From assembly GCA_001899285.1 (NCBI GenBank), contig MKWA01000009.1, forward strand, positions 201,032 through 265,031: a stretch of DNA of 64,000 nt. Direction: 5' to 3'. Positions 1 to 64,000 of the stretch are shown here, in pieces (the first letter of the stretch is position 1; every line of letters starts with the position of its first letter). The DNA is from Rhizobiales bacterium 64-17. GTDB lineage: Bacteria; Pseudomonadota; Alphaproteobacteria; Rhizobiales; Xanthobacteraceae. The translations under genes and the position numbers were made by a program. The notes beneath the pieces are model-generated. The model did no database searches. It was not told where the DNA came from and saw only the letters and a list, made by a program, of their open reading frames with translations.

Positions 1-607
1 CGCGCAGCGCCCGGCCGATCCGCGTCTTCTGGAAGAACAACGCGAGCCCCGCCACCATCACCGAGGCGATTACCGCCGCAGCGATGTCAATCTTCTGGAA
101 ACTGACGAAGCCGCCGAACACCTTCCACTCGATAGCGCCACGCGGCAGGTGCAGGTCGTCGGTGATCATCACCTTCGGTTCGCCGCCGAAAATCAATTCG
201 CCGAAGCCGATCAGGAAATAGGTCAGACCGAACGTCGCCATGAACAGGATGATGTCGGGCTGGTTGACCAGCGGCCGCAGCATCACGCGCTCGACCGTCC
301 AGGCGAGCACGAACATCACGCCCAGCGTAAGCACCAAAGCGAGATAGGCGGCGAGATCGCCGGGCGCGACGCCCCAGCTTCGCAAGGTCGCATGCAGGCC
401 GACGAGCGTCAGCGCCGCGAACACCATCATGATGCCCTGCGCGAAATTGAACACGCCGGACGCCTTGAAGATCAGCACGAAACCGAGCGCGATCAGCGCG
501 TAGAGCACGCCGCCAACGAGCCCTTCCCAGAGCGTCTGCACCAAAAGGTCCGGCGCGCCGCCCATCTGGACGAAGGGATCGATGAAGATTTGATAGAGGA
601 GATTCAT
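1..607 (-). CDS. livH: Branched-chain amino acid ABC transporter permease, LivH type (3' part missing)
   Basis: The reading frame starts at ATG 607 and stays open to the left edge, giving about 202 residues. Hydrophobic segments follow an amphipathic N-terminus, with the stretch LYALIALGFVLIFKASGVFNFAQG typical of LivH-family inner-membrane permeases broken here by the window edge only at its C-terminal side. It lies 9 bp downstream of livG on the same strand, so it belongs to one operon with livG and the acyl-CoA synthetase. Family knowledge: LivH and LivM form the membrane channel of high-affinity HAAT transporters. The substrate cannot be read from the sequence; the acyl-CoA synthetase partner hints at a carboxylic acid rather than leucine. 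Family assignment is firm, substrate is not. Confidence 0.9.
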   Translation of the reverse strand, partial: MNLLYQIFIDPFVQMGGAPDLLVQTLWEGLVGGVLYALIALGFVLIFKASGVFNFAQGIMMVFAALTLVGLHATLRSWGVAPGDLAAYLALVLTLGVMFVLAWTVERVMLRPLVNQPDIILFMATFGLTYFLIGFGELIFGGEPKVMITDDLHLPRGAIEWKVFGGFVSFQKIDIAAAVIASVMVAGLALFFQKTRIGRALR

Positions 608-616
608 CGCCCGCCC

Positions 617-1447
617 CTAATGCGCCACGCCGAGATAGGCGTCGATCACCGCCTGATTGGCCTTCACCTCGTCCGGCGTGCCATCGGCGATCTTGATGCC
701 GTGATCGAGCACCACGACACGGTCGGACAGGTCCATCACCACGCCCATGTCGTGCTCGATCAGCGCGATGGTGGTGCCGAAGTGCTCGTTGACGTCGAGG
801 ATGAAGCGGGACATGTCCTCCTTCTCCTCGACATTCATGCCGGCCATCGGCTCGTCGAGCAGCAACAGGTCCGGCTCCATCGCCAGCGCGCGGCCGAGTT
901 CGACACGCTTCTGCAAGCCATAGGGCAGCCGCCCGACCTGCACCCGGCGAATATCCTGAATTTTGAGGAAGTCGATGATCTCCTCGACGAATTTGCGGTG
1001 CTCCACCTCTTCGCGGAGCGCCGGGCCATAACGCAGCAACTGCCAGAAGAAGCTGCGCTTCATCTTCAACGTGCGCCCAGCCATGATGTTGTCGAGCGCC
1101 GACATGCCACGAAACAGCGCGACGTTCTGGAACGTGCGGGCAATCCCGCCATAGGCCGCCTCGAACGGCCGCATCTTCGAGCGGGTTTTGCCGCGAAAGG
1201 TGATGCGGCCCTTCTGCGGATGATAGAAGCCGTTGATGACATTGAGCATCGAGGTCTTGCCGGCGCCGTTCGGGCCGATGATCGCGCGGATCTCGCCCTT
1301 GCGGATATCGAACGACACGTCGGTGATCGCCTTCACGCCGCCGAACGACAGCGACACGTTCTCGACCGACAGCAGCCGGTCGCCGATCCGGCCGGACCGG
1401 GCGGCGCTCGCCGCATTCGGCACGATCTCCGCATACGGCGCCGTCAT
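617..1447 (-). CDS. livG: Branched-chain amino acid type ABC transporter ATP-binding protein (LivG)
   Basis: The 276-residue protein has all the hallmarks of a HAAT ATPase: Walker A GPNGAGKT at 58-65, Q-loop Gln near 107, the LivG-style signature LPYGLQ near 174-179 in place of LSGGQ, Walker B LLLLDEP near 195-201, and the switch His near 232. About 25 residues precede the usual LivG start. Its ATG overlaps the TGA of the upstream acyl-CoA synthetase in an ATGA, so the two are translationally coupled, and livH follows 9 bp downstream. It energises uptake through LivH/LivM on the cytoplasmic face of the membrane. The ligand is unknown; coupling to an acyl-CoA ligase suggests that the imported compound is activated with CoA on entry (inference). 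Confidence 0.95.
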   Translation of the reverse strand: MTAPYAEIVPNAASAARSGRIGDRLLSVENVSLSFGGVKAITDVSFDIRKGEIRAIIGPNGAGKTSMLNVINGFYHPQKGRITFRGKTRSKMRPFEAAYGGIARTFQNVALFRGMSALDNIMAGRTLKMKRSFFWQLLRYGPALREEVEHRKFVEEIIDFLKIQDIRRVQVGRLPYGLQKRVELGRALAMEPDLLLLDEPMAGMNVEEKEDMSRFILDVNEHFGTTIALIEHDMGVVMDLSDRVVVLDHGIKIADGTPDEVKANQAVIDAYLGVAH

Positions 1448-3417
1448 GCGGCTTTCCCCACCGGCGCGCGGATCGGCTCCAGCGCCATGTCGCGGATCTT
1501 CACCCGCGCCGAGATCACGCCCTTGCGGCCGTCCTCGAACGTCACCTGGGTCGAGATGTCGGCCTCGGTCGAACCGTCATAGAGCGCAGTGACCAGCGGC
1601 GCATAACGTTCGGCGATGAAGCCGCGCCGCACCTTCTGCGTGCGCGTGAGTTCGCCGTCGTCCGGATCAAGCTCCTTGTGCAGGATCAGGAACCGCTTGA
1701 CCTGGGCACCGGCCATGATCGTTTCCGACGCCAGCGACTTGTTCACCTCCGCGACGTGCTCGGCAATCATGTCGTAGACCAGCGGATGGCCGGCAAGCTC
1801 CTGATACGACGCATAGGCAACGTTGTTACGCTCGGCCCAGCTTCCGACCGCGGTGAGATCGATGTTGATCATCACCGCGACGTAATCGCGTTTGTCGCCA
1901 TAGGCGACGACCTCACGGATGTTCGGATAGAACTTCAGCTTGTTCTCGACATATTTCGGCGGGAACAGCATGCCGTTGTTGAGCTTGCCCACGTCCTTGG
2001 AGCGGTCGATGATCTTGAGGTGTCCGGTCTTTTCGTCGAAGAAGCCGGCATCGCCGGTCTTCACATAACCGTCGGCGGTCAGCACCTCGGCGGTCTTGGC
2101 CTCGTCCTTGAAATATTCGGTGAACATGCCGGGCGAGCGGAACTGTACCTCGCCGTCGTCGGCAATCCGGAGATCGACGTTCGTCATCGCCGGCCCCACC
2201 GTGTCGGAATAAATCTGTCCGTCCGGTTGCGCGGTGACGTAGAGGAACGCCTCGGTCTGTCCGTAGAGCTGCTTCAGGTTGAGGCCGAGCGAGCGGTAGA
2301 ACGCGAACAGATCGGGGCCGATCGCCTCGCCCGCCGTATAGGCGACGCGCACGCGCGACAGGCCGAGCGTGTTCTTCAGCGGCTCATAAAGCACGATCCG
2401 GCCGATGCCATAGAGCAGCCGGCCGATCAACGGCACCGGCTCGCCGTTAAGCAGCTTCTCGCCGTAGCGCCGCGCGATGCCGATGAAGGTGCGGTAGAGC
2501 CACTTGTTCAGCGCGCTCGCATCCTCCATGCGGATGGTCACGCGGGTGAGCAACTGTTCGAGCGTCCGTGGCGGCGCGAAATAGAAAGTCGGGCCGATCT
2601 CGCGCAAATCCTGCTGTATCGTCTCCGGGCTTTCCGGACAGGCCATGCAGAAGCCGGCGACGAGGCTCTGCGCATAATTGAGATAATGGTCGCCGACCCA
2701 GGCGAGCGGCAGATAGGCGAGCGCGACGTCGCGCTCGGTCAGCTTGTCGAACATCACGGTATCGACCGCCGCCTGCACCGAGCGCGCGCAGGTGAGCATC
2801 ACGCCCTTCGACTGGCCTGTGGTGCCGGACGTGTAAAGAATGATCGACGGATCGTCGCCATTGCCGTTGGCGATGCCGTCATCGATCGTTTTGGCGAAGG
2901 CTGCGTCTTTCAACGCCTCGGCGCCATCCTTGATGATGTCGGCGATCGGCGTCAGGCGGCTATGGTCGTAATCCCGCAGGCCGCGCGGCTCCTCATAGAA
3001 CATGCGTTCGAGCTGCGGCAGCCGCTCCTTGATGGAGATGATCTTGTCGACCTGCTCCTGGTCCTCGACGGCGGCGAAGCGCACCTCCGCGTGCGCTAGC
3101 ACATAGGCGAGTTCCTCGGCGACGGCATCGGCGTAGACCGGAACCGGAATGGCGCCGAGCATCTGCGCCGCCATGACCGACATATAAAGCCGCGGCCGAT
3201 TACCGCCGACGATGGCCATGGTGTCCCCACGGCGCAGGCCGAGCCGGGAGAGGCCGGCGGCATAGGCGCGGGTCTCGTCATAGACCCGACGCCAAGTCCA
3301 GGTCTGCCAGATGCCGAGATCCTTGTGACGAATAGCCGGGCGATCGCCGAACTGCCGGGCGTTGCGCACCAGCAGCTTGGGAAACGTATTCAGTGCCGCA
3401 TGAGGCCCGTCGGCCAT
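1444..3417 (-). CDS. Long-chain-fatty-acid/aryl acyl-CoA synthetase (AMP-binding)
   Basis: This ANL-superfamily enzyme of about 657 residues activates a carboxylic acid with ATP and CoA. The adenylate-forming P-loop YTSGTTGQSKG lies near residues 195-205, followed by the YGQTEA motif and the YVKTGDAGF hinge region. I place the start at ATG 3417 (protein begins MADGPHAALN) because an AGGGGAGGA ribosome binding site lies just upstream; an upstream ATG at 3495 lacks one. The length and layout match the FadD15-like long-chain group often found inside Liv-type operons. The stop codon overlaps the livG start. The substrate cannot be fixed from sequence; fatty, aromatic or branched acids are all possible. 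Confidence 0.9.
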   Translation of the reverse strand: MADGPHAALNTFPKLLVRNARQFGDRPAIRHKDLGIWQTWTWRRVYDETRAYAAGLSRLGLRRGDTMAIVGGNRPRLYMSVMAAQMLGAIPVPVYADAVAEELAYVLAHAEVRFAAVEDQEQVDKIISIKERLPQLERMFYEEPRGLRDYDHSRLTPIADIIKDGAEALKDAAFAKTIDDGIANGNGDDPSIILYTSGTTGQSKGVMLTCARSVQAAVDTVMFDKLTERDVALAYLPLAWVGDHYLNYAQSLVAGFCMACPESPETIQQDLREIGPTFYFAPPRTLEQLLTRVTIRMEDASALNKWLYRTFIGIARRYGEKLLNGEPVPLIGRLLYGIGRIVLYEPLKNTLGLSRVRVAYTAGEAIGPDLFAFYRSLGLNLKQLYGQTEAFLYVTAQPDGQIYSDTVGPAMTNVDLRIADDGEVQFRSPGMFTEYFKDEAKTAEVLTADGYVKTGDAGFFDEKTGHLKIIDRSKDVGKLNNGMLFPPKYVENKLKFYPNIREVVAYGDKRDYVAVMINIDLTAVGSWAERNNVAYASYQELAGHPLVYDMIAEHVAEVNKSLASETIMAGAQVKRFLILHKELDPDDGELTRTQKVRRGFIAERYAPLVTALYDGSTEADISTQVTFEDGRKGVISARVKIRDMALEPIRAPVGKAA

Positions 3418-3684
3418 GCTGCATCCTCCCCTCGGATCGGCGCCTTGGTGGCGCTCTTTCACCGTTATCGGACCACCGCTGTATGCGGCGGTCATGCCCG
3501 TTATCTGCCCGTTCTCAGGATAACAGATTTCAGCTTGCCGGCATCATCACAAGCGCCAGCTTGACAGACAGGAAGGGGCAGTATCGGATATGTGCACCGG
3601 TCCGTTCACGCCCGGCTTTCCCCCCGACAACGCGCCTCGTGGCACGAAAACCGGCCGCAAGACGGAGACCAAGACCGGTCGGCT

Positions 3685-4368
3685 TTATTCTCCGTAGCGC
3701 GCCAGCTTCTCCGGACTGAGCACGGTGATGCCGCCGTGTTCCAGCTTCAGGAGCTTCTTGGCTTCCAGCACCTGCAGGCTCTTGTTGGCCGCCTGCCGCG
3801 ACAGACCGCACAACAGGCCGATCTCTTCCTGTGAAATCTCCAGATGCGGCACCGGGTCGCTGTAGAGCACTGGGTTGAACAGCCAGGAAATATTCCGCGC
3901 CAGCCGGCCGGTGGCGTCCAGCATCCGGTCGTACTCCGCGAGTGCGATGAACTGGCCGAGCCGTTCATTGAGCTGGCCAACCAGGAAGCGGTTGAAGGCA
4001 ACGCTGTTCTCGAACAGCCAGAGGAACGTGGCGCGGTCCATCAGCGCCATGCGGGTGTCGCGCAGCGCGACAAGATCGTAGCGGCGCGGTTCGTGCTTGA
4101 GGATCGAGCCTTCGCCGAACCAACCGCCGGCGCGCAGACCCGCGAGCGTCACCGCCTTGCCACCGCGCGACACGGTGCCGAGCCGGATCAGCCCCACCGA
4201 CACGCCAGTCCAGTAATCCAGCCGGTCGCCGCGATGGCAGATATAGCCACCCTTGGCGTAGCTCTTCTCGATCACGCCACGGCGCGCGGTGTCGAACTCC
4301 CGGTCGGTGAGAAACCGCGACCAGGATGCGATCTTGCGGAGGGTGTCTTCGGAAACCATCGGCAGCAA
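3685..4368 (-). CDS. Crp/Fnr family transcriptional regulator
   Basis: The 227-residue protein has a cyclic-nucleotide-binding-like beta-roll at about 35-125, a long dimer helix near 130-165, and a C-terminal winged helix with ISQEEIGLLCGLSRQAANKSLQVLE as recognition region (given here only to locate it near 177-200). Only two Cys residues are visible, so the four-Cys [4Fe-4S] oxygen sensor of true FNR is absent. It lies 35 bp downstream of the indolepyruvate oxidoreductase gene and upstream of the acyl-CoA synthetase, all on the same strand, so it may be co-transcribed and control either unit. The effector is unknown. Confidence 0.88.
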   Translation of the reverse strand: MLPMVSEDTLRKIASWSRFLTDREFDTARRGVIEKSYAKGGYICHRGDRLDYWTGVSVGLIRLGTVSRGGKAVTLAGLRAGGWFGEGSILKHEPRRYDLVALRDTRMALMDRATFLWLFENSVAFNRFLVGQLNERLGQFIALAEYDRMLDATGRLARNISWLFNPVLYSDPVPHLEISQEEIGLLCGLSRQAANKSLQVLEAKKLLKLEHGGITVLSPEKLARYGE

Positions 4369-4403
4369 TTATGCGCGGCCTGAGCCCTCGGGCTCAAGTC
4401 GCA

Positions 4404-7400
4404 TCATTCGGCCGCTTTCAGCACCGGCGCGCCGCCGGCCCGGAACTGCTCGCGCAGCACCGCCTCTTCCTTCCTGGCGATGCCGAGATGCCGCGCCTTG
4501 ACCGGGCCGAAGCCACGGATTTTCTCCGGGATCGACGCCAGCGCCACCGCCGTCGCGTGGTTGGCGGGCGTGAGGTTCTGTATCAGCTCCGACAGTAGTG
4601 CCTCGTAGTCGGCGATCAGCTTGCGCTCCATCCGCCGCTCCTGCGTATAGCCGAACGGATCGAGCGGCGTGCCGCGCAGCGGCCGCAGCGCCGCGAGCAC
4701 GCGGAATACCGGCAGCATCCACGAGCCGAATGTCATCTTCTTTGGCTCGCCAGTGATCGGGTCATGCTTCGCGAGCAAAGGCGGCGCGAGATGGAATTCG
4801 AGCCGCGCCGGCTCCTTGGCGAAGGTCGCCTTGAGCTGCTTGCGGAACGAGTCGCCGGAATAGAGCCGCGCGACCTCGTATTCGTCCTTGTAGGCCATCA
4901 GCTTGAACAGATAGCGCGCCACGGCTTCCGCAAAACCGTCCTGCCCCGGCACGCGCTCGGCTTCCGCCGCTTTCGCGCGCTCGACCCATTGTTTGTAGCG
5001 GGCCGCATAGCGCGCATTCTGATAGTCGGTCAGGAACGCGACGCGGCGCGCCACGCGCTCCTCGAAGCTCTCCGACAGACGACGGGAATCGATCGCCTCG
5101 TCGTCGGACGGCTTGACCAGCGCCTCGACCGCCTGCGGATCGGTCACGGCGCGGCGGCCGTAACGGAACGCGGAGATGTTCATCTCCACCGCCTCGCCGT
5201 TCAAATCGATCGCGCGCTCGATCGCCTCCGCCGAGAGCGGCAGCGCGCCGCTCTGATAGGCGTAGCCGAGCATGAACATGTTGGCGCCGATCGAATTGCC
5301 AAGCAGCGTCGTCGCCAGCCGGCTGGCATTGATGAAGCGCACCTTGTCGGCGCCGGCGGAGCCCGCGAGCGCGCGTTTCAGCCGCTCGGTCGGCAGCGAA
5401 TAGTCGGCGTTGCGGGTGAAATCGCCGGGCAGGAATTCCGAGGTGTTGACGACGATCTGCGTGCTGCCGTGCTGCACCGCATTGAGGATCTTCTTATTAC
5501 CGGCGACGACGATATCGCCCGCCAGAACCAGATCGGCCTCGCCGGCCGAGACGCGAATCGCGTGGATATCCTCCGGTGTGTTGGCGATGCGGATATGGCT
5601 GTAGACCGCGCCGCCCTTCTGCGCGAGGCCGGCCATGTCGATGATGCCGACCGCCTTGTCCTCCAGATGCGCGGCCATGCCGAGGATCGCGCCGACGGTG
5701 ACGATGCCGGTGCCGCCGACGCCGGTGACGATCACACTATAAGGGTGATTGATCAGCGGATGCTTCGGCTCCGGCAGCGCCGCCCAGTGGTCCGGTGCAT
5801 CGACCGCGTCTGCCTTCTTCAGCGCCGCGCCGTGCACGGTGACGAAAGAGGGGCAGAACCCCTTGAGGCAGGAGAAATCCTTGTTGCAGCTCGACTGGTC
5901 GATGGTGCGCTTGCGGCCCCATTCGGTCTCCAGCGGCTGCACCGAGACGCAATTCGACTTCACGCCGCAATCGCCGCAGCCCTCGCAGACCAGATCGTTG
6001 ATCAGCACGCGCTTATCAGGATCGGGGAACGCGCCGCGTTTGCGGCGGCGGCGCTTCTCGGCCGCGCAGGTCTGGTCGTAGATCAGCACGGTCACGCCCG
6101 GTACCGCGCTCAGCTCGCGCTGGATCTGCTGCAACTCATCGCGATGATGGATCGTCAGGCCCTTCGGCCAGGCGGTGTCCTTCGGATATTTCCACGGCTC
6201 GTCGCTGACGATGACGACACGCTTAGCGCCCTCCGCCGCAACCTGCTGCGCGATCTGCGGCACCGTCAGCCCGCCCTCGTTCGACTGCCCGCCGGTCATC
6301 GCCACGGCATCGTTGAACAGGATCTTGTAGGTCATGGTGGTGCTGGCCGCGATCGCCGCGCGCAGCGCCAGAATGCCGGAATGGTTGTAGGTGCCGTCAC
6401 CGAGATTCTGGAAGACGTGCGTGCGGCTGGAGAACGGCGCTTCGCCGATCCAGTTGGCGCCCTCGCCGCCCATCTGCGTGTAGCCGGACGTGCTGCGGTC
6501 CATCCACTGCGACATGAAATGGCAGCCGATGCCGGCGTAAGCACGGCTGCCCTCGGGCACCACGGTCGAGGAATTGTGCGGGCAGCCCGAGCAGAAATAC
6601 GGGATGCGCAGCGCGACGTCGGTGCTTTCGGCCAGCGACTTCTGCAGATTGCGCAGCCGTGTCACATGTGCGGCGATCTCCTCGTTCGGCGCGTGGCGCA
6701 GCAGCCGTTCGCCGATGCAGATCGCCACGTCGTTGGGATCGAGCGCGCCCTTCACCGGGAACAGCCAGCGGCCGTCCTCGTCCTTCTTGCCGATGCAGAC
6801 CGGCTGATTGGCCGTGCCGTACAGTTCCTCGCGGACCTGCACCTCGATCAGCGAGCGCTTCTCCTCGACGACGATGATCAGGTCGAGGCCCTGCGCGAAG
6901 TCGAGCAGATCCTCGCGCGGGATCGGCCACGGGCACGCGACCTTGTGCAGCCGCAGGCCGAGCGTGTTGCAGCGGCTTTCGTCGAGGCCCAGTTCGTCGA
7001 GCGCCTGGCGCACGTCGAGATAGGACTTGCCGGTGGTGATGACGCCGATCTTCGGATTGCGCCCGCCGCTGAAGATCGTGCGGTTGAGCTTGTTGGCGCG
7101 CACGAAGGCAAGCATCGCGTCGCGCTTGAAATCGTGCAGCCGCGCTTCCTGGCCCAGAATGGTATCCTGCAGGCGGATATTGAGGCCACCCGGCGGCATG
7201 GCGAAATCGTCGGGGATGATGATCTTCACGCGGTCGAGCGCGCCGTCGACCACCGCGGTCGACTCCACCGTCTCGTGCATGCACTTGAGCGCCGCCCACG
7301 CGCCGGTGAAGCGCGACATCGCGAAGCCGTAGAGACCGTAGTCGATGATCTCCTGCACACCGGCCGGGTTGAGGATCGGCATCATCACATCGACGAAATG

Positions 7401-7886
7401 GAATTCCGACTGATGCGCCGTGGTCGAGGATTCGGCCGTATGGTCGTCGCCCATCAGGGCGATGACGCCGCCGTGCTTCGACGACCCGGCGAAGTTGGCG
7501 TGACGGAACACGTCGCCGGAGCGGTCGACGCCCGGCCCCTTGCCGTACCAGATGCCGAACACGCCATCGAACTTGCCTTCGCCGCGAAGCTCGGCCTGCT
7601 GCGAACCCCACAGCGCGGTCGCCGCCAGTTCCTCGTTCAGACCCGGCTTGAAGGTGATATCGGCCGTGGCCAGTTGCTTCGCCGCGCGCATGAACTGCTG
7701 GTCAAGGCCGCCGAGCGGCGAGCCACGATAGCCGGTGACGAAGCCGCCGGTATGAAGCCCGGCGCGGCGGTCGCGCTCGTGCTGCATCAGGCAGAGGCGG
7801 ATGATCGCCTGATAGCCGGTGACGAAGATCCGCTCCCGGCTCAGGTCGTATTTGTCGGCGAGACTGACAGGGCGCAAAGTCGTCAT
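4404..7886 (-). CDS. Indolepyruvate ferredoxin oxidoreductase, fused alpha/beta chain
   Basis: This enzyme of about 1160 residues converts arylpyruvates (or other 2-oxo acids) and CoA to acyl-CoA, CO2 and reduced ferredoxin. The N-terminal part carries the pyrimidine and TPP domains, with GDGTYNHSG as the TPP/Mg signature in mid-protein. A Cys cluster follows (CEGCGDCGVKSNC, then further Cys) that would bind Fe-S centres. The C-terminal third has the GVGGTGIVTVGAILG gamma-type domain. Archaea split these functions between IorA and IorB; a single chain is usual in proteobacteria. I prefer ATG 7886 (MTTLRPVSLADKYD) with GAGAGG upstream over the ATG at 7916. The adjacent Crp/Fnr gene and Liv/acyl-CoA ligase operon suggest aromatic amino acid or arylacetate metabolism, which is inference. 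Confidence 0.92.
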   Translation of the reverse strand: MTTLRPVSLADKYDLSRERIFVTGYQAIIRLCLMQHERDRRAGLHTGGFVTGYRGSPLGGLDQQFMRAAKQLATADITFKPGLNEELAATALWGSQQAELRGEGKFDGVFGIWYGKGPGVDRSGDVFRHANFAGSSKHGGVIALMGDDHTAESSTTAHQSEFHFVDVMMPILNPAGVQEIIDYGLYGFAMSRFTGAWAALKCMHETVESTAVVDGALDRVKIIIPDDFAMPPGGLNIRLQDTILGQEARLHDFKRDAMLAFVRANKLNRTIFSGGRNPKIGVITTGKSYLDVRQALDELGLDESRCNTLGLRLHKVACPWPIPREDLLDFAQGLDLIIVVEEKRSLIEVQVREELYGTANQPVCIGKKDEDGRWLFPVKGALDPNDVAICIGERLLRHAPNEEIAAHVTRLRNLQKSLAESTDVALRIPYFCSGCPHNSSTVVPEGSRAYAGIGCHFMSQWMDRSTSGYTQMGGEGANWIGEAPFSSRTHVFQNLGDGTYNHSGILALRAAIAASTTMTYKILFNDAVAMTGGQSNEGGLTVPQIAQQVAAEGAKRVVIVSDEPWKYPKDTAWPKGLTIHHRDELQQIQRELSAVPGVTVLIYDQTCAAEKRRRRKRGAFPDPDKRVLINDLVCEGCGDCGVKSNCVSVQPLETEWGRKRTIDQSSCNKDFSCLKGFCPSFVTVHGAALKKADAVDAPDHWAALPEPKHPLINHPYSVIVTGVGGTGIVTVGAILGMAAHLEDKAVGIIDMAGLAQKGGAVYSHIRIANTPEDIHAIRVSAGEADLVLAGDIVVAGNKKILNAVQHGSTQIVVNTSEFLPGDFTRNADYSLPTERLKRALAGSAGADKVRFINASRLATTLLGNSIGANMFMLGYAYQSGALPLSAEAIERAIDLNGEAVEMNISAFRYGRRAVTDPQAVEALVKPSDDEAIDSRRLSESFEERVARRVAFLTDYQNARYAARYKQWVERAKAAEAERVPGQDGFAEAVARYLFKLMAYKDEYEVARLYSGDSFRKQLKATFAKEPARLEFHLAPPLLAKHDPITGEPKKMTFGSWMLPVFRVLAALRPLRGTPLDPFGYTQERRMERKLIADYEALLSELIQNLTPANHATAVALASIPEKIRGFGPVKARHLGIARKEEAVLREQFRAGGAPVLKAAE

Positions 7887-8176
7887 CGATGCCTCTCGTC
7901 GGTGCGGAGCCGACACGCAACGCAGGGAAAGCCCACGACCGGATTACGCCCTATATAAGTCCCCGGCGGCGAATGCGCGATGATCTACCGCGTAGAAAAG
8001 CTGTCATCTCAACAGGCTAGGGTCAATTTCGTTCTCGCTGCCGCGCCGGTCAGGAAATGTCGGCCACGGGCAGGACGACGCATTTTGGCGCAATGCAACA
8101 AGCGGGGCTGCCCCGCGTTTGCCACCATGGCGTGCGGGCGAGCTGCCAATTAAAAAGGCAGCGCCGGTCCCACATC

Positions 8177-9439
8177 ATGACGCCCTCGCCACTCCAGACC
8201 ATCGAAACACGCGCCTCGTGGGTCACCGCGTCGGTGGCGCTGTGGCTGATGACTATGGCGTTCGGTGCCAACTGGATCACCTCGGTCGCGCTCACCACCA
8301 TTGCCGCGGAAGTGAACGGCACGCGCTCGGTGCCGGCGCTCGCCATGTCGCTGACCTGGCTCGGCGCGGCGGTCGGCGGCATCCTGATGGGCCGCATCGC
8401 CAACCGGATCGGCATCCGCTGGACCGTGATCGGCGGCTCGCTGATGATCGCCATCGGCCTGACCATCTCCACCATCGGCCCGCCCTGGCCACTGTGGATC
8501 GGCCACGGACTGTTCATGGGCCTGATCGGGCTCAGCGGCATCAACGCGCCGATGTACATCTATACGAGCCAGTGGTTCGACCGGCGGCGCGGCTCCGCGC
8601 TCGCCCTGATCTCCAGCGGCTCCTATTTCGCCGGCGCGCTGTGGCCGCCGATCTTCGAGCGCGCGGTCGCCTATATCGGCTGGCGGCACACCATGCTGAC
8701 CTATGCCGTGCTGGAAATGGTGGTGATCATTCCGCTGGCTTTGATCTTCCTGAAACCGCCGCCGGAAATCACGCTGGCCGCCACCGGCCATCCCGCCGCC
8801 ACGCGCGTCGCACCGGCCCGCCCGCTCGGCCTGCCACGAAACGTATTCTTTGTCCTGCTCTGCCTCGCCGGCATCCTCTGCTGCATCCCGATGGCGATGC
8901 CGCAGCAGCATCTGGTGGCCTTCTGCAGCGATGTGGGGTTCAGCCTCGCCACCGGCGCGGCGATGCTGTCGGTGCTGCTCGGCACCGCGTTTCTCAGCCG
9001 CCAGATCTGGGGCGTGATCTCCGACCGGATCGGCGGGCTGATGACGCTGCTGATCGGCTCCGGCGCGCAAGCGATCGCACTGTCCGGCTTTCTCGTGACG
9101 CAGGACGAGTTCGGCCTGTTCGCCGTCTCCTTTGCCTTCGGCCTCGGGTTCAGCGCGATCATCCCTGCTTATGCGCTGGCGGTGCGCGAACTGTTCCCGG
9201 CCTCGGAAGCATTCTGGCGCATTCCCACGGTGCTGATGTGCACCGGCATCGGCATGGCGAGCGGCGGCTGGCTCGCCGGCTTCCTCTACGACCGCTTCGG
9301 CTATTACCTGCCGGCGTTCGGCTTCGGCGTCTTCTCCAACGTGCTCAACTTCATGATCCTCGGTTTCCTGCTGTGGTGTCTCTCGCGCGCGCAGACACCA
9401 ACGGCAGCCACCGGGACGCCGGCCAACGCGACGGCCTGA
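8177..9439 (+). CDS. MFS transporter, monocarboxylate/oxalate-formate-antiporter-like
   Basis: The protein of about 420 residues has around twelve hydrophobic segments in two halves and the MFS loop motif GRIANRIGIRW between TM2 and TM3. The central loop is short and Pro-rich. The overall look (long TM1 with WLMTMAFGANW, FDRRRGSALALISSGSY) fits the MCT/OFA-like branch that carries small organic acids. I chose ATG 8177 (MTPSPLQ) because the upstream extension from 8057 is polar and has no membrane character. The gene is divergent from the oxidoreductase gene at 4404-7886, separated by about 290 bp in which I see only promoter-like sequence. It converges with the acyl-CoA dehydrogenase with a single base between the stop codons. 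The substrate is not determinable. Confidence 0.85.
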   Translation: MTPSPLQTIETRASWVTASVALWLMTMAFGANWITSVALTTIAAEVNGTRSVPALAMSLTWLGAAVGGILMGRIANRIGIRWTVIGGSLMIAIGLTISTIGPPWPLWIGHGLFMGLIGLSGINAPMYIYTSQWFDRRRGSALALISSGSYFAGALWPPIFERAVAYIGWRHTMLTYAVLEMVVIIPLALIFLKPPPEITLAATGHPAATRVAPARPLGLPRNVFFVLLCLAGILCCIPMAMPQQHLVAFCSDVGFSLATGAAMLSVLLGTAFLSRQIWGVISDRIGGLMTLLIGSGAQAIALSGFLVTQDEFGLFAVSFAFGLGFSAIIPAYALAVRELFPASEAFWRIPTVLMCTGIGMASGGWLAGFLYDRFGYYLPAFGFGVFSNVLNFMILGFLLWCLSRAQTPTAATGTPANATA

Positions 9440-9440
9440 T

Positions 9441-10649
9441 CTAAGCGTCTCCCGCGCCCCACTGCCAGAAGTCCGTGCCTTCCTCGCGCAGGAAGCGCGC
9501 CAGCACCATCATGTGCACTTCGGTCGCGCCGTCGACCAGCCGCGCCGAACGGCCGTAGCGATAAAGCCACTCGGCCACCGTGTCCTTGGAATAGCCGCGC
9601 GCGCCCTGGAGTTGCACCGCGAGATCGGCCGCCTGATGCAGAGCGTCCGCCACCTGCACCTTGGCCATGGAGACTTCCTTGCGCGCGCGGCTGCCCTGAT
9701 CGAGCAGCCAGGCGGCGTGCATGGTCAGCAACCGCCCGATCTGGATCTGCTGCGCGACCTCGCCGAGCTTGATCTGCACGCTCTCGCGGTCGGCGAGACG
9801 GATGCCGAACCCAGTGCGCTCCGCGACATAAGCCTGCGCAATCTCGACACAGCGTTTGGAAAAACCGAGCCAGCGCATGCAATGGGTGAGCCGCGCCGGG
9901 CCGAGCCGCATCTGCGTGAGCTTCAACCCGTCACCCTCGCCCATCAGCACATTCTCGGCGGGAATTTCGAGCCCGTCGAATTCCAGCTCGCAATGGCCGC
10001 CGTGTTCCTCCGGCCCCATGATCGGAATGCGCCGAACGATGCGCCAGCCCGGCTGATCCTTGTGAAACAGGAACGCCGTCAGCCCGCGCCGCGCATCGTC
10101 CGAGGTGCGTGCGATCAGAATGAAGTGCGCCGCGCCGTCGGCGCCGGTGATGAACCATTTGCGGCCGGTGACGACATAGCGGTCGCCCTTCTTCTCGGCG
10201 CGGGTGCGGATCATGCCGGGATCGGAGCCGCCGCCCGGCGCCGGCTCGGTCATCACGATCGAGGACCGTGCCTTGCCCTCGACGATCGGCCGCAACCAGC
10301 GTTCCTGCTGCGCCGGCGTACCGACACGCGCCAGCACATTCATGTTGCCGTCGTCCGGCGCCATGCAGTTGAGCGCGAGCGGCCCGAACACCGAGCGCGC
10401 GGCCTCCTCGTAGATCGCCGCCCAGGCGACCACCGGCAGCGCCATGCCGCCGAATTGCTTCGGCGACTGCGGCGCCCACAGACCGGCGGCGCGCGCTTTC
10501 TCGCGCACCGGCGCAAGCCGCTCGGCCGGAATGTTCTCGTGATCGGAAAAATTCGCCGGATCGCGCTCCAGCGGCAGCACATGCTCGGCGATGAACGCGC
10601 GGGTGCGGCGGCGCAGATCCTCGATTTCCGGCGACAGCGAAAAATCCAT
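9441..10649 (-). CDS. Acyl-CoA dehydrogenase family protein (ACAD10/11-like)
   Basis: The 402-residue FAD enzyme shows the full ACAD fold: helical N-domain, the FAD-binding segment SIVMTEPAPGGGSDPG near 132-147, WFITGADGAAHF, and the C-terminal RLVDGATEVHMM motif. In that motif an Asp/Gly pair replaces the Tyr-Glu-Gly catalytic loop of short- and medium-chain enzymes, which is the pattern of the ACAD10/11-like branch. The start is ATG 10649; the ribosome binding site TAGGAG overlaps the stop codon of the upstream SDR gene, so the two are an operon. A fatty or branched acyl-CoA is the expected substrate; the exact one is unknown. Confidence 0.9.
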   Translation of the reverse strand: MDFSLSPEIEDLRRRTRAFIAEHVLPLERDPANFSDHENIPAERLAPVREKARAAGLWAPQSPKQFGGMALPVVAWAAIYEEAARSVFGPLALNCMAPDDGNMNVLARVGTPAQQERWLRPIVEGKARSSIVMTEPAPGGGSDPGMIRTRAEKKGDRYVVTGRKWFITGADGAAHFILIARTSDDARRGLTAFLFHKDQPGWRIVRRIPIMGPEEHGGHCELEFDGLEIPAENVLMGEGDGLKLTQMRLGPARLTHCMRWLGFSKRCVEIAQAYVAERTGFGIRLADRESVQIKLGEVAQQIQIGRLLTMHAAWLLDQGSRARKEVSMAKVQVADALHQAADLAVQLQGARGYSKDTVAEWLYRYGRSARLVDGATEVHMMVLARFLREEGTDFWQWGAGDA

Positions 10650-10658
10650 CCACAACTC

Positions 10659-11435
10659 CTATCCGCGCAGCGCCACCGATTGCCCACCATCGACCACCAA
10701 GGTCGCGCCGTTGATATAGGCGCCCGCTTTCGACACCAGCAGCAACACCGCGCCGTCGAGATCGCCATCCTGTCCGAAACGGCCGACGGGGACTTCCTTC
10801 TTGATCGCCGCCCCGGCCGGACTGGCGAGATAATCGCGATTGAGTTCGGTGATGAACCAGCCGGGCGCGATCGCATTGACGCGGATGCCCTTGAAACCCC
10901 ACTCCAGCGCCAGCGCCTTCGTCAACTGGATCACGCCGGCTTTCGCCGTGGCGTAAGCGGCGACGCCCTTGTTGACGCCGAGGCCAAGCACCGACGCCGT
11001 GTTGACGATGGCGCCGCCGCGGCCGGCGGCCAGCAGACGGCGCGCGCACTCCTGCGACCAGGCAAAGACCGCATCGAGATCGGTGGCGAGCACGCGTCGC
11101 CACTCCTCGGCCGTCACCTCGACGGCCTTGCCGGAATGCACCACGCCGGCGTTGTTCAAAAGAATATCGACGGTGCCGAGCTGCTTCTCGACCGCATCGA
11201 ACGCACGCATCATCGCCGCCGCGTCGGTGACATCGGCTTCGACCGCGACGGCTTTGCCGCCATCGCGCGCGATCGCCTCGACCTGCGCCGTCAGCCGGTC
11301 GGCGCGACGCGCCACCAGCGCGACCGCAGCGCCATTCGCCGCCAGCACCTGCGCCATGCGCGCGCCGAGGCCGCTCGACGCCCCGGTGACGAGCGCGACG
11401 CGGCCGTGCAGGTCGAAAAAGTCGGACGCGTGCAT
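10659..11435 (-). CDS. SDR family NAD(P)-dependent oxidoreductase (3-oxoacyl-ACP reductase-like)
   Basis: This 258-residue classical short-chain dehydrogenase has the cofactor motif TGASSGLGARM at 18-28, NNAG in strand 4, the catalytic Ser in NTASVLGLG and the YATAK Tyr-Lys pair, and ends in DGGQSVALRG. The start MHASDFFDLHGR at 11435 is preceded by GGAG; the frame extends upstream to 11609 but that part is Cys/Arg-rich and antisense to the transporter gene. It is followed after 9 bp by the acyl-CoA dehydrogenase, so the pair could carry out successive steps of acyl-CoA oxidation or an alcohol/ketone conversion. The substrate is unassigned. Confidence 0.92.
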   Translation of the reverse strand: MHASDFFDLHGRVALVTGASSGLGARMAQVLAANGAAVALVARRADRLTAQVEAIARDGGKAVAVEADVTDAAAMMRAFDAVEKQLGTVDILLNNAGVVHSGKAVEVTAEEWRRVLATDLDAVFAWSQECARRLLAAGRGGAIVNTASVLGLGVNKGVAAYATAKAGVIQLTKALALEWGFKGIRVNAIAPGWFITELNRDYLASPAGAAIKKEVPVGRFGQDGDLDGAVLLLVSKAGAYINGATLVVDGGQSVALRG

Positions 11436-11514
11436 CGGTTTCTCCAACGTCCCGCGCCGCCATAAAGCCCGGCCAGCCGCGTTATCGCAAGTCCCTTTCG
11501 GGCTTGCGCCGGCG

Positions 11515-12534
11515 TCACACCATCGGCAGCTTTTCGCTCGCCAGATAACCGAGCAGCAACAACACGCCGAAGGCGAGCACCAGCACCGCCGCCGCGGTTT
11601 CCAGCGCACGCAGCAGGATCATCCCGCCGCCGGACTTCGTCTGGGCGAGCCGCGTCGCCAGTCCGCGACCGCCGACCGCGAGCAGCGCGATGGCTGTCAC
11701 CGTCAGCGCGGTGCCGAACCCCATCGCCAGCGTCGCGACGATGCCAGTGAGGAAAATCCCCTGCGCCAGCGCGAACACCAGCACAATGATGGCTCCGGAG
11801 CACGGCCGCAGCCCGACCGCGACGATGGCTGACAATCCGCGCCGCCAGCCGCCGGGCCCAGCAAGGTCTTGCGGTTCCGGGCCATGGGCATGGCCCCAGG
11901 CCGAAGCATGGTCGTGACCGCAAGCATCGCCATGCTCGTGACGGGGATGCTCGTGATGGTGATGATCGTGGTCGTGCTCATGGTGATGGTCGCGCGGCGA
12001 AGCGCGCAACGCCCGCAGCAGCGCGCCACCTTTCACCCACAGGAGCCGTGCGCCGATCAGCGCGATCAGCACATAGCTGACGATCTCGATCCAGCGCACC
12101 GTCTCGCCCATGGCGCTACCGGTCATGCCAAGCAGCACGGCGGCAATGCCGACGATGGCGACCGCGACCACCGCCTGCAATAGCGCCGATGCAAACGACA
12201 ACACGACGCCGCGCCGCCAGGTCTCGTCATTGGCAACCAGATAGGACGAGATCACCGCTTTGCCGTGGCCCGGCCCGGCGGCGTGAAACACGCCGTAAGC
12301 GAACGCCAGGCCGAGCAGCGCCCAGGTGGCGCTGCCGTCGAGTTTCGCCGCGCGGATCGCACCGGCGAGCGAACGATAGAACATGGCCTGCTGGGTGATG
12401 ATCCATTGCGCGAAGCCGCTTTCGGCTGGGGCCACGCGCGGCAGACCGAACGGCTGCGCGACAGCGTCCGCCGCAACAAGCGTGACCGCCAACACGGCCG
12501 CGCCCGCGAGCAACCGTCGTCCCGTCACGGGCAC
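11515..12534 (-). CDS. NicO/RcnA-family nickel/cobalt transporter with His-rich loop
   Basis: The 339-residue membrane protein opens with a signal-like helix ending in DAVAQPFG, then contains the family motif HAAGPGHGK at 84-92 and a second conserved stretch GLRPCSGAI. Between TM segments lies a cytoplasmic or periplasmic loop at about 183-218 with around twenty His residues mixed with Asp/Glu, a metal-collecting segment. NicO proteins move Ni2+ or Co2+, in either direction depending on the member. The gene overlaps the 3' end of the DUF1007 gene by 10 bp, the common partner arrangement. Efflux or uptake cannot be told from sequence; no Ni enzyme gene is next to it. Confidence 0.88.
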   Translation of the reverse strand: MPVTGRRLLAGAAVLAVTLVAADAVAQPFGLPRVAPAESGFAQWIITQQAMFYRSLAGAIRAAKLDGSATWALLGLAFAYGVFHAAGPGHGKAVISSYLVANDETWRRGVVLSFASALLQAVVAVAIVGIAAVLLGMTGSAMGETVRWIEIVSYVLIALIGARLLWVKGGALLRALRASPRDHHHEHDHDHHHHEHPRHEHGDACGHDHASAWGHAHGPEPQDLAGPGGWRRGLSAIVAVGLRPCSGAIIVLVFALAQGIFLTGIVATLAMGFGTALTVTAIALLAVGGRGLATRLAQTKSGGGMILLRALETAAAVLVLAFGVLLLLGYLASEKLPMV

Positions 12535-13160
12535 GTCACCAGAATGCGGTTGGCGAAGCTGTCATCGAGTCGGTCGTTGACGTTGGGCATGGTGGCGTCG
12601 AGTTCGCTCAACCGCTTGCTCTGCTCGGCGCTCATCTCCTGCGGCGCGCGCGTCGTCACCGCGCAGCCCGGCGGCGAAGCGGCGAGCGAGGCGGCATCCT
12701 TCGGCGCCAGTTCGAAGGCAACGAAGAACGTCTCGTCGTAGATCTCGATTTCGAGTTGTTTTGCCTTCACCGGCTGCTTCGCCGGCAGCACGAAGTTCAG
12801 CGTCAGCGCCGCGTCCTTGTAGTCGAGCCAGTAGTCCTTCGGCTCCTCGAACACGAAGGATTTGCCGTCCGCCTTAGCGTAAGTGAAAAAGCCGTATTCG
12901 CGCAGCGAAGTGACGTTGACCTTGGCAAGCGAGGCCAGTTCCTCGCGCGTGAACTGCCCCTTGGTCTGCTGCGGAATACCCTGCGTCGCGAACGCCGAGA
13001 ACATGTCGTCGAAGGTCCAGGCGTGCCGCACGCCGGTGACGCTGCCGTCCGGCGCATAGAGGATCTGGCTGCGGATCGTCACCCAGACATGCGGATGTGC
13101 CAGCGCAGGCGCCGCCGCAGCGCATAGGAGAGCAATTGCCAGAATCAGCGCGCGAAGCAT
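12525..13160 (-). CDS. DUF1007 family secreted protein, partner of NicO transporter
   Basis: The 211-residue protein begins MLRALILAIALLCAAAAPALAHPHVWV, that is, a Sec signal peptide of about 22 residues with cleavage after ALA and a mature N-terminus HPHVW, the hallmark of DUF1007. The next region includes WTFDDMFSAF. A mature N-terminal His is a plausible metal ligand. I chose ATG 13160 over the upstream ATG at 13247 because the signal peptide starts there. The gene overlaps the NicO transporter by 10 bp. Family knowledge: DUF1007 proteins are nearly always next to NicO/RcnA transporters and are thought to be periplasmic metal-handling accessories. No enzymatic function is known. Confidence 0.88.
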   Translation of the reverse strand: MLRALILAIALLCAAAAPALAHPHVWVTIRSQILYAPDGSVTGVRHAWTFDDMFSAFATQGIPQQTKGQFTREELASLAKVNVTSLREYGFFTYAKADGKSFVFEEPKDYWLDYKDAALTLNFVLPAKQPVKAKQLEIEIYDETFFVAFELAPKDAASLAASPPGCAVTTRAPQEMSAEQSKRLSELDATMPNVNDRLDDSFANRILVTCP

Positions 13161-13243
13161 CTCAGAAATCCTGCCACCGCGAATCCTAACGCCAACTGCG
13201 GCGCGAGCGAGGCGCGCAAAAGAGCACACCAAGACGGCGCGGC

Positions 13244-14839
13244 TCATACGCCGGCCGCACCGCCGTCGGCACGCGGATCGTGTCCGCCTTCGATCACACC
13301 AGACGGATGCAGGATCACCGCGCCGGCATGGCCCATCGTGTCGGAGTAAGCCTCGTCGATCACCTCGACATCGTGACCGGCCGACAGAAGTTGCTCGATC
13401 AGATTGCCATCGAAGCGGTTTTCCATCCGCAGATTGGTCTTCACCGAGCCCCAGGTGCGGCCGAGTAGCCAGCGCGGCGCGGCGAGCGCCTGGTCAAGCG
13501 GCTGCCGATAGAGAATATGACGGGCAAACAGCATCGCCTGTGTCTGCGGTTGGCCATCGCCGCCCATGGTGCCGTAGGCCATCACCCGGCCGTCATCGAG
13601 CACCGCGAGCGCGGGGTTGAGCGTGTGGAACGGCAGCCGACCCGGCGACAGCGCGTTCACCGCCTTCGGATCGAGCGAGAAGCTCGCGCCGCGGTTCTGC
13701 ATCAGCACGCCGGTCGCCGGCAGCACGCAGCCGGAGCCGAACTCCCAGTAGATCGACTGGATATAGGAGACGACGAGGCCGGAGGCGTCGGCCGCACCCA
13801 TCCAGATCGTGTCGCCCTCGCCGTAGGGCGCCGGCCATGGCGCCGCCCTGCGACGGTCGATCTTCTTCACCTCGGCGTCGAGGAACGGTGCGGCGAGATA
13901 GGCATCGAGATCGGCGGTGATCCGCGCCGGATCGGTGACGACGCGATCGCGCACGCGGAACGCGCGCTTGGTCGCCTCGACGATGCCATGCACGAAATCG
14001 AACTTATCGGCTTCCGCGACCCTCAACCGGTCGAACAGGCCAAGGATGATCAGCGAGGCCAACCCCTGGGTTGGCGGCGGCGCGTTGTAGAGCGCGCCGG
14101 CGCCGATCCCCGTCGTCAGCGCGTCGGCGACGAAGCCCTTGTGGCGGGAGAGATCATCGCGCGTCACCGGGCTGCCGATGCGCTCCAGATCGGCGGCAAT
14201 CTCGCGGCCGACGTCGCCGCGGTAGAAATCGTCAAGCCCGGCACGGCCGAGCTGCTCCAACGTCGCGGCGAGCGCGGTCTGCGTCAGCGTCGTGCCGGCG
14301 TCCGGCACCTTGCCGTCCTTGAGGAACGCGGCGGCGAAACCCGGCGCATCCTTCAACTCGCCGAGCTTGTCGCGGGTCAGCGCGTGCTGGCTGCGCGTCA
14401 TGGTGTAGCCGTCGCGCGCGTGACGGATTGCGCCGCCGAGCAGTTCGGCAAGCGGCATGCGGCCGCCCAGTGCTTTCGCGGCGTCGAGCGCCAGCATCCA
14501 GCCGGAGATCGCCGCCGGCACGGTGAGCGCGGCAAGCGGGCCACGCGCCGGGATCGTGTCGTGGCCGCGGTCGCGATAGAACGCCTCGGTCGCCCTGGCG
14601 CCGGCGGCGCCCGCGCCCATCAGCGCGCGCACGCGGCCGTTCGGCTCGCGGATGACCCAGAAGCCGTCGCCGCCGATATGGTTCATGTGCGGATAGACGG
14701 CGGCGATCGACGCCGCCATGGCGATCATCGCCTCCAGCGCGTTGCCGCCCTCGGCGAGAATGCGCTGGCCGTCCGCGACCGCGCTGCTGTGCGGGGCCGC
14801 CACCACGCCGCGCCGATGGCCGGAAGTATAAAGATCCAT
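13244..14839 (-). CDS. ggt: Gamma-glutamyltransferase family protein
   Basis: The product of about 531 residues matches the gamma-glutamyltranspeptidase (Ntn-hydrolase) family: GGNALEAMIAMA near the N-terminus, GGDGFWV, and the C-terminal half with GDTIWMGAADASGLVVSYIQS. In that segment the Thr of GDT occupies the place of the autoprocessing/nucleophile Thr by my reading. FGSGCVLPATGVLMQNRG and the final GGHDPRADG also match. I see no signal peptide, unlike periplasmic GGTs, so this is the shorter cytoplasm-like subgroup that includes cephalosporin-acylase-like proteins; substrate specificity is open. The start is taken at ATG 14839 (MDLYTSGHRRG); ATGs at 14848 and 14872 lie inside an intergenic repeat. 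Confidence 0.9.
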   Translation of the reverse strand: MDLYTSGHRRGVVAAPHSSAVADGQRILAEGGNALEAMIAMAASIAAVYPHMNHIGGDGFWVIREPNGRVRALMGAGAAGARATEAFYRDRGHDTIPARGPLAALTVPAAISGWMLALDAAKALGGRMPLAELLGGAIRHARDGYTMTRSQHALTRDKLGELKDAPGFAAAFLKDGKVPDAGTTLTQTALAATLEQLGRAGLDDFYRGDVGREIAADLERIGSPVTRDDLSRHKGFVADALTTGIGAGALYNAPPPTQGLASLIILGLFDRLRVAEADKFDFVHGIVEATKRAFRVRDRVVTDPARITADLDAYLAAPFLDAEVKKIDRRRAAPWPAPYGEGDTIWMGAADASGLVVSYIQSIYWEFGSGCVLPATGVLMQNRGASFSLDPKAVNALSPGRLPFHTLNPALAVLDDGRVMAYGTMGGDGQPQTQAMLFARHILYRQPLDQALAAPRWLLGRTWGSVKTNLRMENRFDGNLIEQLLSAGHDVEVIDEAYSDTMGHAGAVILHPSGVIEGGHDPRADGGAAGV

Positions 14840-14845
14840 CACTGT

Positions 14846-14944
14846 CATGCCCGCTTTATGCCGGGCACCCACGTTCTTGATTGCCTGAGGTCATCAATAA
14901 AGGCGCGGATGGCCGGGACAAGCCCGGCCATCGCCTTTTCCCAA
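14846..14944. repeat. Intergenic palindromic element and hairpin terminator between M3 peptidase and ggt
   Basis: The first part, GTCATGCCCGCTTTATGCCG followed by GGCACCCACG, resembles the right arm of the element at 49792-49885 read on the other strand, so both look like copies of one Rhizobiales intergenic family. The second part holds a strong hairpin, GATGGCCGGG (908-917 within kb 14) and CCCGGCCATC (923-932), loop ACAAG. It is flanked by CCTTTTC on the plus side and CCTTTATT on the minus side, so it can end transcription of the peptidase gene at 14958. Confidence 0.55.
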
Positions 14945-14957
14945 ATCGTTGGTTTCG

Positions 14958-17048
14958 TCAGGCGGCCTCGGACTCGATCAGCCCGCGCTTCTTGAGCAGC
15001 GCATCGACCGACGGCATCCGGCCGCGGAACGCCTTGTAGGCTTCGGCCGGATCGCGCCGGTTGCCGGCGGAATAGATGAAGTCGTGCAGCCGCTTTGCGG
15101 TCGCCGGGTCGAACGGATCGCCGGCCTCGGTGAAGGCAGCGAAGGCGTCGGCGTCCAGTACCTCGGACCACATGTAGGAGTAGTAGCCGGCCGCGTAGCC
15201 GTCGCCGGAAAACAGGTGCTGGAAGTGCGGCAGGCGGTGCCGCATCACGATATCGTCCGGCATCCCGATCCGCGCCAGGCTGTCGCGCTCGAACGCGGAG
15301 ACGTCGAGACCGGACTCCGCCGGTCGTCCGTGCAAATCGAGATCGACCAGCGCGGAGGACGTGTATTCGATGGTGGCGCAGCCCTGGTTGAAGGTCTTTG
15401 CCGCCAGCACCTTGTCGATCAGTGCGCGCGGCATCGGCTCGCCGGTCTTGTAGTGGCGGGCGTATTCACCCAGCAGGTCCGGCACCGTCAGCCAGTGCTC
15501 GTAAAGCTGCGACGGCAGTTCGACGAAGTCGGTCGCCACATTGGTCCCCGCCAGCAGCGGATAGGTCACGTCCGACAGCAGCCCGTGCAGGCCGTGGCCG
15601 AACTCGTGGAACAGCGTGGTGGCGTCGTCGAACGACAATAGTGCCGGCTCGCCCGGCCGGGGCTTGGCGAAGTTCATGACGTTGACGATGATCGGCGTCA
15701 CGGTGCCGGCAAGCCGCTCCTGATCGCGCAACGAGGTCATCCACGCGCCGCTGTGCTTCGACGGGCGGGCGAAATAGTCGCCGATGAACAAGCCGACCTC
15801 CCGACCGTCGCGGCCGGTGACGCGCCAGGCGCGCGCGTCGGGGTGATAGAGCGGGATGTCGGCCGGGGTGAAGCTCAGGCCGAACAGCCGGCGCGCCGCC
15901 TCGAACGCCATTTCGATCATCTTGTCGAGTTGCAGATACGGCTTGATCTGCCCCTCATCGAGATCGAAGCGGGCCTTGCGGACCTTCTCTGCGTAGTAGC
16001 GCCAGTCCCACGGCGCGAGGATGAAGTTGCCACCCTCGGCGCGGATCATCGCCTGCAGCTCCTCCCGCTCGGTGCCAGCGCGGCGCTTGGCCTGCCCCCA
16101 GACCTGGTCGAGCAGGTCACGCGCCGCCTGCGGCGTGCGCGCCATCTGATCGTCGAGGCGGAAGGCGGCGAAATTGTCGTAACCCATCAGCCGCGCCCGT
16201 TCGGCGCGCAACGCGACCATCTCGGCGATGATCGCCCGGTTGTCGGTTTTGCCGCCCCCTTCGCCGCGCGCCAGCCAGGCGCGATGCGCCTTCTCCCGCA
16301 GGTCGCGGCGGCCTGAGAAGGTCAGGAACGGCTCGATCGAGGAGCGCAGTAGCGTCACCACATGCTTGCCGGGGTGGCCGCGCTCCTCGGCCGCCGCCTT
16401 GGCCGCGGCGCGGACGAAATCGGGCAGCCCGGCGAGGTCATCATCGTCGAGCACCAGCGTGTAGTCGCTCTCGTCGGCCAGCACGTTCTGGCCGAAGGCG
16501 GTGCCGAGGCTCGCCAGCCGCTCGCCGATCGCAGCCAGCCGCGCCTTGCTGTCCTGATCGAGCGCGGCGCCGGCCCGCATGAAGCGGACGTGGTAGCGCT
16601 CCAGCACCCGCGCCTGCTCGGCCGACAACGCATGCTCTCCGGTCAGCTCGCCCGCCTTGTGCCGCCGCCACAGCGCGTCGATCCGGCCGAACAGCGCCGC
16701 GTTAAGGAAAATCTCGCTGTCGTGGCGAGACAGGAGCGGCGCAACGTCGCGCTCCACCGCCTGCAGGGCGTCGCTGGTGTCGGCCCCCGCCAGCACGAAG
16801 AACACATTGGCGATCCGGGTCAGCGCCGCGCCGCTCTGTTCCAGCGCATCGACGGTGTTGGGGAAATCCGGTGCCGCCGGCTGCCCCGCGATTGCCGCAA
16901 TCTCCGCCCGGTGCGCCTTCAGCGCCGCGTCGAACGCCGGCGGGAAGTGCTCGGGCTTCACCGCAGCGAAGTCCGGAAGCCCGCTGGGCCCGGCCCCGTC
17001 GCGCAGGAGCGAATTGTCGGAAACGGTCGCGGACGCCGGTGCGGTCAT
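14958..17048 (-). CDS. M3 family oligopeptidase (Dcp/oligopeptidase A type)
   Basis: The 696-residue zinc peptidase carries the HEFGH motif (HEXXH) at about 481-485, with the downstream third ligand region. The family-typical VADFGKPRPGEPALLS-like segment precedes it here as NFAKPRPGEPALLSFDD. It lacks a signal peptide, so it acts in the cytoplasm on short peptides, in line with peptidyl-dipeptidase Dcp or PrlC. The start MTAPASATVSD at 17048 is preferred over 17093; the extension is Lys/Arg-rich and unlike the family. It is followed on the same strand by ggt after a hairpin and a repeat, so the two probably form separate transcripts although both deal with peptide bonds. Confidence 0.92.
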   Translation of the reverse strand: MTAPASATVSDNSLLRDGAGPSGLPDFAAVKPEHFPPAFDAALKAHRAEIAAIAGQPAAPDFPNTVDALEQSGAALTRIANVFFVLAGADTSDALQAVERDVAPLLSRHDSEIFLNAALFGRIDALWRRHKAGELTGEHALSAEQARVLERYHVRFMRAGAALDQDSKARLAAIGERLASLGTAFGQNVLADESDYTLVLDDDDLAGLPDFVRAAAKAAAEERGHPGKHVVTLLRSSIEPFLTFSGRRDLREKAHRAWLARGEGGGKTDNRAIIAEMVALRAERARLMGYDNFAAFRLDDQMARTPQAARDLLDQVWGQAKRRAGTEREELQAMIRAEGGNFILAPWDWRYYAEKVRKARFDLDEGQIKPYLQLDKMIEMAFEAARRLFGLSFTPADIPLYHPDARAWRVTGRDGREVGLFIGDYFARPSKHSGAWMTSLRDQERLAGTVTPIIVNVMNFAKPRPGEPALLSFDDATTLFHEFGHGLHGLLSDVTYPLLAGTNVATDFVELPSQLYEHWLTVPDLLGEYARHYKTGEPMPRALIDKVLAAKTFNQGCATIEYTSSALVDLDLHGRPAESGLDVSAFERDSLARIGMPDDIVMRHRLPHFQHLFSGDGYAAGYYSYMWSEVLDADAFAAFTEAGDPFDPATAKRLHDFIYSAGNRRDPAEAYKAFRGRMPSVDALLKKRGLIESEAA

Positions 17049-17180
17049 GAGTCTGCCTTTTTGCCTTGCTTTGAGCCTTGATCGAACAGTCACTTTCGAC
17101 CAGATTGCAGCCGTTTTTGGGTGAATGCACGTCCCGTGCGCTCATCCCACCCCAAAGCCGCCTGAAGAGGACCGCTCCCG

Positions 17181-17435
17181 ATGAACGCCGCCGCCAAGCC
17201 CGCCCGCCGGATCCTCTGGGCCAACGTCTCCACCGTCATCAGCGCCGCGATCCTGATCGGCGCCGAAGTGTTCGGCGCGGCCTTCGCCGGCAGCTGGGCG
17301 ATCGCCACGCTGTTCGAGCTTGGCGACATGGGCGCCAAGGTATTCGACGTGGTGTTCGTGCTGATCGGTATCGCCGTCATGGTGAAGTTCGTCCGCGGCG
17401 CGACCCGCGTCGAGCCGTTCACCACCGCCGGCTGA
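17181..17435 (+). CDS. Small two-TM membrane protein of unknown function
   Basis: The 84-residue protein begins MNAAAKPARRILWANVST and has two hydrophobic stretches, about 18-42 (containing IGAEVFGAAFAG) and 55-70 (VVFVLIGIAVMVKF). AGAGGA lies 9 bp before the ATG. It is divergent from the M3 peptidase, sharing a 130-bp intergenic region. The polar ends and two short helices suggest a small inner-membrane protein; I do not recognise the family. Coding is supported by the ribosome binding site, the hydrophobic pattern and GC bias at third positions. Confidence 0.7.
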   Translation: MNAAAKPARRILWANVSTVISAAILIGAEVFGAAFAGSWAIATLFELGDMGAKVFDVVFVLIGIAVMVKFVRGATRVEPFTTAG

Positions 17436-17504
17436 TCGTTAACGCGGCTGAACATCCGGTCAGAGACTCGAGCGAAGCGTTGCCGTTTCGCATCGCTGTA
17501 AAGA

Positions 17505-17660
17505 ATGTTGAGAATTCGTGTGTGCGGCACGAACAAAATCTCTTGCACTCCAAGTGAGTCTTACCTATTTCATCGCTCGCCCAATTTCGCACGTGCCTGT
17601 GGTCGTGTGTCGGTCGGTGGGTATCCGGACAAGAGGCCGGACAGCCGCCTGAGAAAGTGA
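17505..17660 (+). other. Possible 51-codon upstream open frame in the decarboxylase leader
   Basis: ATG at 17505 opens a frame of 51 codons that ends in TGA at 17658-17660, inside the rising arm of the 9-bp hairpin at 17652-17672. The last residues would be DKRPDSRLRK, rich in Arg and Lys. No convincing ribosome binding site precedes the ATG, so translation is doubtful; it is listed because the stop position in the hairpin would suit ribosome-dependent control. Confidence 0.25.
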
Positions 17661-17977
17661 ACCTCACTTTCTTAGCAACTTGACCGGCAGCCGGAGGCGA
17701 AACCGGCGCACCCCGCGCTCAACGGGGGACGCGACTTAAAGCAACGACGGAGCGGGCTTCTTTGGTCTCTGCCGGCCTTCCACCGCCGGCGACGGGTCAC
17801 CGACGAGGCTTGTCCATCATTGCCAGCAGCGCGGCGGGGCGTTTCCCTCCAAGCCAAGGCAGCTAAGCGGTCAAGAGCAAACGGCGCCTGCGTCCCCATC
17901 GCGCACCGCCGGGAAGCTCCCAAGGCCGCATCACCGGACGGACATTTGTCCGCCCCTTGAGCTTGGGAATAGCGCCA
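17520..17977 (+). ncRNA. Long structured 5' leader of the ornithine/lysine decarboxylase gene (candidate speF motif)
   Basis: The 542-bp interval 17436-17977 holds no convincing gene but has clear structure. It includes a perfect 9-bp hairpin AGAAAGTGA-ACC-TCACTTTCT at 17652-17672, GC-rich pairings such as CCGGACA/GGCCGGACA around 17625-17645, and a short CGGAC-ATTT-GTCCG hairpin at about 17938-17951 ahead of the start codon. Known: an RNA motif called speF was described upstream of ornithine decarboxylase genes in alphaproteobacteria. The gene, lineage and leader length fit, but I recall the motif only by its context and cannot align the consensus, so this is a candidate. Exact ends are not determined. 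Confidence 0.5.
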
Positions 17978-19108
17978 ATGAACGAGCGCATTCGTAACTT
18001 TCTGCGTGACCGCCGCGAGGACGGGCCCTGCCTGGTCGTCGACCTCGAGGTCGTGCGCGAGAACTACACCAACTTCGCCAAAGCCTTGCCGGACACCCGG
18101 GTGTTCTACGCCGTGAAGGCGAACCCGGCGCCGGAGGTGCTGTCGCTCCTGGCCTCGCTCGGCTCCTGCTTCGACACCGCCTCGGTCCCCGAGATCGAGA
18201 TGGTGCTCGCGGCCGGTGCCACGCCGGACCGCATCTCCTTCGGCAACACGATCAAGAAGGAGCGTGATGTCGCCCGCGCCTACGCGCTCGGCATCCGCCT
18301 CTTCGCGGTCGACTGCAAGGAAGAGGTCGACAAGATCGCCCGCTCCGCTCCGGGGAGCCGCGTGTTCTGCCGCATCCTGTCCGACTGCGTCGGCGCCGAA
18401 TGGCCGCTGTCGCGGAAGTTCGGCTGCGAGCCGGTCATGGCGGTCGACGTGCTGGAGCATGCGCTGCGGCAGGGCCTCGAGCCCTACGGCGTGTCGTTCC
18501 ACGTCGGCTCGCAGCAGCGCAACCAGCATGCCTGGGACCGGGCGCTCGCGCAGGCGGCGGCCGTGTTCAAGGAGTGCGGCGAGCGCGGCATCAACCTGTC
18601 GATGGTCAACCTGGGCGGCGGCTTCCCGACCAAGTACCTGAAGAACGTTCCGTCGGTGAAGACCTACGGCAACGCCATCTTCAAGGCGCTGCGCAAGCAT
18701 TTCGGCAACCGCATCCCGGAAACGATCATCGAGCCGGGTCGCGGCATGGTCGGCAATGCCGGCGTGATCGAAACCGAGGTCGTGCTCGTCTCCAAGAAGA
18801 GCGACGAGGACGACGTGCGCTGGGTCTATCTCGACATCGGCAAGTTCGGCGGTCTCGCCGAGACGATGGACGAGGCGATCCGCTACCCGATCCGCACCCC
18901 GCGGGACGGTGGCGATCTGGCCCCGTGCGTGCTCGCAGGCCCGACCTGCGACTCGGCCGACGTGCTGTACGAGAAGCAGCCCTATCCGCTCCCGGTCAGC
19001 CTGGAGATCGGTGACAAGCTGCTGATCGAAGGCACCGGCGCCTATACGTCGACCTATTCGGCGGTGTGCTTCAACGGCTTCCCGCCCTTGAAGACCTATC
19101 ACATCTGA
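17978..19108 (+). CDS. Type III PLP-dependent ornithine/lysine decarboxylase
   Basis: The 376-residue enzyme belongs to fold-type III (alanine-racemase-like barrel) decarboxylases. The PLP Lys is K47 in YAVKANP, the phosphate-binding Gly run is in NLGGGFPTKY, and EPGRGMVG follows. The catalytic Cys is near 324 in GPTCDSADVLYE. It forms putrescine from ornithine and possibly cadaverine from lysine in the cytoplasm. I start at ATG 17978 (MNERIRNFLRDR) rather than at the TTG at 17957. A long structured leader precedes it, which suggests RNA-level control. GNAT and homospermidine synthase genes follow on the same strand, giving an ornithine to putrescine to homospermidine route. Confidence 0.93.
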   Translation: MNERIRNFLRDRREDGPCLVVDLEVVRENYTNFAKALPDTRVFYAVKANPAPEVLSLLASLGSCFDTASVPEIEMVLAAGATPDRISFGNTIKKERDVARAYALGIRLFAVDCKEEVDKIARSAPGSRVFCRILSDCVGAEWPLSRKFGCEPVMAVDVLEHALRQGLEPYGVSFHVGSQQRNQHAWDRALAQAAAVFKECGERGINLSMVNLGGGFPTKYLKNVPSVKTYGNAIFKALRKHFGNRIPETIIEPGRGMVGNAGVIETEVVLVSKKSDEDDVRWVYLDIGKFGGLAETMDEAIRYPIRTPRDGGDLAPCVLAGPTCDSADVLYEKQPYPLPVSLEIGDKLLIEGTGAYTSTYSAVCFNGFPPLKTYHI

Positions 19109-19139
19109 TCGCTCCGCGATCGGGTCACATCTGAACTCC

Positions 19140-19163
19140 GGGAGCCGGTTTCGGCCGGCTCCC
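19140..19163 (+). terminator. Hairpin after the decarboxylase gene
   Basis: GGGAGCCGG pairs with CCGGCTCCC around loop TTTCGG, 32 bp after the stop codon. It is followed by CTTCCC, a poor U-tract, so this is a possible terminator or a 3'-end stabiliser. Confidence 0.45.
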
Positions 19164-19233
19164 CTTCCCGTCAATCCCACTCCGACTGACAACGCTCTGT
19201 CCGGCTCTGCCGCAGGGCGGGGAGGCATGCGTC

Positions 19234-19785
19234 ATGGTTCACGGCATCACCATCCGTCACGAGCGGCTGCGCGACATCGATGCGCGCGAAAACCTGCTCG
19301 ACGCCGCATTCGGCGAGGCACGGTTCACCAAGAGCTCGCAGCGGCTGCGCGACGGCCGGCTGCCGGCCGACGGGCTGTCGTTCGTCGCCTGCGACGGCGC
19401 GCGCGTCATCGGCACCGTCCGGCTGTGGTCGGTGTCGTGCGGCGGCCGCGACGCGCTGCTGCTCGGGCCGATGGCGGTCGCCGACGACTGCCGCAGCCGC
19501 GGTATCGGGGCGAAGCTGATCGGCCGCGCGCTGCGCGAGGCCCGCCGCCGCGGTCACGGCGCCGTCGTGCTGGTTGGCGACGCGGCCTATTATGGCCGCT
19601 TCGGCTTCAGCAACGCGAAGACGCAGGACCTGCGCATGCCCGGCACACCGGAACCCGAGCGGCTGCTGGCGATCCAGTTCGCCCCCGGCGCGCTCGACGG
19701 CGCCCGCGGTGCGATCGTCGCCACCGGCACCATCGTGCCGGAGATCGCCCTGCCTGCGGCGAAGCCGCTGCGCCGCGCCGCATAA
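19234..19785 (+). CDS. GNAT family N-acetyltransferase
   Basis: The 183-residue protein has the GNAT acetyl-CoA site: LLLGPMAVADDCRSRGIGAKL near 75-95 (the R-x-x-G-x-G/A part is RSRGIGAKL) and YYGRFGF near 119-125, the usual last motif of YhbS-like members. GGGGAGG precedes the ATG. It sits between the decarboxylase and homospermidine synthase genes, each flanked by hairpins. A role in polyamine acetylation is possible by position only; YhbS-like GNATs have varied or unknown substrates. Confidence 0.85.
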   Translation: MVHGITIRHERLRDIDARENLLDAAFGEARFTKSSQRLRDGRLPADGLSFVACDGARVIGTVRLWSVSCGGRDALLLGPMAVADDCRSRGIGAKLIGRALREARRRGHGAVVLVGDAAYYGRFGFSNAKTQDLRMPGTPEPERLLAIQFAPGALDGARGAIVATGTIVPEIALPAAKPLRRAA

Positions 19786-19800
19786 CCGACCTGAAAGAGC

Positions 19801-19833
19801 GGGGACGCCGTGCCGGCCCGGCGCGGCGTCCCC
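19801..19833 (+). terminator. Hairpin after the GNAT gene
   Basis: GGGGACGCCG (19801-19810) is the reverse complement of CGGCGTCCCC (19824-19833), a 10-bp stem with a 13-base loop followed by TTCCGTTT. It is a plausible weak terminator separating GNAT from homospermidine synthase. Confidence 0.5.
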
Positions 19834-19892
19834 TTCCGTTTGGAGACCATGGCGGATAAGACCCCCGCTGAGATGCTGGAGTGTTGTGCAAA

Positions 19893-21323
19893 ATGACCCA
19901 TTGGCCCGTTCACGCCCGCTTTGACGGACCCATCGTCCTGGTCGGCCTCGGCTCGATCGGCCGCGGTATCCTGCCGTTGCTCGAGCGGCACATCCAGTTC
20001 GACCGCTCGCGCTTCACGGTGATCGACCCGGTCGATCTGCACCGCGGGCTGATCGACGCGCGCAAGATGACCTTCATCAAGAGCGCGCTGACGCGAGAGA
20101 ACTACCGCGACCTGCTCAGGCCGCTGCTGACCGCCGGCCCCGGCCGCGGGCTGATGATCAACCTGTCGGTCGACACCGGCTCGGCCGACCTGATCGAATT
20201 CTGCCAGAGCATCGACGCGCATTACATCGACACGGTGTGCGAGCCGTGGCCCGGCCTCTATGACAATCCGAATGCGACGCATGCGGAGCGCACCAACTAT
20301 GCGCTGCGCGAGCAGGTGCTCGACGTGCGCCGCCGCAAGCCCGGCGGCGTCACCGCCGTGAGCACCTGCGGCGCCAATCCCGGTATGGTGTCGTGGTTCA
20401 TCAAGCAGGCGCTGCTCGACGTCGCCCGCGACACCGGTGTCGCTGTCGCCGAACCGCGGTCGCGCGAGGAATGGGCGGCGCTAGCGCACAAGCTCGGCAT
20501 CAAGGGCATGCACATCGCCGAACGCGACACGCAGCGCGCCAATGCGCCGAAGCAGCCGGGCGTGTTCGTCAACACCTGGTCGGTGGAAGGCTTCGTCGCC
20601 GAAGGCCTGCAGCCGGCCGAGCTTGGCTGGGGCACGCACGAAAAGGCGCTGCCGCCGGAAGGCCGCGAGCACGATTTCGGCCACCGCGCCGCGATCTATC
20701 TGATGCGTCCGGGCGCCGGCACGCGCGTGCGCTCGTGGACGCCGACCGCGACGTCGCAGCATGCATGGCTGATCACCCACAACGAAGCGATCTCGATCAG
20801 CGATTATCTCACCGTGAAGGACGGCGACCGCGTCGTCTACCGGCCGACCTGTCACTACGCCTATCATCCGTGCGACGATGCGGTGCTGTCGCTCAACGAG
20901 ATGGCGGGCCATGCGTGGCAGCGGCAGCCGACCTGGAAGATCCTTGACGAGACGGAGATCGTCGACGGCATCGACGAGCTTGGCGTGCTGCTCTACGGAC
21001 ACGCCAAGAACGCCTACTGGTACGGCTCGCAGCTCTCGATCGAAGAGACGCGCAAGCTCGCGCCGTATCAGAACGCGACCGGCCTGCAGGTGTCCTCGGC
21101 GGTGCTCGCCGGCATCGTCTGGATGCTGGAGAATCCCGATGCCGGCCTTGTCGATGCGGACGAGATCGACTTCCGCCGCTGTCTCGAGATTCAGCGGCCG
21201 TATCTCGGGCCGATCACAGGCGTCTATACCGACTGGACGCCGCTCACTGGTCGTCCGGGCCTGTTTCCGGAAGAGATCGACAGCAGCGATCCCTGGCAGT
21301 TCTCCAACGTCATCGTGCGCTGA
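19893..21323 (+). CDS. hss: Homospermidine synthase
   Basis: The 476-residue NAD-dependent enzyme condenses two putrescines to sym-homospermidine. It shows the Rossmann motif VLVGLGSIGRGILP near 15-28, the conserved stretch CEPWPGLYDN, and TCGANPGMVSWF, all typical of bacterial Hss of the saccharopine-dehydrogenase superfamily. The start ATG 19893 (MTHWPVHARF) has GGAG about 10 bp upstream; a GTG at 19881 is in frame but less likely. It ends just before an excellent bidirectional terminator. With the decarboxylase upstream this defines the polyamine block; homospermidine is a main polyamine in many Rhizobiales. Confidence 0.95.
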   Translation: MTHWPVHARFDGPIVLVGLGSIGRGILPLLERHIQFDRSRFTVIDPVDLHRGLIDARKMTFIKSALTRENYRDLLRPLLTAGPGRGLMINLSVDTGSADLIEFCQSIDAHYIDTVCEPWPGLYDNPNATHAERTNYALREQVLDVRRRKPGGVTAVSTCGANPGMVSWFIKQALLDVARDTGVAVAEPRSREEWAALAHKLGIKGMHIAERDTQRANAPKQPGVFVNTWSVEGFVAEGLQPAELGWGTHEKALPPEGREHDFGHRAAIYLMRPGAGTRVRSWTPTATSQHAWLITHNEAISISDYLTVKDGDRVVYRPTCHYAYHPCDDAVLSLNEMAGHAWQRQPTWKILDETEIVDGIDELGVLLYGHAKNAYWYGSQLSIEETRKLAPYQNATGLQVSSAVLAGIVWMLENPDAGLVDADEIDFRRCLEIQRPYLGPITGVYTDWTPLTGRPGLFPEEIDSSDPWQFSNVIVR

Positions 21324-21352
21324 TCACACAAGAACCAATCACGCTTCAACAC

Positions 21353-21378
21353 AAAGGGCGGCCGCGAGGCCGCCCTTT
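21353..21378. terminator. Bidirectional intrinsic terminator between hss and the Pro-rich protein gene
   Basis: A perfect 11-bp stem, AAAGGGCGGCC (21353-21363) and GGCCGCCCTTT (21368-21378), loop GCGA, lies between two convergent genes. The arms give A/U-rich ends on both strands. Confidence 0.8.
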
Positions 21379-21400
21379 GCACATTGTCGTGACGTGACCG

Positions 21401-23095
21401 CTATTTCCTCTCCTCCGGCTTGGCCCCGGGACGCGGCGGCGGAGCGGCCGGACGCGCCGCGGGTGGTGGCGCTGGCGGACGCGCCGCTGCCGGCGGCGGA
21501 GCCGGTGGGCGCGGCGGAGCAGCAGCCGGTGGAGGCGGCGGCGACGGACGCGCGGCCGGAGGCGGCGCAGGCGGTCGCTGCATTTGCGGCGGCGGTGCTG
21601 CCGGCCTCTGCATCTGCGGCGGTGGTGCCGCCGGCCGTTGCATCTGCGGCGGTGGAGATGGCGGACGTTGCATCTGCGGCGGCGGTCCTGGTGGACGCTG
21701 CATCTGCGGTGGCGGCGTTGGACGCGGTGGCGGTGCGCCCTGCGGACGCTGCGGCGCTGGGGCCGCTGCCGGCGGAGGCGCGACCGGTCGCGACGGTGCA
21801 GCCGCAGGCGGTGGCGGCGGAGCCGGCCGCACCGCAGGCGGAGCCGCGGGAGCCGGCGCGGCGGGCGCAGGGACAGGCGCAGGCGCCGCGGCAGGCGGCG
21901 GCGAAGATGGTGCAGGCGCTGGTGGCGACGACGGTGGCGCAGGCGGCGCTCCCGGCGGACGCGCACCGGGACCAAACGGCCGGCTTCGATCGCCCGGCGG
22001 TCCGGCCGATGGCGGCGGCGCCGGAGGCGGTGACGGATTTGCTGCGGGCGGAGACACGGTCGGACCGGCTGGCGGCGGACCTCCCGCCCCCGGTGGCGGC
22101 GCCGGCGGAGTGCCAGGCGGACCACCAGCAGGTGCGCCACCTTGCGCGGCGCGCGGCGGCGTCGCGCCGAGCCGTCCGCGTTCGCGGCCGAGCGCCTGCG
22201 GCGGCTGCACCGTTTGCGCCGGCGCGACCGTCGCGGCGCGCTGCACCGTCACCGGCGGCAGATTGGGCCGCGCAGCAGGCGGCGCGCCGCGGCGCGCGCC
22301 CGGTCCGGCGCGTCCACCGGGAGGCGGACCGCCGGGCAATCGGTTTTGCGCCGCATTGATCGATACCGCGCCGGCGACGCCCTGCGTGCCGGCGAGCACG
22401 CGCGGACGAACGCGGAACGTGTCGAGCGGTCGTCCGGCGCGCGCTGCGATGAAGGCCGGGCTGATGCCGGGATTGACCGCGAAGCGTGCGCCGCGATTGC
22501 TGACGAAGGTGCGGTTCACCACGACGGTCTGCCGCAGGAACACCGGTACGCGCGGCGGCGGCACGAAATAACGCGTCACCAGCGGCACCGCGAGATAGCG
22601 CGGCTCGACGAAGCTCCAATAGGTCGGGTTGTCATCATACTCGTCGATGATGTCTTCCGGCGGTGTCGGCGCCCAGCCGACGATGCTGTCGCTGCGCCGC
22701 CAGTTGACCCAGGCCGGCGCCCATTCGTCGCCGGGCACCCACGCCCAGCCGAGACGGCGATCGAAGATCCAGCGGCCATAGTGGAAGGTGATCCAGCCCC
22801 AGGCTTCCTCGTCCTGCCCGGAGACCCAGTACCAGCCCCACTCATCCGTATAGACCCAACGGCCGACCGTGTAGGGCCGCCAGCCGCGCGGCTTGCCGAA
22901 CGGCACCCACACCTCGCCCCAGCGCGGATGCGGTTGCCAGAAGCCGTAGGATTCGAGCGCGATGCGGAAGTCCTGCTCGCTTTGCGCCAGTGCCGGCGCG
23001 GGCAGCAGCGTCGTGGCGGCGGCGGACAGGATCGTCAGCGATGCGCCGGTCAACAGCGCGGCGGCGAGTCTGCGCCCAACGGAAACAGCCTTCAT
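21401..23095 (-). CDS. Secreted Trp-rich (DUF6600/YXWXP-like) protein with long Pro/Ala-rich tail
   Basis: The 564-residue protein has three parts. A Sec signal peptide ends at ALAQSEQ near residue 36. An aromatic module at about 45-165 is full of WxP and YGRW motifs (FWQPHPRWGEVWVP, GRWVYTDEWGW, GWAWVPGDEWAP), as in DUF6600/FecR-linked proteins. Roughly 330 C-terminal residues are almost only Pro, Ala, Gly and Arg, including five consecutive PPPQMQRP-type decapeptides. The start at ATG 23095 has AGGGAG upstream. Such proteins are probably exported and cell-envelope associated; function is unknown. The tail is strongly biased in base composition, so the opposite strand shows long spurious frames. 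Confidence 0.82.
   Translation of the reverse strand: MKAVSVGRRLAAALLTGASLTILSAAATTLLPAPALAQSEQDFRIALESYGFWQPHPRWGEVWVPFGKPRGWRPYTVGRWVYTDEWGWYWVSGQDEEAWGWITFHYGRWIFDRRLGWAWVPGDEWAPAWVNWRRSDSIVGWAPTPPEDIIDEYDDNPTYWSFVEPRYLAVPLVTRYFVPPPRVPVFLRQTVVVNRTFVSNRGARFAVNPGISPAFIAARAGRPLDTFRVRPRVLAGTQGVAGAVSINAAQNRLPGGPPPGGRAGPGARRGAPPAARPNLPPVTVQRAATVAPAQTVQPPQALGRERGRLGATPPRAAQGGAPAGGPPGTPPAPPPGAGGPPPAGPTVSPPAANPSPPPAPPPSAGPPGDRSRPFGPGARPPGAPPAPPSSPPAPAPSSPPPAAAPAPVPAPAAPAPAAPPAVRPAPPPPPAAAPSRPVAPPPAAAPAPQRPQGAPPPRPTPPPQMQRPPGPPPQMQRPPSPPPQMQRPAAPPPQMQRPAAPPPQMQRPPAPPPAARPSPPPPPAAAPPRPPAPPPAAARPPAPPPAARPAAPPPRPGAKPEERK
21580..21729 (-). repeat. Five 30-bp tandem repeats coding PPPQMQRPxx decapeptides
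   Basis: Units start at 21580, 21610, 21640, 21670 and 21700. On the plus strand each begins GCATCTGCGGCGG (the first has GCATTTGCGG) followed by a variable half. In the coded frame each unit is PPPQMQRP plus two variable residues from P, A, S and G. The period is a multiple of three, so copy number can vary without a frameshift. Confidence 0.9.
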
Positions 23096-23238
23096 CGTGG
23101 CATCTCCCTGCGATACGCGGCGCATCACGATGACGGCCGGCAGCGTCGTCGCAGTAAGACTATCCGATTCCGTCTGAACGGCAGCGAAACCGCGCGAGCG
23201 GGATTTCGCCGCAATCGTCGTCAGCAACGGCAGGGTGA

Positions 23239-24249
23239 TTACAGCGGCAGGATGCCCGCCTCGTCCTCGGTGCCGAACGCGAGCACATCGCCTTTCGCGG
23301 TCCAGCCGAGCGCCGTCACCGCGCCGCCGCCCGGCGCACGCACGAGGATCTCCGCGCCGTCGTCGACACGCACCAGCAGCACCATGCCGTCAGAAAAGCC
23401 GGTGGCGATCACCGGCTCGCGCGGATGGCAAGCCACCACGGTGACGCGGCTCGCCGCCGGCGCCAGCAGCTTCGGCTGCTTGCCCATCGGGCCATCCTTG
23501 CCGGAGAACGGCCACAGGATCACCTGCTCCGATCCGCCGGTGGCGAGAAACGCGCCATCCGCCGTCCAGCTCATGGAGCGCACTCGCGCGGTGTAACCGG
23601 ACATGCGCATGTCGCGCGCATCGGCGATACGCCAGCCGTGCAGTTGCGGCTCCTGCATCGCCGTGACGATGAAGCGCCCGTCGGGGCTCACCGTCAGACC
23701 GAGATGCGAGCCTTTCCACGCCAGTTGCTCCGGCTCGGCCGCGAGATTGGGAAACCACAGCGACACGCCATTGTAATGCGCGACGGCGAGCCGGAATCCC
23801 TTGGGCAGGAACGCAAGGCCCGCCGGCGTCGACGGCATGTCGCGCTGGCGCAACTCGCCCGCCTTGTCGCCTTTCCCGGCTTTGGCGTGCACGCTCACCG
23901 TCTTGCCGCACGACCACGCTACCGATCCATCGCCGCCGAGCGCGACATGATCAATCCAGCGCCGCTTCTCGTCGGTGGCAATGGTTTGCGTCGTGCCGTC
24001 CGCGGCGATGGCGACCACCTTGCCGTCGTCGCCGCCGGTGATGATGCGCTTGCCGTCGCCGGCCGCGTCGAGGATGCCGCCGTCATGCACGGCGATGCGC
24101 TGCGGCCCGCTCTTGCCGAGCAGCAGCACGGCCTCCTCGCCCAGCACGAACGCATGCGACGAGCCGAGCGGCAGGATCGCGACGACGCCTTGCGCGTCGA
24201 TACGCTCGACCCGGTCGGTGATGGATGTGATGCCGTCGCGGTCGGTCAC
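23239..24249 (-). CDS. WD40 repeat domain protein paired with CobW GTPase
   Basis: The 336-residue protein has repeated beta-propeller blades with endings such as DGKVVAIAADG, GVSLWFPNLA, HGWRIAD, EQVILWPFSG and MVLLVRVDDG. These are spaced 40-45 residues apart, about seven blades in all. No signal peptide or catalytic motif is visible. It starts with GTG in a GTGA overlap with the stop of the CobW gene, so the two are translationally coupled and should work together. An interaction platform in metal delivery is inferred from that coupling; the molecular role is unknown. Confidence 0.85.
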   Translation of the reverse strand: MTDRDGITSITDRVERIDAQGVVAILPLGSSHAFVLGEEAVLLLGKSGPQRIAVHDGGILDAAGDGKRIITGGDDGKVVAIAADGTTQTIATDEKRRWIDHVALGGDGSVAWSCGKTVSVHAKAGKGDKAGELRQRDMPSTPAGLAFLPKGFRLAVAHYNGVSLWFPNLAAEPEQLAWKGSHLGLTVSPDGRFIVTAMQEPQLHGWRIADARDMRMSGYTARVRSMSWTADGAFLATGGSEQVILWPFSGKDGPMGKQPKLLAPAASRVTVVACHPREPVIATGFSDGMVLLVRVDDGAEILVRAPGGGAVTALGWTAKGDVLAFGTEDEAGILPL

Positions 24250-25280
24250 GCCACGCAGCTCTCGAAGCCTTCGCGGATCTTCTGTTCCGGCAGATCGCGG
24301 CCGATGAAGACGATGCGGCTTTCGCGCTTCTCATCGTCCTTCCACGGCCGCTGATGATCGCCGTCGAGGATCATGTGCACGCCCTGGAACACGAAGCGTT
24401 CCGGATCGTCCTTGAACGCGAGAATGCCCTTTGAGCGCAGGATACTCGGCCCGTCGGTGGCGACGAGATTCTGCACCCACGGAAAGAACTTGTCGGGATT
24501 GAGCGGCTTGTCGGTCTTCAGCGCCACCGACTGCATGTGCTCATCGTGATAGTGCTTCATCCCGTCATGATGATGGTGGTCGTGATCGTGATCATGATGA
24601 TGGTCGTGGTTGTGATCGTGGTGATGGTGATCATCGCCGTGCAGGAACTGCGGCTCGATCTCCAGAATGCGGTCGAGGTCGAAGGCGTTGCGACCGAGCA
24701 CCGCGTTGATGTCGACGTTGGAGCGTTCGGTCCGGTGCAGCACCGCATAAGGATTGATGCCGCGGATGCGCGCCTCGACGTCGCGCAACTCTTCCGGTGT
24801 CACCAGATCGGTCTTGTTGAGCAGGATCACGTCGGCGAAGGCGATCTGATTCTTCGCTTCAGGCGCATCCTTGAGACGCTCCTTGAGCCACTTCGCATCG
24901 GCGACAGTAACCACCGCGTCGAGCTTGGTCTTCTCGCCGACATTCTCATCCATGAAGAAGGTCTGCGCCACCGGCGCCGGATCGGCGAGGCCGGTGGTCT
25001 CGACGATGATCGCGTCGAACTTGCCCTTCCGCCGCATCAACCCTTCGATGATGCGCACGAGATCGCCGCGCACGGTGCAGCAGATGCAGCCGTTGTTCAT
25101 CTCGAACACTTCCTCGTCGGCATTCACCACGAGGTCGTTGTCGATGCCGATATCGCCGAATTCATTGACGATGACGGCGAACTTCTTGCCGTGCGGCTGG
25201 GTCAGGATGCGGTTGAGCAGCGTGGTCTTGCCGGCGCCGAGATAGCCGGTGAGCACGGTGACGGGAATTTTGTCGGACAT
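24246..25280 (-). CDS. CobW/COG0523 G3E-family GTPase, putative zinc metallochaperone
   Basis: The 344-residue GTPase has Walker A GYLGAGKTT at 12-20, the metal-binding GCICC motif at 64-68, the Walker B/Mg region ETTGLAD near 94-100, NKTD at 155-158 and the C-terminal CobW domain. A His/Asp tract at about 214-248 holds some 20 His residues. COG0523 proteins insert or deliver metals, and Zn-linked members (ZagA/ZigA/YeiR type) often have such His tails. znuBC and a Zur-type box lie 1-3 kb away, which favours zinc over cobalt. The downstream WD40 gene overlaps by 4 bp. I see no Zur box directly in front of this gene. Confidence 0.92.
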   Translation of the reverse strand: MSDKIPVTVLTGYLGAGKTTLLNRILTQPHGKKFAVIVNEFGDIGIDNDLVVNADEEVFEMNNGCICCTVRGDLVRIIEGLMRRKGKFDAIIVETTGLADPAPVAQTFFMDENVGEKTKLDAVVTVADAKWLKERLKDAPEAKNQIAFADVILLNKTDLVTPEELRDVEARIRGINPYAVLHRTERSNVDINAVLGRNAFDLDRILEIEPQFLHGDDHHHHDHNHDHHHDHDHDHHHHDGMKHYHDEHMQSVALKTDKPLNPDKFFPWVQNLVATDGPSILRSKGILAFKDDPERFVFQGVHMILDGDHQRPWKDDEKRESRIVFIGRDLPEQKIREGFESCVA

Positions 25281-25487
25281 GGTACGGACTGGCTGGAACG
25301 AGAAACATCAGGACGGGAACCTGAGCGGCTGTTGCCACCCATCGTTCATGAGGGTCTGGCTCATGACGGGTCCAGATATATTCACCGGTCCGGGAAAACG
25401 GAACCCCTGCCGGGCGCCCCAGGGACAGCCGGACGCGCAACCCTGATCAACAGAAACAGGGCTGCGACGAGGGCAGGACAGTCACTT

Positions 25488-26147
25488 TTAGGACAGGACA
25501 GTGACCTGCGTGCCGAGCGGCACGCGGTTGTAGAGGTCGATGATGTCCTGATTCAGCAGGCGGATACAGCCGGACGAGACGGCCTGACCGATGCTCTCCG
25601 GCTCGGTGGTGCCGTGCAGGCGGAAATGCGTGTCCGCGCCGCCGCGATAGAGATAGAGTGCGCGGGCGCCGAGCGGATTGTCGATACCGCCACCCATGCC
25701 GCCGGCGAACTTCTTGTAACGCGGGATCGCCTGCATCATGTTCGCGGTCGGGGTCCAGTGCGGCCATGCTTCCTTGCGCTGGATGGTCGCGGTGCCGCGG
25801 AAATTGACGCCTTCGGAGCGGCCAACGCCGACCGCATAGCGGATCGCCCGGCCACCGCCCTGCACGAGATACAGCCGGCGCTCACTGATCTTGACGACGA
25901 TGCTGCCCGGCTTCTCTTTGCCGCCCCAGGCGACCTCGGTGCGCTGCAGGCTCGGGTCGATGACCCCGAAATCCACCGCCGGGATCACCTGCCCGCCATC
26001 GCTCACCGAACCGTAATCGGCGGTGACGCAACCGCTGACCAGGAGCGGCAGACCGATCAGCAGTGCGCGGCGGCTCATCGTGCCGGCGGCTGTGCTGGAG
26101 GTGATGGTGGACGCAACACGATCCGTCGGCGCAACAAATTTCGTCAT
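25488..26147 (-). CDS. L,D-transpeptidase (YkuD domain), likely lipoprotein
   Basis: The 219-residue protein has a basic/twin-Arg N-terminus (SRRALLIGLPLLVSGCV) with a lipobox LVSGC near residue 40. A YkuD catalytic domain ends in the motif HFRLHGTTEPESIG...SSGCIRL, with the active Cys in SSGCIR. It would cross-link meso-diaminopimelate stems of peptidoglycan or attach proteins to it in the periplasm. ATG 26147 (MTKFVAPTDRV) has a GGGCGGGG stretch upstream; a later ATG at 26078 would start right at the signal peptide and is an alternative. The gene lies between the CobW and znuB genes on the same strand but about 160 bp from znuB; I see no functional link. Confidence 0.9.
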   Translation of the reverse strand: MTKFVAPTDRVASTITSSTAAGTMSRRALLIGLPLLVSGCVTADYGSVSDGGQVIPAVDFGVIDPSLQRTEVAWGGKEKPGSIVVKISERRLYLVQGGGRAIRYAVGVGRSEGVNFRGTATIQRKEAWPHWTPTANMMQAIPRYKKFAGGMGGGIDNPLGARALYLYRGGADTHFRLHGTTEPESIGQAVSSGCIRLLNQDIIDLYNRVPLGTQVTVLS

Positions 26148-26307
26148 AAACCCCGCCCTGATTTGCGGCATCTTTATGCGCAAATTGCGAAGCCAAGACA
26201 ACACGGCGACAGGTCACACCCACAACCTGCGGGTGTCTTTTTGCGCATCGGAATTATGAAAATGAGAAGGTGCGGCGCGAACGCCACACACTTTTCCGCC
26301 AAAAGTC

Positions 26308-27198
26308 TCAGGCTTCGAGATGCCGGCGGGGAACCGCGCGCCAGATGAGCCCACCGACCGGGCCAGCGACGATCGAAATCGCATAAAACACGGCGGCGGC
26401 AAGGATCACGCCGGCGCCAGCAGGAACACCCGCCGCATGCGAGAGCAGCACGCCGGCGATGCCGGAGAGCGCCGCCGCGACCACGGCGATGACGATCATC
26501 ACCGTGATGTCGCGGGTCCAGAACCGCGCGATCACGGCCGGGATGATCATGATGCCGACGCCGAGCAACGTGCCGAGCGCGTGGAAACCACTGACCAGAT
26601 TGATGACGAGCAACACCAGAAATGTCAGGTGCGCCGCGGCGCCGGCACAACTGACCGAGCGCAGGAAATTCGGGTCGACGCAATCGAGCACCAGCGGCCG
26701 ATAGATCAGCGCGAGCGCGACGATGCTCACCGTGGCGTTGACGGCGATGATGATCAGCTTGTTATGGTCGATCGACGCCGCCGTTTCGCCGAACAGGAAG
26801 TGCATCAGCTCCTCGGCATCCATGCCGTGCGTCGTGACGATGACGACGCCGAGCGCCAGCGAGGCGAGCAGGAACACAGCAAGCGAGGCGTCCTCCTTCA
26901 CCTCCGTCGCGCGCGCGACCAGACCGGCCAGCACCGCGATCACCAGACCGGCGACGAGGCCGCCGAGCGTCATCGCGAACACGTTGAGGCCGGAGACGAG
27001 ATAGCCGACCGCAGCGCCCGGCAGGATCGCGTGCGACATGGCATCGCCGACCAGGCTCATCCGCCGCAGCATCAGGAACACACCGACCGGCGCGGCGCTC
27101 AAAGCGAGGATCAGAACCGCCGCCAGCGACTGCCGCAGCGCTGCGTCGGTCCAGAGTTCGGACAATTCATGAACGTGGGCGTGGACGTGTTCGTGCAT
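26308..27198 (-). CDS. znuB: Zinc ABC transporter permease ZnuB
   Basis: The 296-residue integral membrane protein has about eight TM helices and the ABC-3 family motifs RRMSLVGDAMSHAILPG near residues 45-62 and GFHALGTLLGVGIMIIPA. The N-terminus MHEHVHAHVHELSELW is His-rich, an unusual add-on for metal collection at the membrane surface. The start at 27198 lies 4 bp after the znuC stop, so the two are one transcript. With ZnuC it would import Zn2+ (Mn or Fe cannot be fully excluded by fold). The 26205-26307 gap downstream shows no gene. Confidence 0.93.
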   Translation of the reverse strand: MHEHVHAHVHELSELWTDAALRQSLAAVLILALSAAPVGVFLMLRRMSLVGDAMSHAILPGAAVGYLVSGLNVFAMTLGGLVAGLVIAVLAGLVARATEVKEDASLAVFLLASLALGVVIVTTHGMDAEELMHFLFGETAASIDHNKLIIIAVNATVSIVALALIYRPLVLDCVDPNFLRSVSCAGAAAHLTFLVLLVINLVSGFHALGTLLGVGIMIIPAVIARFWTRDITVMIVIAVVAAALSGIAGVLLSHAAGVPAGAGVILAAAVFYAISIVAGPVGGLIWRAVPRRHLEA

Positions 27199-27202
27199 CG
27201 GC

Positions 27203-27943
27203 TTAGTCCGCGACCGCGCAGGCATGCGCGGCATCGTCGAAGGCTTCGCACATCTGCCGCGCCTTCAGGAGATTCTGCGGCGTCAGCACCTCGCCGGTCG
27301 CGCCCCACGCCACCGGCTCGCGCGCCAGCAGCAGCGCCTGCGGAAAATGCGCGCGCACCACCTCCATGTCGTGCAGCGCCGCCAGCACCGTGCGCTTCTC
27401 GCCGTGCCAGCGCTGCACCAAGGCGAGCAGATCGCCGGCGGTGCGCGCGTCGATCGCGTTGAACGGCTCGTCGAGCAAAATAGTGCGCGCATCCTGCAGC
27501 AGCAGCCGCGCGAACAGCATCCGCTGCATTTGCCCGCCGGACAGCGTGCCGATGGCGCGCTGCTCGAAACCGGTCAGGCCGACGGCGGACATGGCATCGC
27601 GGATGCGTTGACGATCCGCCGCGCCGATCCCGCCGAACAGGCCGGTGCGCTGCCACAGCCCCATCGCCACCATGTCGTAGACGCTGATCGGAAACGAGCG
27701 GTCGATCTCGGCGATCTGCGGCAGATAGGCGATGTCGCGCGCGGCCAGGCCACCGCGCTCGATCGAGCCACCGAGCAGCGGGATCGCGCCGGCGATGCCC
27801 TTGAACAGCGTCGACTTGCCGGCGCCGTTCGGGCCGACCACGGCAAGCAGCGCGCCCGCCTCAATCGCACCGCTGAGATGATGCACGGCAGGGTGGCGGT
27901 CGTAGCCGAGCGTCACATCGCGGAACTGCAGTTGCGCGCTCAT
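27203..27943 (-). CDS. znuC: Zinc ABC transporter ATP-binding protein ZnuC
   Basis: The 246-residue ATPase shows Walker A VGPNGAGKST, the signature LSGGQMQR, Walker B TILLDEPFNAID and the switch His in AALHDMEVV. The protein begins MSAQLQFRDVTLGYDRHPA at 27943; its ATG overlaps the TGA of the 48-residue His-rich peptide gene, so translation is coupled. The C-terminus CEAFDDAAHACAVAD resembles the His/Cys end of other ZnuC proteins. It is part of a Zur-box-led operon, peptide-znuC-znuB. No znuA is in the operon or elsewhere in the window. Confidence 0.93.
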   Translation of the reverse strand: MSAQLQFRDVTLGYDRHPAVHHLSGAIEAGALLAVVGPNGAGKSTLFKGIAGAIPLLGGSIERGGLAARDIAYLPQIAEIDRSFPISVYDMVAMGLWQRTGLFGGIGAADRQRIRDAMSAVGLTGFEQRAIGTLSGGQMQRMLFARLLLQDARTILLDEPFNAIDARTAGDLLALVQRWHGEKRTVLAALHDMEVVRAHFPQALLLAREPVAWGATGEVLTPQNLLKARQMCEAFDDAAHACAVAD

Positions 27944-28086
27944 GCCAGCGCACTCCAGACAGCAACCCAGATGGCGGCCACAGCAATGGCCGCCACGACA
28001 AGACGCGCACCGATCGACTGGCGCAGCATCGAGGGGCGGATCGCAGCCGCCGGGTGGCCATGGCCGGGGTGATGATGATGGGTCAT
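27940..28086 (-). CDS. 48-residue His-rich single-TM peptide, first gene of the znu operon
   Basis: A short frame from ATG 28086 encodes 48 residues. The N-terminus MTHHHHPGHGHPAAA has seven His in the first eleven residues. A basic linker follows (RPSMLRQSIGARL), then a TM helix VVAAIAVAAIWVAVWSALA to the end. Its TGA overlaps the znuC ATG (ATGA), and it starts 31 bp downstream of the Zur-type box, so it is the promoter-proximal gene of the operon. No strong ribosome binding site is seen. Support for coding comes from the position, coupling and the sensible His-plus-TM architecture. A zinc-binding micropeptide assisting ZnuBC is inferred; I know of no named family. Confidence 0.7.
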   Translation of the reverse strand: MTHHHHPGHGHPAAAIRPSMLRQSIGARLVVAAIAVAAIWVAVWSALA

Positions 28087-28117
28087 GCGGATCGGGTTTT
28101 AAGCACAAGCGGGATTT

Positions 28118-28132
28118 TGTTACAATATAACA
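28118..28132. promoter_or_regulatory. Zur-type operator upstream of the znu operon
   Basis: TGTTACAATATAACA is a 15-bp near-palindrome (12 of 14 paired positions symmetric) in an AT-rich patch within GC-rich DNA. It resembles the alphaproteobacterial Zur consensus built on GTTATAATATAAC. It lies 31 bp upstream of the His-rich peptide start and would repress the operon when zinc is sufficient. Confidence 0.82.
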
Positions 28133-28205
28133 TTCATTGCCAAACCCCTACCGGTCCGGCCCGGCATTTCTGCCGCGCGTGCATGCAGGGACGCATAAGC
28201 GAGGA

Positions 28206-28700
28206 TCAGGGACGCCCGATCAGAAGGGCCCCGGCGGCCGCCAGGAACGGCAGCGGCAGCGACACCAAAGCCCGCAGCCAGACGAGCCGCGCCGGCATCA
28301 TCGGCACCTCCCAGACCAGGAGCCGATGCAGCGCGAACAGCGCCCAGGCGGTGGCATAGGCGATCACCTGCGGCATCGCCGCGCCGCCCTTGAGCGCCGC
28401 CGCGCCGATGGCGAAGCCGACCACCGGGCCGCCCGGCGTCAGCGCGCCGGCGACGGTGGCGACGCCGAGACCCAGCACGCCGGAGTCCGGCCCGAGCCAC
28501 TGCACGATCAGCCCCTGCGGCACCGTCTCGGCGATGAAGCCGGAGCCGATCACGCCGAGTGCCAGCCGCGGCAGCAGCCGCAGGAAATCGACCGCGCCTT
28601 CGCGCAGGCTCTGCACCAGCACAACGCGGCCGCGCAGCGCCGCGAACCCCAGCAGCACGGCCAGGATCGATCCGAGCAGCAGATTGACGAACAGGCTCAT
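28206..28700 (-). CDS. Permease half, C-terminal-like (YraQ/DUF318-type)
   Basis: The 164-residue membrane protein begins MSLFVNLLLGSILAVLLGFAAL and has about four TM helices with the conserved Gly/Pro stretch GALTPGGPVVGFAIGAAAL. That matches the second repeat of YraQ/DUF318 permeases. The ATG overlaps the TGA of the preceding half-gene in ATGA. The two halves together equal one full-length permease (about 350 residues), so it probably acts as a heterodimer of repeats. The substrate is unknown; some family members are near metal-resistance genes. The gene ends 74 bp before the Zur box of the znu operon. Confidence 0.75.
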   Translation of the reverse strand: MSLFVNLLLGSILAVLLGFAALRGRVVLVQSLREGAVDFLRLLPRLALGVIGSGFIAETVPQGLIVQWLGPDSGVLGLGVATVAGALTPGGPVVGFAIGAAALKGGAAMPQVIAYATAWALFALHRLLVWEVPMMPARLVWLRALVSLPLPFLAAAGALLIGRP

Positions 28701-29263
28701 CGTTCGTCGCCCCAGCGGATCAGCCCGCTGCGCAGCGCGAGGCGTGCCAGCAGTCCGGCCAGCACCGGCAGCGGCACCGCGATGACGATCCGCCAGATGA
28801 CGAAATCGGAGCCGAAGAACGGCAGCTCCCACACCAGCGCGCGCGTATAGCCGAGCAAGGTCCAGCTCGTCAGGAACGCCACGGCAGCACCGGCGTCGGC
28901 ACCGACCGCCAGCAGCGCCGCCGCCACCGGATACGCGGTCAGCGGGCCGCCCGGCAACAGGAAGCCGGCAAAGGTCGCAACCAGCAGGCCCATCAGTCCG
29001 GATTCGCTGCCGATCAGCCGCACCACCAGATCGCGCGGCAGCAGTATCATGACGAAAGTACCGATCAGACAGCCGGCCAGCACCTTCGGCAGCATGTCCG
29101 CGAACAGCACCACGTCGCCGGTCAGCACCGACCAGAAATGCGCGGAACCCTCGCGCACGAACACCACCGTGGCACAGACGGCGACAAGACCGGCGATGAA
29201 CGCGGTCGACCAGTCGAACGCGCCCTTGCGCCGCCGGCTGTAGATTTTGGGATCGTCGATCAC
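28697..29263 (-). CDS. Permease half, N-terminal-like (YraQ/DUF318-type)
   Basis: The 188-residue membrane protein starts at GTG 29263 with GGAAGGG upstream. After the basic N-terminus (MIDDPKIYSRRRKG) come about five hydrophobic segments with the repeat motif FAGFLLPGGPLTAYPVAAALLAVGAD split here by other residues. That motif mirrors GALTPGGPVVGFAIG in the next gene, which shows internal-duplication kinship of the two halves. It is coupled by ATGA to the second half. No other gene precedes it in the operon. The transported species is unknown. Confidence 0.75.
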   Translation of the reverse strand: MIDDPKIYSRRRKGAFDWSTAFIAGLVAVCATVVFVREGSAHFWSVLTGDVVLFADMLPKVLAGCLIGTFVMILLPRDLVVRLIGSESGLMGLLVATFAGFLLPGGPLTAYPVAAALLAVGADAGAAVAFLTSWTLLGYTRALVWELPFFGSDFVIWRIVIAVPLPVLAGLLARLALRSGLIRWGDER

Positions 29264-29506
29264 TGCGCCCTTCCGCGGCGCGGCAGACAGCCCGCCGACG
29301 CGGCCGCATGCTTAGACGCGCTCGCACGGCAAGTCATCCCCAGAAGGCATCTCCGGAAGGCATCCCCCAGCGTCATGCGGATATCATCTTGCGCTGCCGC
29401 AATAACCACGAAAACCGGCGGGTTATTCTCCATTCGATCGGCTTTGCCAGTCCGGTTTACTCGGCTAAGGTCGACCCGGACGATAAAAAAGACTGGAGGA
29501 AACACG

Positions 29507-30508
29507 ATGAAACGCATGCTCGCCGCAGCCGCGGCCCTCGCCTTCGCCGCAAGCCTGAGCGCCGCGCAGGCACAGGCGCCGATCGTTCTCAAATTCTCGC
29601 ACGTCGTCGCGCCCGACACGCCGAAGGGCAAGGCTGCCGAGAAGTTCAAGGAACTCGGCGAGAAATATACGAACGGCAAGGTGAAGATCGAGGTCTATCA
29701 CAACTCGACGCTCTACAAGGACAAGGAAGAGCTCGAGGCGATGCAGCTCGGCGCCGTGCAGATGCTCGCGCCGTCGAACTCCAAGTTCGGCCCAATCGGC
29801 ATCAAGGAATTCGAGGTGTTCGACCTGCCGTTCCTGATCCCGAGCCTCGACGCGCTGCGCAAGGTTACGGAAGGCCCGATCGGCCAGAAGATGCTCAAGC
29901 TGCTGGATGCCAAGGGTATGGTCGGCCTCGCCTACTGGGACAACGGCTTCAAGCAGATGAGCGCCAACAAGCCGCTGCGGAAGCCCGAGGACTACAAGGG
30001 TCTGAAATTCCGCATCCAGTCGTCCAAGGTGCTGGAAGCGCAGTTCCGCGCGCTCGGCGCCATCCCGCAGGTGATGGCGTTCTCCGAAGTCTATCAGGCG
30101 CTGCAGACCGGCGTCGTCGATGGCCAGGAGAACACCCCGTCCAACATGTACACGCAGAAGATGGACGAGGTGCAGAAGTACACGACGCTGACCAACCACG
30201 GCTACATCGGCTACGTCGTCGTCGTGAACAAGAAGTTCTGGGACGGCCTGCCGACCGATATCCGCGGCCAGCTCTCCAAGGCGCTCAAGGAAGCCACCGA
30301 ATACGGCAACCATATCTCAGCGAAGGAAAACGCCGAGGCGCTCGAGGAGATGAAGAAGAAGGCCAAGACCCAGTTCATCACCCTCACCGCGGATGAGTTG
30401 AACGCGATGAAGAAGGCGATGGAGCCGATCTACGCCGACATGGCCAAGCGCGTCGGCAAGGACTCGATCGCCGAGGTCCAGAAGGCGATCGGCGGCGCCA
30501 CCCACTGA
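29507..30508 (+). CDS. dctP: TRAP transporter substrate-binding protein DctP
   Basis: The 333-residue periplasmic protein has a signal peptide ending in SAAQAQAP near residue 23, then KFSHVVAPDTPKGKAAEKF, typical of DctP-type receptors. The conserved Arg that grips a carboxylate lies in LKFRIQSSKV near residue 169. A perfect GGAGGA sits 6 bp before ATG 29507. The gene is followed by an intrinsic terminator, a second hairpin and a repeat before dctQM. The ligand is an organic acid, probably a C4-dicarboxylate-like compound by similarity to DctP, but this is not certain. Confidence 0.93.
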   Translation: MKRMLAAAAALAFAASLSAAQAQAPIVLKFSHVVAPDTPKGKAAEKFKELGEKYTNGKVKIEVYHNSTLYKDKEELEAMQLGAVQMLAPSNSKFGPIGIKEFEVFDLPFLIPSLDALRKVTEGPIGQKMLKLLDAKGMVGLAYWDNGFKQMSANKPLRKPEDYKGLKFRIQSSKVLEAQFRALGAIPQVMAFSEVYQALQTGVVDGQENTPSNMYTQKMDEVQKYTTLTNHGYIGYVVVVNKKFWDGLPTDIRGQLSKALKEATEYGNHISAKENAEALEEMKKKAKTQFITLTADELNAMKKAMEPIYADMAKRVGKDSIAEVQKAIGGATH

Positions 30509-30518
30509 CCAGCGACCA

Positions 30519-30549
30519 GACCGCCGGGAAATCCGGCGGTCTTTTTTTT
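30519..30549 (+). terminator. Intrinsic terminator directly after dctP
   Basis: Stem GACCGCCGG (30519-30527) pairs with CCGGCGGTC (30533-30541), loop GAAAT, followed by eight T (30542-30549). It lies between dctP and dctQM and should reduce expression of the membrane subunits relative to the binding protein. Confidence 0.9.
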
Positions 30550-30558
30550 GAGGAACAG

Positions 30559-30587
30559 CAATGACCGGTGCCTTGCACCGGTCATTG
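30559..30587 (+). other. Second perfect hairpin after the dctP terminator
   Basis: CAATGACCGGTGC (30559-30571) pairs perfectly with GCACCGGTCATTG (30575-30587), a 13-bp stem with a 3-base loop. It has no T tract, so it is not a terminator by itself; it could block exonucleases or be a mobile palindrome remnant. Confidence 0.7.
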
Positions 30588-30605
30588 TCATCGCCAGACG
30601 ACACC

Positions 30606-30660
30606 TGAGCATGATCCCGAAAAGCGTGAAGCGATTTTCGGACGAGATCTTGCTCAAAAC
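30606..30660. repeat. Rhizobiales intergenic palindrome (TGAGCATGATC type)
   Basis: TGAGCATGATC with CCGAAAA on the left matches TTTTCGG and GATCTTGCTCA on the right as an imperfect inverted repeat of about 55 bp (one mismatch in the outer arm). I recognise this sequence pattern as a widely scattered intergenic element of Bradyrhizobium/Rhodopseudomonas-like genomes. It lies between dctP and dctQ. Confidence 0.75.
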
Positions 30661-30764
30661 AAAAAGCTGACACGCTGCGGGGGCGGCGGAGCGACAGGTG
30701 GCGAACGCGGCCCTGCCGCCGGCCACGCAATACGCGCCAGACGTCACGGCCCTGGGGGACACCG

Positions 30765-31331
30765 ATGCTTCTGCGGATACTCGACCGGCTCGAGGAAATT
30801 CTGATCGCAACGCTGATCGGCGCTGCAACCCTGCTGATCTTCGCTGCCGTGACGCAACGCTATCTGGTCGGCATCCCGGCACTCTACCCCATTTTCTATC
30901 CGATCGATCTGACCTGGGCGCAGGAATTGTGCATCTACATGTTCGTGTGGATGGCAAAATTCGGCGCCGCTTACGGCGTGCGCACCGGCATCCATGTCGG
31001 CGTCGACGTGCTGGTGAACCTGCTGAAACCTGAGTCCCGCCGCTGGGTGATCCTGTTCGGCCTGTTCTGTGGCGCGCTCTTCACCGCCGTGGTCGGCACC
31101 ATGGGCGCGGCCTTCTGCTACGAGCTGATCGGCACCGGTCAGGTGTCGCCAGACCTCGAATTGCCACGCTGGATCGTGTTCCTGTGCGTGCCGCTCGGCT
31201 CCTATCTGATGTGCTTCCGCTTCCTGCAGGTCGCCTGGGCCTACTACTGGACCGGCGAACTGCCGCATCACGATCCCGGTGAGGTCGAAGGTCTCGACGT
31301 CCCGACCTCGAAAGGCGTGGTGCAGCAATGA
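30765..31331 (+). CDS. dctQ: TRAP transporter small permease DctQ
   Basis: The 188-residue protein has four TM helices, with the DctQ pattern of an amphipathic N-terminus (MLLRILDRLEEILIATLIGA), WAQELCIYMFVWMAKFGAAYGVR near 47-70 (interrupted here only as a locator) and a cytoplasmic C-terminal tail. The motif GAAYGVRTGIHVGVD is the family signature. It overlaps dctM by 4 bp (ATGA). The 30550-30764 gap to dctP is filled by the terminator, hairpin and repeat. Confidence 0.92.
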   Translation: MLLRILDRLEEILIATLIGAATLLIFAAVTQRYLVGIPALYPIFYPIDLTWAQELCIYMFVWMAKFGAAYGVRTGIHVGVDVLVNLLKPESRRWVILFGLFCGALFTAVVGTMGAAFCYELIGTGQVSPDLELPRWIVFLCVPLGSYLMCFRFLQVAWAYYWTGELPHHDPGEVEGLDVPTSKGVVQQ

Positions 31332-32653
31332 ACGCCGCCATCATCTTCGGACTGCTGATCGCGCTGATGCTGACCGGCATGCCGATCTCGATCGCGCTCG
31401 GCCTGACCGTGCTCACCTTCCTGTTCTTCCTGACCACGGTGCCGATCGAGGCGGTCGCGCTCAAGCTGTTCACCGGGATCGAAAGCTTCGAGATCATGGC
31501 GATCCCGTTCTTCATCCTCGCCGGCAACTTCCTGACTCACGGTGGCGTGGCGCGGCGCATGATCCGCTTCGCCACGTCGATGATCGGCCACTGGTACGGC
31601 GGCCTCGGCCTCGCTGGCGTCATGGCCTGCGCGCTGTTCGCCGCGGTATCCGGCTCCTCGCCGGCGACCGTGATCGCGGTTGGTTCGATCATCCTGCCGG
31701 CGATGGTGCAGCAAGGCTTCCCCAAACGGTTCGGTGCCGGCGTCATCGCCACGTCGGGCGCGCTCGGCATCCTCATTCCGCCGTCGATCGTGATGGTGCT
31801 GTTCGCGGTCGCGACCGGCGGCAGCACCGCGATCGGGCCGGACGGCAGCCGCGTGCTCTCGGCATCGGTCGGTCAGTTGTTCATTGCCGGCGTGATCCCG
31901 GGCCTGATCCTCGCGACCATGCTGGGATTCACCACCTGGTATCGCGCGTGGAAGAACGACTATCCACGGTTGCCGAAAGCCAGCTGGGGCGAAACCTTCA
32001 CCGCGTTCCGCGAATCGGTCTGGGGCCTGCTGCTGATCGTCATCGTACTCGGCGGCATCTATGCCGGCTGGTTCACGCCGACCGAAGCGGCCGCCGTCAG
32101 CGCGGTCTATGCCTTCGTCATCGCCGTGTTCGTCTACAAGGACATGCGGCTGCGCGACGTGCCGCGCGTGCTGCTGTCATCGGCGAATATGAGCGCGATG
32201 ATCCTCTACATCATCACCAACGCGGTGATGTTCTCGTTCCTGATGACCAGCGAGCAGATTCCGCAGGCGATGACGAGCTGGATCAAGGACAGCGGCATCA
32301 GCTGGATCGAGTTCCTGCTGGTGGTCAACATCCTGCTGCTGATCGCCGGCAACGTGATGGAGCCCTCCTCCATCGTGCTGATCACAGCGCCGATCCTGTT
32401 CCCGATCGCTGCCGGCCTCGGCATCCACCCGATCCATCTCGGCATCCTGATGGTGGTGAATATGGAGGTCGGGCTCTGCCATCCGCCGGTCGGCCTCAAT
32501 CTCTATGTCGCTTCCGGAATAGCGAGGATGGGGATCACCGAACTCACGGTGGCGACCCTGCCGTGGCTGATCACCATGCTGATCTTCCTGGTGATGGTCA
32601 CTTACATCCCGGAAATCTCGCTGTTCCTGCCGCGCATGCTCGGGATGCTGTAA
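31328..32653 (+). CDS. dctM: TRAP transporter large permease DctM
   Basis: The 441-residue permease has some 11-12 TM helices and the family motifs GIESFEIMAIPFFILAGN (split by the residue limit), FAAVSGSSPATVIAVG near 97-112, and NMEVGLCHPPVGLNLYV near the C-terminus. It carries out Na+-driven uptake of the acid delivered by DctP. It is coupled to dctQ by an ATGA overlap and followed by a strong hairpin. Confidence 0.95.
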   Translation: MNAAIIFGLLIALMLTGMPISIALGLTVLTFLFFLTTVPIEAVALKLFTGIESFEIMAIPFFILAGNFLTHGGVARRMIRFATSMIGHWYGGLGLAGVMACALFAAVSGSSPATVIAVGSIILPAMVQQGFPKRFGAGVIATSGALGILIPPSIVMVLFAVATGGSTAIGPDGSRVLSASVGQLFIAGVIPGLILATMLGFTTWYRAWKNDYPRLPKASWGETFTAFRESVWGLLLIVIVLGGIYAGWFTPTEAAAVSAVYAFVIAVFVYKDMRLRDVPRVLLSSANMSAMILYIITNAVMFSFLMTSEQIPQAMTSWIKDSGISWIEFLLVVNILLLIAGNVMEPSSIVLITAPILFPIAAGLGIHPIHLGILMVVNMEVGLCHPPVGLNLYVASGIARMGITELTVATLPWLITMLIFLVMVTYIPEISLFLPRMLGML

Positions 32654-32660
32654 GAAGCTA

Positions 32661-32689
32661 AACGGGAGAGAACCGAATTCTCTCCCGTT
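32661..32689. terminator. Hairpin between convergent dctM and tctA
   Basis: Perfect 12-bp stem AACGGGAGAGAA (32661-32672) and TTCTCTCCCGTT (32678-32689), loop CCGAA, between convergent genes. There is little T tract on either side, so it may act as a bidirectional, partly Rho-dependent end. Confidence 0.6.
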
Positions 32690-32710
32690 CATCCCCACCC
32701 GGCTTGGTGC

Positions 32711-34210
32711 TCAATCCTCGCTCGCCTTGAAGCGGCTCATGCCGCGCAGGATGAACGGCGCGAGCAAGGCGAGCAGCGCAACGCCGAGCAGCGTCGCCGA
32801 CATCGGGCTTTGCAGCAACACCATCGGATCGCCGAGGCTGATCTGCAACGCACGACGCAACTGCGATTCCGCGACCGGGCCGAGGATCAGACCCACGACC
32901 ACCGGCGCCACCGGATAATCGAACCGGCGCATCAGGAAACCCATCACGCCGAAGATCACCAGCATGGTCAGTTCGACCACCGACGGCTTCGCGGCGACGG
33001 TGCCCATGGTCGCGAAGACGAGGATGCCGGCATAGAGCCACGGCTGCGGGATCGCCAGCAGCCGCACCCACAGGCCGACCAGCGGCAGGTTGAGCACCAG
33101 CAGCATGGTATTGGCGATGAACAGGCTGGCGATCAGACCCCACACGAGGTCGGGCCGTTCCGCGAACAGCAGCGGCCCCGGATTGAGGCCGTATTGCTGG
33201 AAGCCGGCGAGCATCATCGCCGCCGTCGCCGAGGTCGGCAGGCCGAGCGTCAGCAATGGGACCAGCGTGCCGGCGGCCGACGCATTGTTCGCGGCTTCCG
33301 GACCGGCGACGCCTTCGATCGCACCGTGACCGAATTCCTCCGGATGCTTGGTGAGTTTGCGCTCGGTCGAATACGACAGGAAGGTCGGGATTTCCGCGCC
33401 GCCAGCCGGCAGCGCGCCGATCGGGAAGCCGAACAGCGTGCCGCGGATCCACGGCCAGAACGACCGCTTCCAGTCCGTCTTCGTCATCCACAGCGAGCCG
33501 CGCACCGGCTCGAGCTTTTCCTCACCGAGATGCCGGCGCGACGCGACATAGAGCGCCTCGCCGATGGCGAACAGACCGACCGCGAGCGTCGTCACCTCGA
33601 CGCCATCGAGCAGGTCCGGCACGCCGAAGGTCAGCCGCGCTTGCCCCGTGAGTTTATCGATGCCCATCAGGCCGAGCGCGAGTCCGATGAACAGCGAAAT
33701 CAGCCCGCGCACCGGGGAATCGCCGAACGTCGCCGACACGGTGATGAAGGCGACGCACATCAGCGCAAAGTAATCCTCCGGCCCGAAGTTCACCGCGACC
33801 GAGACGAGCCACGGCGCGAGGAAGACGATGCCGAGGGTTGCCAAGGTGCCGGCCACAAACGAGCCGATCGCGGCGGTGGCAAGCGCAGGGCCGCCGCGGC
33901 CGGCTTTCGCCATCTTGTTGCCTTCGAGCGCCGTGACCATCGACGCGCTCTCGCCCGGCGTGTTGATCAGGATCGACGTGGTCGAGCCGCCATACATGCC
34001 GCCGTAATAGATGCCGGCGAACATGATCAGCGAGCCCGCCGGGTCGAGCTTGAAGGTGATCGGCAGCAGCAGCGCCACAGTGAGCGCCGGGCCGATACCG
34101 GGCAGGACGCCAACGGCGGTGCCGAGCAGCACGCCGATCAGCGCGTAGACGAGATTGAGCGGCTGCGCCGCGATCGTCAGTCCGTGCAGGAGCGCGTAGA
34201 ACGTATCCAT
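32711..34210 (-). CDS. tctA: Tripartite tricarboxylate transporter large permease TctA (first set)
   Basis: The 499-residue permease with about 12 TM helices shows the TctA signature [17 protein letters not shown] near 39-55 and [19 protein letters not shown] near 68-86, with a second-half [17 protein letters not shown]. The C-terminus FKASED is polar. GAGG lies before ATG 34210. It is the third gene in the transcription order tctC-tctB-tctA. The substrate is unknown (tricarboxylates, dicarboxylates or aromatic acids are known for the family). A second complete set lies at 57765-60938; the two TctA proteins differ throughout, so this is not a recent duplication. Confidence 0.93.
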
Positions 34211-34221
34211 GGCGGCGCCTC

Positions 34222-34281
34222 AGAGCGTTTTCAAGCGAAGGGAAAGCCGGTTCGCGTCAGGAAAACGCGACACATCAAAAC
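34222..34281. repeat. Rhizobiales intergenic palindrome (GAGCGTTTTC type)
   Basis: GCGTTTTC (34225-34232) is the reverse complement of GAAAACGC (34261-34268), with a nested GCGAA/TTCGC pair and the central CCGGTTCGCG. I recognise this as a second common Rhizobiales intergenic palindrome. It fills the gap between tctB and tctA. Confidence 0.75.
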
Positions 34282-34282
34282 T

Positions 34283-34765
34283 CTACAGCAGCCGTTCCAA
34301 GGGGCCCGCCGGCAGCGCCAGCGTCAGCAGCTTGTCGAACAACAGGAAGATCGCGACCCCGAGCACTAGGCCGATGCCGAAGTCGATGTGGATCGCGCGG
34401 CGGCCGAACGCCGCCGACGTCGCCGTGAACAGCACCGCCGTGGCGATGATGAAGCCGCCGCCGAGCGCGATCAGCGCGATCAGCGCGGCGAAACCGCCAA
34501 GGATCAAAATGATGGCGCGGTGGTCGAGACTCTCGCGCGGGGGGAATGCACCGCGCCACGCCATCACCGCATTGGCCACCGCCAGCGCCGCGAGGCCGCA
34601 GGCGATCACATACGGCATCGCTTTCGGGCCAAGGCCGTAGGTCGGCGCCAGCTCCAGCGTATGCGTGTCCCAGAAGATCGCCAGCGCCAGCAACAGCAGC
34701 ACGGCGGCGATGGCCAGAGCGGCCTTGTCAGGCTTTCGCTCCGTCGCGATATCGGGCGTCGTCAT
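34283..34765 (-). CDS. tctB: Tripartite tricarboxylate transporter small subunit TctB (first set)
   Basis: The 160-residue protein has four TM helices. The conserved start is followed by a first helix AALAIAAVLLLLALAIFW, then the segment AYGLGPKAMPYVIACGL-like (here TYGLGPKAMPYVIACGL). It ends in LLTLALPAGPLERLL, the PLPxGxLE motif common to TctB. The ATG at 34765 has GGGGGAGG upstream. It sits between tctC and tctA, 77 bp from tctC, with a GC-rich hairpin in that gap. Confidence 0.88.
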   Translation of the reverse strand: MTTPDIATERKPDKAALAIAAVLLLLALAIFWDTHTLELAPTYGLGPKAMPYVIACGLAALAVANAVMAWRGAFPPRESLDHRAIILILGGFAALIALIALGGGFIIATAVLFTATSAAFGRRAIHIDFGIGLVLGVAIFLLFDKLLTLALPAGPLERLL

Positions 34766-34842
34766 GAGAGCCTCCCCCGGTCTCGGCATCGCCGCCGGGC
34801 CACGGCGCGTCGCGCCGGCCCGGTGACGACAACCGCGTCACG

Positions 34843-35826
34843 CTATTTCACCAGACCGACGGTCTTCATCACCGCGGCGACGCGCGCCTGCTCCTTGTCG
34901 AGGAATGCCGCGAACTGGTCCGGGGCCAGATAAGCGTCGTCCCAGCCCTTCTGCTTGAGGATTTCCTTCCAGGTCTTGGTCTTCACGGTGGCGGCGATCA
35001 GGTCGGAGAGCCCTTTCTTCTGCGCATCGGTGAGACCGGGCGGCGCGAACACCGAGCGCCAGTTGGTCAACACCAGATCGACGCCCTGTTCCTTGAAGGT
35101 CGGTACGTCGACACCCGGCAGCCGCTTTTCCGAAGTGACGCCGATGGCGCGCAGCTTGCCGGCCTTGATCTGGCCCTCGTATTCGCTGACGCCGGAAATA
35201 CCGGCGGTGACCTTGCCGCCGAGAATGGCGGCGAGCGATTCACCGCCGCCGGAGAAGGCCACATAGTTGACCTTCGATGCATCGGCGCCGGCCGCGCCGA
35301 CGAACAGCGCCGCCATGATGTGATCGACGCCGCCGGCCGAGCCGCCAGCGAACGTCACCTTGGCAACATCCTTCTTCACCGCCTCGGCGAGATCCTTGGC
35401 GGTTTTGATCGGCGAGTTGGCCGGCACCACCATGATCTGGGTTTCTTCGGTGATGCGCGCGATCGGGGTTGCCTGCTTTAGCGACACCGGCGACTTGTTC
35501 AGCAGGATCGCGCCGACCATGACGAAGCCGTTGACCAGCAACTGATTGCCATCGCCCTTAGCGCCGTTGACGAATTGCGCGAGACCGACCGTGCCGCCCG
35601 CGCCGTTGACGTTGATGACCTGGGCGCTCTTGACCAGCTTCTCGGCGATCATCGCCTGCTGCAGCGACCGCGCCGTCTGGTCCCAGCCGCCGCCCGGTGC
35701 CGCCGGAGCGATGATCTTCAATTCCATCGTGCCTTGTGCTTGCGCCGGCAACGCGGCGGCGGACAGAGCAGCGATGGCGGGGACAAACAAGGCCCGGCAG
35801 AGCCTGCGGGACAGCGACAGCGGCAT
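34843..35826 (-). CDS. tctC: Tripartite tricarboxylate transporter substrate-binding protein TctC/Bug (first set)
   Basis: The 327-residue exported protein has a signal peptide ending in AALPAQAQG near residue 31. The Bug-family features are IIAPAAPGGGWDQTAR near 38-53, VNVNGAGGTVGLAQF, and VDVPTFKEQGVDL near the C-terminus. Gly-Gly-Gly-Trp in the first loop marks the carboxylate-binding pocket. It is the first gene of the set. The upstream 360-bp region 35827-36187 contains its promoter region and, on the other strand, the fluoride riboswitch and crcB leader. The ligand is unknown. Confidence 0.92.
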   Translation of the reverse strand: MPLSLSRRLCRALFVPAIAALSAAALPAQAQGTMELKIIAPAAPGGGWDQTARSLQQAMIAEKLVKSAQVINVNGAGGTVGLAQFVNGAKGDGNQLLVNGFVMVGAILLNKSPVSLKQATPIARITEETQIMVVPANSPIKTAKDLAEAVKKDVAKVTFAGGSAGGVDHIMAALFVGAAGADASKVNYVAFSGGGESLAAILGGKVTAGISGVSEYEGQIKAGKLRAIGVTSEKRLPGVDVPTFKEQGVDLVLTNWRSVFAPPGLTDAQKKGLSDLIAATVKTKTWKEILKQKGWDDAYLAPDQFAAFLDKEQARVAAVMKTVGLVK

Positions 35827-36007
35827 GGATCGATCCTTGCGGGAAAAACAGGGGCAGATGCGACATTACGTCTCGGTTTCCCCGTTCCGTCCAGTGGGCC
35901 CGCAAAATTTCATCGCCACCGTTTCGCAGATGCGAACGGCACAATCGATGCGCTGGAACAGAGAGCGATTGACCGACGACAAGCCGGTTGGGTAGCGTCG
36001 CCGCGAT

Positions 36008-36080
36008 GGGGATGGGGTTCCCCCGAAACCGCCCAACGCCGCGTCCAGAACGATTGGCGTAAGGGCTGATGACTCCTGCC
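36008..36080 (+). ncRNA. Fluoride riboswitch (crcB RNA motif)
   Basis: The sequence matches the fluoride aptamer: GATGGGGTTCCCCCGAAACC at 36011-36030 with the conserved GATGG...AAACCGCC, a variable hairpin with arms ACGCC/GGCGT, and the 3' element GGGCTGATGACTCCTGCC at 36063-36080. It lies about 110 bp upstream of crcB, in the same orientation, and is followed by an intrinsic terminator at 36130-36153. Gene activation on fluoride binding through termination control is the expected mode. Confidence 0.93.
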
Positions 36081-36129
36081 GAACAACCGATGCGGCGTCT
36101 GCCGCGTCCGGCGGCAGGACCGTGCGTCC

Positions 36130-36153
36130 AGGCCGCCACGAGGCGGCCTTTTT
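36130..36153 (+). terminator. Intrinsic terminator, expression platform of the fluoride riboswitch
   Basis: AGGCCGCC (36130-36137) pairs with GGCGGCCT (36142-36149), loop ACGA, followed by T5 at 36149-36153. It lies between the aptamer and crcB, so fluoride-free transcripts should stop here. Upstream GCGGCGTCTGCCGCG may form the competing structure. Confidence 0.85.
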
Positions 36154-36187
36154 GCTGTCTCGACGACACAAAGAGAAAGGACGGACG

Positions 36188-36568
36188 ATGGGCTATCTGA
36201 TGGTATTTCTCGGCGGAGGCCTCGGCGCGATGCTGCGGCATGGCCTCAACCTCGCCGGGGTGCGCATGCTCGGCAACCACTTTCCTTACGCGACCTTCTT
36301 CATCAACATCACCGGTTCGATCGTGATGGGGCTGATCGCCGGCTACTTCGCCTTCAAGGGTGTCGGCGGCGCCTCACAGCACTGGCGGCTGTTTCTCACC
36401 ACCGGCATCCTCGGCGGCTACACCACGTTCTCGACGTTCTCGCTCGACGCGGCGCTCCTCTACGAGCGCGGCGAGGTCGGCCTTGCGGCGTTCTATGTGA
36501 TCGGCTCGGTGGTGATCGCGATCGTCGGCCTGTTCGCGGGCCTGGCCTTCGTGCGGCAGTTCGGATGA
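36188..36568 (+). CDS. crcB: Fluoride channel CrcB/Fluc
   Basis: The 126-residue protein has four TM helices and the Fluc signatures GGGLGAMLRHGLN near 10-22, FINITGSIVMG (the Asn and Gly of TM2) and GGYTTFSTFSLDAALL near 76-91 with the Phe box. It works as a double-topology dimer exporting fluoride. AGAAAGGA precedes ATG 36188. A fluoride riboswitch and terminator control it. It converges with bioB with 47 bp between them. Confidence 0.97.
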   Translation: MGYLMVFLGGGLGAMLRHGLNLAGVRMLGNHFPYATFFINITGSIVMGLIAGYFAFKGVGGASQHWRLFLTTGILGGYTTFSTFSLDAALLYERGEVGLAAFYVIGSVVIAIVGLFAGLAFVRQFG

Positions 36569-36615
36569 CGGCATCCTCCTCGCGTGCGAGGAACGTGCGA
36601 GGAAAAGGATGCAGA

Positions 36616-37617
36616 CTATTCCTGCCCGCTCACATCCATCGGCACCATGCCGAGCTTGTCGAGCAGCGCCATGTCCTTGTCGCGGCCGGGGTTCGGCGTG
36701 GTGAGCAGTTTCGGGCCATAGAAGATCGAATTGGCCCCGGCGAGGAAGCACAGCGTCTGCGTCTCCTCGGTCATCTCCTCGCGCCCGGCCGACAGCCGCA
36801 CCATCGAACGCGGCATGGTGATGCGCGCCACCGCGATGGTGCGCACGAAATCGAGCGGATCGAACTGCTGGCCGTGCGATACCGGCGTGCCTTCGACCTG
36901 CACCAGCATGTTGATCGGCACACTCTGCGGATGCTCCGGCATGGTGGCGAGCGCATGGATCATGCCGACGCGGTCGTCTGGCTTCTCGCCCATGCCGACG
37001 ATGCCGCCGCAGCAGACATTGATACCGGCGGAACGCACCCGCTCCAGCGTGTCGAGCCGATCCTGGAACGTGCGGGTGGTGATGATGTCGCCGTAATATT
37101 CCGGCGAGGTGTCGATGTTGTGGTTGTAGTAGTCGAGACCGGCCTCCTTCAGCCGCAGCGTCTGCGGGCCGGAGAGCATGCCGAGCGTCACGCAGGTCTC
37201 CATGCCAAGCGCCTTCACGCCCTCGATCATGGCGCAGACCTTGTCCATGTCGCGATCCTTGGGCGAGCGCCACGCCGCGCCCATGCAGAAGCGGGTCGCC
37301 CCGCCCGCTTTTGCCGCGCGCGCTTCCTCCAGTACCGCCTCGACCGCCATCAGCTTTTCCGCCTTGACGCCGGTGTCGTACTGCGCCGCCTGCGGGCAGT
37401 AGGCGCAATCCTCCGGACAGCCGCCGGTCTTGATCGACAGCAGCGTTGAAATCTGCACCTCGGCCGGATCGAAATACATGCGATGCACCGACTGCGCCTG
37501 GAACATCAGATCGGGAAACGGCAGCGCGAACAGCGCGCGGATTTCGTCGCGGGTCCAGTCGTGGCGCACCTCACCCATGGTGAGCCGGGCGGTGCGCAGC
37601 GTGTCGGTCATCAGCAT
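36616..37617 (-). CDS. bioB: Biotin synthase BioB
   Basis: The 333-residue radical-SAM enzyme inserts sulfur into dethiobiotin. It has CPEDCAYC (the CxxxCxxC radical cluster) near residues 66-73, [12 protein letters not shown], and the Arg/Cys ligands of the auxiliary [2Fe-2S] cluster. GAGGA is positioned before ATG 37617. No other bio genes adjoin it, so it is a single-gene unit here. The length is normal for the family. Confidence 0.97.
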
Positions 37618-37707
37618 CGAGGGTCCTCATCGTCCGGCGAAGCCCCGCCGTGGCCGGACCATAGGCGGAAAGCCCCGCAAAGTCATGATCCGAAAGGCGA
37701 ACGGCAA

Positions 37708-37732
37708 ACGGCCGCCGGAAACCGGCGGCCGT
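37708..37732 (-). terminator. Hairpin after the histone-like gene
   Basis: An 11-bp perfect stem ACGGCCGCCGG/CCGGCGGCCGT with loop AAA, 22 bp past the stop of the minus-strand gene at 37754. On that strand it is followed by TTTGCCG, a short U-tract. Confidence 0.55.
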
Positions 37733-37753
37733 CGAGCCTCGATACCTTGCCAA

Positions 37754-38200
37754 TCAGGCGCGTCTGGCCGCTCGCTTCGCAGCCCGTTTGGCCCCGCGCC
37801 GCACCTTGCGCGCTGTCTTGCGCGCGGTCTTGCGGGCGGTCCGGGCCACCTTGCGGGCTGTGCGTTTTGCCTTGCGCTTGGCGGTGACGACGCGCTGCTT
37901 GCGCTTCGTCGCCGTGGTCTTGCGGCGGGTCCGGCGCTTGGCCTTGGCGACCTCGCGTTTGGCCTTGGCCATCAGGCTCGCGGCCCGGCGCTTCACTTGC
38001 CCGACCGTGCCGGTCTTGCGTTTGCGGCGCTTGCGGCCCTCGCCGCTAACCAGCCGTCGCGTGCCTTCGACCGCACCGCTGGCAAGATCGCTCGCGGTTG
38101 AAGCCGCGCCTTCCGCCAGCGACTTCGCGCCTTCGACACCCGCTTCCGCCAGCCCGGCAATGGTCTGCCCTGTGCTGGCGAGAATTCCTCGTTTAGCCAT
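37754..38200 (-). CDS. Histone H1-like Lys/Arg/Ala-rich DNA-binding protein
   Basis: The 148-residue protein begins MAKRGILASTGQTIAGLAEAG. Residues 1-50 form an Ala-rich amphipathic region. Residues 55-148 are about half Lys and Arg with repeated KAKR, TARK and RKTARK units. This composition is that of bacterial H1-like proteins (AlgP/HctB/BpH1 type) that bind DNA or RNA nonspecifically. GGGGA lies 10 bp before ATG 38200. It is monocistronic. A similar Lys/Ala sequence forms the extra N-terminus of the CoA-transferase at 53565-55037, with fewer Arg. Function in nucleoid or stress packaging is inferred from composition alone. Confidence 0.78.
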   Translation of the reverse strand: MAKRGILASTGQTIAGLAEAGVEGAKSLAEGAASTASDLASGAVEGTRRLVSGEGRKRRKRKTGTVGQVKRRAASLMAKAKREVAKAKRRTRRKTTATKRKQRVVTAKRKAKRTARKVARTARKTARKTARKVRRGAKRAAKRAARRA

Positions 38201-38294
38201 GGTGATTCGTCCCCAAAATGCCGCGCGCATCACGCGCCGGCGGTCCTGCCGCCGCCGGATAACGTGACTGGAACACGGTGGTTCCCTTGCGCCA

Positions 38295-38522
38295 TCAACC
38301 GGCGGGCTTGGCAGCCGGTTTGGCAGCGGGCTTCGCGCCGCCCTTCTCGTTGCCCATGCACTTTGCCATGAACGATGCCCGCGCTTTGCCGGCCAGTTTC
38401 TGATCGTCCGCTCCGAACTTGCACGTCGCCATCTTGTCCTTGGCGCTGACCGCAGCGGCTGGCGCAACTCCCATCATCAACAGTGCCGTCGCGACCGCTG
38501 CCGCACCGATGAACTTCATCAT
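38295..38522 (-). CDS. PsiF-repeat small secreted protein
   Basis: The 75-residue protein starts MMKFIGAAAVATALLMMGVAPAAAVSAKD, with a clear signal peptide of about 23 residues. A PsiF-like repeat follows, containing CKFGADDQKLAGKARASFMAKC with its two Cys about 20 residues apart (cited only to locate them). A Lys/Ala/Pro tail completes it. GGGGGAG is well placed before ATG 38522. PsiF is a phosphate-starvation-inducible periplasmic protein of unknown function; no Pho box was recognised here. Confidence 0.8.
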   Translation of the reverse strand: MMKFIGAAAVATALLMMGVAPAAAVSAKDKMATCKFGADDQKLAGKARASFMAKCMGNEKGGAKPAAKPAAKPAG

Positions 38523-38609
38523 ATTGTCTCCCCCGGCGTTGTTCTGAATGCCGGCGGACACGCTATCATAGTTCGCTGTCGGCGGCATGCGGGATAGGGC
38601 GACAATACG

Positions 38610-39113
38610 GTGCGTGCGGAGATCAGGAGATGGGGCCGGATCGCGCTGTCGGCGCTGGCGATCGTCTATTTCATTCTCGACGCGATTTTCTTTCGCCTAT
38701 CGCATGCAGTATTCGCCGCGCTGTCGCGGCTCGGTCTGTTCTCACATCTGTACGAGCTGTTGCGGCGACTGCCGCCCTATGCCGCGCTCGCGCTGTTCGT
38801 CGTGCCGGTGCTACTGCTGGAGCCGGCGAAACCGGTCGGCGCCTGGCGGATCGCCACCGGGCATCCGGTCCAGGGAGTCATGATCATCGTCATCGCCGAG
38901 GTGCTCAAGCTCGTGGTGGTTGAGCGCATGTTCCACGTCAACAAGGACAAGCTGCTCACGATCCCTGCTTTCGCCTGGGCCTATGGCTGGTTCCTGCGCT
39001 GGCTCGGCTTCATCAATACCCTGCCCGGCGTCGCCGCGGCCCGGCAGGTCTGGGCGGATTTCCGGGCACAGGCCGGCGCACTGTGGCGGCGCCTCACACG
39101 TTTCCGGTTGTGA
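38610..39113 (+). CDS. Membrane protein of unknown function
   Basis: The 167-residue protein starts at GTG 38610 and has about three hydrophobic segments: 10-32 (RIALSALAIVYFILDAIFF), 58-72 (ALALFVVPVLLLEP) and 88-104 (GVMIIVIAEVLKLVVVE). A basic, Trp/Arg-rich C-terminus follows. It is divergent from the PsiF-like gene and upstream of the DUF3297 gene. The pattern EPAKPVGAW after the second TM is distinctive, but I do not recognise a named family. The ribosome binding site is weak. Confidence 0.7.
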   Translation: MRAEIRRWGRIALSALAIVYFILDAIFFRLSHAVFAALSRLGLFSHLYELLRRLPPYAALALFVVPVLLLEPAKPVGAWRIATGHPVQGVMIIVIAEVLKLVVVERMFHVNKDKLLTIPAFAWAYGWFLRWLGFINTLPGVAAARQVWADFRAQAGALWRRLTRFRL

Positions 39114-39192
39114 CCATTGCGGCGACGGCGGCATTGTCGGATAAGGCGCGCTGTTCCTCGATACAGCCCGACAGACCAAGACCGAAGCGTCC

Positions 39193-39465
39193 ATGAGCGA
39201 TAAACCAATGACCGATACGCCCAGCACCACCCCGCCCGATCATCTCAGCAACGATCCGCGCAGCCCGTTCTATGATGAGAGCGTGCTGGCACGCGGCATC
39301 GGCATCCGCTTCAAGGGCAAGGAGCGCACCGATGTCGAGGAATATTGCATCAGCGAGAACTGGGTCCGTGTCGCCGCCGGCAAGGCAAAGGACCGTTACG
39401 GCAATCCGGTCACCATCAAGCTGACTGGTCCGGTCGAAGCTTATTTCCAAAGCGACGCCGGTTGA
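39193..39465 (+). CDS. DUF3297 family protein
   Basis: The 90-residue soluble protein contains the family hallmark PPDHLSNDPRSPFYDES near 14-30 and RGIGIRFKGKERTDVEEYC near 35-53, ending with GPVEAYF. DUF3297 proteins are short, conserved in Proteobacteria and of unknown function. It follows the unknown membrane protein gene by 79 bp on the same strand and precedes the CsbD gene. Confidence 0.88.
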   Translation: MSDKPMTDTPSTTPPDHLSNDPRSPFYDESVLARGIGIRFKGKERTDVEEYCISENWVRVAAGKAKDRYGNPVTIKLTGPVEAYFQSDAG

Positions 39466-39584
39466 CCTGCGCAGTTCCCTGCTGCGGTCAAATCCGCACA
39501 GTTGGGAACGCATTGCAGCATCAGAACGTTATCCCTGTGAACGTGCGCGCACATCGCGCGACGCAAGGAATGAGGTTCGATCCG

Positions 39585-39791
39585 ATGGACTGGAATCGCG
39601 TTGAAGGGAACTGGAAACAGCTCAAGGGCAAGGTCAAGGAACAGTGGGGCAATCTCACGGACGACGATCTCGACAAGATCGCCGGCAAGCGTGACCAGCT
39701 CGAGGGCAAGATTCAGGAACGTTACGGCATCCAGAAGGATGCGGCGAAGAAGCAGATCGACTCCTGGTTCGATCGCCAGACCTGGAACTAG
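39585..39791 (+). CDS. CsbD family stress-response protein
   Basis: The 68-residue hydrophilic protein MDWNRVEGNWKQLKGKVKEQ with NLTDDDLDKIAGKRDQLEG is a textbook CsbD protein. Members are induced by general stress in many bacteria; biochemical function is unknown. ATG 39585 has GAGG 9 bp upstream; an in-frame ATG at 39570 would add five residues. A bidirectional terminator follows. Confidence 0.92.
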   Translation: MDWNRVEGNWKQLKGKVKEQWGNLTDDDLDKIAGKRDQLEGKIQERYGIQKDAAKKQIDSWFDRQTWN

Positions 39792-39824
39792 TCGCGAGCA
39801 TTCGCGGCAAGCATTCGGTGAATG

Positions 39825-39853
39825 AAAAAGGCCCGGCAGATGCCGGGCCTTTT
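39825..39853. terminator. Bidirectional intrinsic terminator
   Basis: AAAAAGGCCCGGCA and TGCCGGGCCTTTT form a 12-13 bp stem around a 2-4 base loop. It lies between the convergent CsbD and PanE-like genes, with A and T tracts on the two sides. Confidence 0.9.
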
Positions 39854-39874
39854 GCTATCCGAGTGAAAAACAGA

Positions 39875-40939
39875 TCAGGCTTGCTTCTTCCGGTTCGCCT
39901 CGAGCCGCCGGTCGACCCGCGCGACGATGGCATCCACTACCGGATTGCTCATGCCCTTCTGCCTGGCGATGAGCTGCACCAGCTTGTCGGCGCGTTCGAT
40001 GTTCGGCGCGCCGTTCTGCAGCGCGCGCGCGGCCGACGCCGGGCGCGACAGGCTCTGCGCCGCCGCCGCATATTTCTCGAACGGCACGAGGTCCTTCGGA
40101 TCGGCGCCCAGTTTCACGCACAGGTCGAACACGAAGTTATAGACCGAGCGCGACTCCTCGATGTTGGAATGCACGGCTTCCTGCGCGGTGCGCATGCCGT
40201 CGTCGGTGATGCAGCGATAGTTGCCGGCGAGCAGCATCGCCCACTTCGCCAGCGGCACGAAGATCGAGTCGTAGACCTTCAGCTTCACCGGCAGTTCGAT
40301 CTTGCCCTCGGGCGTGTCGAACCGCGCGCCGTCCACGTCCTTCTCAAGCTGGCGAAGGATTGCGGTATCCTTGTCCTTCTCGAACCGCGCGCATTTGAAG
40401 TTGGTCGGCAGCGTCACCAGCAGTTCGTTGGCCTTGCCATCCGGCGGACGGATCGCCTGCGGGTCCGGGCTGTTGAGCGTGATGTTCTGCGCCTGAACCG
40501 AATCCCAGACGCGCGGATCGGTATAGGCCGCCTCCAGCGCCTTGTAGTCCAGGCCGGGGATGCGCTTGATGTAAGGCAGCGGCGGCATGTTCATGATCGA
40601 CATGCACGGGACGCCCGATTTGCCGATCGCATCCAGCAACTGCCGCACGCCGTCGGAGCGGTATTGCGGCTCCTGCATGCACAGGCCGACGAGATCGTAC
40701 TTGGACGGATCGACGCCGGTCGCCGGACCCGCCGTGACCTTGCCGGAGAGCTTGCGGGATTCGAGCAGCACCGGCGTGGAACGCCCGCGCACCGGCAGCG
40801 TCACCTTGAAGCCTTCAGCATTGATGAGGTCGGCCTCGGCCGGCAGGCACACCAGATGGATCGAATGACCGCCAAACAGCAATTTGGAGGCGAGCAACGA
40901 TCCGTAGGACGCGCCCATGAGAAGGATGTTGTAAGCCAT
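39875..40939 (-). CDS. PanE/ApbA-like NAD(P)-binding oxidoreductase
   Basis: The 354-residue protein opens with a Rossmann motif, NILLMGASYGSLLASKL near 4-20, and HSIHLVCLPAEADLIN, the layout of ketopantoate reductases. It is longer than PanE (about 300) and lacks an obvious PanE C-domain signature in my reading. Its middle region is distinctive (SIMNMPPLPYIKRIPG, KWAMLLAGNYRC). It is monocistronic, ending at a terminator. In Methylobacterium a PanE paralogue works as oxalyl-CoA reductase; the formate/oxalate genes 3-20 kb to the right make that worth testing, but nothing in this sequence proves it. Start ATG 40939. Confidence 0.75.
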   Translation of the reverse strand: MAYNILLMGASYGSLLASKLLFGGHSIHLVCLPAEADLINAEGFKVTLPVRGRSTPVLLESRKLSGKVTAGPATGVDPSKYDLVGLCMQEPQYRSDGVRQLLDAIGKSGVPCMSIMNMPPLPYIKRIPGLDYKALEAAYTDPRVWDSVQAQNITLNSPDPQAIRPPDGKANELLVTLPTNFKCARFEKDKDTAILRQLEKDVDGARFDTPEGKIELPVKLKVYDSIFVPLAKWAMLLAGNYRCITDDGMRTAQEAVHSNIEESRSVYNFVFDLCVKLGADPKDLVPFEKYAAAAQSLSRPASAARALQNGAPNIERADKLVQLIARQKGMSNPVVDAIVARVDRRLEANRKKQA

Positions 40940-41193
40940 GCCGACACTCCGTCTTTTTGTGATTGGCCCGCCAGCGTGCGCCGCGGATCGCCATTATAAG
41001 GTGCGCAATCTAGTGCATCACTTCGGGAAGTGCGAAGCCGTTTTCGGTGGCGTGACGTCCCGCACCGCAAGACGATGCAAGTCACGCATCGCCATCCGAG
41101 CGCCGCACCCAGCCACCGCGGCAAACGACCCATCGGACCCGATCATGGGGCGGCGCGGTCACATCCCCGTCCGTTACGGTCCTCGTCCCATGA

Positions 41194-41226
41194 TTGACAC
41201 TCTCCGCGCGAGGCTATTGTATACAA
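41194..41226 (+). promoter_or_regulatory. Promoter with GTATAC palindrome upstream of the O-methyltransferase
   Basis: TTGACA at 41194-41199 resembles a -35 box. The perfect palindrome TTGTATACAA at 41217-41226 occupies the place of the -10 box, about 17 bp later and 25 bp before the start codon. Such palindromes are typical operators of FCD-type GntR regulators. The rest of the 312-bp gap 40940-41251 shows no gene. Confidence 0.5.
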
Positions 41227-41251
41227 AAATATCATTTTGAACACACTGAAA

Positions 41252-41944
41252 ATGACCAATCACAAGCCTGCCTGGACGCCCGGTCGCATGGCCTTCCTGC
41301 TACCGCCTGCGGTCGAGCACTACATGCTCGCCCGCAGCAGCAGCTATTCGCCGCAGGGCGACGCCCTGTTCGCCGACACGATCGCGCTCGGCGATCCGGC
41401 GGTGATGATGCTGGCGCGCGAGCAATATGCGCTGTTCCGCTTCCTCGCCGCCCATCTGGGCTGGCGGCGGGTGCTCGACATCGGCACATTCACGGGACTA
41501 TCGGCACAGGCTTTCGCCGAGGGCATGGCATCAGCCTCCGGGCGTGTCGTCACGATCGACCGGGATCGCGCCTGGCTCGACATCGCGCGCCGGCACTGGA
41601 CCGCGGCGGGGGTCGCCGACCGCATCGAGGTGGTCACCGGCGAGGCGTTGCCGACGCTTCGTGGGCTATCGGATGCGCCGGATTTGCTGTTCGATTTCAT
41701 CTTCATCGATGCCGACAAGGCACTGGTGCGCGATTATGTGGACGAAGCGCTGCGGCTGCTCGCGCCGGGCGGGCTGATCGGCGTCGACAATGCGCTGTGG
41801 CACGGCTGGGTGATGGACGAGAACCATCGCGACGCCGATACCGACGGCATGCGCACCTTCAACGACCGGATGGCACAGGACAGCCGGATCGAAACTGTGA
41901 TGCTGCCGATCGCCGACGGCCTTACCCTGATCCGGCGGCGCTGA
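41252..41944 (+). CDS. SAM-dependent O-methyltransferase (class I, family 3)
   Basis: The 230-residue protein has the SAM-binding motif VLDIGTFTGLSAQAFAEGM near 76-94, VVTIDRD for motif II, DFIFIDADKA (the D-A-D-K metal-site motif of CCoAOMT/COMT-like enzymes) near 152-161 and GVDNALWHGWV. It would methylate a catechol or similar hydroxyl in a Mg-dependent way. ATG 41252 is preferred; a TTG at 41237 is in frame. The promoter overlaps a GntR-type palindrome. The kelch gene follows after 54 bp on the same strand. Confidence 0.88.
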   Translation: MTNHKPAWTPGRMAFLLPPAVEHYMLARSSSYSPQGDALFADTIALGDPAVMMLAREQYALFRFLAAHLGWRRVLDIGTFTGLSAQAFAEGMASASGRVVTIDRDRAWLDIARRHWTAAGVADRIEVVTGEALPTLRGLSDAPDLLFDFIFIDADKALVRDYVDEALRLLAPGGLIGVDNALWHGWVMDENHRDADTDGMRTFNDRMAQDSRIETVMLPIADGLTLIRRR

Positions 41945-41998
41945 CGGCTGCTTTGGCGTACACTGGGCCAAGACACACGTCGCACCGAGGACTCGCCC

Positions 41999-43078
41999 AT
42001 GCTGTCACGCCGCCACGTCTCTCTCGGCCTCACGACGACACTGATCGCCGCAACGGTCCGGCCGGCTTCCTCTCAGCACGCGCATCACGATCCGCTCTAT
42101 TCGCATCTGCATGACAAGCAAGTCACAGCACCGCCGGACGAGACGCTGACCGCGCAGCGCGTCACCGACAGCCCGGCGCCGCGCGCCGCCAATCAGGGCC
42201 GCTGGGTGACGCGCGCACCATTGCCGCTGCCGCGCAGCGAAATGGCCTGGGCCGCCGTGCTCGACGACAGGATGCACATCGTCGGCGGCTATGCCGAGCA
42301 ACGCGTCGACCGGCCCTATCATCACGCCTACGACGCCAGGACCGACCGTTGGATCAGCGCGCCGCTGCTGCCGCGCGGCGCCAACCATGTCGGCGTCGCG
42401 GTGCTTGACGGAAAGCTCTATGCCGTCGGCGGCCATCTCGACCAGAACCGGCGGCCGGACAATCTCTGCTTCGTGCTCGATGGTGAAACCTGGCGGCCGA
42501 TCGCGCCGCTGCCAAAACCCGCCGGCGCCATCGGCGTCGTCGCCCGCGACGGCTTGCTGCACGCGGTCGGCGGCGCGATCGGCGACACCACGCCGGCAAA
42601 GCTGTCGCTCGACTGGCATCTGGTCTACGACCCGAAAGCGGACCGCTGGACGTCGCGTGCACCGCTCCCCACCGCCCGCGACCATATCGGCATCGTCGAG
42701 AACAACGGCGCGATCCACGTGGTCGGCGGCCGGGTCAACAACTTCTATACCAACTCGCATCTGCATCACGTCTACGACGCGGCCGCCGACAAATGGGTCA
42801 TGCGCGCGCCGCTACCGACCGCACGCTCAGGCCACGGTTCGGTGATCTATCGCGGCAAGATGTTCGCGATGGGCGGCGAAGGCTCGCAGCGCGTGTTCGG
42901 CCAGAATGAGGCTTACGATTTCGCGAGCGACCGTTGGGAGGCCTATGCGCCAATGCCGACGCCGCGGCACGGCCTCGGCGCCGTCGCCATCGGCGACTTC
43001 ATCCACGTCGCCGGCGGCGGCCCGGTCATGGGCGGCGAAATCCAGAGCGCGGTGCACGAGGCGTTCACGCTGGGATAG
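41999..43078 (+). CDS. Kelch-repeat beta-propeller protein, Tat-exported
   Basis: The 359-residue protein starts MLSRRHVSLGLTTTLIAATVRPASS, a twin-Arg signal. Six kelch blades follow, seen as repeated V/A-GG motifs: HIVGGYAE, YAVGGHLD, HAVGGAIG, HVVGGRVN, FAMGGEGS and HVAGGGPV, about 50 residues apart, each with a following Trp as in DRW. The product is a folded periplasmic propeller; no catalytic residues can be assigned. It could bind carbohydrate or sialate-like ligands as other kelch proteins do, but that is a guess. Confidence 0.88.
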   Translation: MLSRRHVSLGLTTTLIAATVRPASSQHAHHDPLYSHLHDKQVTAPPDETLTAQRVTDSPAPRAANQGRWVTRAPLPLPRSEMAWAAVLDDRMHIVGGYAEQRVDRPYHHAYDARTDRWISAPLLPRGANHVGVAVLDGKLYAVGGHLDQNRRPDNLCFVLDGETWRPIAPLPKPAGAIGVVARDGLLHAVGGAIGDTTPAKLSLDWHLVYDPKADRWTSRAPLPTARDHIGIVENNGAIHVVGGRVNNFYTNSHLHHVYDAAADKWVMRAPLPTARSGHGSVIYRGKMFAMGGEGSQRVFGQNEAYDFASDRWEAYAPMPTPRHGLGAVAIGDFIHVAGGGPVMGGEIQSAVHEAFTLG

Positions 43079-43107
43079 TGCAACTTGCCGCAATGTGACG
43101 GCGGAGA

Positions 43108-45900
43108 TTACTCCGCCGCCTCGCGCGGCATATCGAGCGCCGCCTCGACCTTGGCAGCGCAATACTTGAACTCCGGAATCTTGCCGAACGGATCGAGCGC
43201 CGGATTGGTGAGCAGGTTCGCCGCTGCCTCGACATAGGCGAACGGGATGAACACCACGCCGTCCGGCACCGCATCATCCTGCCGCGAGTAAAGCTGCACG
43301 CTGCCGCGGCGCGTCGACACCTTCACCGGATCGCCCGGACGGATGCCGAGCTTGGCGATGGTGCCACGCGAAAGCTGCGCGATCGCGGTCGGCTCGATGG
43401 CATCGAGCACGGTGGCGCGGCGGGTCATCGACCCGGTATGCCAATGCTCAAGCTGCCGGCCGGTGGTCAGCACGAACGGATATTCGTGGTCCGGCGTCTC
43501 GTCGGGCGGCGTCAGCTTCGCCGCGACGAGCTTGCCGAGTCCGCCCGGACGCGGGAAGCCGTTGACGAACACCACATCGTTGCCCGGCTTGTCCGGTGCG
43601 TCGGCGGGATAGGTCACCGCATCCTCGCGGGCGATACGCTCCCACGAGATGTTGTTCAGCGACGGCATCAGCGCCGCCATCTCGGTATAGACCTCGCTGA
43701 CGTGCTTGTAGTTCCAGTCGCAGCCGAGCCGCTGCGCCAGGTCCTGCAAGATCCAGAGATCCTGACGCGCCTCGCCCGGCATCGGGATCGCCGCGCGGCC
43801 GATCTGCACCTGCCGGTTGGTATTGGTCACCGTGCCGTCCTTCTCCGGCCAGGCCGAGGCCGGCAGGATCACGTCGGCGTAAGAGCAGGTCTCGGTGAGG
43901 AAGATGTCCTGCACCACGAGATGTTCGAGATGCGCCAGCGCGCCGCGCGCGTGGTTGAGATCGGGATCGGACATGGCCGGGTTTTCACCCATCACATACA
44001 TGCCCTTGATCTCTTCAGCATGCACCGCGTCCATAATCTCGACGACGGTTTTGCCCTTCTTCGGGTTGAGCGGCACGCCCCATGCTTTTTCGTACTTCGC
44101 GCGTGTCTCCGCATCTTCCACCGATTTGTAATCGGGGAAGAACATCGGGATCAGGCCGGCGTCGGATGCCCCCTGCACGTTGTTCTGACCGCGCAGCGGA
44201 TGGAGACCCGTGCCGGGCCGGCCGATCTGGCCGGTGATCAGCGCGAGCGCGATCAGCGCACGCGCATTGTCAGTGCCGTGAGTGTGCTGCGACACACCCA
44301 TGCCCCAGAAGATAATCGCGCTTTCTGCACGGGCATAGGTACGCGCGACTTCACGCAGCACGTCCGCCTCGATGCCGCAGATCGGCTCCATCTCCTCCGG
44401 CGTGAAATGCTTCACATGCTCGGCAAGCTGCGCGAAGCCTTCCACGTAGGTCTGGATATACTGCTGATCGTAGAGCTTCTCGGCGATGATGACGTTGAGC
44501 ATCGCATTGAGCATCGCGACGTCGGCGCCATTCTTGAACTGCATCATCCGCCACGCATGACGCTTCATGCCGTTCGCGCGCGGATCCATCACAACGATTT
44601 TGGCGCCGCGTTTCGACGCCTGCTTGAAGAACGTCGCCGCTACCGGATGGTTCTCGGTCGGGTTCGAGCCGATGACGATGATGACGTCGGAATTCTTGCA
44701 CTCGTTGAAGGTCGCGGACACCGCGCCGGAGCCGACGCCGTCGAGCAGCGCCGCCACCGACGAGGCGTGGCACAACCGCGTGCAGTGATCGACGTTGTTG
44801 GTCCCGAAGCCGGTACGGATGAGCTTCTGGAACAGATAGGCTTCCTCGTTCGAGCCCTTGGCCGAACCGAATCCGGCCAGCGCCTGCGAGCCGTCGCGGT
44901 CGCGGATGCGCTTGAGCCCGCCCGCAGCGCGCTCCATCGCCTCTTCCCAGGTCGCCGGACGGAAATGCGTCCACGGATTGGTCGGATCGACCAGATCGTC
45001 GGCGCGCTTGCCGACGCCGTCCTTGCGCACCAGCGGCACCGTCAGGCGCTGCGGATTGGAGACGTAATCAAAGCCGAACCGGCCCTTGACGCACAGCCGT
45101 TTCTCGTTGGCGGGACCGTTGCGGCCCGACACCGAGATGATCTTGTCGTTCTTGATCTCATAGGTGAGCTGGCAACCAACGCCGCAATACGGACAGACGC
45201 TGTCGACCTTGCGATCCGGAAACTCGGTGCGCACGTTCTTGTTGTCGACGAGCGAGGACGGCATCAGCGCGCCGGTCGGGCACGCCTGCACGCATTCGCC
45301 GCACGCGACGCAGGTCGACGCCCCCATCGGGTCGTCGAAGTCGAACACGATCTTCTCGCTCATGCCGCGGCCGGCCATGCCGATCACGTCGTTCACCTGC
45401 ACCTCGCGGCACGCGCGGACGCAGAGATTGCACTGAATGCAGGCGTCGAGATTGACCGCCATCGCCGGATGGCTGCGGTCGGGCGCCGGCACGGCTTTCG
45501 CCTCATGCTTCGGGAAACGGCTTTCGGTCAGCCCTTGCCGTCCAATCGTCTTCCAGAATTCGGAGTCCGGATCGTGCGCGACCTCCTTCGCCGGCTGGTC
45601 GGTGAGCAGCAGCTCGGCGACCATCTTGCGCGCGTTCTTGGCACGGTGGGTCTGGGTCTTGACCTTCATGCCTGGCGCCGGCGTGCGCAGGCAGCTCGCG
45701 GCGAGCACCCGCTCGCCCTCGATCTCCACCATGCAGACGCGGCAGTTGCCGTCCGGCCGGTAGCCCGGCTGCGGCGCGTAGCACAGATGCGGCAGCTTGA
45801 TGTCGAGCCGCCGGGCCGCACGGAAGATCGTCTCGCCGGAGCGGATGTCGATCTCGTTGTCGTCGATGAAGAAGGTGTTTGGCTTTGCCGCATCTGTCAT
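43108..45900 (-). CDS. fdhA: NAD-dependent formate dehydrogenase, alpha (catalytic) subunit
   Basis: The 930-residue Mo/W enzyme oxidises formate to CO2. Domain order: N-terminal [2Fe-2S] with Cys in CYAPQPGYRPDGNCRVC; ferredoxin-like CIQCNLCVRAC and CVACGECVQAC; the [4Fe-4S] of the Mo domain in CPYCGVGCQL; then bis-MGD binding. The metal-ligand Cys with its catalytic neighbours is in HCTRLCHASS near residue 379, so it is Cys- and not selenocysteine-dependent. The layout matches FdsA/Fdh1A. It lies 22 bp downstream of the fused beta subunit. The LysR gene is divergent upstream. No fdhD or cofactor genes are in the window. Confidence 0.96.
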   Translation of the reverse strand: MTDAAKPNTFFIDDNEIDIRSGETIFRAARRLDIKLPHLCYAPQPGYRPDGNCRVCMVEIEGERVLAASCLRTPAPGMKVKTQTHRAKNARKMVAELLLTDQPAKEVAHDPDSEFWKTIGRQGLTESRFPKHEAKAVPAPDRSHPAMAVNLDACIQCNLCVRACREVQVNDVIGMAGRGMSEKIVFDFDDPMGASTCVACGECVQACPTGALMPSSLVDNKNVRTEFPDRKVDSVCPYCGVGCQLTYEIKNDKIISVSGRNGPANEKRLCVKGRFGFDYVSNPQRLTVPLVRKDGVGKRADDLVDPTNPWTHFRPATWEEAMERAAGGLKRIRDRDGSQALAGFGSAKGSNEEAYLFQKLIRTGFGTNNVDHCTRLCHASSVAALLDGVGSGAVSATFNECKNSDVIIVIGSNPTENHPVAATFFKQASKRGAKIVVMDPRANGMKRHAWRMMQFKNGADVAMLNAMLNVIIAEKLYDQQYIQTYVEGFAQLAEHVKHFTPEEMEPICGIEADVLREVARTYARAESAIIFWGMGVSQHTHGTDNARALIALALITGQIGRPGTGLHPLRGQNNVQGASDAGLIPMFFPDYKSVEDAETRAKYEKAWGVPLNPKKGKTVVEIMDAVHAEEIKGMYVMGENPAMSDPDLNHARGALAHLEHLVVQDIFLTETCSYADVILPASAWPEKDGTVTNTNRQVQIGRAAIPMPGEARQDLWILQDLAQRLGCDWNYKHVSEVYTEMAALMPSLNNISWERIAREDAVTYPADAPDKPGNDVVFVNGFPRPGGLGKLVAAKLTPPDETPDHEYPFVLTTGRQLEHWHTGSMTRRATVLDAIEPTAIAQLSRGTIAKLGIRPGDPVKVSTRRGSVQLYSRQDDAVPDGVVFIPFAYVEAAANLLTNPALDPFGKIPEFKYCAAKVEAALDMPREAAE

Positions 45901-45922
45901 GGTGCTACCGTCAACTCTCTGA

Positions 45923-47665
45923 TCACCAACGCCCGAGCGGCTTGGCGAGATCGTCCGGGAAGAATGTCATCACCGACACCAGCGGATTGGGGGCCGCCTG
46001 GCCGAGGCCGCAGATCGAGGCGTCGCGCATCAGCGTCGCCAGTTCCGTCAGCAGGTTTGTGTCCCACGGGCCATGCTGCATCAGCTTCACGGCTTTTTCC
46101 GTGCCGACGCGGCACGGCGTGCACTGACCGCAGCTCTCGTCCTCGAAGAATTTCATGAGGTTGAGCGCTACCGCTTTCATATCGTCCTGCTCGGACAAGA
46201 TGACAACCGCGTGCGAACCGACGAAGCCGCCGTGCTTCTCCAACGTGCCGAAATCGAGCGGGTGGTCCGCCATCGACGCCGGGAAGATGCCGCCGGACGC
46301 GCCGCCCGGCAGGAAGCCCTTGAGCGTATGGCCGTCCTGCATCCCGCCGGCATAGGTCTCGATCAGTTCGCGGATGGTCACGCCAGCCGGCGCGACCTTC
46401 ACGCCGGGATTCTTGACGCGGCCGGACACCGAGAAGCTGCGGAAGCCCTTGTGGCCTTCCTTGCCCTGCGAGGAGAACCACGCCGGGCCGCGCTCGACGA
46501 TGTCGCGCACCCAGTACAGCGTCTCGACGTTCTGCTCGAGCGTCGGACGGCCGAACAGACCCACCTGCGCGACATAGGGCGGCCGGTGTCGCGGCAGGCC
46601 GCGCTTGCCTTCGATCGATTCGATCATCGCGGATTCTTCGCCGCAGATGTAAGCGCCCGCGCCGCGCCGCAGGTGCACATGCGTGTGCGCGGTGAGCCCT
46701 GCCTTTTCGAGCCGCTCGATCTCCGCGAGCAGCATCAAGCGGATTTCCGGATACTCGTCGCGGACATAGATATAGACCGCCGGCGCTTCGACCACCCATG
46801 CGCCGATCAGCACGCCTTCGAGGAAGCGATGCGGATCGCGTTCGAGGTAATAGCGGTCCTTGAACGTGCCGGGCTCGCCCTCGTCGCAATTCACCGCCAT
46901 CAGCCGCGGCGCGGGTTCGGCGCGGACCAATGACCATTTGCGGCCCGTCGGGAAGCCCGCGCCACCGAGGCCGCGCAGACCGGCATCGCTGACGATCGCG
47001 ATCAGATCCTCACGGGTTCTTTTGCCGGCGAGGCAATCCTTCAGGAGCGTGTAACCGCCCGCCGCCTGATACATGTCGAAGTCGATCGCCGGATGCCATG
47101 CATGCGGATGCGGCTTTGCGGCAACCGCCGCTTCGACTTTCTCCACCGTCGCCTGCTGCGTCTGCAGATGGCCGACCGCGCAGACCGGCGCATGGTCGCA
47201 TGCACCCATGCACGGCGCGCGAATGACGCGCACATCGCGGCCGAGTTTGCCCGGCAGTTCGGCCAGCAGCCGTTCGGAACCGGCCATGGCGCAAGACAGG
47301 GAATCACACACCCGCACCGTCATCGGCGGCGGCGGGGGGCCGTCCTTCACCACGTCGAAATGCGAATAGAAGGTCGCGACCTCGTACACCTCGGTCAGCG
47401 ACATGCGCATCAGCTGCGCGAGCGCGGTCAGATGCGGCGCGGAGAGATGGCCGTATTTGTCCTGGATCAGATGCAGATGCTCGATCAGCAGATCGCGGCG
47501 GCGCGGCCGTTCCGCGAGCAGCGCCTCGATCTCGGTCAGGGCAGTGGTGTCGACCTGCCGGCCCTTCGGCGTGACGCGCGGACGCCGCCCCCGCGGTCCT
47601 CCACCATCGTTCTTCTGACCCCGGTTCGGGCCCTTCGGACCCCTAGGTGGATTATGCATATTCAT
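45923..47665 (-). CDS. fdhB: NAD-dependent formate dehydrogenase, beta subunit (NuoE-NuoF fusion)
   Basis: The 580-residue diaphorase subunit is a fusion. After a Gly/Pro/Arg tail comes a NuoE-like [2Fe-2S] domain (VCDSLSCAMAG and APCMGACDHAP), then a NuoF-like part. The latter has the FMN/NADH motifs GLRGLGGAGFPTGRKW near 246-261 and GEESAMIESIEG, and a [4Fe-4S] site ESCGQCTPCRVG near the C-terminus. It passes electrons from the alpha subunit to NAD. Fusion of gamma and beta subunits is the Fdh1 type known from Methylobacterium, different from the separate FdsG/FdsB. GGGAGAG precedes ATG 47665. Confidence 0.95.
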   Translation of the reverse strand: MNMHNPPRGPKGPNRGQKNDGGGPRGRRPRVTPKGRQVDTTALTEIEALLAERPRRRDLLIEHLHLIQDKYGHLSAPHLTALAQLMRMSLTEVYEVATFYSHFDVVKDGPPPPPMTVRVCDSLSCAMAGSERLLAELPGKLGRDVRVIRAPCMGACDHAPVCAVGHLQTQQATVEKVEAAVAAKPHPHAWHPAIDFDMYQAAGGYTLLKDCLAGKRTREDLIAIVSDAGLRGLGGAGFPTGRKWSLVRAEPAPRLMAVNCDEGEPGTFKDRYYLERDPHRFLEGVLIGAWVVEAPAVYIYVRDEYPEIRLMLLAEIERLEKAGLTAHTHVHLRRGAGAYICGEESAMIESIEGKRGLPRHRPPYVAQVGLFGRPTLEQNVETLYWVRDIVERGPAWFSSQGKEGHKGFRSFSVSGRVKNPGVKVAPAGVTIRELIETYAGGMQDGHTLKGFLPGGASGGIFPASMADHPLDFGTLEKHGGFVGSHAVVILSEQDDMKAVALNLMKFFEDESCGQCTPCRVGTEKAVKLMQHGPWDTNLLTELATLMRDASICGLGQAAPNPLVSVMTFFPDDLAKPLGRW

Positions 47666-47732
47666 GAACGCTCTCCCTCACCCAGTTGAAACCATTCTAA
47701 AATTTCGACAATCCCGTGTTTCCCATCGGTCC

Positions 47733-47793
47733 ATAGAAGAAATCTATCAATTTCTCTGTCGTTCCGCCTATTATTACATGATAAGAATAGGCG
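47733..47793. promoter_or_regulatory. Inverted repeats in the fdh/lysR divergent promoter
   Basis: Two dyads lie in the 169-bp intergenic region. ATAGA-N5-TCTAT at 47733-47747 fits the T-N11-A LysR box. CGCCTATT at 47765-47772 with AATAGGCG at 47786-47793 is a perfect 8-bp arm palindrome spaced by 13 bp. The AT-rich stretch between carries likely -10 elements. They are candidate LysR sites for both genes. Confidence 0.6.
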
Positions 47794-47834
47794 ACGGCAG
47801 ATAATCGATTGTTTTACAACGGTTTTCCATCGCC

Positions 47835-48767
47835 ATGATCGACAAGCTGGATTTCCTGCTGGCACTGGCCCGCGAAAAACACTTCGGGCGGGCGGCGGAT
47901 TCCTGTGGGGTCACGCAGCCAACCCTGTCCGCGGGCGTGAAACAGCTCGAGGAACAGATGGGCGTGCTGCTGGTCAACCGCGGATCGCGGTTCCAGGGTT
48001 TCACGCCGGAAGGCGAGCGGGTGCTCGACTGGGCACGCCGGATCGTCGGCGACACGCGGCAGATGCGTGAGGAGATCAACGCGCTTCGCTTCGGCCTCAG
48101 CGGCCGGCTGCGCATCGCGGCGATCCCGACCGCGCTCGCCATGGTCGCGGCGATCACCACGCCGTATCGCGAAGAGCACCCGCATGTGCACTTCACGATC
48201 TATTCGCGCACCTCGACCGACATTCTCGATCTTCTCGAGAATTTCGAGATCGACGCCGGCATCACTTATCTCGGCAACGAACCGCTCGGCCGTGTCAGCA
48301 CCGTGCCGCTCTACCACGAGCGCTATCAACTCCTGACCTCGGCCGACGCGCCGCTCGGCAACCGCGACAGCGTCAGTTGGGCGGAGGTCGCGCGCGTGCC
48401 GCTGTGCCTGCTGACGCCGGACATGCAGAACCGGCGCATCATCGACCGCCTGCTCAACGTTACCGGCGGCGACGGGCGGCCGATGCTGGAATCGGATTCG
48501 ATGATCCTGCTGTTCTCGCATGTGCGCACCGGTCGCTGGGCCAGCGTGATGCCGGCAAAGCTCGTCGAGACGCTCGGCCTCACCGACAGCGTGCGGGCGA
48601 TCCCGATCGTCGATCCAGACGCGGTGCAGGCGATCGGTCTGGTCGCGCCGGCCCGCGAGCCGATGACGCCGCTCACCGCCGAGTTGGTGACGCAGGCACG
48701 CCGCGTCGCGCCGACGCTCGAAGCGATGGAAGCGCGCGCCTCGCAGCGGATCGCCACACCAGCGTAA
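47835..48767 (+). CDS. LysR-type regulator of formate dehydrogenase
   Basis: The 310-residue protein has the N-terminal winged HTH (MIDKLDFLLALAREKHFGRAADSCGVTQP-type start, with TLSAGVKQLEEQMG as recognition helix region) and a periplasmic-binding-like effector domain. It is divergent from fdhB with 169 bp in between. LysR proteins commonly control such divergent neighbours and themselves; formate or another acid may be the effector. Spacing and orientation support regulation of fdhBA (inference). Confidence 0.92.
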   Translation: MIDKLDFLLALAREKHFGRAADSCGVTQPTLSAGVKQLEEQMGVLLVNRGSRFQGFTPEGERVLDWARRIVGDTRQMREEINALRFGLSGRLRIAAIPTALAMVAAITTPYREEHPHVHFTIYSRTSTDILDLLENFEIDAGITYLGNEPLGRVSTVPLYHERYQLLTSADAPLGNRDSVSWAEVARVPLCLLTPDMQNRRIIDRLLNVTGGDGRPMLESDSMILLFSHVRTGRWASVMPAKLVETLGLTDSVRAIPIVDPDAVQAIGLVAPAREPMTPLTAELVTQARRVAPTLEAMEARASQRIATPA

Positions 48768-48863
48768 CCGCCGAGATCGACCCGCACCACATTTTGTCCG
48801 CTTTTGCGCGACATGCGGAGCATGCACATCGCTCCGCAACGCCATCCGAGGATATCGACAGAT

Positions 48864-49769
48864 ATGGCTCTGACGACCCGCCGCGCGGTTCTCGCCGGAT
48901 TCGGCAGCTTCGGTTTGGGAAGCTTTGCTGCCGGCGGTCTCACATCCCCGGTCTGGGCGGTCGCGCCGGACGCATCGTCTTTCACCACCACCGTGCGCAC
49001 GCTGGAGCGACGCAGCGGCGGCCGGCTCGGCGTCGCAGTGATCGACACACAATCCGGCAAGCAGAGCGGATGGCGCGCCGATGAACGGTTTCCGATGTGC
49101 AGCACTTTCAAGCTCGTTGCTGCTGCGGCGGTGCTGCGCCGGGTCGATCGCGGCGCCGAACAGCTCGACCGTCGCGTGGTGATCCGGCATCGCGATATCA
49201 TCACGTATTCGCCGGTCACCAAGGAGCGGATCGGCCAGGCCGGCATCAGCATCGCTGAACTGTGCGAGGCGGCGGTCACATTGAGCGACAACACCGCCGC
49301 CAATCTGATCCTGAAAAGCCTCGGCGGCCCACGCGCCTTCACCGCTTTCGCCCGGTCTCTCGGCGACCATGCGACGCGACTTGACCGGATCGAACCTCAT
49401 CTCAACAGCGCCATTCCCGGTGACCGCCGCGACACGACGACACCCGCGGCAATGGCGAAAACGGTCCGCGCACTGGTACTCGGCGATGCGCTGAGCGCGG
49501 CCTCACGCGTGCAACTCGTCGCCTGGCTACGCGGCAACAAGACCGGCGATACGCGGCTGCGTGCCGGGTTGCCGGACGGCTGGATCTGCGGCGACAAGAC
49601 CGGCACCGGCGTGCGTGGCACCTCCAATGACATCGGCGTGCTGTGGCCGCCGCAGCAGCGCGCGCCGCTCGTCGTTACTGCCTATCTCACCGGCAGCACT
49701 GGCGACGCCAAGGCACGCGACGCGATCCTTGCCGATGTCGCGCGCGCGGTGGTGGAGATGGCGGGATGA
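48864..49769 (+). CDS. Class A beta-lactamase
   Basis: The 301-residue protein has a Tat signal (MALTTRRAVLAGFGSFGLG). The class A catalytic set is complete: MCSTFK (SxxK, Ser70), SDN in TLSDNTAAN, Glu166 in RIEPHLN, and KTG in GDKTGTG. The Cys before Ser70 is seen in several environmental class A enzymes. It is chromosomal, with no mobile element nearby and no AmpR-like regulator; the preceding LysR belongs to fdh by position. It hydrolyses penicillins or cephalosporins in the periplasm; the spectrum cannot be predicted. Confidence 0.95.
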   Translation: MALTTRRAVLAGFGSFGLGSFAAGGLTSPVWAVAPDASSFTTTVRTLERRSGGRLGVAVIDTQSGKQSGWRADERFPMCSTFKLVAAAAVLRRVDRGAEQLDRRVVIRHRDIITYSPVTKERIGQAGISIAELCEAAVTLSDNTAANLILKSLGGPRAFTAFARSLGDHATRLDRIEPHLNSAIPGDRRDTTTPAAMAKTVRALVLGDALSAASRVQLVAWLRGNKTGDTRLRAGLPDGWICGDKTGTGVRGTSNDIGVLWPPQQRAPLVVTAYLTGSTGDAKARDAILADVARAVVEMAG

Positions 49770-49791
49770 TGTAAGGCGCATCTCCATCAGT

Positions 49792-49885
49792 CGTCATAGC
49801 CGGGCGAAGTCCCGGCCATCCACGACTTTGATGCAGCAAGACAGAAAGTAAGACGTGGATGCCCGGCACAAGGCCGGGCATGACG
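49792..49885. repeat. Intergenic inverted repeat (CGTCATxxCCGGG type)
   Basis: CGTCATAGCCGGGCGAAGTC at the left matches the reverse of GCCGGGCATGACG at the right; the inner parts CCATCCACG and CGTGGATGCCCGG also pair. The whole is a long imperfect dyad of about 94 bp. A partial copy lies at 14846-14944. It probably also separates the convergent beta-lactamase and GST genes. Confidence 0.7.
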
Positions 49886-49916
49886 TGGAGAGAGCGGAGT
49901 GCAATCGGGAGACGGC

Positions 49917-50603
49917 CTACGCCACCCGCTCCTTGATGTGACGAAACATCGCCGCGCGCGCTTCGTCGTCCATCTCCGCCTTGAAGGCATGACGATCTTT
50001 CAGTCCGGCCGCGACCTTGGCCGCCGGACGCGCACTGATCTCGTCGACCAGACGCTTCAGATTTGGGAATTTCGCCCAGGCCGGCTCACCGAGCACCGCC
50101 GGCATGAGACGCGCCCAGCCCCACACATCCATGTCGACGATCGTGTAGCTGTCACCCACCATGTATTTCTGCTTGGCGAGGCGCGCGTCGAGGATACCGA
50201 AATGACGCTGCGCCTCGAACGCGTAGCGGTTGATCGCGTAGTCCAGTTTCTCCGGCGCATAATTGCGGAAATGCACCGACTGGCCGGAATAAGGACCGAC
50301 GCCGGAGGCGACGAACATCAACCACGACAGCATCTCGCCGCGCAGCTTGTCGGATTTCGGCGGAAGGAACTTGCCGGTTTTTTCCGCGAGGTAGAGCAGG
50401 ATCGCGTTGGAATCGAACACCGTGACATCGCCGTCGACGATGGACGGCACCTTGGCGTTCGGATTGATGGCGAGGTATTCGGGTTTGTGCTGCTCGCCCT
50501 TGCGGGTGTCGACCGGAATGGCTTCGTAGGGCAGGCCAGTTTCTTCCAGAAACAGTGCGACCTTGGTCGGGTTTGGCGCGCCGCTGTAGTAGAACTTGAG
50601 CAT
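49917..50603 (-). CDS. Glutathione S-transferase
   Basis: The 228-residue protein has the thioredoxin-like N-domain (MLKFYYSGAPNPTKVALFLEE) with the GSH-binding VPSIVDGD and DSNAILLYLAEK motifs near 52-75 and an all-helical C-domain (YTIVDMDVWGWAR). The N-terminal catalytic position is Ser/Tyr-like (FYYSGAPN). It lies 180 bp downstream of fhs on the same strand but beyond a terminator. A link to oxalate/formate genes is not obvious. Confidence 0.92.
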   Translation of the reverse strand: MLKFYYSGAPNPTKVALFLEETGLPYEAIPVDTRKGEQHKPEYLAINPNAKVPSIVDGDVTVFDSNAILLYLAEKTGKFLPPKSDKLRGEMLSWLMFVASGVGPYSGQSVHFRNYAPEKLDYAINRYAFEAQRHFGILDARLAKQKYMVGDSYTIVDMDVWGWARLMPAVLGEPAWAKFPNLKRLVDEISARPAAKVAAGLKDRHAFKAEMDDEARAAMFRHIKERVA

Positions 50604-50725
50604 CGTTGATCCTCGTTGCTGTCGCTCGGCGGCCGCACGGGCGGCGCCGTCCGGCGCGCACGATCCAGCAAAAGCCGTGGCTTGTCACCTCACAGCCGCG
50701 AGAGAGGATCACATGGCAGATACGC

Positions 50726-50758
50726 GAAAAGAAAACGGCCCCGCCGCTGGCGAGGCCG
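50726..50758 (-). terminator. Intrinsic terminator after fhs
   Basis: On the minus strand a 10-bp stem CGGCCTCGCC/GGCGGGGCCG with loop AGC (one C-A mismatch) is followed by TTTTCTTTT. It ends the oxalate/formate gene run before GST. Confidence 0.88.
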
Positions 50759-50784
50759 CTTCCCGATTTACGTGACGCTGACGC

Positions 50785-52479
50785 TTAGAACAGGCCGACG
50801 ATCTTGCCGTCCTTGACGTCGATCGCGTCAGCGGACGGGGTCTTCGGCAGGCCCGGCATCGTCATGATCTCACCGCAGATCGCCACGACGAATTCCGCGC
50901 CGGCCGAGAGCCGCACCTCACGGACCGGAATGCTGAAACCGGTCGGCGCGCCCTTGGCGTCAGGATTGGTCGAGAACGAATACTGGGTCTTGGCGATGCA
51001 CACCGGCAGCTTGCCAAAGCCCATTTCCTCCCACTGCTTGAGCTGGTCCTTGACCGACTTGTCGGCGGTCGCGTCGTCGGCGCGGTACAGCTCCTTGGCG
51101 ATGGTACGCACCTTGTCGAACAGCGACGTCTCGTCGGCGTAGAGCAGCTTGAGATTGGCCTTGCCCTCGTCGCAGATCTTGACGACGGCCTTGGCGACAT
51201 CCGCCGCGCCCTCGCCGCCCATCGCCCAATGGTCGGCCATCAGCGCCTCGACGCCGAGCGCCTTGCACTTCTCCTTGACCAGCGCGACTTCGGCATCGGT
51301 ATCGGCCGAGAAGCGGTTGATCGAGACTACCGCCGGCAGGCCGAACTTCTTCACGTTCTCGATATGGCGCTGCAGGTTGGCCATGCCGGATTCCAGCGCC
51401 TTGAGGTCTTCCTTCTTCAGATCCTCTTTCTTGACGCCGCCGTGCATCTTCAGCGCGCGAATGGTGGCGACCACCACCACGCAGTCCGGCTTGAGCCCGG
51501 CCTTGCGGCACTTGATGTCGAGGAACTTCTCCATGCCGAGATCGGCGCCGAAGCCGGCCTCGGTGACGACGTATTCGGCGAGCTTCAGCGCGGTGGTGGT
51601 AGCGACCACCGAGTTGCAGCCGTGCGCGATGTTGGCAAACGGGCCGCCATGGATGAACGCCGGCGTGCCTTCCAGCGTCTGCACCAGGTTCGGTGCGATC
51701 GCTTCCTTGAGCAGCGCCGTCATCGCGCCGTGCGCGTTGAGGTCGCGGGCCCGGATCGGCTTACGGTCCCGCGTATAGGCGACGATGATGTTGCCGAGCC
51801 GTTCCTTGAGATCGTCGAGATCCTTGGCGAGGCAGAAGATCGCCATCACTTCCGACGCCACGGTGATGTCGAAGCCGGCTTCGCGCGGATAGCCGTTGGC
51901 GACGCCACCGAGCGAGCAGACGATCTCGCGCAGGGCGCGGTCGTTCATGTCCATCACGCGGCGCCAGGTGACGCGGCGAGAATCGATGCCGAGCGCGTTG
52001 CCCCAGTAGATATGGTTGTCGATCAGCGCCGACAGCAGATTGTGCGCCGAGGTGATGGCGTGGAAGTCGCCGGTGAAGTGAAGGTTGATGTCCTCCATCG
52101 GAATCACCTGCGCATAGCCACCACCGGCGGCGCCCCCCTTCATGCCGAACGACGGGCCAAGCGACGGCTCGCGCAGCGCGCACATCGCCTTCTTGCCGAT
52201 GAAATTGAGCGCGTCGGTGAGGCCGACCGTGGTCGTGGTCTTGCCCTCGCCCGCCGGCGTCGGCGAGATCGCGGTGACGAGAACGAGCTTGCCGTTCTTC
52301 TTGTCCTTGAGCGACTTCACGTATTCCATCGACACCTTGGCCTTGTAGTGGCCATAGGGCTCGAGGTTTTCCGCGGCGATGCCGAGCTTGTTCTTGGCGA
52401 CGTCGAGGATCGGCCGTTTCTGCGCGGCCTGGGAGATTTCGATATCGGATTTCGGATTCTGATGCTGCGAGGCGGGCAT
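50785..52479 (-). CDS. fhs: Formate-tetrahydrofolate ligase
   Basis: The 564-residue enzyme makes 10-formyl-THF from formate, THF and ATP. It contains [13 protein letters not shown]-like P-loop ([11 protein letters not shown] near 74-84), the [13 protein letters not shown] region and [12 protein letters not shown]. The size and order match FTHFS from methylotrophs and acetogens. It is the last gene of the run oxc-frc-formyltransferase-fhs and uses the formate released by frc. ATG 52479 is followed by the usual extended N-terminus ([16 protein letters not shown]). Confidence 0.96.
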
Positions 52480-52542
52480 TGGGTCGTTTCCGGTTTGAAA
52501 ATGATACGGAGATACGTCTCGGATCGGATTATGCGAACAGCG

Positions 52543-53472
52543 TCATGCAAACAGCGTCTTGGGCTGCAGGTTCACGCTCTTGGCCCATTCGCCGGCATCC
52601 ATCTTCTTGCCGTCGGCGGGCTGCACGCGCGTCACCTTGAAGCGGCCGTCGGCGCAGACGACGGTGATGCCGTCATTCTCCACCGCGACGATCTCGCCGA
52701 GCTTGCCGGCGATGCCCTTCGGGTCCTTCGCGGGAAGCGGCTTGGCGTCGAAAATCTTGACGGTCGCACCGTTGAGCGTGGTCCAGGCGCCCGGCGCCGG
52801 ATTGCAGCCGCGGATCAGACGGTCGATCTGCTCCCACGGCTTGCCCCAGTCGATCTTGGCATTGCCGGCGCGGCACAGACCTTCATAGGTCGCCTTGGAC
52901 TCGTCCTGCTTGATGCGCGGCGCCTTGCCGGCCTTCACCAGATCGACCGACTCGAGCATCGCCTCGACGCCCATCGGGAACAGGCGATCGAAATAGACGG
53001 TGCCGAGCGTGTCGGTATCGGAGATCGGCGTCTTCTTCTGAACCAGCACGTCGCCGGTATCGAGGCCGTTGTCGGGCCAGAAGATCGACAGGCCAGTTTC
53101 CTTTTCGCCCTTGATGATCGGCCAGTTGATCGCGCTGGCGCCGCGATAGGCCGGCAGCAGCGACGGGTGATACTGGATCGATCCATGGGTCGGGATGTTG
53201 AGGAATTCCTCCGGCACGAACAAAGTGACGAACGCCATCACCTGCAGATCCGGCTTCAAGGCACGGAACTGCTCCTGCACCTCCGCCGTGCGATAGCTGT
53301 CCGGCTGATAGACCGGAAGGTTGGCGGCGACCGCCGCTTCCTTCAACGGGTCGGCCTTCTGCCCCGGTTTCTCCGGTGCGACGTAAACGCCGATGACATT
53401 CTCGCCCCGCTTGAGCAGCGCTTCCAGCACCGCCTTGCCGAACGCCTGCTGGCCATGAACCACGATCCGCAT
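52543..53472 (-). CDS. Formyltransferase-fold protein, 10-formyl-THF hydrolase-like (ALDH1L1 N-domain type)
   Basis: The 309-residue protein combines a formyl-transferase N-domain with the small C-terminal FMT domain. The catalytic stretch is IQYHPSLLPAYRGASAINW near 96-115 and DNGLDTGDVLVQ near 134-145, giving the catalytic His and Asp. HPSLLPxxRGASAINW matches the hydrolase domain of cytosolic 10-formyl-THF dehydrogenase better than tRNA-formyltransferases; where FMT has Asn (N-x-H) this protein has Gln (Q-Y-H). It lies between frc and fhs on one strand. It may hydrolyse or transfer formyl groups; whether THF, CoA or an amino sugar is the partner is open. AAGGGAG precedes ATG 53472. Confidence 0.85.
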   Translation of the reverse strand: MRIVVHGQQAFGKAVLEALLKRGENVIGVYVAPEKPGQKADPLKEAAVAANLPVYQPDSYRTAEVQEQFRALKPDLQVMAFVTLFVPEEFLNIPTHGSIQYHPSLLPAYRGASAINWPIIKGEKETGLSIFWPDNGLDTGDVLVQKKTPISDTDTLGTVYFDRLFPMGVEAMLESVDLVKAGKAPRIKQDESKATYEGLCRAGNAKIDWGKPWEQIDRLIRGCNPAPGAWTTLNGATVKIFDAKPLPAKDPKGIAGKLGEIVAVENDGITVVCADGRFKVTRVQPADGKKMDAGEWAKSVNLQPKTLFA

Positions 53473-53524
53473 CTTTTAATCACTCCCTTGTCCGCCGAGC
53501 CGGCACGCGGTCATACGGCGTCCT

Positions 53525-53556
53525 GAAAACAAAGCTCCCGCCGGACCGGCGGGAGC
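53525..53556 (-). terminator. Intrinsic terminator after frc
   Basis: On the minus strand a perfect 9-bp stem GCTCCCGCC/GGCGGGAGC with loop GGTCC is followed by TTTGTTTTC. It separates frc from the formyltransferase gene, so the downstream pair may also have its own promoter. Confidence 0.85.
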
Positions 53557-53564
53557 ACGCGGCA

Positions 53565-55037
53565 TCAGGCCGCCTTTTCCTTCTTCTCCGGCGCGCTCAA
53601 CGCACCCGACGCCTTGATCTCGGCGATGACGTTGGCCTTGAGCTTGAGCACGTCGCGCAGGATTTCATCGGTGTGCTCGCCGAGCAACGGCGAGCGCTTC
53701 ACCTCGGAGATCGAGTCCGACAGCTTGATCGGATTGCCGACGGTGAGATAGGCACCGCGGGTCGGGTGATCGACCTCGACCACCGTGCCGGTCTTGCGCA
53801 GCGACTGGTCCTCGGCGATTTCCTTCATCGACAGGATCGGGCCGACCGGAATGTCGTGCGCGTTGCACAGCTCCATGACCTCGAACTTGCTCTTGGTCTT
53901 GGTCCACTGCTCGATGCGGTCGAAGATCTGCATCAGCTTCGGCAGGCGCGCCGGCGGCGTCGCGTATTCCGGATCGGTCTTCCAGGTCGGCTCGCCGATC
54001 AGATCGCAGATCGGGCCCCAGACCGGCGCCTGAGTGATGAAGTAGATGTAGGCGTTCGGATCGGTCTCCCAGCCCTGACACTTGAGAATCCAGCCCGGCT
54101 GACCGCCGCCGGAATCGTTGCCGGCACGTGGCGTCGCATCGCCGAACGGAATGTTCTGGCCGAACTGGCTGTATTCCCTAAGCGGACCGGCCTTGAGGCG
54201 CTGCTGGTCGCGCAGCTTGACGCGGCACAGGTTGAGCACGCCGTCCTGCATCGCCACGCTGACCTTCTGGCCGCGGCCGGTGCGGGTGCGCTGATAGAGC
54301 GCGGTGACGATGCCGAGCGCGAGATGCAGACCGGTGCCGCTGTCGCCGATCTGCGCGCCGGTGACGAGCGGCGGGCCATCGCGGAAGCCGGTGGTCGAGG
54401 CCGAACCGCCGGTGCATTGCGCGACGTTCTCGTAAACCTTGCAATCCTCATACGGGCCGGGGCCGAAACCCTTGATCGACGCGACGACGATGCGCGGATT
54501 GGTCTTGTGGATGTGCTCCCAGGTCAGACCCATGCGATCGAGCGCGCCTGGCGCGAAGTTCTCGACCAGCACGTCGCAGGACTTGATCAGTTCATCGAGC
54601 ACGCGCTTGCCCTGCGGATGCTTCGAGTCGATGGTGATCGACCGCTTGTTGTGGTTGAGCATGGTGAAGTAGAGCGAATCCGCGCCCTTCACATCGACGA
54701 GCTGGCCACGGGTGATGTCGCCGACGCCCGGACGCTCGACCTTGATCACATCGGCGCCGAACCATGCAAGCAACTGCGTGCAGGTCGGACCGGACTGGAC
54801 GTGCGTGAAATCGAGGATGCGCACGCCCTGCAGCGCCTTGCCATCCAGACCAAACGGCTTGGAGGAGATGCGCGGCATCGTCGACTTGGCCGATTTGGCG
54901 GCGCTTTTCTTCGCGGCCGGCTTCGCACTCTTCTTTACGGCCTTCTTGGCCGCCGGGCGGCGCGCGGCCTTCGCGACCTTGCGTGCCGGGGCCTTGCTTG
55001 CCGCCTTGCCCTTGGCCTTCTTCGATTTCTTCGCCAT
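53565..55037 (-). CDS. frc: Formyl-CoA:oxalate CoA-transferase with histone-like N-terminal extension
   Basis: The 490-residue protein has two parts. Residues 1-54 are almost only Lys, Ala, Arg, Ser and Pro ([15 protein letters not shown] at the start), like histone H1 tails. From about 64 it is a class III CoA-transferase: [20 protein letters not shown] with the Gln near 81, catalytic Asp near 232 in AQIGDSGTG, and the flexible loop SGGGQPG. It transfers CoA from formyl-CoA to oxalate. The long start at ATG 55037 has AAGGAG at good spacing; the internal ATG 54878 has none, so the extension is probably made. It is followed by a terminator and preceded by oxc. Confidence 0.95.
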
Positions 55038-55120
55038 CGCTTGCTCCTTGATCCCGATGATGTTTCCGATAGCCGCGCCCGCGCGGATGTCCGGAAACGA
55101 TATGTCCTTGGAAACGAAGG

Positions 55121-55147
55121 CCGGCCGGCGAACAGCCCGCCGGCCGG
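55121..55147 (-). terminator. GC-rich hairpin between oxc and frc
   Basis: CCGGCCGGCG (55121-55130) pairs perfectly with CGCCGGCCGG (55138-55147), loop of 7. On the minus strand it is followed by CCTTCGTTTCC, a weak U-tract. It may be a leaky terminator tuning oxc to frc. Confidence 0.5.
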
Positions 55148-55154
55148 ATATCGT

Positions 55155-56888
55155 TCAGCTCTTCTTCTTCAGCGCGCTCTGCGGATTGAGATTGCCGATA
55201 CGGCCGGATTCGCTGCCCGCCGCCGGGTCGATCACGGCGTTGATCAGCGTCGGCTTGCCCGAATCCATCGCTGCGTTGACGGCGCGCTTGAGTTCGTCCG
55301 GATTGGTGGCATTGACGCCGACGCCGCCGAACGCCTCCATCATCTTGTCGTAGCGCGAGCCCTTGACGAACACCGTCGTTGCCGGGTCGGCGCCGCCGCT
55401 CTGATTGACGTCGGTGCCGCGATAGATGCCGTCATTGTTGAAGATGACGATGCAGACCGGCAGCTGGTAGCGGCAGATGGTCTCGACCTCCATGCCGGAG
55501 AAACCGAACGCCGAGTCGCCTTCGATCGCCAGCACCGGCTTGCCGGTCTCGACCGCCGCGCCGATGGCGTAACCCATGCCGATGCCCATTACGCCCCAGG
55601 TGCCGACGTCGATACGCTTGCGCGGCTTGTACATGTCGATGATGCCGCGCGTGAGATCGAGCGCGTTCGCGCCTTCGTTCACCAGGATCGCATCGGGGCG
55701 TTCCTTGACGATGGTGCGCAGCACGCCGAGCGCGCCGTGGTAGTCCATCGGCGAGTTGTTGTTCATCAGCTTCGGCGCCATCTTGGCGACGTTCTCGTCA
55801 CGCTTCTTGCTGACGGCGGCGAGCCAGTCGACGGGGGCCTTCGCCCAGCCGTTGCCCATCGCGTCGAGCATTGCCGTGACGCAGGAGCCGATATCGCCGA
55901 CCACCGGTGCGACGATCTCGACGTTCGAATCCATTTCCTTTGGCTCGATGTCGATCTGGATGAATTTCTTCGGCGCGTCGCCCCACGCCTTGCCCTTGCC
56001 GTGCGACAGCAGCCAGTTCAGCCGCGCGCCGATCAGCAGCACGACGTCTGAGTCCTTCAGCACCGTCGAGCGCGCCGCGCCGGCGCACTGCGGATGCGTG
56101 TCCGCCAGCAACCCCTTGCCCATGCTCATCGGCAGGAACGGCGCGCCGCTCTTCTCGACGAAGTTGCGGACCGCATCGTCGGCCTGCGCATAGGCCGCGC
56201 CCTTGCCGAGAATGATCAGCGGCTTCTTCGCGCTCTTGAGGACGTCGAGCGCACGCTTCACCGCCTCCGGCGCCGGGATCTGCGCCGGCGCGGCGTCGAT
56301 CACCTTGACCAGCGACTGCTTGCCCTTCTGCGCATCCATCACCTGGCCGAACAGCTTGGCCGGCAGATCGAGATAGACGCCACCCGGACGGCCCGACACC
56401 GCGGCGCGGATCGCGCGGGCAAGGCCGATGCCGATGTCCTGCGCGTGCAGCACACGGAACGCCGCCTTGCACAGCGGCTTGGCGATGGCGAGTTGGTCCA
56501 TCTCCTCATAGTCGCCCTGCTGCAGATCGACGATCTCGCGCTCCGACGAACCGGAGATCAGGATCATCGGGAAGCAGTTGGTGGTCGCATGCGCGAGCGC
56601 GGTCAGACCATTGAGGAAGCCCGGCGCCGACACCGTGAGACAGATGCCCGGCTTCTTGGTGAGGAAGCCGGCGATCGAGGCGGCATAGCCGGCATTCTGC
56701 TCGTGGCGGAACGACAGCACGCGGATGCCCGCGGCCTGCGCCATGCGGCCGAAATCGGTGATCGGAATGCCCGGCACGCCATAGATCGTATCGAGCCCGT
56801 TGAGCTTCAACGCATCGATGATGAGGTTGAAACCATCGGTCAGTTCCTGCTCGGCCGGAGCCGCGGCCGCCGCACTTGCACCACTCAT
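55155..56888 (-). CDS. oxc: Oxalyl-CoA decarboxylase
   Basis: The 577-residue TPP enzyme converts oxalyl-CoA to formyl-CoA and CO2. It shows [12 protein letters not shown] near 60-71 with the catalytic Glu, and the TPP motif [20 protein letters not shown] starting near 465 and ending in NN. The C-terminus, rich in Lys with KKKS, matches the family. The start [14 protein letters not shown] at 56888 has GAGGAG 6 bp upstream; the frame extends upstream but overlaps gntR and is not coding. gntR lies 55 bp upstream on the same strand, and frc follows. Confidence 0.96.
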
Positions 56889-56943
56889 GAGACACTCCTC
56901 GTCAATAGTCGGCCAGGCGCAGCCCGGCCCTGATTTCGCGAAT

Positions 56944-57711
56944 TCAATCCAGGTAATCGGCGTAGCGCTCGACGTGCTCGGCGAGACCGAGCGCGTGGTC
57001 GCGCACCAGCTTCTCGGCCAGCGCGGTGTCGCGCGCCTCGAGCGCCTCGATGATGTGCATGTGATCGCGGATCGACCGGTCGGCACGATCCTTCTCGACA
57101 ATCGTCTTGCGGCGGATCATCCGCATATGGGTGAACAGATTTTCCGCCATGTCGGTGAGCACGCGGTTCTGGCTCATCCGGATGATGGCCTGATGAAACT
57201 GAATGTTCACTTCCGAATATTCATCGAGATTGGCGAGCACGCGGCCATCGACGAACGAGGCGAACATGCGGCGCAGCGACTTGATGTCGTCGTCGAGCGC
57301 GGTCTCGGTAATCAAGCGCGCGGCCATGCTTTCGAGCGCGGCCCAAGCGGTGATCATCTCGATCACCTCGCGCTTGGTCTTGCGCACCACATAGACGCCG
57401 CGACGCGGCACCGAGCGCACAAAGCCTTCGCGCTCAAGCTGCGCCATCGCCTCGCGCACCGGCGTCCGGCTGACGCCGAAGTCCTGCGCGAGTTGACGTT
57501 CGTCGAGGCGGATGTCCTCGCGGCTCTGATAGACGTCCATCCCGACGATGACGTTTTTCAGCGCCGCATAGGCTTTGTGCTTGAAACTCAGAGACGTGTC
57601 GATCGGCTCGATGGCGAGGCGGGCCGCGTCGCTGGCGGACTCCCCACCGAGGTCCGCCCGGCGTTTGCCGCGCAGACCGCGAGGAGCTCCAGGGGGCAGC
57701 CGATCGGTCAT
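56944..57711 (-). CDS. GntR-family (FCD) regulator of the oxalate genes
   Basis: The 255-residue protein has a basic, disordered N-terminus of about 40 residues, then a winged HTH ([24 protein letters not shown] near 89-112) and an FCD helical ligand domain with the metal-site His residues ([14 protein letters not shown]). It lies between tctA and oxc on the same strand. A GTATAC-type motif lies immediately upstream of its ATG, which suggests autoregulation. Family members sense small acids; oxalate or oxalyl-CoA would be natural effectors, by inference. The first codon is uncertain because the motif sits only 9 bp away. Confidence 0.9.
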
Positions 57712-57718
57712 GACACTC

Positions 57719-57735
57719 TGGTATACATTATTCCA
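57719..57735. promoter_or_regulatory. GTATACATTATTCC motif in front of gntR
   Basis: TGGTATACATTATTCCA contains the palindrome core GTATAC with outer TGG/CCA arms. It shares GTATACATNAT with the site upstream of the second tctC. Candidate GntR operator controlling the gntR-oxc part. Confidence 0.55.
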
Positions 57736-57764
57736 AGAAACGCAAGCGCCATTCCACGCTGTCC

Positions 57765-59273
57765 CTATGCGGTTTTTGGAACCCCACGCAGGCGCGACCA
57801 GGCGCTCGCGATCACGCCCCAGAACAGCGCCACCAGACCCAGCACCATGATGGTGGCGACCAGGCCGTTGGAGAAGAACACCCCGAGATTCCCGCCGGAG
57901 GCGAGCAGCGACTGGCGGAACGCCTCCTCCGCCTTGTCGCCGAGCACGATGGCAAGGACCATCGGCGCCAGCGGATAGCCCGTCTTCTTCATGGCGTAGC
58001 CGACGATGCCGAACACCATCATCAGGATGACGTCGAACGACGAGTTATGCACCGTGTAGGCGCCGATCGCGCAGATCACGAGAATGATCGGGGCGATGAT
58101 GCTGAACGGAATGCGCAGGATCGCGGCGAACAGCGGTACGCAGGTCAGCACGATGATCAGGCCGACCAGGTTGCCGAGATACATGGAGGCGATCAGACCC
58201 CAGACGAAATCCTTCTGCTCGACGAACAGCAGCGGACCGGGTTGCAGGCCCCAGATCAGCAGGCCGCCGAGCAGCACTGCGGCGGTCGGCGAGCCGGGCA
58301 CGCCGAGCGCCAGCATCGGCAGCAGCGCCGAGGTGCCAGCCGCATGCGCCGCGGTTTCCGGCGCCACCACGCCTTCGATCTCGCCGTTACCGAAATTCTT
58401 GCCGCGCTTGGAAATACGCTGCGCGATGCCGTAGCTCATGAACGAGGCCGGCGTCGCACCGGCGGGCGAAATGCCCATCCAGCAGCCGATCAAGCACGAG
58501 CGCAGCGACACCATCCAGTAGCGCGGCAATTCCATCCAGGTCTGCAGCACAACCCGCGGATTGATGCCGGCCGCCTTGCCCTTGAAGGAGAGCCCCTCCT
58601 CCATGGTCAGCAGGATTTCGCCGATACCGAACAGGCCGATCACCGCGATCAGGAAGTCGAAGCCATTGAGCAGTTCGGTGAAACCGAAGGTGAGGCGCAA
58701 CGAGCCGGTGACGCTATCGAGACCGACGGCCGCGAGCGCGAAGCCGATCATCATCGAGGCGACGGTCTTGAACGGCGGCTCCTTGCCCATGCCGATGAAA
58801 CTGCAGAAGGCGAGGAAGAACACCGAGAATTTCTCGGCCGGTCCGAACTCAAGCGCGAATTGCGCGACCAGCGGCGCGACCAGCGTGATGACGATCACGG
58901 CGAACAGCGCGCCGACAAAAGACGAGGTGAACGCAGCGGTCAACGCCTCGCCGGCCTTGCCCTGCTGCGCCATCGGATACCCGTCGAAAGTCGTTGCAAC
59001 CGACCATGGTTCTCCAGGTATGTTGAACAAGACCGAGGTGATGGCACCGCCGAACAGCGCCCCCCAGTAGATGCACGACAGCATGATGATCGCCGAGGTC
59101 GGCGACATGCTGAAAGTCAGCGGCAGCAGGATGGCGATGCCGTTGGCGCCGCCGAGACCCGGCAGCACGCCGATGATCACGCCCAGCAAAATCCCGACCA
59201 CCATCAGCAGGATGTTGAAGGGCTGGATCACAACCGCGAAGCCGTGAAACAGATTGCCGATATCTTCCAACAT
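57765..59273 (-). CDS. tctA: Tripartite tricarboxylate transporter large permease TctA (second set)
   Basis: The 502-residue permease shows GVLPGLGGANGIAILLPLTF near 38-57 and GALFGGAITSVLFNIPGEPWSV near 71-92, with the second-half repeat AAHAAGTSALLPMLALGVPGSP split by the limit here. About 12 TM helices are expected. The motif PGLGGANG deviates from PGIGPALT of the first set, a different subgroup. TAGGAAA precedes ATG 59273. gntR and oxc follow on the same strand, 53 bp away, which supports an oxalate or related small-acid substrate (inference). Confidence 0.92.
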   Translation of the reverse strand: MLEDIGNLFHGFAVVIQPFNILLMVVGILLGVIIGVLPGLGGANGIAILLPLTFSMSPTSAIIMLSCIYWGALFGGAITSVLFNIPGEPWSVATTFDGYPMAQQGKAGEALTAAFTSSFVGALFAVIVITLVAPLVAQFALEFGPAEKFSVFFLAFCSFIGMGKEPPFKTVASMMIGFALAAVGLDSVTGSLRLTFGFTELLNGFDFLIAVIGLFGIGEILLTMEEGLSFKGKAAGINPRVVLQTWMELPRYWMVSLRSCLIGCWMGISPAGATPASFMSYGIAQRISKRGKNFGNGEIEGVVAPETAAHAAGTSALLPMLALGVPGSPTAAVLLGGLLIWGLQPGPLLFVEQKDFVWGLIASMYLGNLVGLIIVLTCVPLFAAILRIPFSIIAPIILVICAIGAYTVHNSSFDVILMMVFGIVGYAMKKTGYPLAPMVLAIVLGDKAEEAFRQSLLASGGNLGVFFSNGLVATIMVLGLVALFWGVIASAWSRLRGVPKTA

Positions 59274-59342
59274 GACGTTTCCTAACCCGAGATCTTTTTC
59301 TGTTGTGGGCGCGGCCTTCGGCCTGCGCGTGACAGGTCAAAC

Positions 59343-59843
59343 CTACAGACCGAGCCAATCTTCGAGCGGCCCCTTCGGCAGCGGCACGAGGAACCATTTC
59401 TCGAACATGAAATAGATCGCGACCGGCACCGCGACGCCGACGATCAGCGCGGTGTGCCAGCGATAGCGGCCGAGCCAGATCATGAAGCCGGTGATCAGCA
59501 CGATCGAGGAGACGTATATGCCGGTATAGGGCAGCACCAGCACATAGACCGTGGTCGGAATCACCACCGCGAGCACCTGGCCGAGCTGACCCCAGTTGGC
59601 GAACAGCGGCTGCGGATCGAGCGCCCAGGCGTTTTTGAGATTGATCAAGCTCGACAGGATGATGATCACGCCGATGTAGAACGGGAAGAAGCCGGACTGC
59701 GGACCTTCCGCGCCCCAACCGATCCCCGCGCTGAGACTGCCGAAGATCGTGATGCCGCCAAAGATGAGGCAGATGATCGCCACGGCGATTTCGACACTGC
59801 GATGCGGAGGGCCGTCAGTTGCCATGAGGGGCTGCCTGCTCAT
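59343..59843 (-). CDS. tctB: Tripartite tricarboxylate transporter small subunit TctB (second set)
   Basis: The 166-residue protein has four TM helices, with VEIAVAIICLIFGGITIFGS near the start, GPQSGFFPFYIGVIIILSSLINL, and the C-terminal LPKGPLEDWLGL. The last piece matches the PLPKGPLE signature of TctB. ATG 59843 (MSRQPLMATDG) has AGGAA about 10 bp upstream; a TTG at 59873 would add ten residues. It is preceded by an intrinsic terminator after tctC. Confidence 0.88.
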   Translation of the reverse strand: MSRQPLMATDGPPHRSVEIAVAIICLIFGGITIFGSLSAGIGWGAEGPQSGFFPFYIGVIIILSSLINLKNAWALDPQPLFANWGQLGQVLAVVIPTTVYVLVLPYTGIYVSSIVLITGFMIWLGRYRWHTALIVGVAVPVAIYFMFEKWFLVPLPKGPLEDWLGL

Positions 59844-59885
59844 GCGAAAGGATTCCTGAGGGGAACGGAACAATGGAGATGTTGT

Positions 59886-59918
59886 AAAAACGCCGGCGGA
59901 TCGTGCGATCCGCCGGCG
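59886..59918 (-). terminator. Intrinsic terminator between tctC and tctB
   Basis: A 12-13 bp perfect stem, CGCCGGCGGATCG (59891-59903) with CGATCCGCCGGCG (59906-59918), is followed on the minus strand by TTTTTACAAC. It lies directly downstream of tctC, as the one after dctP does. Confidence 0.9.
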
Positions 59919-59927
59919 CTGAAACGG

Positions 59928-60938
59928 TTACTTCTTGGCGAGGAAGCCCGCGTCTTTCATCAGGGCTTCGTGAGTCTTTTCCGCGGCCTCGACCCACTTG
60001 AGATAGTCGGCTCCGGCGAGCGAGGTCTGGTTGAAGGCCCCGTCCTTCATGAGTTGCGCCCACTCCGGCGTGGCCCGCACCTTCTTCATCAGATCGACAT
60101 AGTAGGCGACCTGATCCGCCGTCGCGCCCGGCGACATGAAGAAGCCGCGCAGCATCAGATATTCGACATCGATGCCCTGCGACTTACAGGTCGGGATGTC
60201 GTTCCACGACTGGTCGGCGGTGATCTTGTCCTTGTAGTCGAGCTGCTTGCTGTCGAACACGCAGAGCGGCCGCAGCTTGCCGGCGCGCCACTGCGCCACC
60301 GCCTCGATCGGGTTGTTCACCGACGAATCGACGTGACCGCCGACGAGCTGCACCGCGACCTCGCCGCCGCCCTTGTACGGGATATAGGTCATCTTCTTGC
60401 CGGTGGCCTTTTCCAGCGCCACGGTGATGATCTGGTCTTCCTGCTTGGAGCCGGTGCCGCCCATCTTGAACTGGCCGTCGGTGCCGGCCTTGATCGCGGC
60501 GATGTAGTCCTTCGCCGACTTGTAGGGCTTGTCCGCATTCACCCAGAGGATGAATTCGTCGAGCGCCATCATCGTGACCGGCGTGAGATCCTTGTAGGAG
60601 AACGGAATGCCTGTCGCGAGCGGTGTCGTGAACAAGTTCGACAGCGTGATGATCAGCTTATGCGGGTTGTTGCGCGATCCCTTCACATCGAGAAAGCCTT
60701 CGCCGCCCGCGCCACCCGATTTGTTGATCACAACCATCGGCTGCTTCATCAGGTTGTGCTTGGTGACAATGCCCTGCACCACGCGGGCCATCTGGTCGGC
60801 GCCGCCGCCGGTGCCAGCCGGGACAATGATCTCGACGGGACGGGTCGGCTCCCAGGCCGCCTGCGCCGCGAACGGTGCCGCGCCTGCAATCACGGCCGCG
60901 GCCGCGCAAAGTCCGAGCCTCTGCAACGAGAAAGTCAT
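59928..60938 (-). CDS. tctC: Tripartite tricarboxylate transporter substrate-binding protein TctC (second set)
   Basis: The 336-residue exported protein has a signal peptide ending in APFAAQAAWEP near residue 28, then VEIIVPAGTGGGADQMARVV near 35-54, the Bug-family ligand loop. DKPYKSAKDYIAAIKAG is also typical. It ends KDAGFLAKK. GAGGAAC is well placed before ATG 60938. It is first in the run tctCBA-gntR-oxc-frc and has a GTATAC-type motif about 130 bp upstream. Oxalate is the obvious candidate ligand by context only; Bug proteins bind many carboxylates. Confidence 0.92.
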   Translation of the reverse strand: MTFSLQRLGLCAAAAVIAGAAPFAAQAAWEPTRPVEIIVPAGTGGGADQMARVVQGIVTKHNLMKQPMVVINKSGGAGGEGFLDVKGSRNNPHKLIITLSNLFTTPLATGIPFSYKDLTPVTMMALDEFILWVNADKPYKSAKDYIAAIKAGTDGQFKMGGTGSKQEDQIITVALEKATGKKMTYIPYKGGGEVAVQLVGGHVDSSVNNPIEAVAQWRAGKLRPLCVFDSKQLDYKDKITADQSWNDIPTCKSQGIDVEYLMLRGFFMSPGATADQVAYYVDLMKKVRATPEWAQLMKDGAFNQTSLAGADYLKWVEAAEKTHEALMKDAGFLAKK

Positions 60939-61067
60939 GAACGTTCCTCCGGGTGAATGCCTGTCGATGACGTGCGCCGGTCTTTAATCGCCGGGCTTGG
61001 GCCGGACGTTTGCGCGATAGACAAACGCCATCAGCCGATCGCTACTATCCGCGATGTTTTGCGCGCG

Positions 61068-61083
61068 TGTATACATAATAATG
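61068..61083. promoter_or_regulatory. TGTATACATAATAATG motif upstream of the second tctC
   Basis: TGTATACA at 61068-61075 is palindromic and extends as GTATACATAATAATG, sharing GTATACATNAT with the gntR site in the same orientation. It lies in the 200-bp gap between tctC and hxlR. Candidate GntR operator. Confidence 0.55.
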
Positions 61084-61138
61084 TTGTGCAGCGCGGCGTT
61101 GTTTCGCTCTGCAGCAACGAAGGCCCGGTGGGAAACGA

Positions 61139-61525
61139 TCAGCGGCTTTGCGCGCCGCTGTTGCTCGTATCGTATTGATGTCGCGCGACTTCTATCTCCG
61201 CGCGATGCCGCCGCGCCCATAGGCCGAGCCCGTTCACCGGATCGAGCAGCGAGTGACCTAATGCCGTGAGCGCATAGTCGACCCGCGGCGGGATGGTGGG
61301 ATAGACCGTCCGGGTAACAAGACCGTCGCGCTCCAGGCCTCGCAAGGTCAGCGTCAGCATCCGCTGCGAGATGCTGCCCAAGGCCCGCCGGATTTCATTG
61401 AAACGTTTCGGGCCAGGGCCGAGAACGCCGACGACCAGCACCGTCCACTTGTCACCGACGCGGGACAGGACTTCGCTGACCGCCCGGCAGTCCTCGGGAT
61501 CATGGAGGGTACTGGGTATGGCCAT
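61139..61525 (-). CDS. HxlR-family transcriptional regulator
   Basis: The 128-residue winged-HTH protein contains the family-conserved N-terminal Cys (EDCRAVSEVLSRVGDKWTVL near 10-29 as locator), KRFNEIRRALGSISQRMLTLTLRGLERDGL as the DNA-binding part and a short C-terminal dimer helix. AGAAGG precedes ATG 61525. It is divergent from a quinone/FMN reductase gene with 78 bp in between. HxlR/YodB-type regulators sense quinones or aldehydes through that Cys and control such neighbours. Confidence 0.92.
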   Translation of the reverse strand: MAIPSTLHDPEDCRAVSEVLSRVGDKWTVLVVGVLGPGPKRFNEIRRALGSISQRMLTLTLRGLERDGLVTRTVYPTIPPRVDYALTALGHSLLDPVNGLGLWARRHRAEIEVARHQYDTSNSGAQSR

Positions 61526-61567
61526 TGTGCCTTCTTGTCGGTTTTTGCCAGTCATCTATCTAGCCTT

Positions 61568-61597
61568 GGTATCAATTCGTAACTTCCAGAAGGTAAC
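61568..61597. promoter_or_regulatory. Repeated GTAAC motif between hxlR and the FMN reductase
   Basis: GTAAC occurs at 61579-61583 and 61593-61597, with the related GTATC at 61569-61573. They lie just upstream of the reductase start and are candidate HxlR contacts. Confidence 0.4.
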
Positions 61598-61603
61598 ACT
61601 CCC

Positions 61604-62155
61604 ATGTCGTCTTTCAAGATCGCCGTCATCGTCGGCAGCACCCGCCGCGAATCCATCAATCGCAAATTCGCCGAGGCGCTGGCCAAGCTCGGCGGCGATA
61701 AAATGACCTTCACCTTCCCGCGGATCGACGACCTGCCCCTCTATAACCAGGACGATGAAGGCAACCTCGCCCCGAGCGTGGTCCGCTTCAAATCAGAGAT
61801 CGCGGCCGCCGACGGCCTGCTGTTCGTGACGCCGGAACACAGCCGTTCGATCCCCGCCGCGTTGAAGAACGCGATCGACTGGGGTGCGCGGCCGTGGGGC
61901 AAGAATAGCTGGACCGGCAAGATCGCCGCCGTCACCGGCACCTCCGGTGGCGTCATCAGCACGGCGCTGGCGCAGCAGCATCTGCGGCAGATCCTCGGCG
62001 CGCAGGGCGTCACGCTGACCGGTGGCGAAGCCTATATCCTGTTCAAGCCCGATCTGATCGATGCGCAAGGCAACTTCACCAGCGACGACACCAAGAAATT
62101 CCTCAAGGGCTTCCTCGATCAACTCGCGGGTCTGGTCGGCAAGCACAAGAACTGA
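61604..62155 (+). CDS. NADPH-dependent FMN/quinone reductase
   Basis: The 183-residue flavodoxin-fold protein has IAVIVGSTRRESINRKFAE near 6-24, the FMN phosphate loop, and LLFVTPEHSRSIPAALKNAIDW near 72-93, the ChrR/YieF-type signature (PEHNxSxPGxLKNAxDW) with Ser/Ile variants. It performs two-electron reduction of quinones or chromate in the cytoplasm. It is divergent from hxlR, a typical quinone-responsive pair. The pirin genes follow on the same strand. Confidence 0.93.
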   Translation: MSSFKIAVIVGSTRRESINRKFAEALAKLGGDKMTFTFPRIDDLPLYNQDDEGNLAPSVVRFKSEIAAADGLLFVTPEHSRSIPAALKNAIDWGARPWGKNSWTGKIAAVTGTSGGVISTALAQQHLRQILGAQGVTLTGGEAYILFKPDLIDAQGNFTSDDTKKFLKGFLDQLAGLVGKHKN

Positions 62156-62258
62156 CGACCCGCACACGACTCGAAAGACGTTCTGAGACGTAAACTCGAA
62201 CAAAACTCCGCACATGGGATCGCCGCCATCATGGGGCGATCCCGGAAAGGCAGACATC

Positions 62259-63164
62259 ATGTCCATCCGTCCCGTGAAGAGCATCTCGCAATCGCGCCCC
62301 ACTCTCGAAGGCGCAGGCGTGCATCTGCGCCGCGCCTTCGGTTTCGGCGACACCAAGGAATTCGACCCGTTCCTGCTGCTCGACGATTTCCGTAACGACA
62401 ATCCGGATGAGTATGCGGCCGGTTTTCCGTGGCATCCGCATCGCGGCATCGAGACCATCACTTATGTTCTCGCCGGCGAAGTCGATCACGGCGACAGCCT
62501 CGGCAATCAAGGCGTGCTCGGCGCCGGCGATGTCCAGTGGATGACGGCCGGCTCCGGCATCATGCACCAGGAGATGCCGCGTGGTGACGCGCAGGGCCGG
62601 ATGCACGGCTTCCAGCTCTGGGCTAACCTGCCGCGCGCGCTGAAGATGACCAAGCCGCGCTATCAGGACATCAAGGCGAAGGACATTCCGGAGATCATCG
62701 ACGACGACGGCACCAAGGTGCGCATCATCACCGGCGATTTCTGGGGCAAGAAAGGCCCGGTCGAGGGCGTCGCGGCCGATCCGCGCTATCTCGACATCTC
62801 CGTCCCGCCCGGACGGAAAAAGACCTTCAAGGTCGAGGTCGACCGGCACGCATTCGCCTATATCTTCGCCGGCTCCGGCGCGTTCGTTTCGGCTTCGCAG
62901 CCGTTCGGCGTGCTGACCGAGAAGGAAGTCAACGGCCAGGAGATCAAGCTGCGCGAGCAGACCGGCAACCGCTCGCTGATCGTGTTCGACCGCGGCGATG
63001 AAGTGACCGTGCAGGCTGGCGAGGAAGGCGTGCGCTTCCTGCTGGTGTCCGGAAAACCGATCGAGGAACCGGTCGCCTGGTACGGGCCGATCGTGATGAA
63101 CACCGACGCCGAACTGCAGCAGGCTGTGTCCGAACTGCGGGCCGGCACGTTCATCAAGCAGTAG
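62259..63164 (+). CDS. Pirin family protein
   Basis: The 301-residue bicupin has the pirin signature: FPWHPHRGIETITYVLAGEVDHGDS near 52-76, with metal-binding His in HPHRG, and GDVQWMTAGSGIMHQE near 88-103 with His and Glu ligands. A C-terminal cupin follows. GGAAAGG precedes ATG 62259. Some bacterial pirins act as quercetin dioxygenases or redox-linked regulators; position after a quinone reductase gives a shared redox theme only. Confidence 0.93.
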   Translation: MSIRPVKSISQSRPTLEGAGVHLRRAFGFGDTKEFDPFLLLDDFRNDNPDEYAAGFPWHPHRGIETITYVLAGEVDHGDSLGNQGVLGAGDVQWMTAGSGIMHQEMPRGDAQGRMHGFQLWANLPRALKMTKPRYQDIKAKDIPEIIDDDGTKVRIITGDFWGKKGPVEGVAADPRYLDISVPPGRKKTFKVEVDRHAFAYIFAGSGAFVSASQPFGVLTEKEVNGQEIKLREQTGNRSLIVFDRGDEVTVQAGEEGVRFLLVSGKPIEEPVAWYGPIVMNTDAELQQAVSELRAGTFIKQ

Positions 63165-63175
63165 CAAGACGCTAT

Positions 63176-63215
63176 CATTCCGGGACGCGCGCATCATGCG
63201 CGCGGACCCGGAATG
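63176..63215. repeat. Near-perfect palindrome between the two pirin genes
   Basis: CATTCCGGG (63176-63184) pairs with CCCGGAATG (63207-63215), and inside CGCGCGCAT pairs with ATGCGCGCG, leaving one central C. This gives an 18-bp hairpin with a small asymmetric bulge. It looks like a REP-type element, 20 bp before the next start codon. Confidence 0.8.
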
Positions 63216-63234
63216 GCGACAGTGGAGGTGCTTC

Positions 63235-64000
63235 ATGAGCTGGATGCCCGACAAAGACCCCGCACTCGGCGACAAGCAGAGCTGTGACGCGCTCGAGCTG
63301 GTCGTCGTGCCGCGCGTGCGCGACCTCGGCGACGGTTTCAACGTGCGGCGCGCGCTGCCGCACGGACGGCGCCAGATGGTCGGGCCTTTCATCTTTTTCG
63401 ATCAGATGGGTCCGGTGCAGATGGTCGCCGGCCAGGGCATGGACGTGCGCCCACATCCGCATATCGGGCTCGCCACCGTCACCTATCTGTTCGACGGCCG
63501 CATCATGCACCGCGACAGCGAAGGCAATACGCTGGAGATCGAACCCGGCGCCATGAACCTGATGACCGCGGGTCGCGGCATCGCCCATTCCGAGCGCACG
63601 CCCGACATGCAGCGCAAGAACGGCCAGAGCATGTTCGGCATCCAGAGCTGGATCGCGCTGCCGCGCGACCGCGAAGAAACCGATCCGACGTTCCAACATT
63701 TCGATGCGAGCGTGTTGCCGCAGATCAAGGACAACGGCGTGTCGGCGCGCGTCATCGCCGGGTCGATGTTCGGCAAATCCTCGCCGGTCGGCATGCTATC
63801 CGACTGGTTCTATGCCGAAGTGCTGCTGGACGCCGGCGCCACCGTGCCGCTCGATGCCGATCACGAGGAACGCGCGATTTATCTTGCCGAGGGTGAAGTC
63901 GAGATCGCCGGCGACACGTTCGAGGCGCCGCGGCTTCTCGTATTCCGCCCCGGCGACAAGATCACCGTGCGCGCGACCCGTTCGGCGCGGATGATGTTCC
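63235..64000 (+). CDS. Pirin family protein (3' part missing)
   Basis: ATG 63235 with GGAGG 6 bp upstream opens a frame that runs to the window edge, 255 residues so far. It has RPHPHIGLATVTYLFDGRIMHRDS near 77-100 and MNLMTAGRGIAHSER near 113-127, the pirin metal-site motifs; the second-domain cupin has begun. It differs clearly from the preceding pirin (HPHIGLAT against HPHRGIET), so this is an old pair and not a recent tandem duplication. It is co-directional with the first pirin, 70 bp apart across a palindrome. Confidence 0.92.
   Translation, partial: MSWMPDKDPALGDKQSCDALELVVVPRVRDLGDGFNVRRALPHGRRQMVGPFIFFDQMGPVQMVAGQGMDVRPHPHIGLATVTYLFDGRIMHRDSEGNTLEIEPGAMNLMTAGRGIAHSERTPDMQRKNGQSMFGIQSWIALPRDREETDPTFQHFDASVLPQIKDNGVSARVIAGSMFGKSSPVGMLSDWFYAEVLLDAGATVPLDADHEERAIYLAEGEVEIAGDTFEAPRLLVFRPGDKITVRATRSARMMF

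Follow-up and report, generated by a model that had tools for sequence, protein, structure and literature searches.

Known formyl-CoA transferases and polycationic tails

Formyl-CoA:oxalate CoA-transferases (Frc) form an interlocked homodimer, and structures are available for the enzymes of Oxalobacter formigenes (1p5h) and E. coli (YfdW, 1pt5/1q6y). Polycationic tails have been described in AlgP and PhaF of Pseudomonas, where they are C-terminal and contain many KPAA repeats. One fragment of the tail of AlgP binds DNA, and the protein is found on polyphosphate granules; for PhaF, binding of DNA by the tail is presumed, and neither carrier is presented as an enzyme in that account (PMC9239181). 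Lys-rich regions of YihI and Rnr of E. coli, which are proteins of ribosome biogenesis and translation, bind polyphosphate, and the region of YihI also contains Ser and acidic residues (PMC12345225).

The window, a stretch of 64,000 nucleotides of Rhizobiales bacterium 64-17 (contig MKWA01000009.1), encodes an Frc whose core is 55-59% identical to the O. formigenes and E. coli enzymes (TM of target 0.93-0.96) and possesses the equivalents of their catalytic Asp169 and Gln17, but whose core is preceded by 54 residues of tail and 12 of linker; in 20 of 20 sequence matches from the PDB, the best stretch runs from residue 60-69 of the window protein on. Like the tails of AlgP and PhaF, the Frc tail is rich in Lys, Ala and Pro with an H1-like composition, is almost free of acidic residues and is predicted to be disordered. 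Unlike them, it is N-terminal and attached to an enzyme, and in the window protein it has one KPAA in place of a C-terminal array of tandem repeats; the likeness is one of composition. With YihI and Rnr it shares a Lys-rich segment, predicted in Frc to be disordered as theirs are. Its likeness to histone H1 is also one of composition alone: the original prediction, which called the tail histone H1-like, was right as to composition, but the globular winged-helix domain of H1 is missing, CoA_transf_3 being the sole Pfam domain detected in the protein.

The oxalate cluster and its formyl-CoA transferase

The gene belongs to a cluster, gntR-oxc-frc-fmt-fhs, in which every gene lies on the minus strand. 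The features of the cluster are as follows.

56944..57711, minus strand: GntR-like regulator (many GntR-type models, the listed ones under their curated cut-offs)
55155..56888, minus strand: oxc, oxalyl-CoA decarboxylase (TIGR03254, 1024.8 bits; ATG at 56888)
55044..55049, minus strand: Shine-Dalgarno word AAGGAG, 6 nt upstream of the long ATG
53565..55037, minus strand: frc open reading frame, 490 aa (ORF list and translation)
54876..55037, minus strand: Frc polycationic tail, residues 1-54, ending ...SAKSTM (composition, pLDDT)
54840..54875, minus strand: Frc linker, residues 55-66 (in the clade, consensus P-K-x-S-x-K-P-[FYW]-G-x-[AD]-G followed by KAL)
53568..54839, minus strand: formyl-CoA:oxalate CoA-transferase core, residues 67-490 (TIGR03253, fold, catalytic residues)
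53565-53567, minus strand: frc stop codon
52543..53472, minus strand: Fmt-like formyltransferase (best PDB matches 4qpd and 2bw0; under the TIGR00460 cut-off)
50785..52479, minus strand: fhs, formate-tetrahydrofolate ligase (NF010030, 935.3 bits)

The GntR-like gene occupies the same place in relatives with enough flanking sequence. Upstream of the cluster are TctA and TctC-type transporter genes (57765-60938, minus strand) that possibly serve carboxylate uptake, and an ORF at 48804-49769 on the plus strand resembles a class A beta-lactamase (STFK, SDN and KTG recognized by eye).

By the identity of its core, the protein is a normal formyl-CoA:oxalate CoA-transferase. Residues 67-479 match TIGR03253 (oxalate_frc; model positions 2-415/416) with 711.5 bits against a curated equivalog cut-off of 504.2, and CoA_transf_3 spans residues 69-456, in agreement with the complete class III CoA-transferase that had been predicted behind the tail. 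Superposition of the monomer model gives 1q6y (YfdW) as the best fold match of the core (TM of target 0.96, rmsd 1.6, 59% identity), consistent with the class III CoA-transferase fold. Asp232 and Gln81, which we take to be the equivalents of the catalytic Asp169 and Gln17 in the reference numbering, show no variation in 169 of 169 sequences. Where the GGGG loop of YfdW has its first Gly, the window Frc has Ser309, and Ser occupies this site in 69/69 tailed and 88/100 tail-less sequences.

Translation start of the tailed enzyme

If the start codon were misassigned and the true start were Met54 or later, the tail would be an artefact; such an error would bring the protein into line with the tail-less members of the family, which start near the core (mostly 1-3 residues ahead of it among tail-less relatives, much as had been stated for known Frc proteins). 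Nevertheless, the long start is well supported. AAGGAG suits it, as had been noted, and a scan upstream of the internal ATG for Shine-Dalgarno-like words of at least 4 nt found none; moreover, Met54 is unconserved. A Shine-Dalgarno word of at least 4 nt lies upstream of the tail start in 71 of 76 tailed loci, compared with 32 of 134 internal start codons, the former count being biased upward by a preference for the better Shine-Dalgarno word among candidate ATGs and the 76 including duplicate loci. Eleven of the 76 tailed loci (9 distinct) contain no ATG, GTG or TTG from tail residue 10 to 3 residues before the core. Judged from the sequences, the tail is probably translated. An error of start or assembly was rejected on these Shine-Dalgarno data, on the presence of the tail in 36 of 37 same-genus Frc and on the constraint upon its charge (see below), and we consider it highly improbable.

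Composition and predicted disorder of the tail

Residues 1-54 comprise 18 Ala, 18 Lys, 6 Ser, 3 Arg, 3 Pro, 2 Val, 2 Met, 1 Gly and 1 Thr; in keeping with the original prediction, 48 of the 54 are Lys, Ala, Arg, Ser or Pro, and with no Asp or Glu the net charge is +21. In a 464-kb sample of the same genome, consisting of the window and 20 stretches, a comparable run of 40 aa occurs in 3 of 2439 stop-to-stop ORFs of at least 90 aa read in six frames, and at the N-terminus in Frc alone; a genome-wide habit of Lys-rich N-termini was rejected, Frc standing alone in the 464 kb sampled. A tail-profile search of the bacterium's own genome, by a method that is weak for low-complexity sequence, returned no bearer other than Frc, and the tail is found on none of the other class III CoA-transferases at the 8 loci of this genome that were examined (L002-L008, L231).

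Two Lys-rich C-terminal regions were observed in other proteins. At 37757-38200 on the minus strand, the window encodes a small protein, MAKRGILAS..., whose C-terminal half is H1-like and rich in Lys and Arg; it has no Pfam match up to E 0.01. At 1219-1848 (minus strand) of locus L232, on contig C15 of the same genome, a SET-domain protein (Pfam SET, 6.7e-23) has a Lys-rich C-terminal tail; SET enzymes can methylate lysine.

Across tailed Frc, the extension including the linker measures 39-138 aa (median 57) and carries a net charge of +11 to +37 (median +19). In the first 69 of these proteins, Asp and Glu account for 13 of 3306 tail residues, and 61 tails have neither. Six linker columns (P, S, K, P, G, G) are identical in 65-69 of the same 69, and the linker motif S.[KR][PA].G.[AD]G is found in 72 of 79 tailed Frc. 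A V[VLI][KR][LIV] patch recurs in 28 of 79 tails, which indicates that the tail is not pure charge; this patch could be a docking motif.

An AF2 model built on a diverse alignment (A3, 44 rows) has a mean pLDDT of 85.5 and supersedes an earlier run on 32 tailed rows (mean pLDDT 56.3). Residues 1-7 and 9-50 are below 50 and without secondary structure, the blocks 51-60 and 61-70 average 56 and 72, and the core is mostly above 90. The tail is accordingly predicted by the model to be disordered.

Distribution and ancestry of the tail

An Frc above the family cut-off is encoded in 98 of 150 related genomes. The original prediction had allowed for the tail being missing from all close relatives; instead, 36 of the 37 same-genus genomes with a full-score Frc carry it, and the exception (G042) retains the linker only. 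Tailed proteins make up 79 of 212 distinct Frc in a sample weighted towards kin, which was drawn from the 150 relatives, the best 80 named loci and additional loci at family, order and class level, with matches below 500 bits, short or truncated cores and duplicates left out. Besides the family of the window itself, three further families of the class sample (f108, f138 and f173) contain tailed Frc, with L230 in another (f96). The 12 named loci with a tail (L039-L050) are all MAGs, with titles that include Pseudorhodoplanes, Reyranella and Rhodoplanes, and none of the named loci L051-L118, which include Bradyrhizobium, Methylobacterium and Ancylobacter, is tailed. Nor is there a truly tailed Frc among 45 loci taken at the level of phylum and order (L258-L302, some from genomes already sampled). 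One of them (L282) was flagged as tailed by rule and rejected, the flag being due to an upstream out-of-frame read and the likely start being at MQMKALEG. The Frc of order-sample genome G1049 is tail-less.

In an IQ-TREE tree of the 212 Frc, one branch (SH-aLRT 97) holds 78 tailed proteins and 3 tail-less ones (L038, L053, L155), and the tail label changes 5 times; an earlier FastTree of 169 Frc, with weak inner branches, gave 7 changes. One gain and three losses, together with the separate L230, would do for this tree. Since three Frc inside the tailed clade are tail-less, and a fourth (L164) has a weak tail, the tail can be lost. Two of the tail-less proteins of the clade, L155/L304 (G042) and L053, keep the linker and are natural controls. 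L230 (genome G193) is a distant Frc with a Lys-rich N-terminal tail and no linker motif; its tail is possibly an independent gain, of which the long branch in the tree leaves us unsure.

Selection on tail charge

In 45 near pairs, which overlap in that they share members, dN/dS reaches 0.28 in the tail and 0.33 in the linker, against 0.06 in the core. Across 31 disjoint pairs, 122 amino-acid changes involve a single nucleotide, and none of them swaps Lys or Arg with Asp or Glu, whereas mutation would be expected to produce 6.7-13.9 such swaps for a transition bias of 1 to 4; thus, charge is kept more than residue order, to which the V[VLI][KR][LIV] patch and the linker motif are in part exceptions. 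Two swaps are present among all 481 differences when multi-base ones are included. These sequence comparisons support a tail that changes fast yet is constrained, and that is maintained by selection.

Constraint on charge alone cannot separate polyanion binding from other uses of a basic tail. One such use would be as an aid to solubility, folding or expression, through Lys-rich early codons or as an entropic bristle, with no specific ligand. The wide drift of the tail in sequence and length and the natural tail-less versions within the clade are in keeping with this. Against it stands the maintenance of charge in the face of mutation, although a solubility tail, too, could need this; other Frc of the same fold manage without a tail, and Frc is alone among the sampled ORFs of this genome in having one at the N-terminus. 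We regard this explanation as unlikely.

Possible roles of the tail

A charge of about +20 per chain that is conserved fits a polyanion anchor. According to this proposal, a clade of Alphaproteobacteria would retain a translated, probably disordered and nearly acid-free Lys/Ala tail with a short linker on a normal Frc, and the charge of the tail rather than its exact sequence would retain the enzyme on nucleic acid or polyphosphate. Binding of nucleic acid or an acidic polymer would fit both the conservation of charge and the precedent of AlgP and PhaF. A maintained polycationic anchor of the AlgP/PhaF type, tethering Frc to nucleic acid or polyphosphate, is the reading that we prefer, tentatively and at slightly less than an even chance. 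We infer from the sequences and from these precedents that cells make the tail and that it binds a partner, and the identity of the ligand and the benefit of binding it are surmised in the same way.

Alternatively, tail and linker may dock the partners encoded in the cluster (the Fmt-like protein, Fhs and Oxc), an arrangement in which reactive formyl-CoA or oxalyl-CoA would be handed on locally. The Fmt-like gene follows within 1.5 kb downstream of frc in 74 of 76 readable tailed loci versus 43 of 128 readable tail-less loci (3 tailed and 5 tail-less loci being unreadable for this gene, and coordinates having been used to enter it by hand for 16 tailed and 2 tail-less rows); counts of "close FMT" in the tree table, which include matches cut at locus ends, were left unused. 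In addition, L038 (G081), a member of the tailed clade, has neither a tail nor an adjacent Fmt-like gene nor a close oxc, and several linker columns are near-invariant. On the other hand, the association of tail and Fmt-like gene appears from the tree to be largely through common descent: of 4 independent contrasts on supported branches, which are too few for significance, the Fmt-like gene changes together with the tail in an average of 1.8 and contrary to it in none. The idea that the tail strictly marks the Fmt-like gene was rejected, L208 and L210 being tailed without the gene and L053, L112, L113, L238 and L155 being tail-less with the gene close by. In the near pairs, linker and tail evolve at about the same rate.

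The charges of the partners also count against docking. Beside tailed Frc, the median net charge per 100 aa is +0.36 for OXC (10 sequences), +0.33 for FMT (20 sequences) and +0.71 for FHS (10 sequences), so that none is acidic; OXC beside tail-less Frc without an Fmt-like gene has -0.18 per 100 aa (46 sequences). OXC is more basic beside tails, as is the Frc core itself (median charge +2 in tailed and -6 in tail-less proteins), in a comparison made without a proteome control. A tether to the oxc product, which the original prediction had suggested, finds no support as bulk electrostatics, because the net charge of OXC and of the other cluster partners ranges from near neutral to slightly basic. 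Overall, docking of cluster partners strikes us as fairly unlikely.

A third possibility is electrostatic capture of substrate, in which the tail would concentrate CoA thioesters, free CoA or oxalate near the active site. Active-site Gln81 lies 15 residues past the linker, and the entrance for CoA could thus be within reach of a flexible tail. Against this, the charge would be beyond the needs of small anions, for which ATP and other anions would compete, and structurally similar Frc exist without a tail; substrate capture therefore seems very unlikely.

A candidate formyltransferase beside frc

The nearest PDB match of the Fmt-like protein is the hydrolase domain of 10-formyl-THF dehydrogenase (FDH), at 1.2e-65. 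This domain of FDH (ALDH1L1) and the N-terminal domain of HypX/HoxX belong to the same superfamily as the Fmt-like protein and transfer formyl groups with His and Asp; unlike either, the Fmt-like protein stands alone and is encoded within an oxalate cluster. To our knowledge, no activity is known for such a stand-alone protein of an oxalate cluster. In 32 close orthologues its residues Gln100, His102, Ser104 and Asp138 do not vary; among 36 remote relatives, His102 and Asp138 are invariant and Gln100 is present in 26. FDH passes formyl to a phosphopantetheine thiol, and HypX has been proposed, without direct proof, to pass formyl to CoA (PMC6802093). The thiol chemistry of FDH and the proposal for HypX make transfer from formyl-CoA to THF a reasonable guess, and by this analogy the Fmt-like product might be a candidate formyl-CoA:THF formyltransferase that links formyl-CoA to folate. 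That one cluster should combine a naturally occurring formyl-CoA:THF formyltransferase with a metabolic enzyme whose H1/AlgP-like tail serves as its anchor is a doubtful proposition, with a small chance of being correct.

Implications

The enzyme itself is known, and what distinguishes this variant is its conserved Lys-rich N-terminal tail. No paper pairing a formyl-CoA transferase with a lysine-rich or N-terminal extension was found in a literature search that covered few subscription papers and is therefore weak evidence of novelty. A metabolic enzyme has retained a tail of high charge and probable disorder while the sequence drifted widely, and the tail-less orthologues within the clade (L038, L053, L155), together with a possible second gain (L230), provide controls. 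The linked Fmt-like gene suggests an ATP-saving route from oxalate into one-carbon metabolism. If the tail localizes Frc, its removal may allow the importance of local concentration to be probed for a reactive intermediate such as formyl-CoA, and the enzyme would be a clean bacterial case of enzyme placement by charge.
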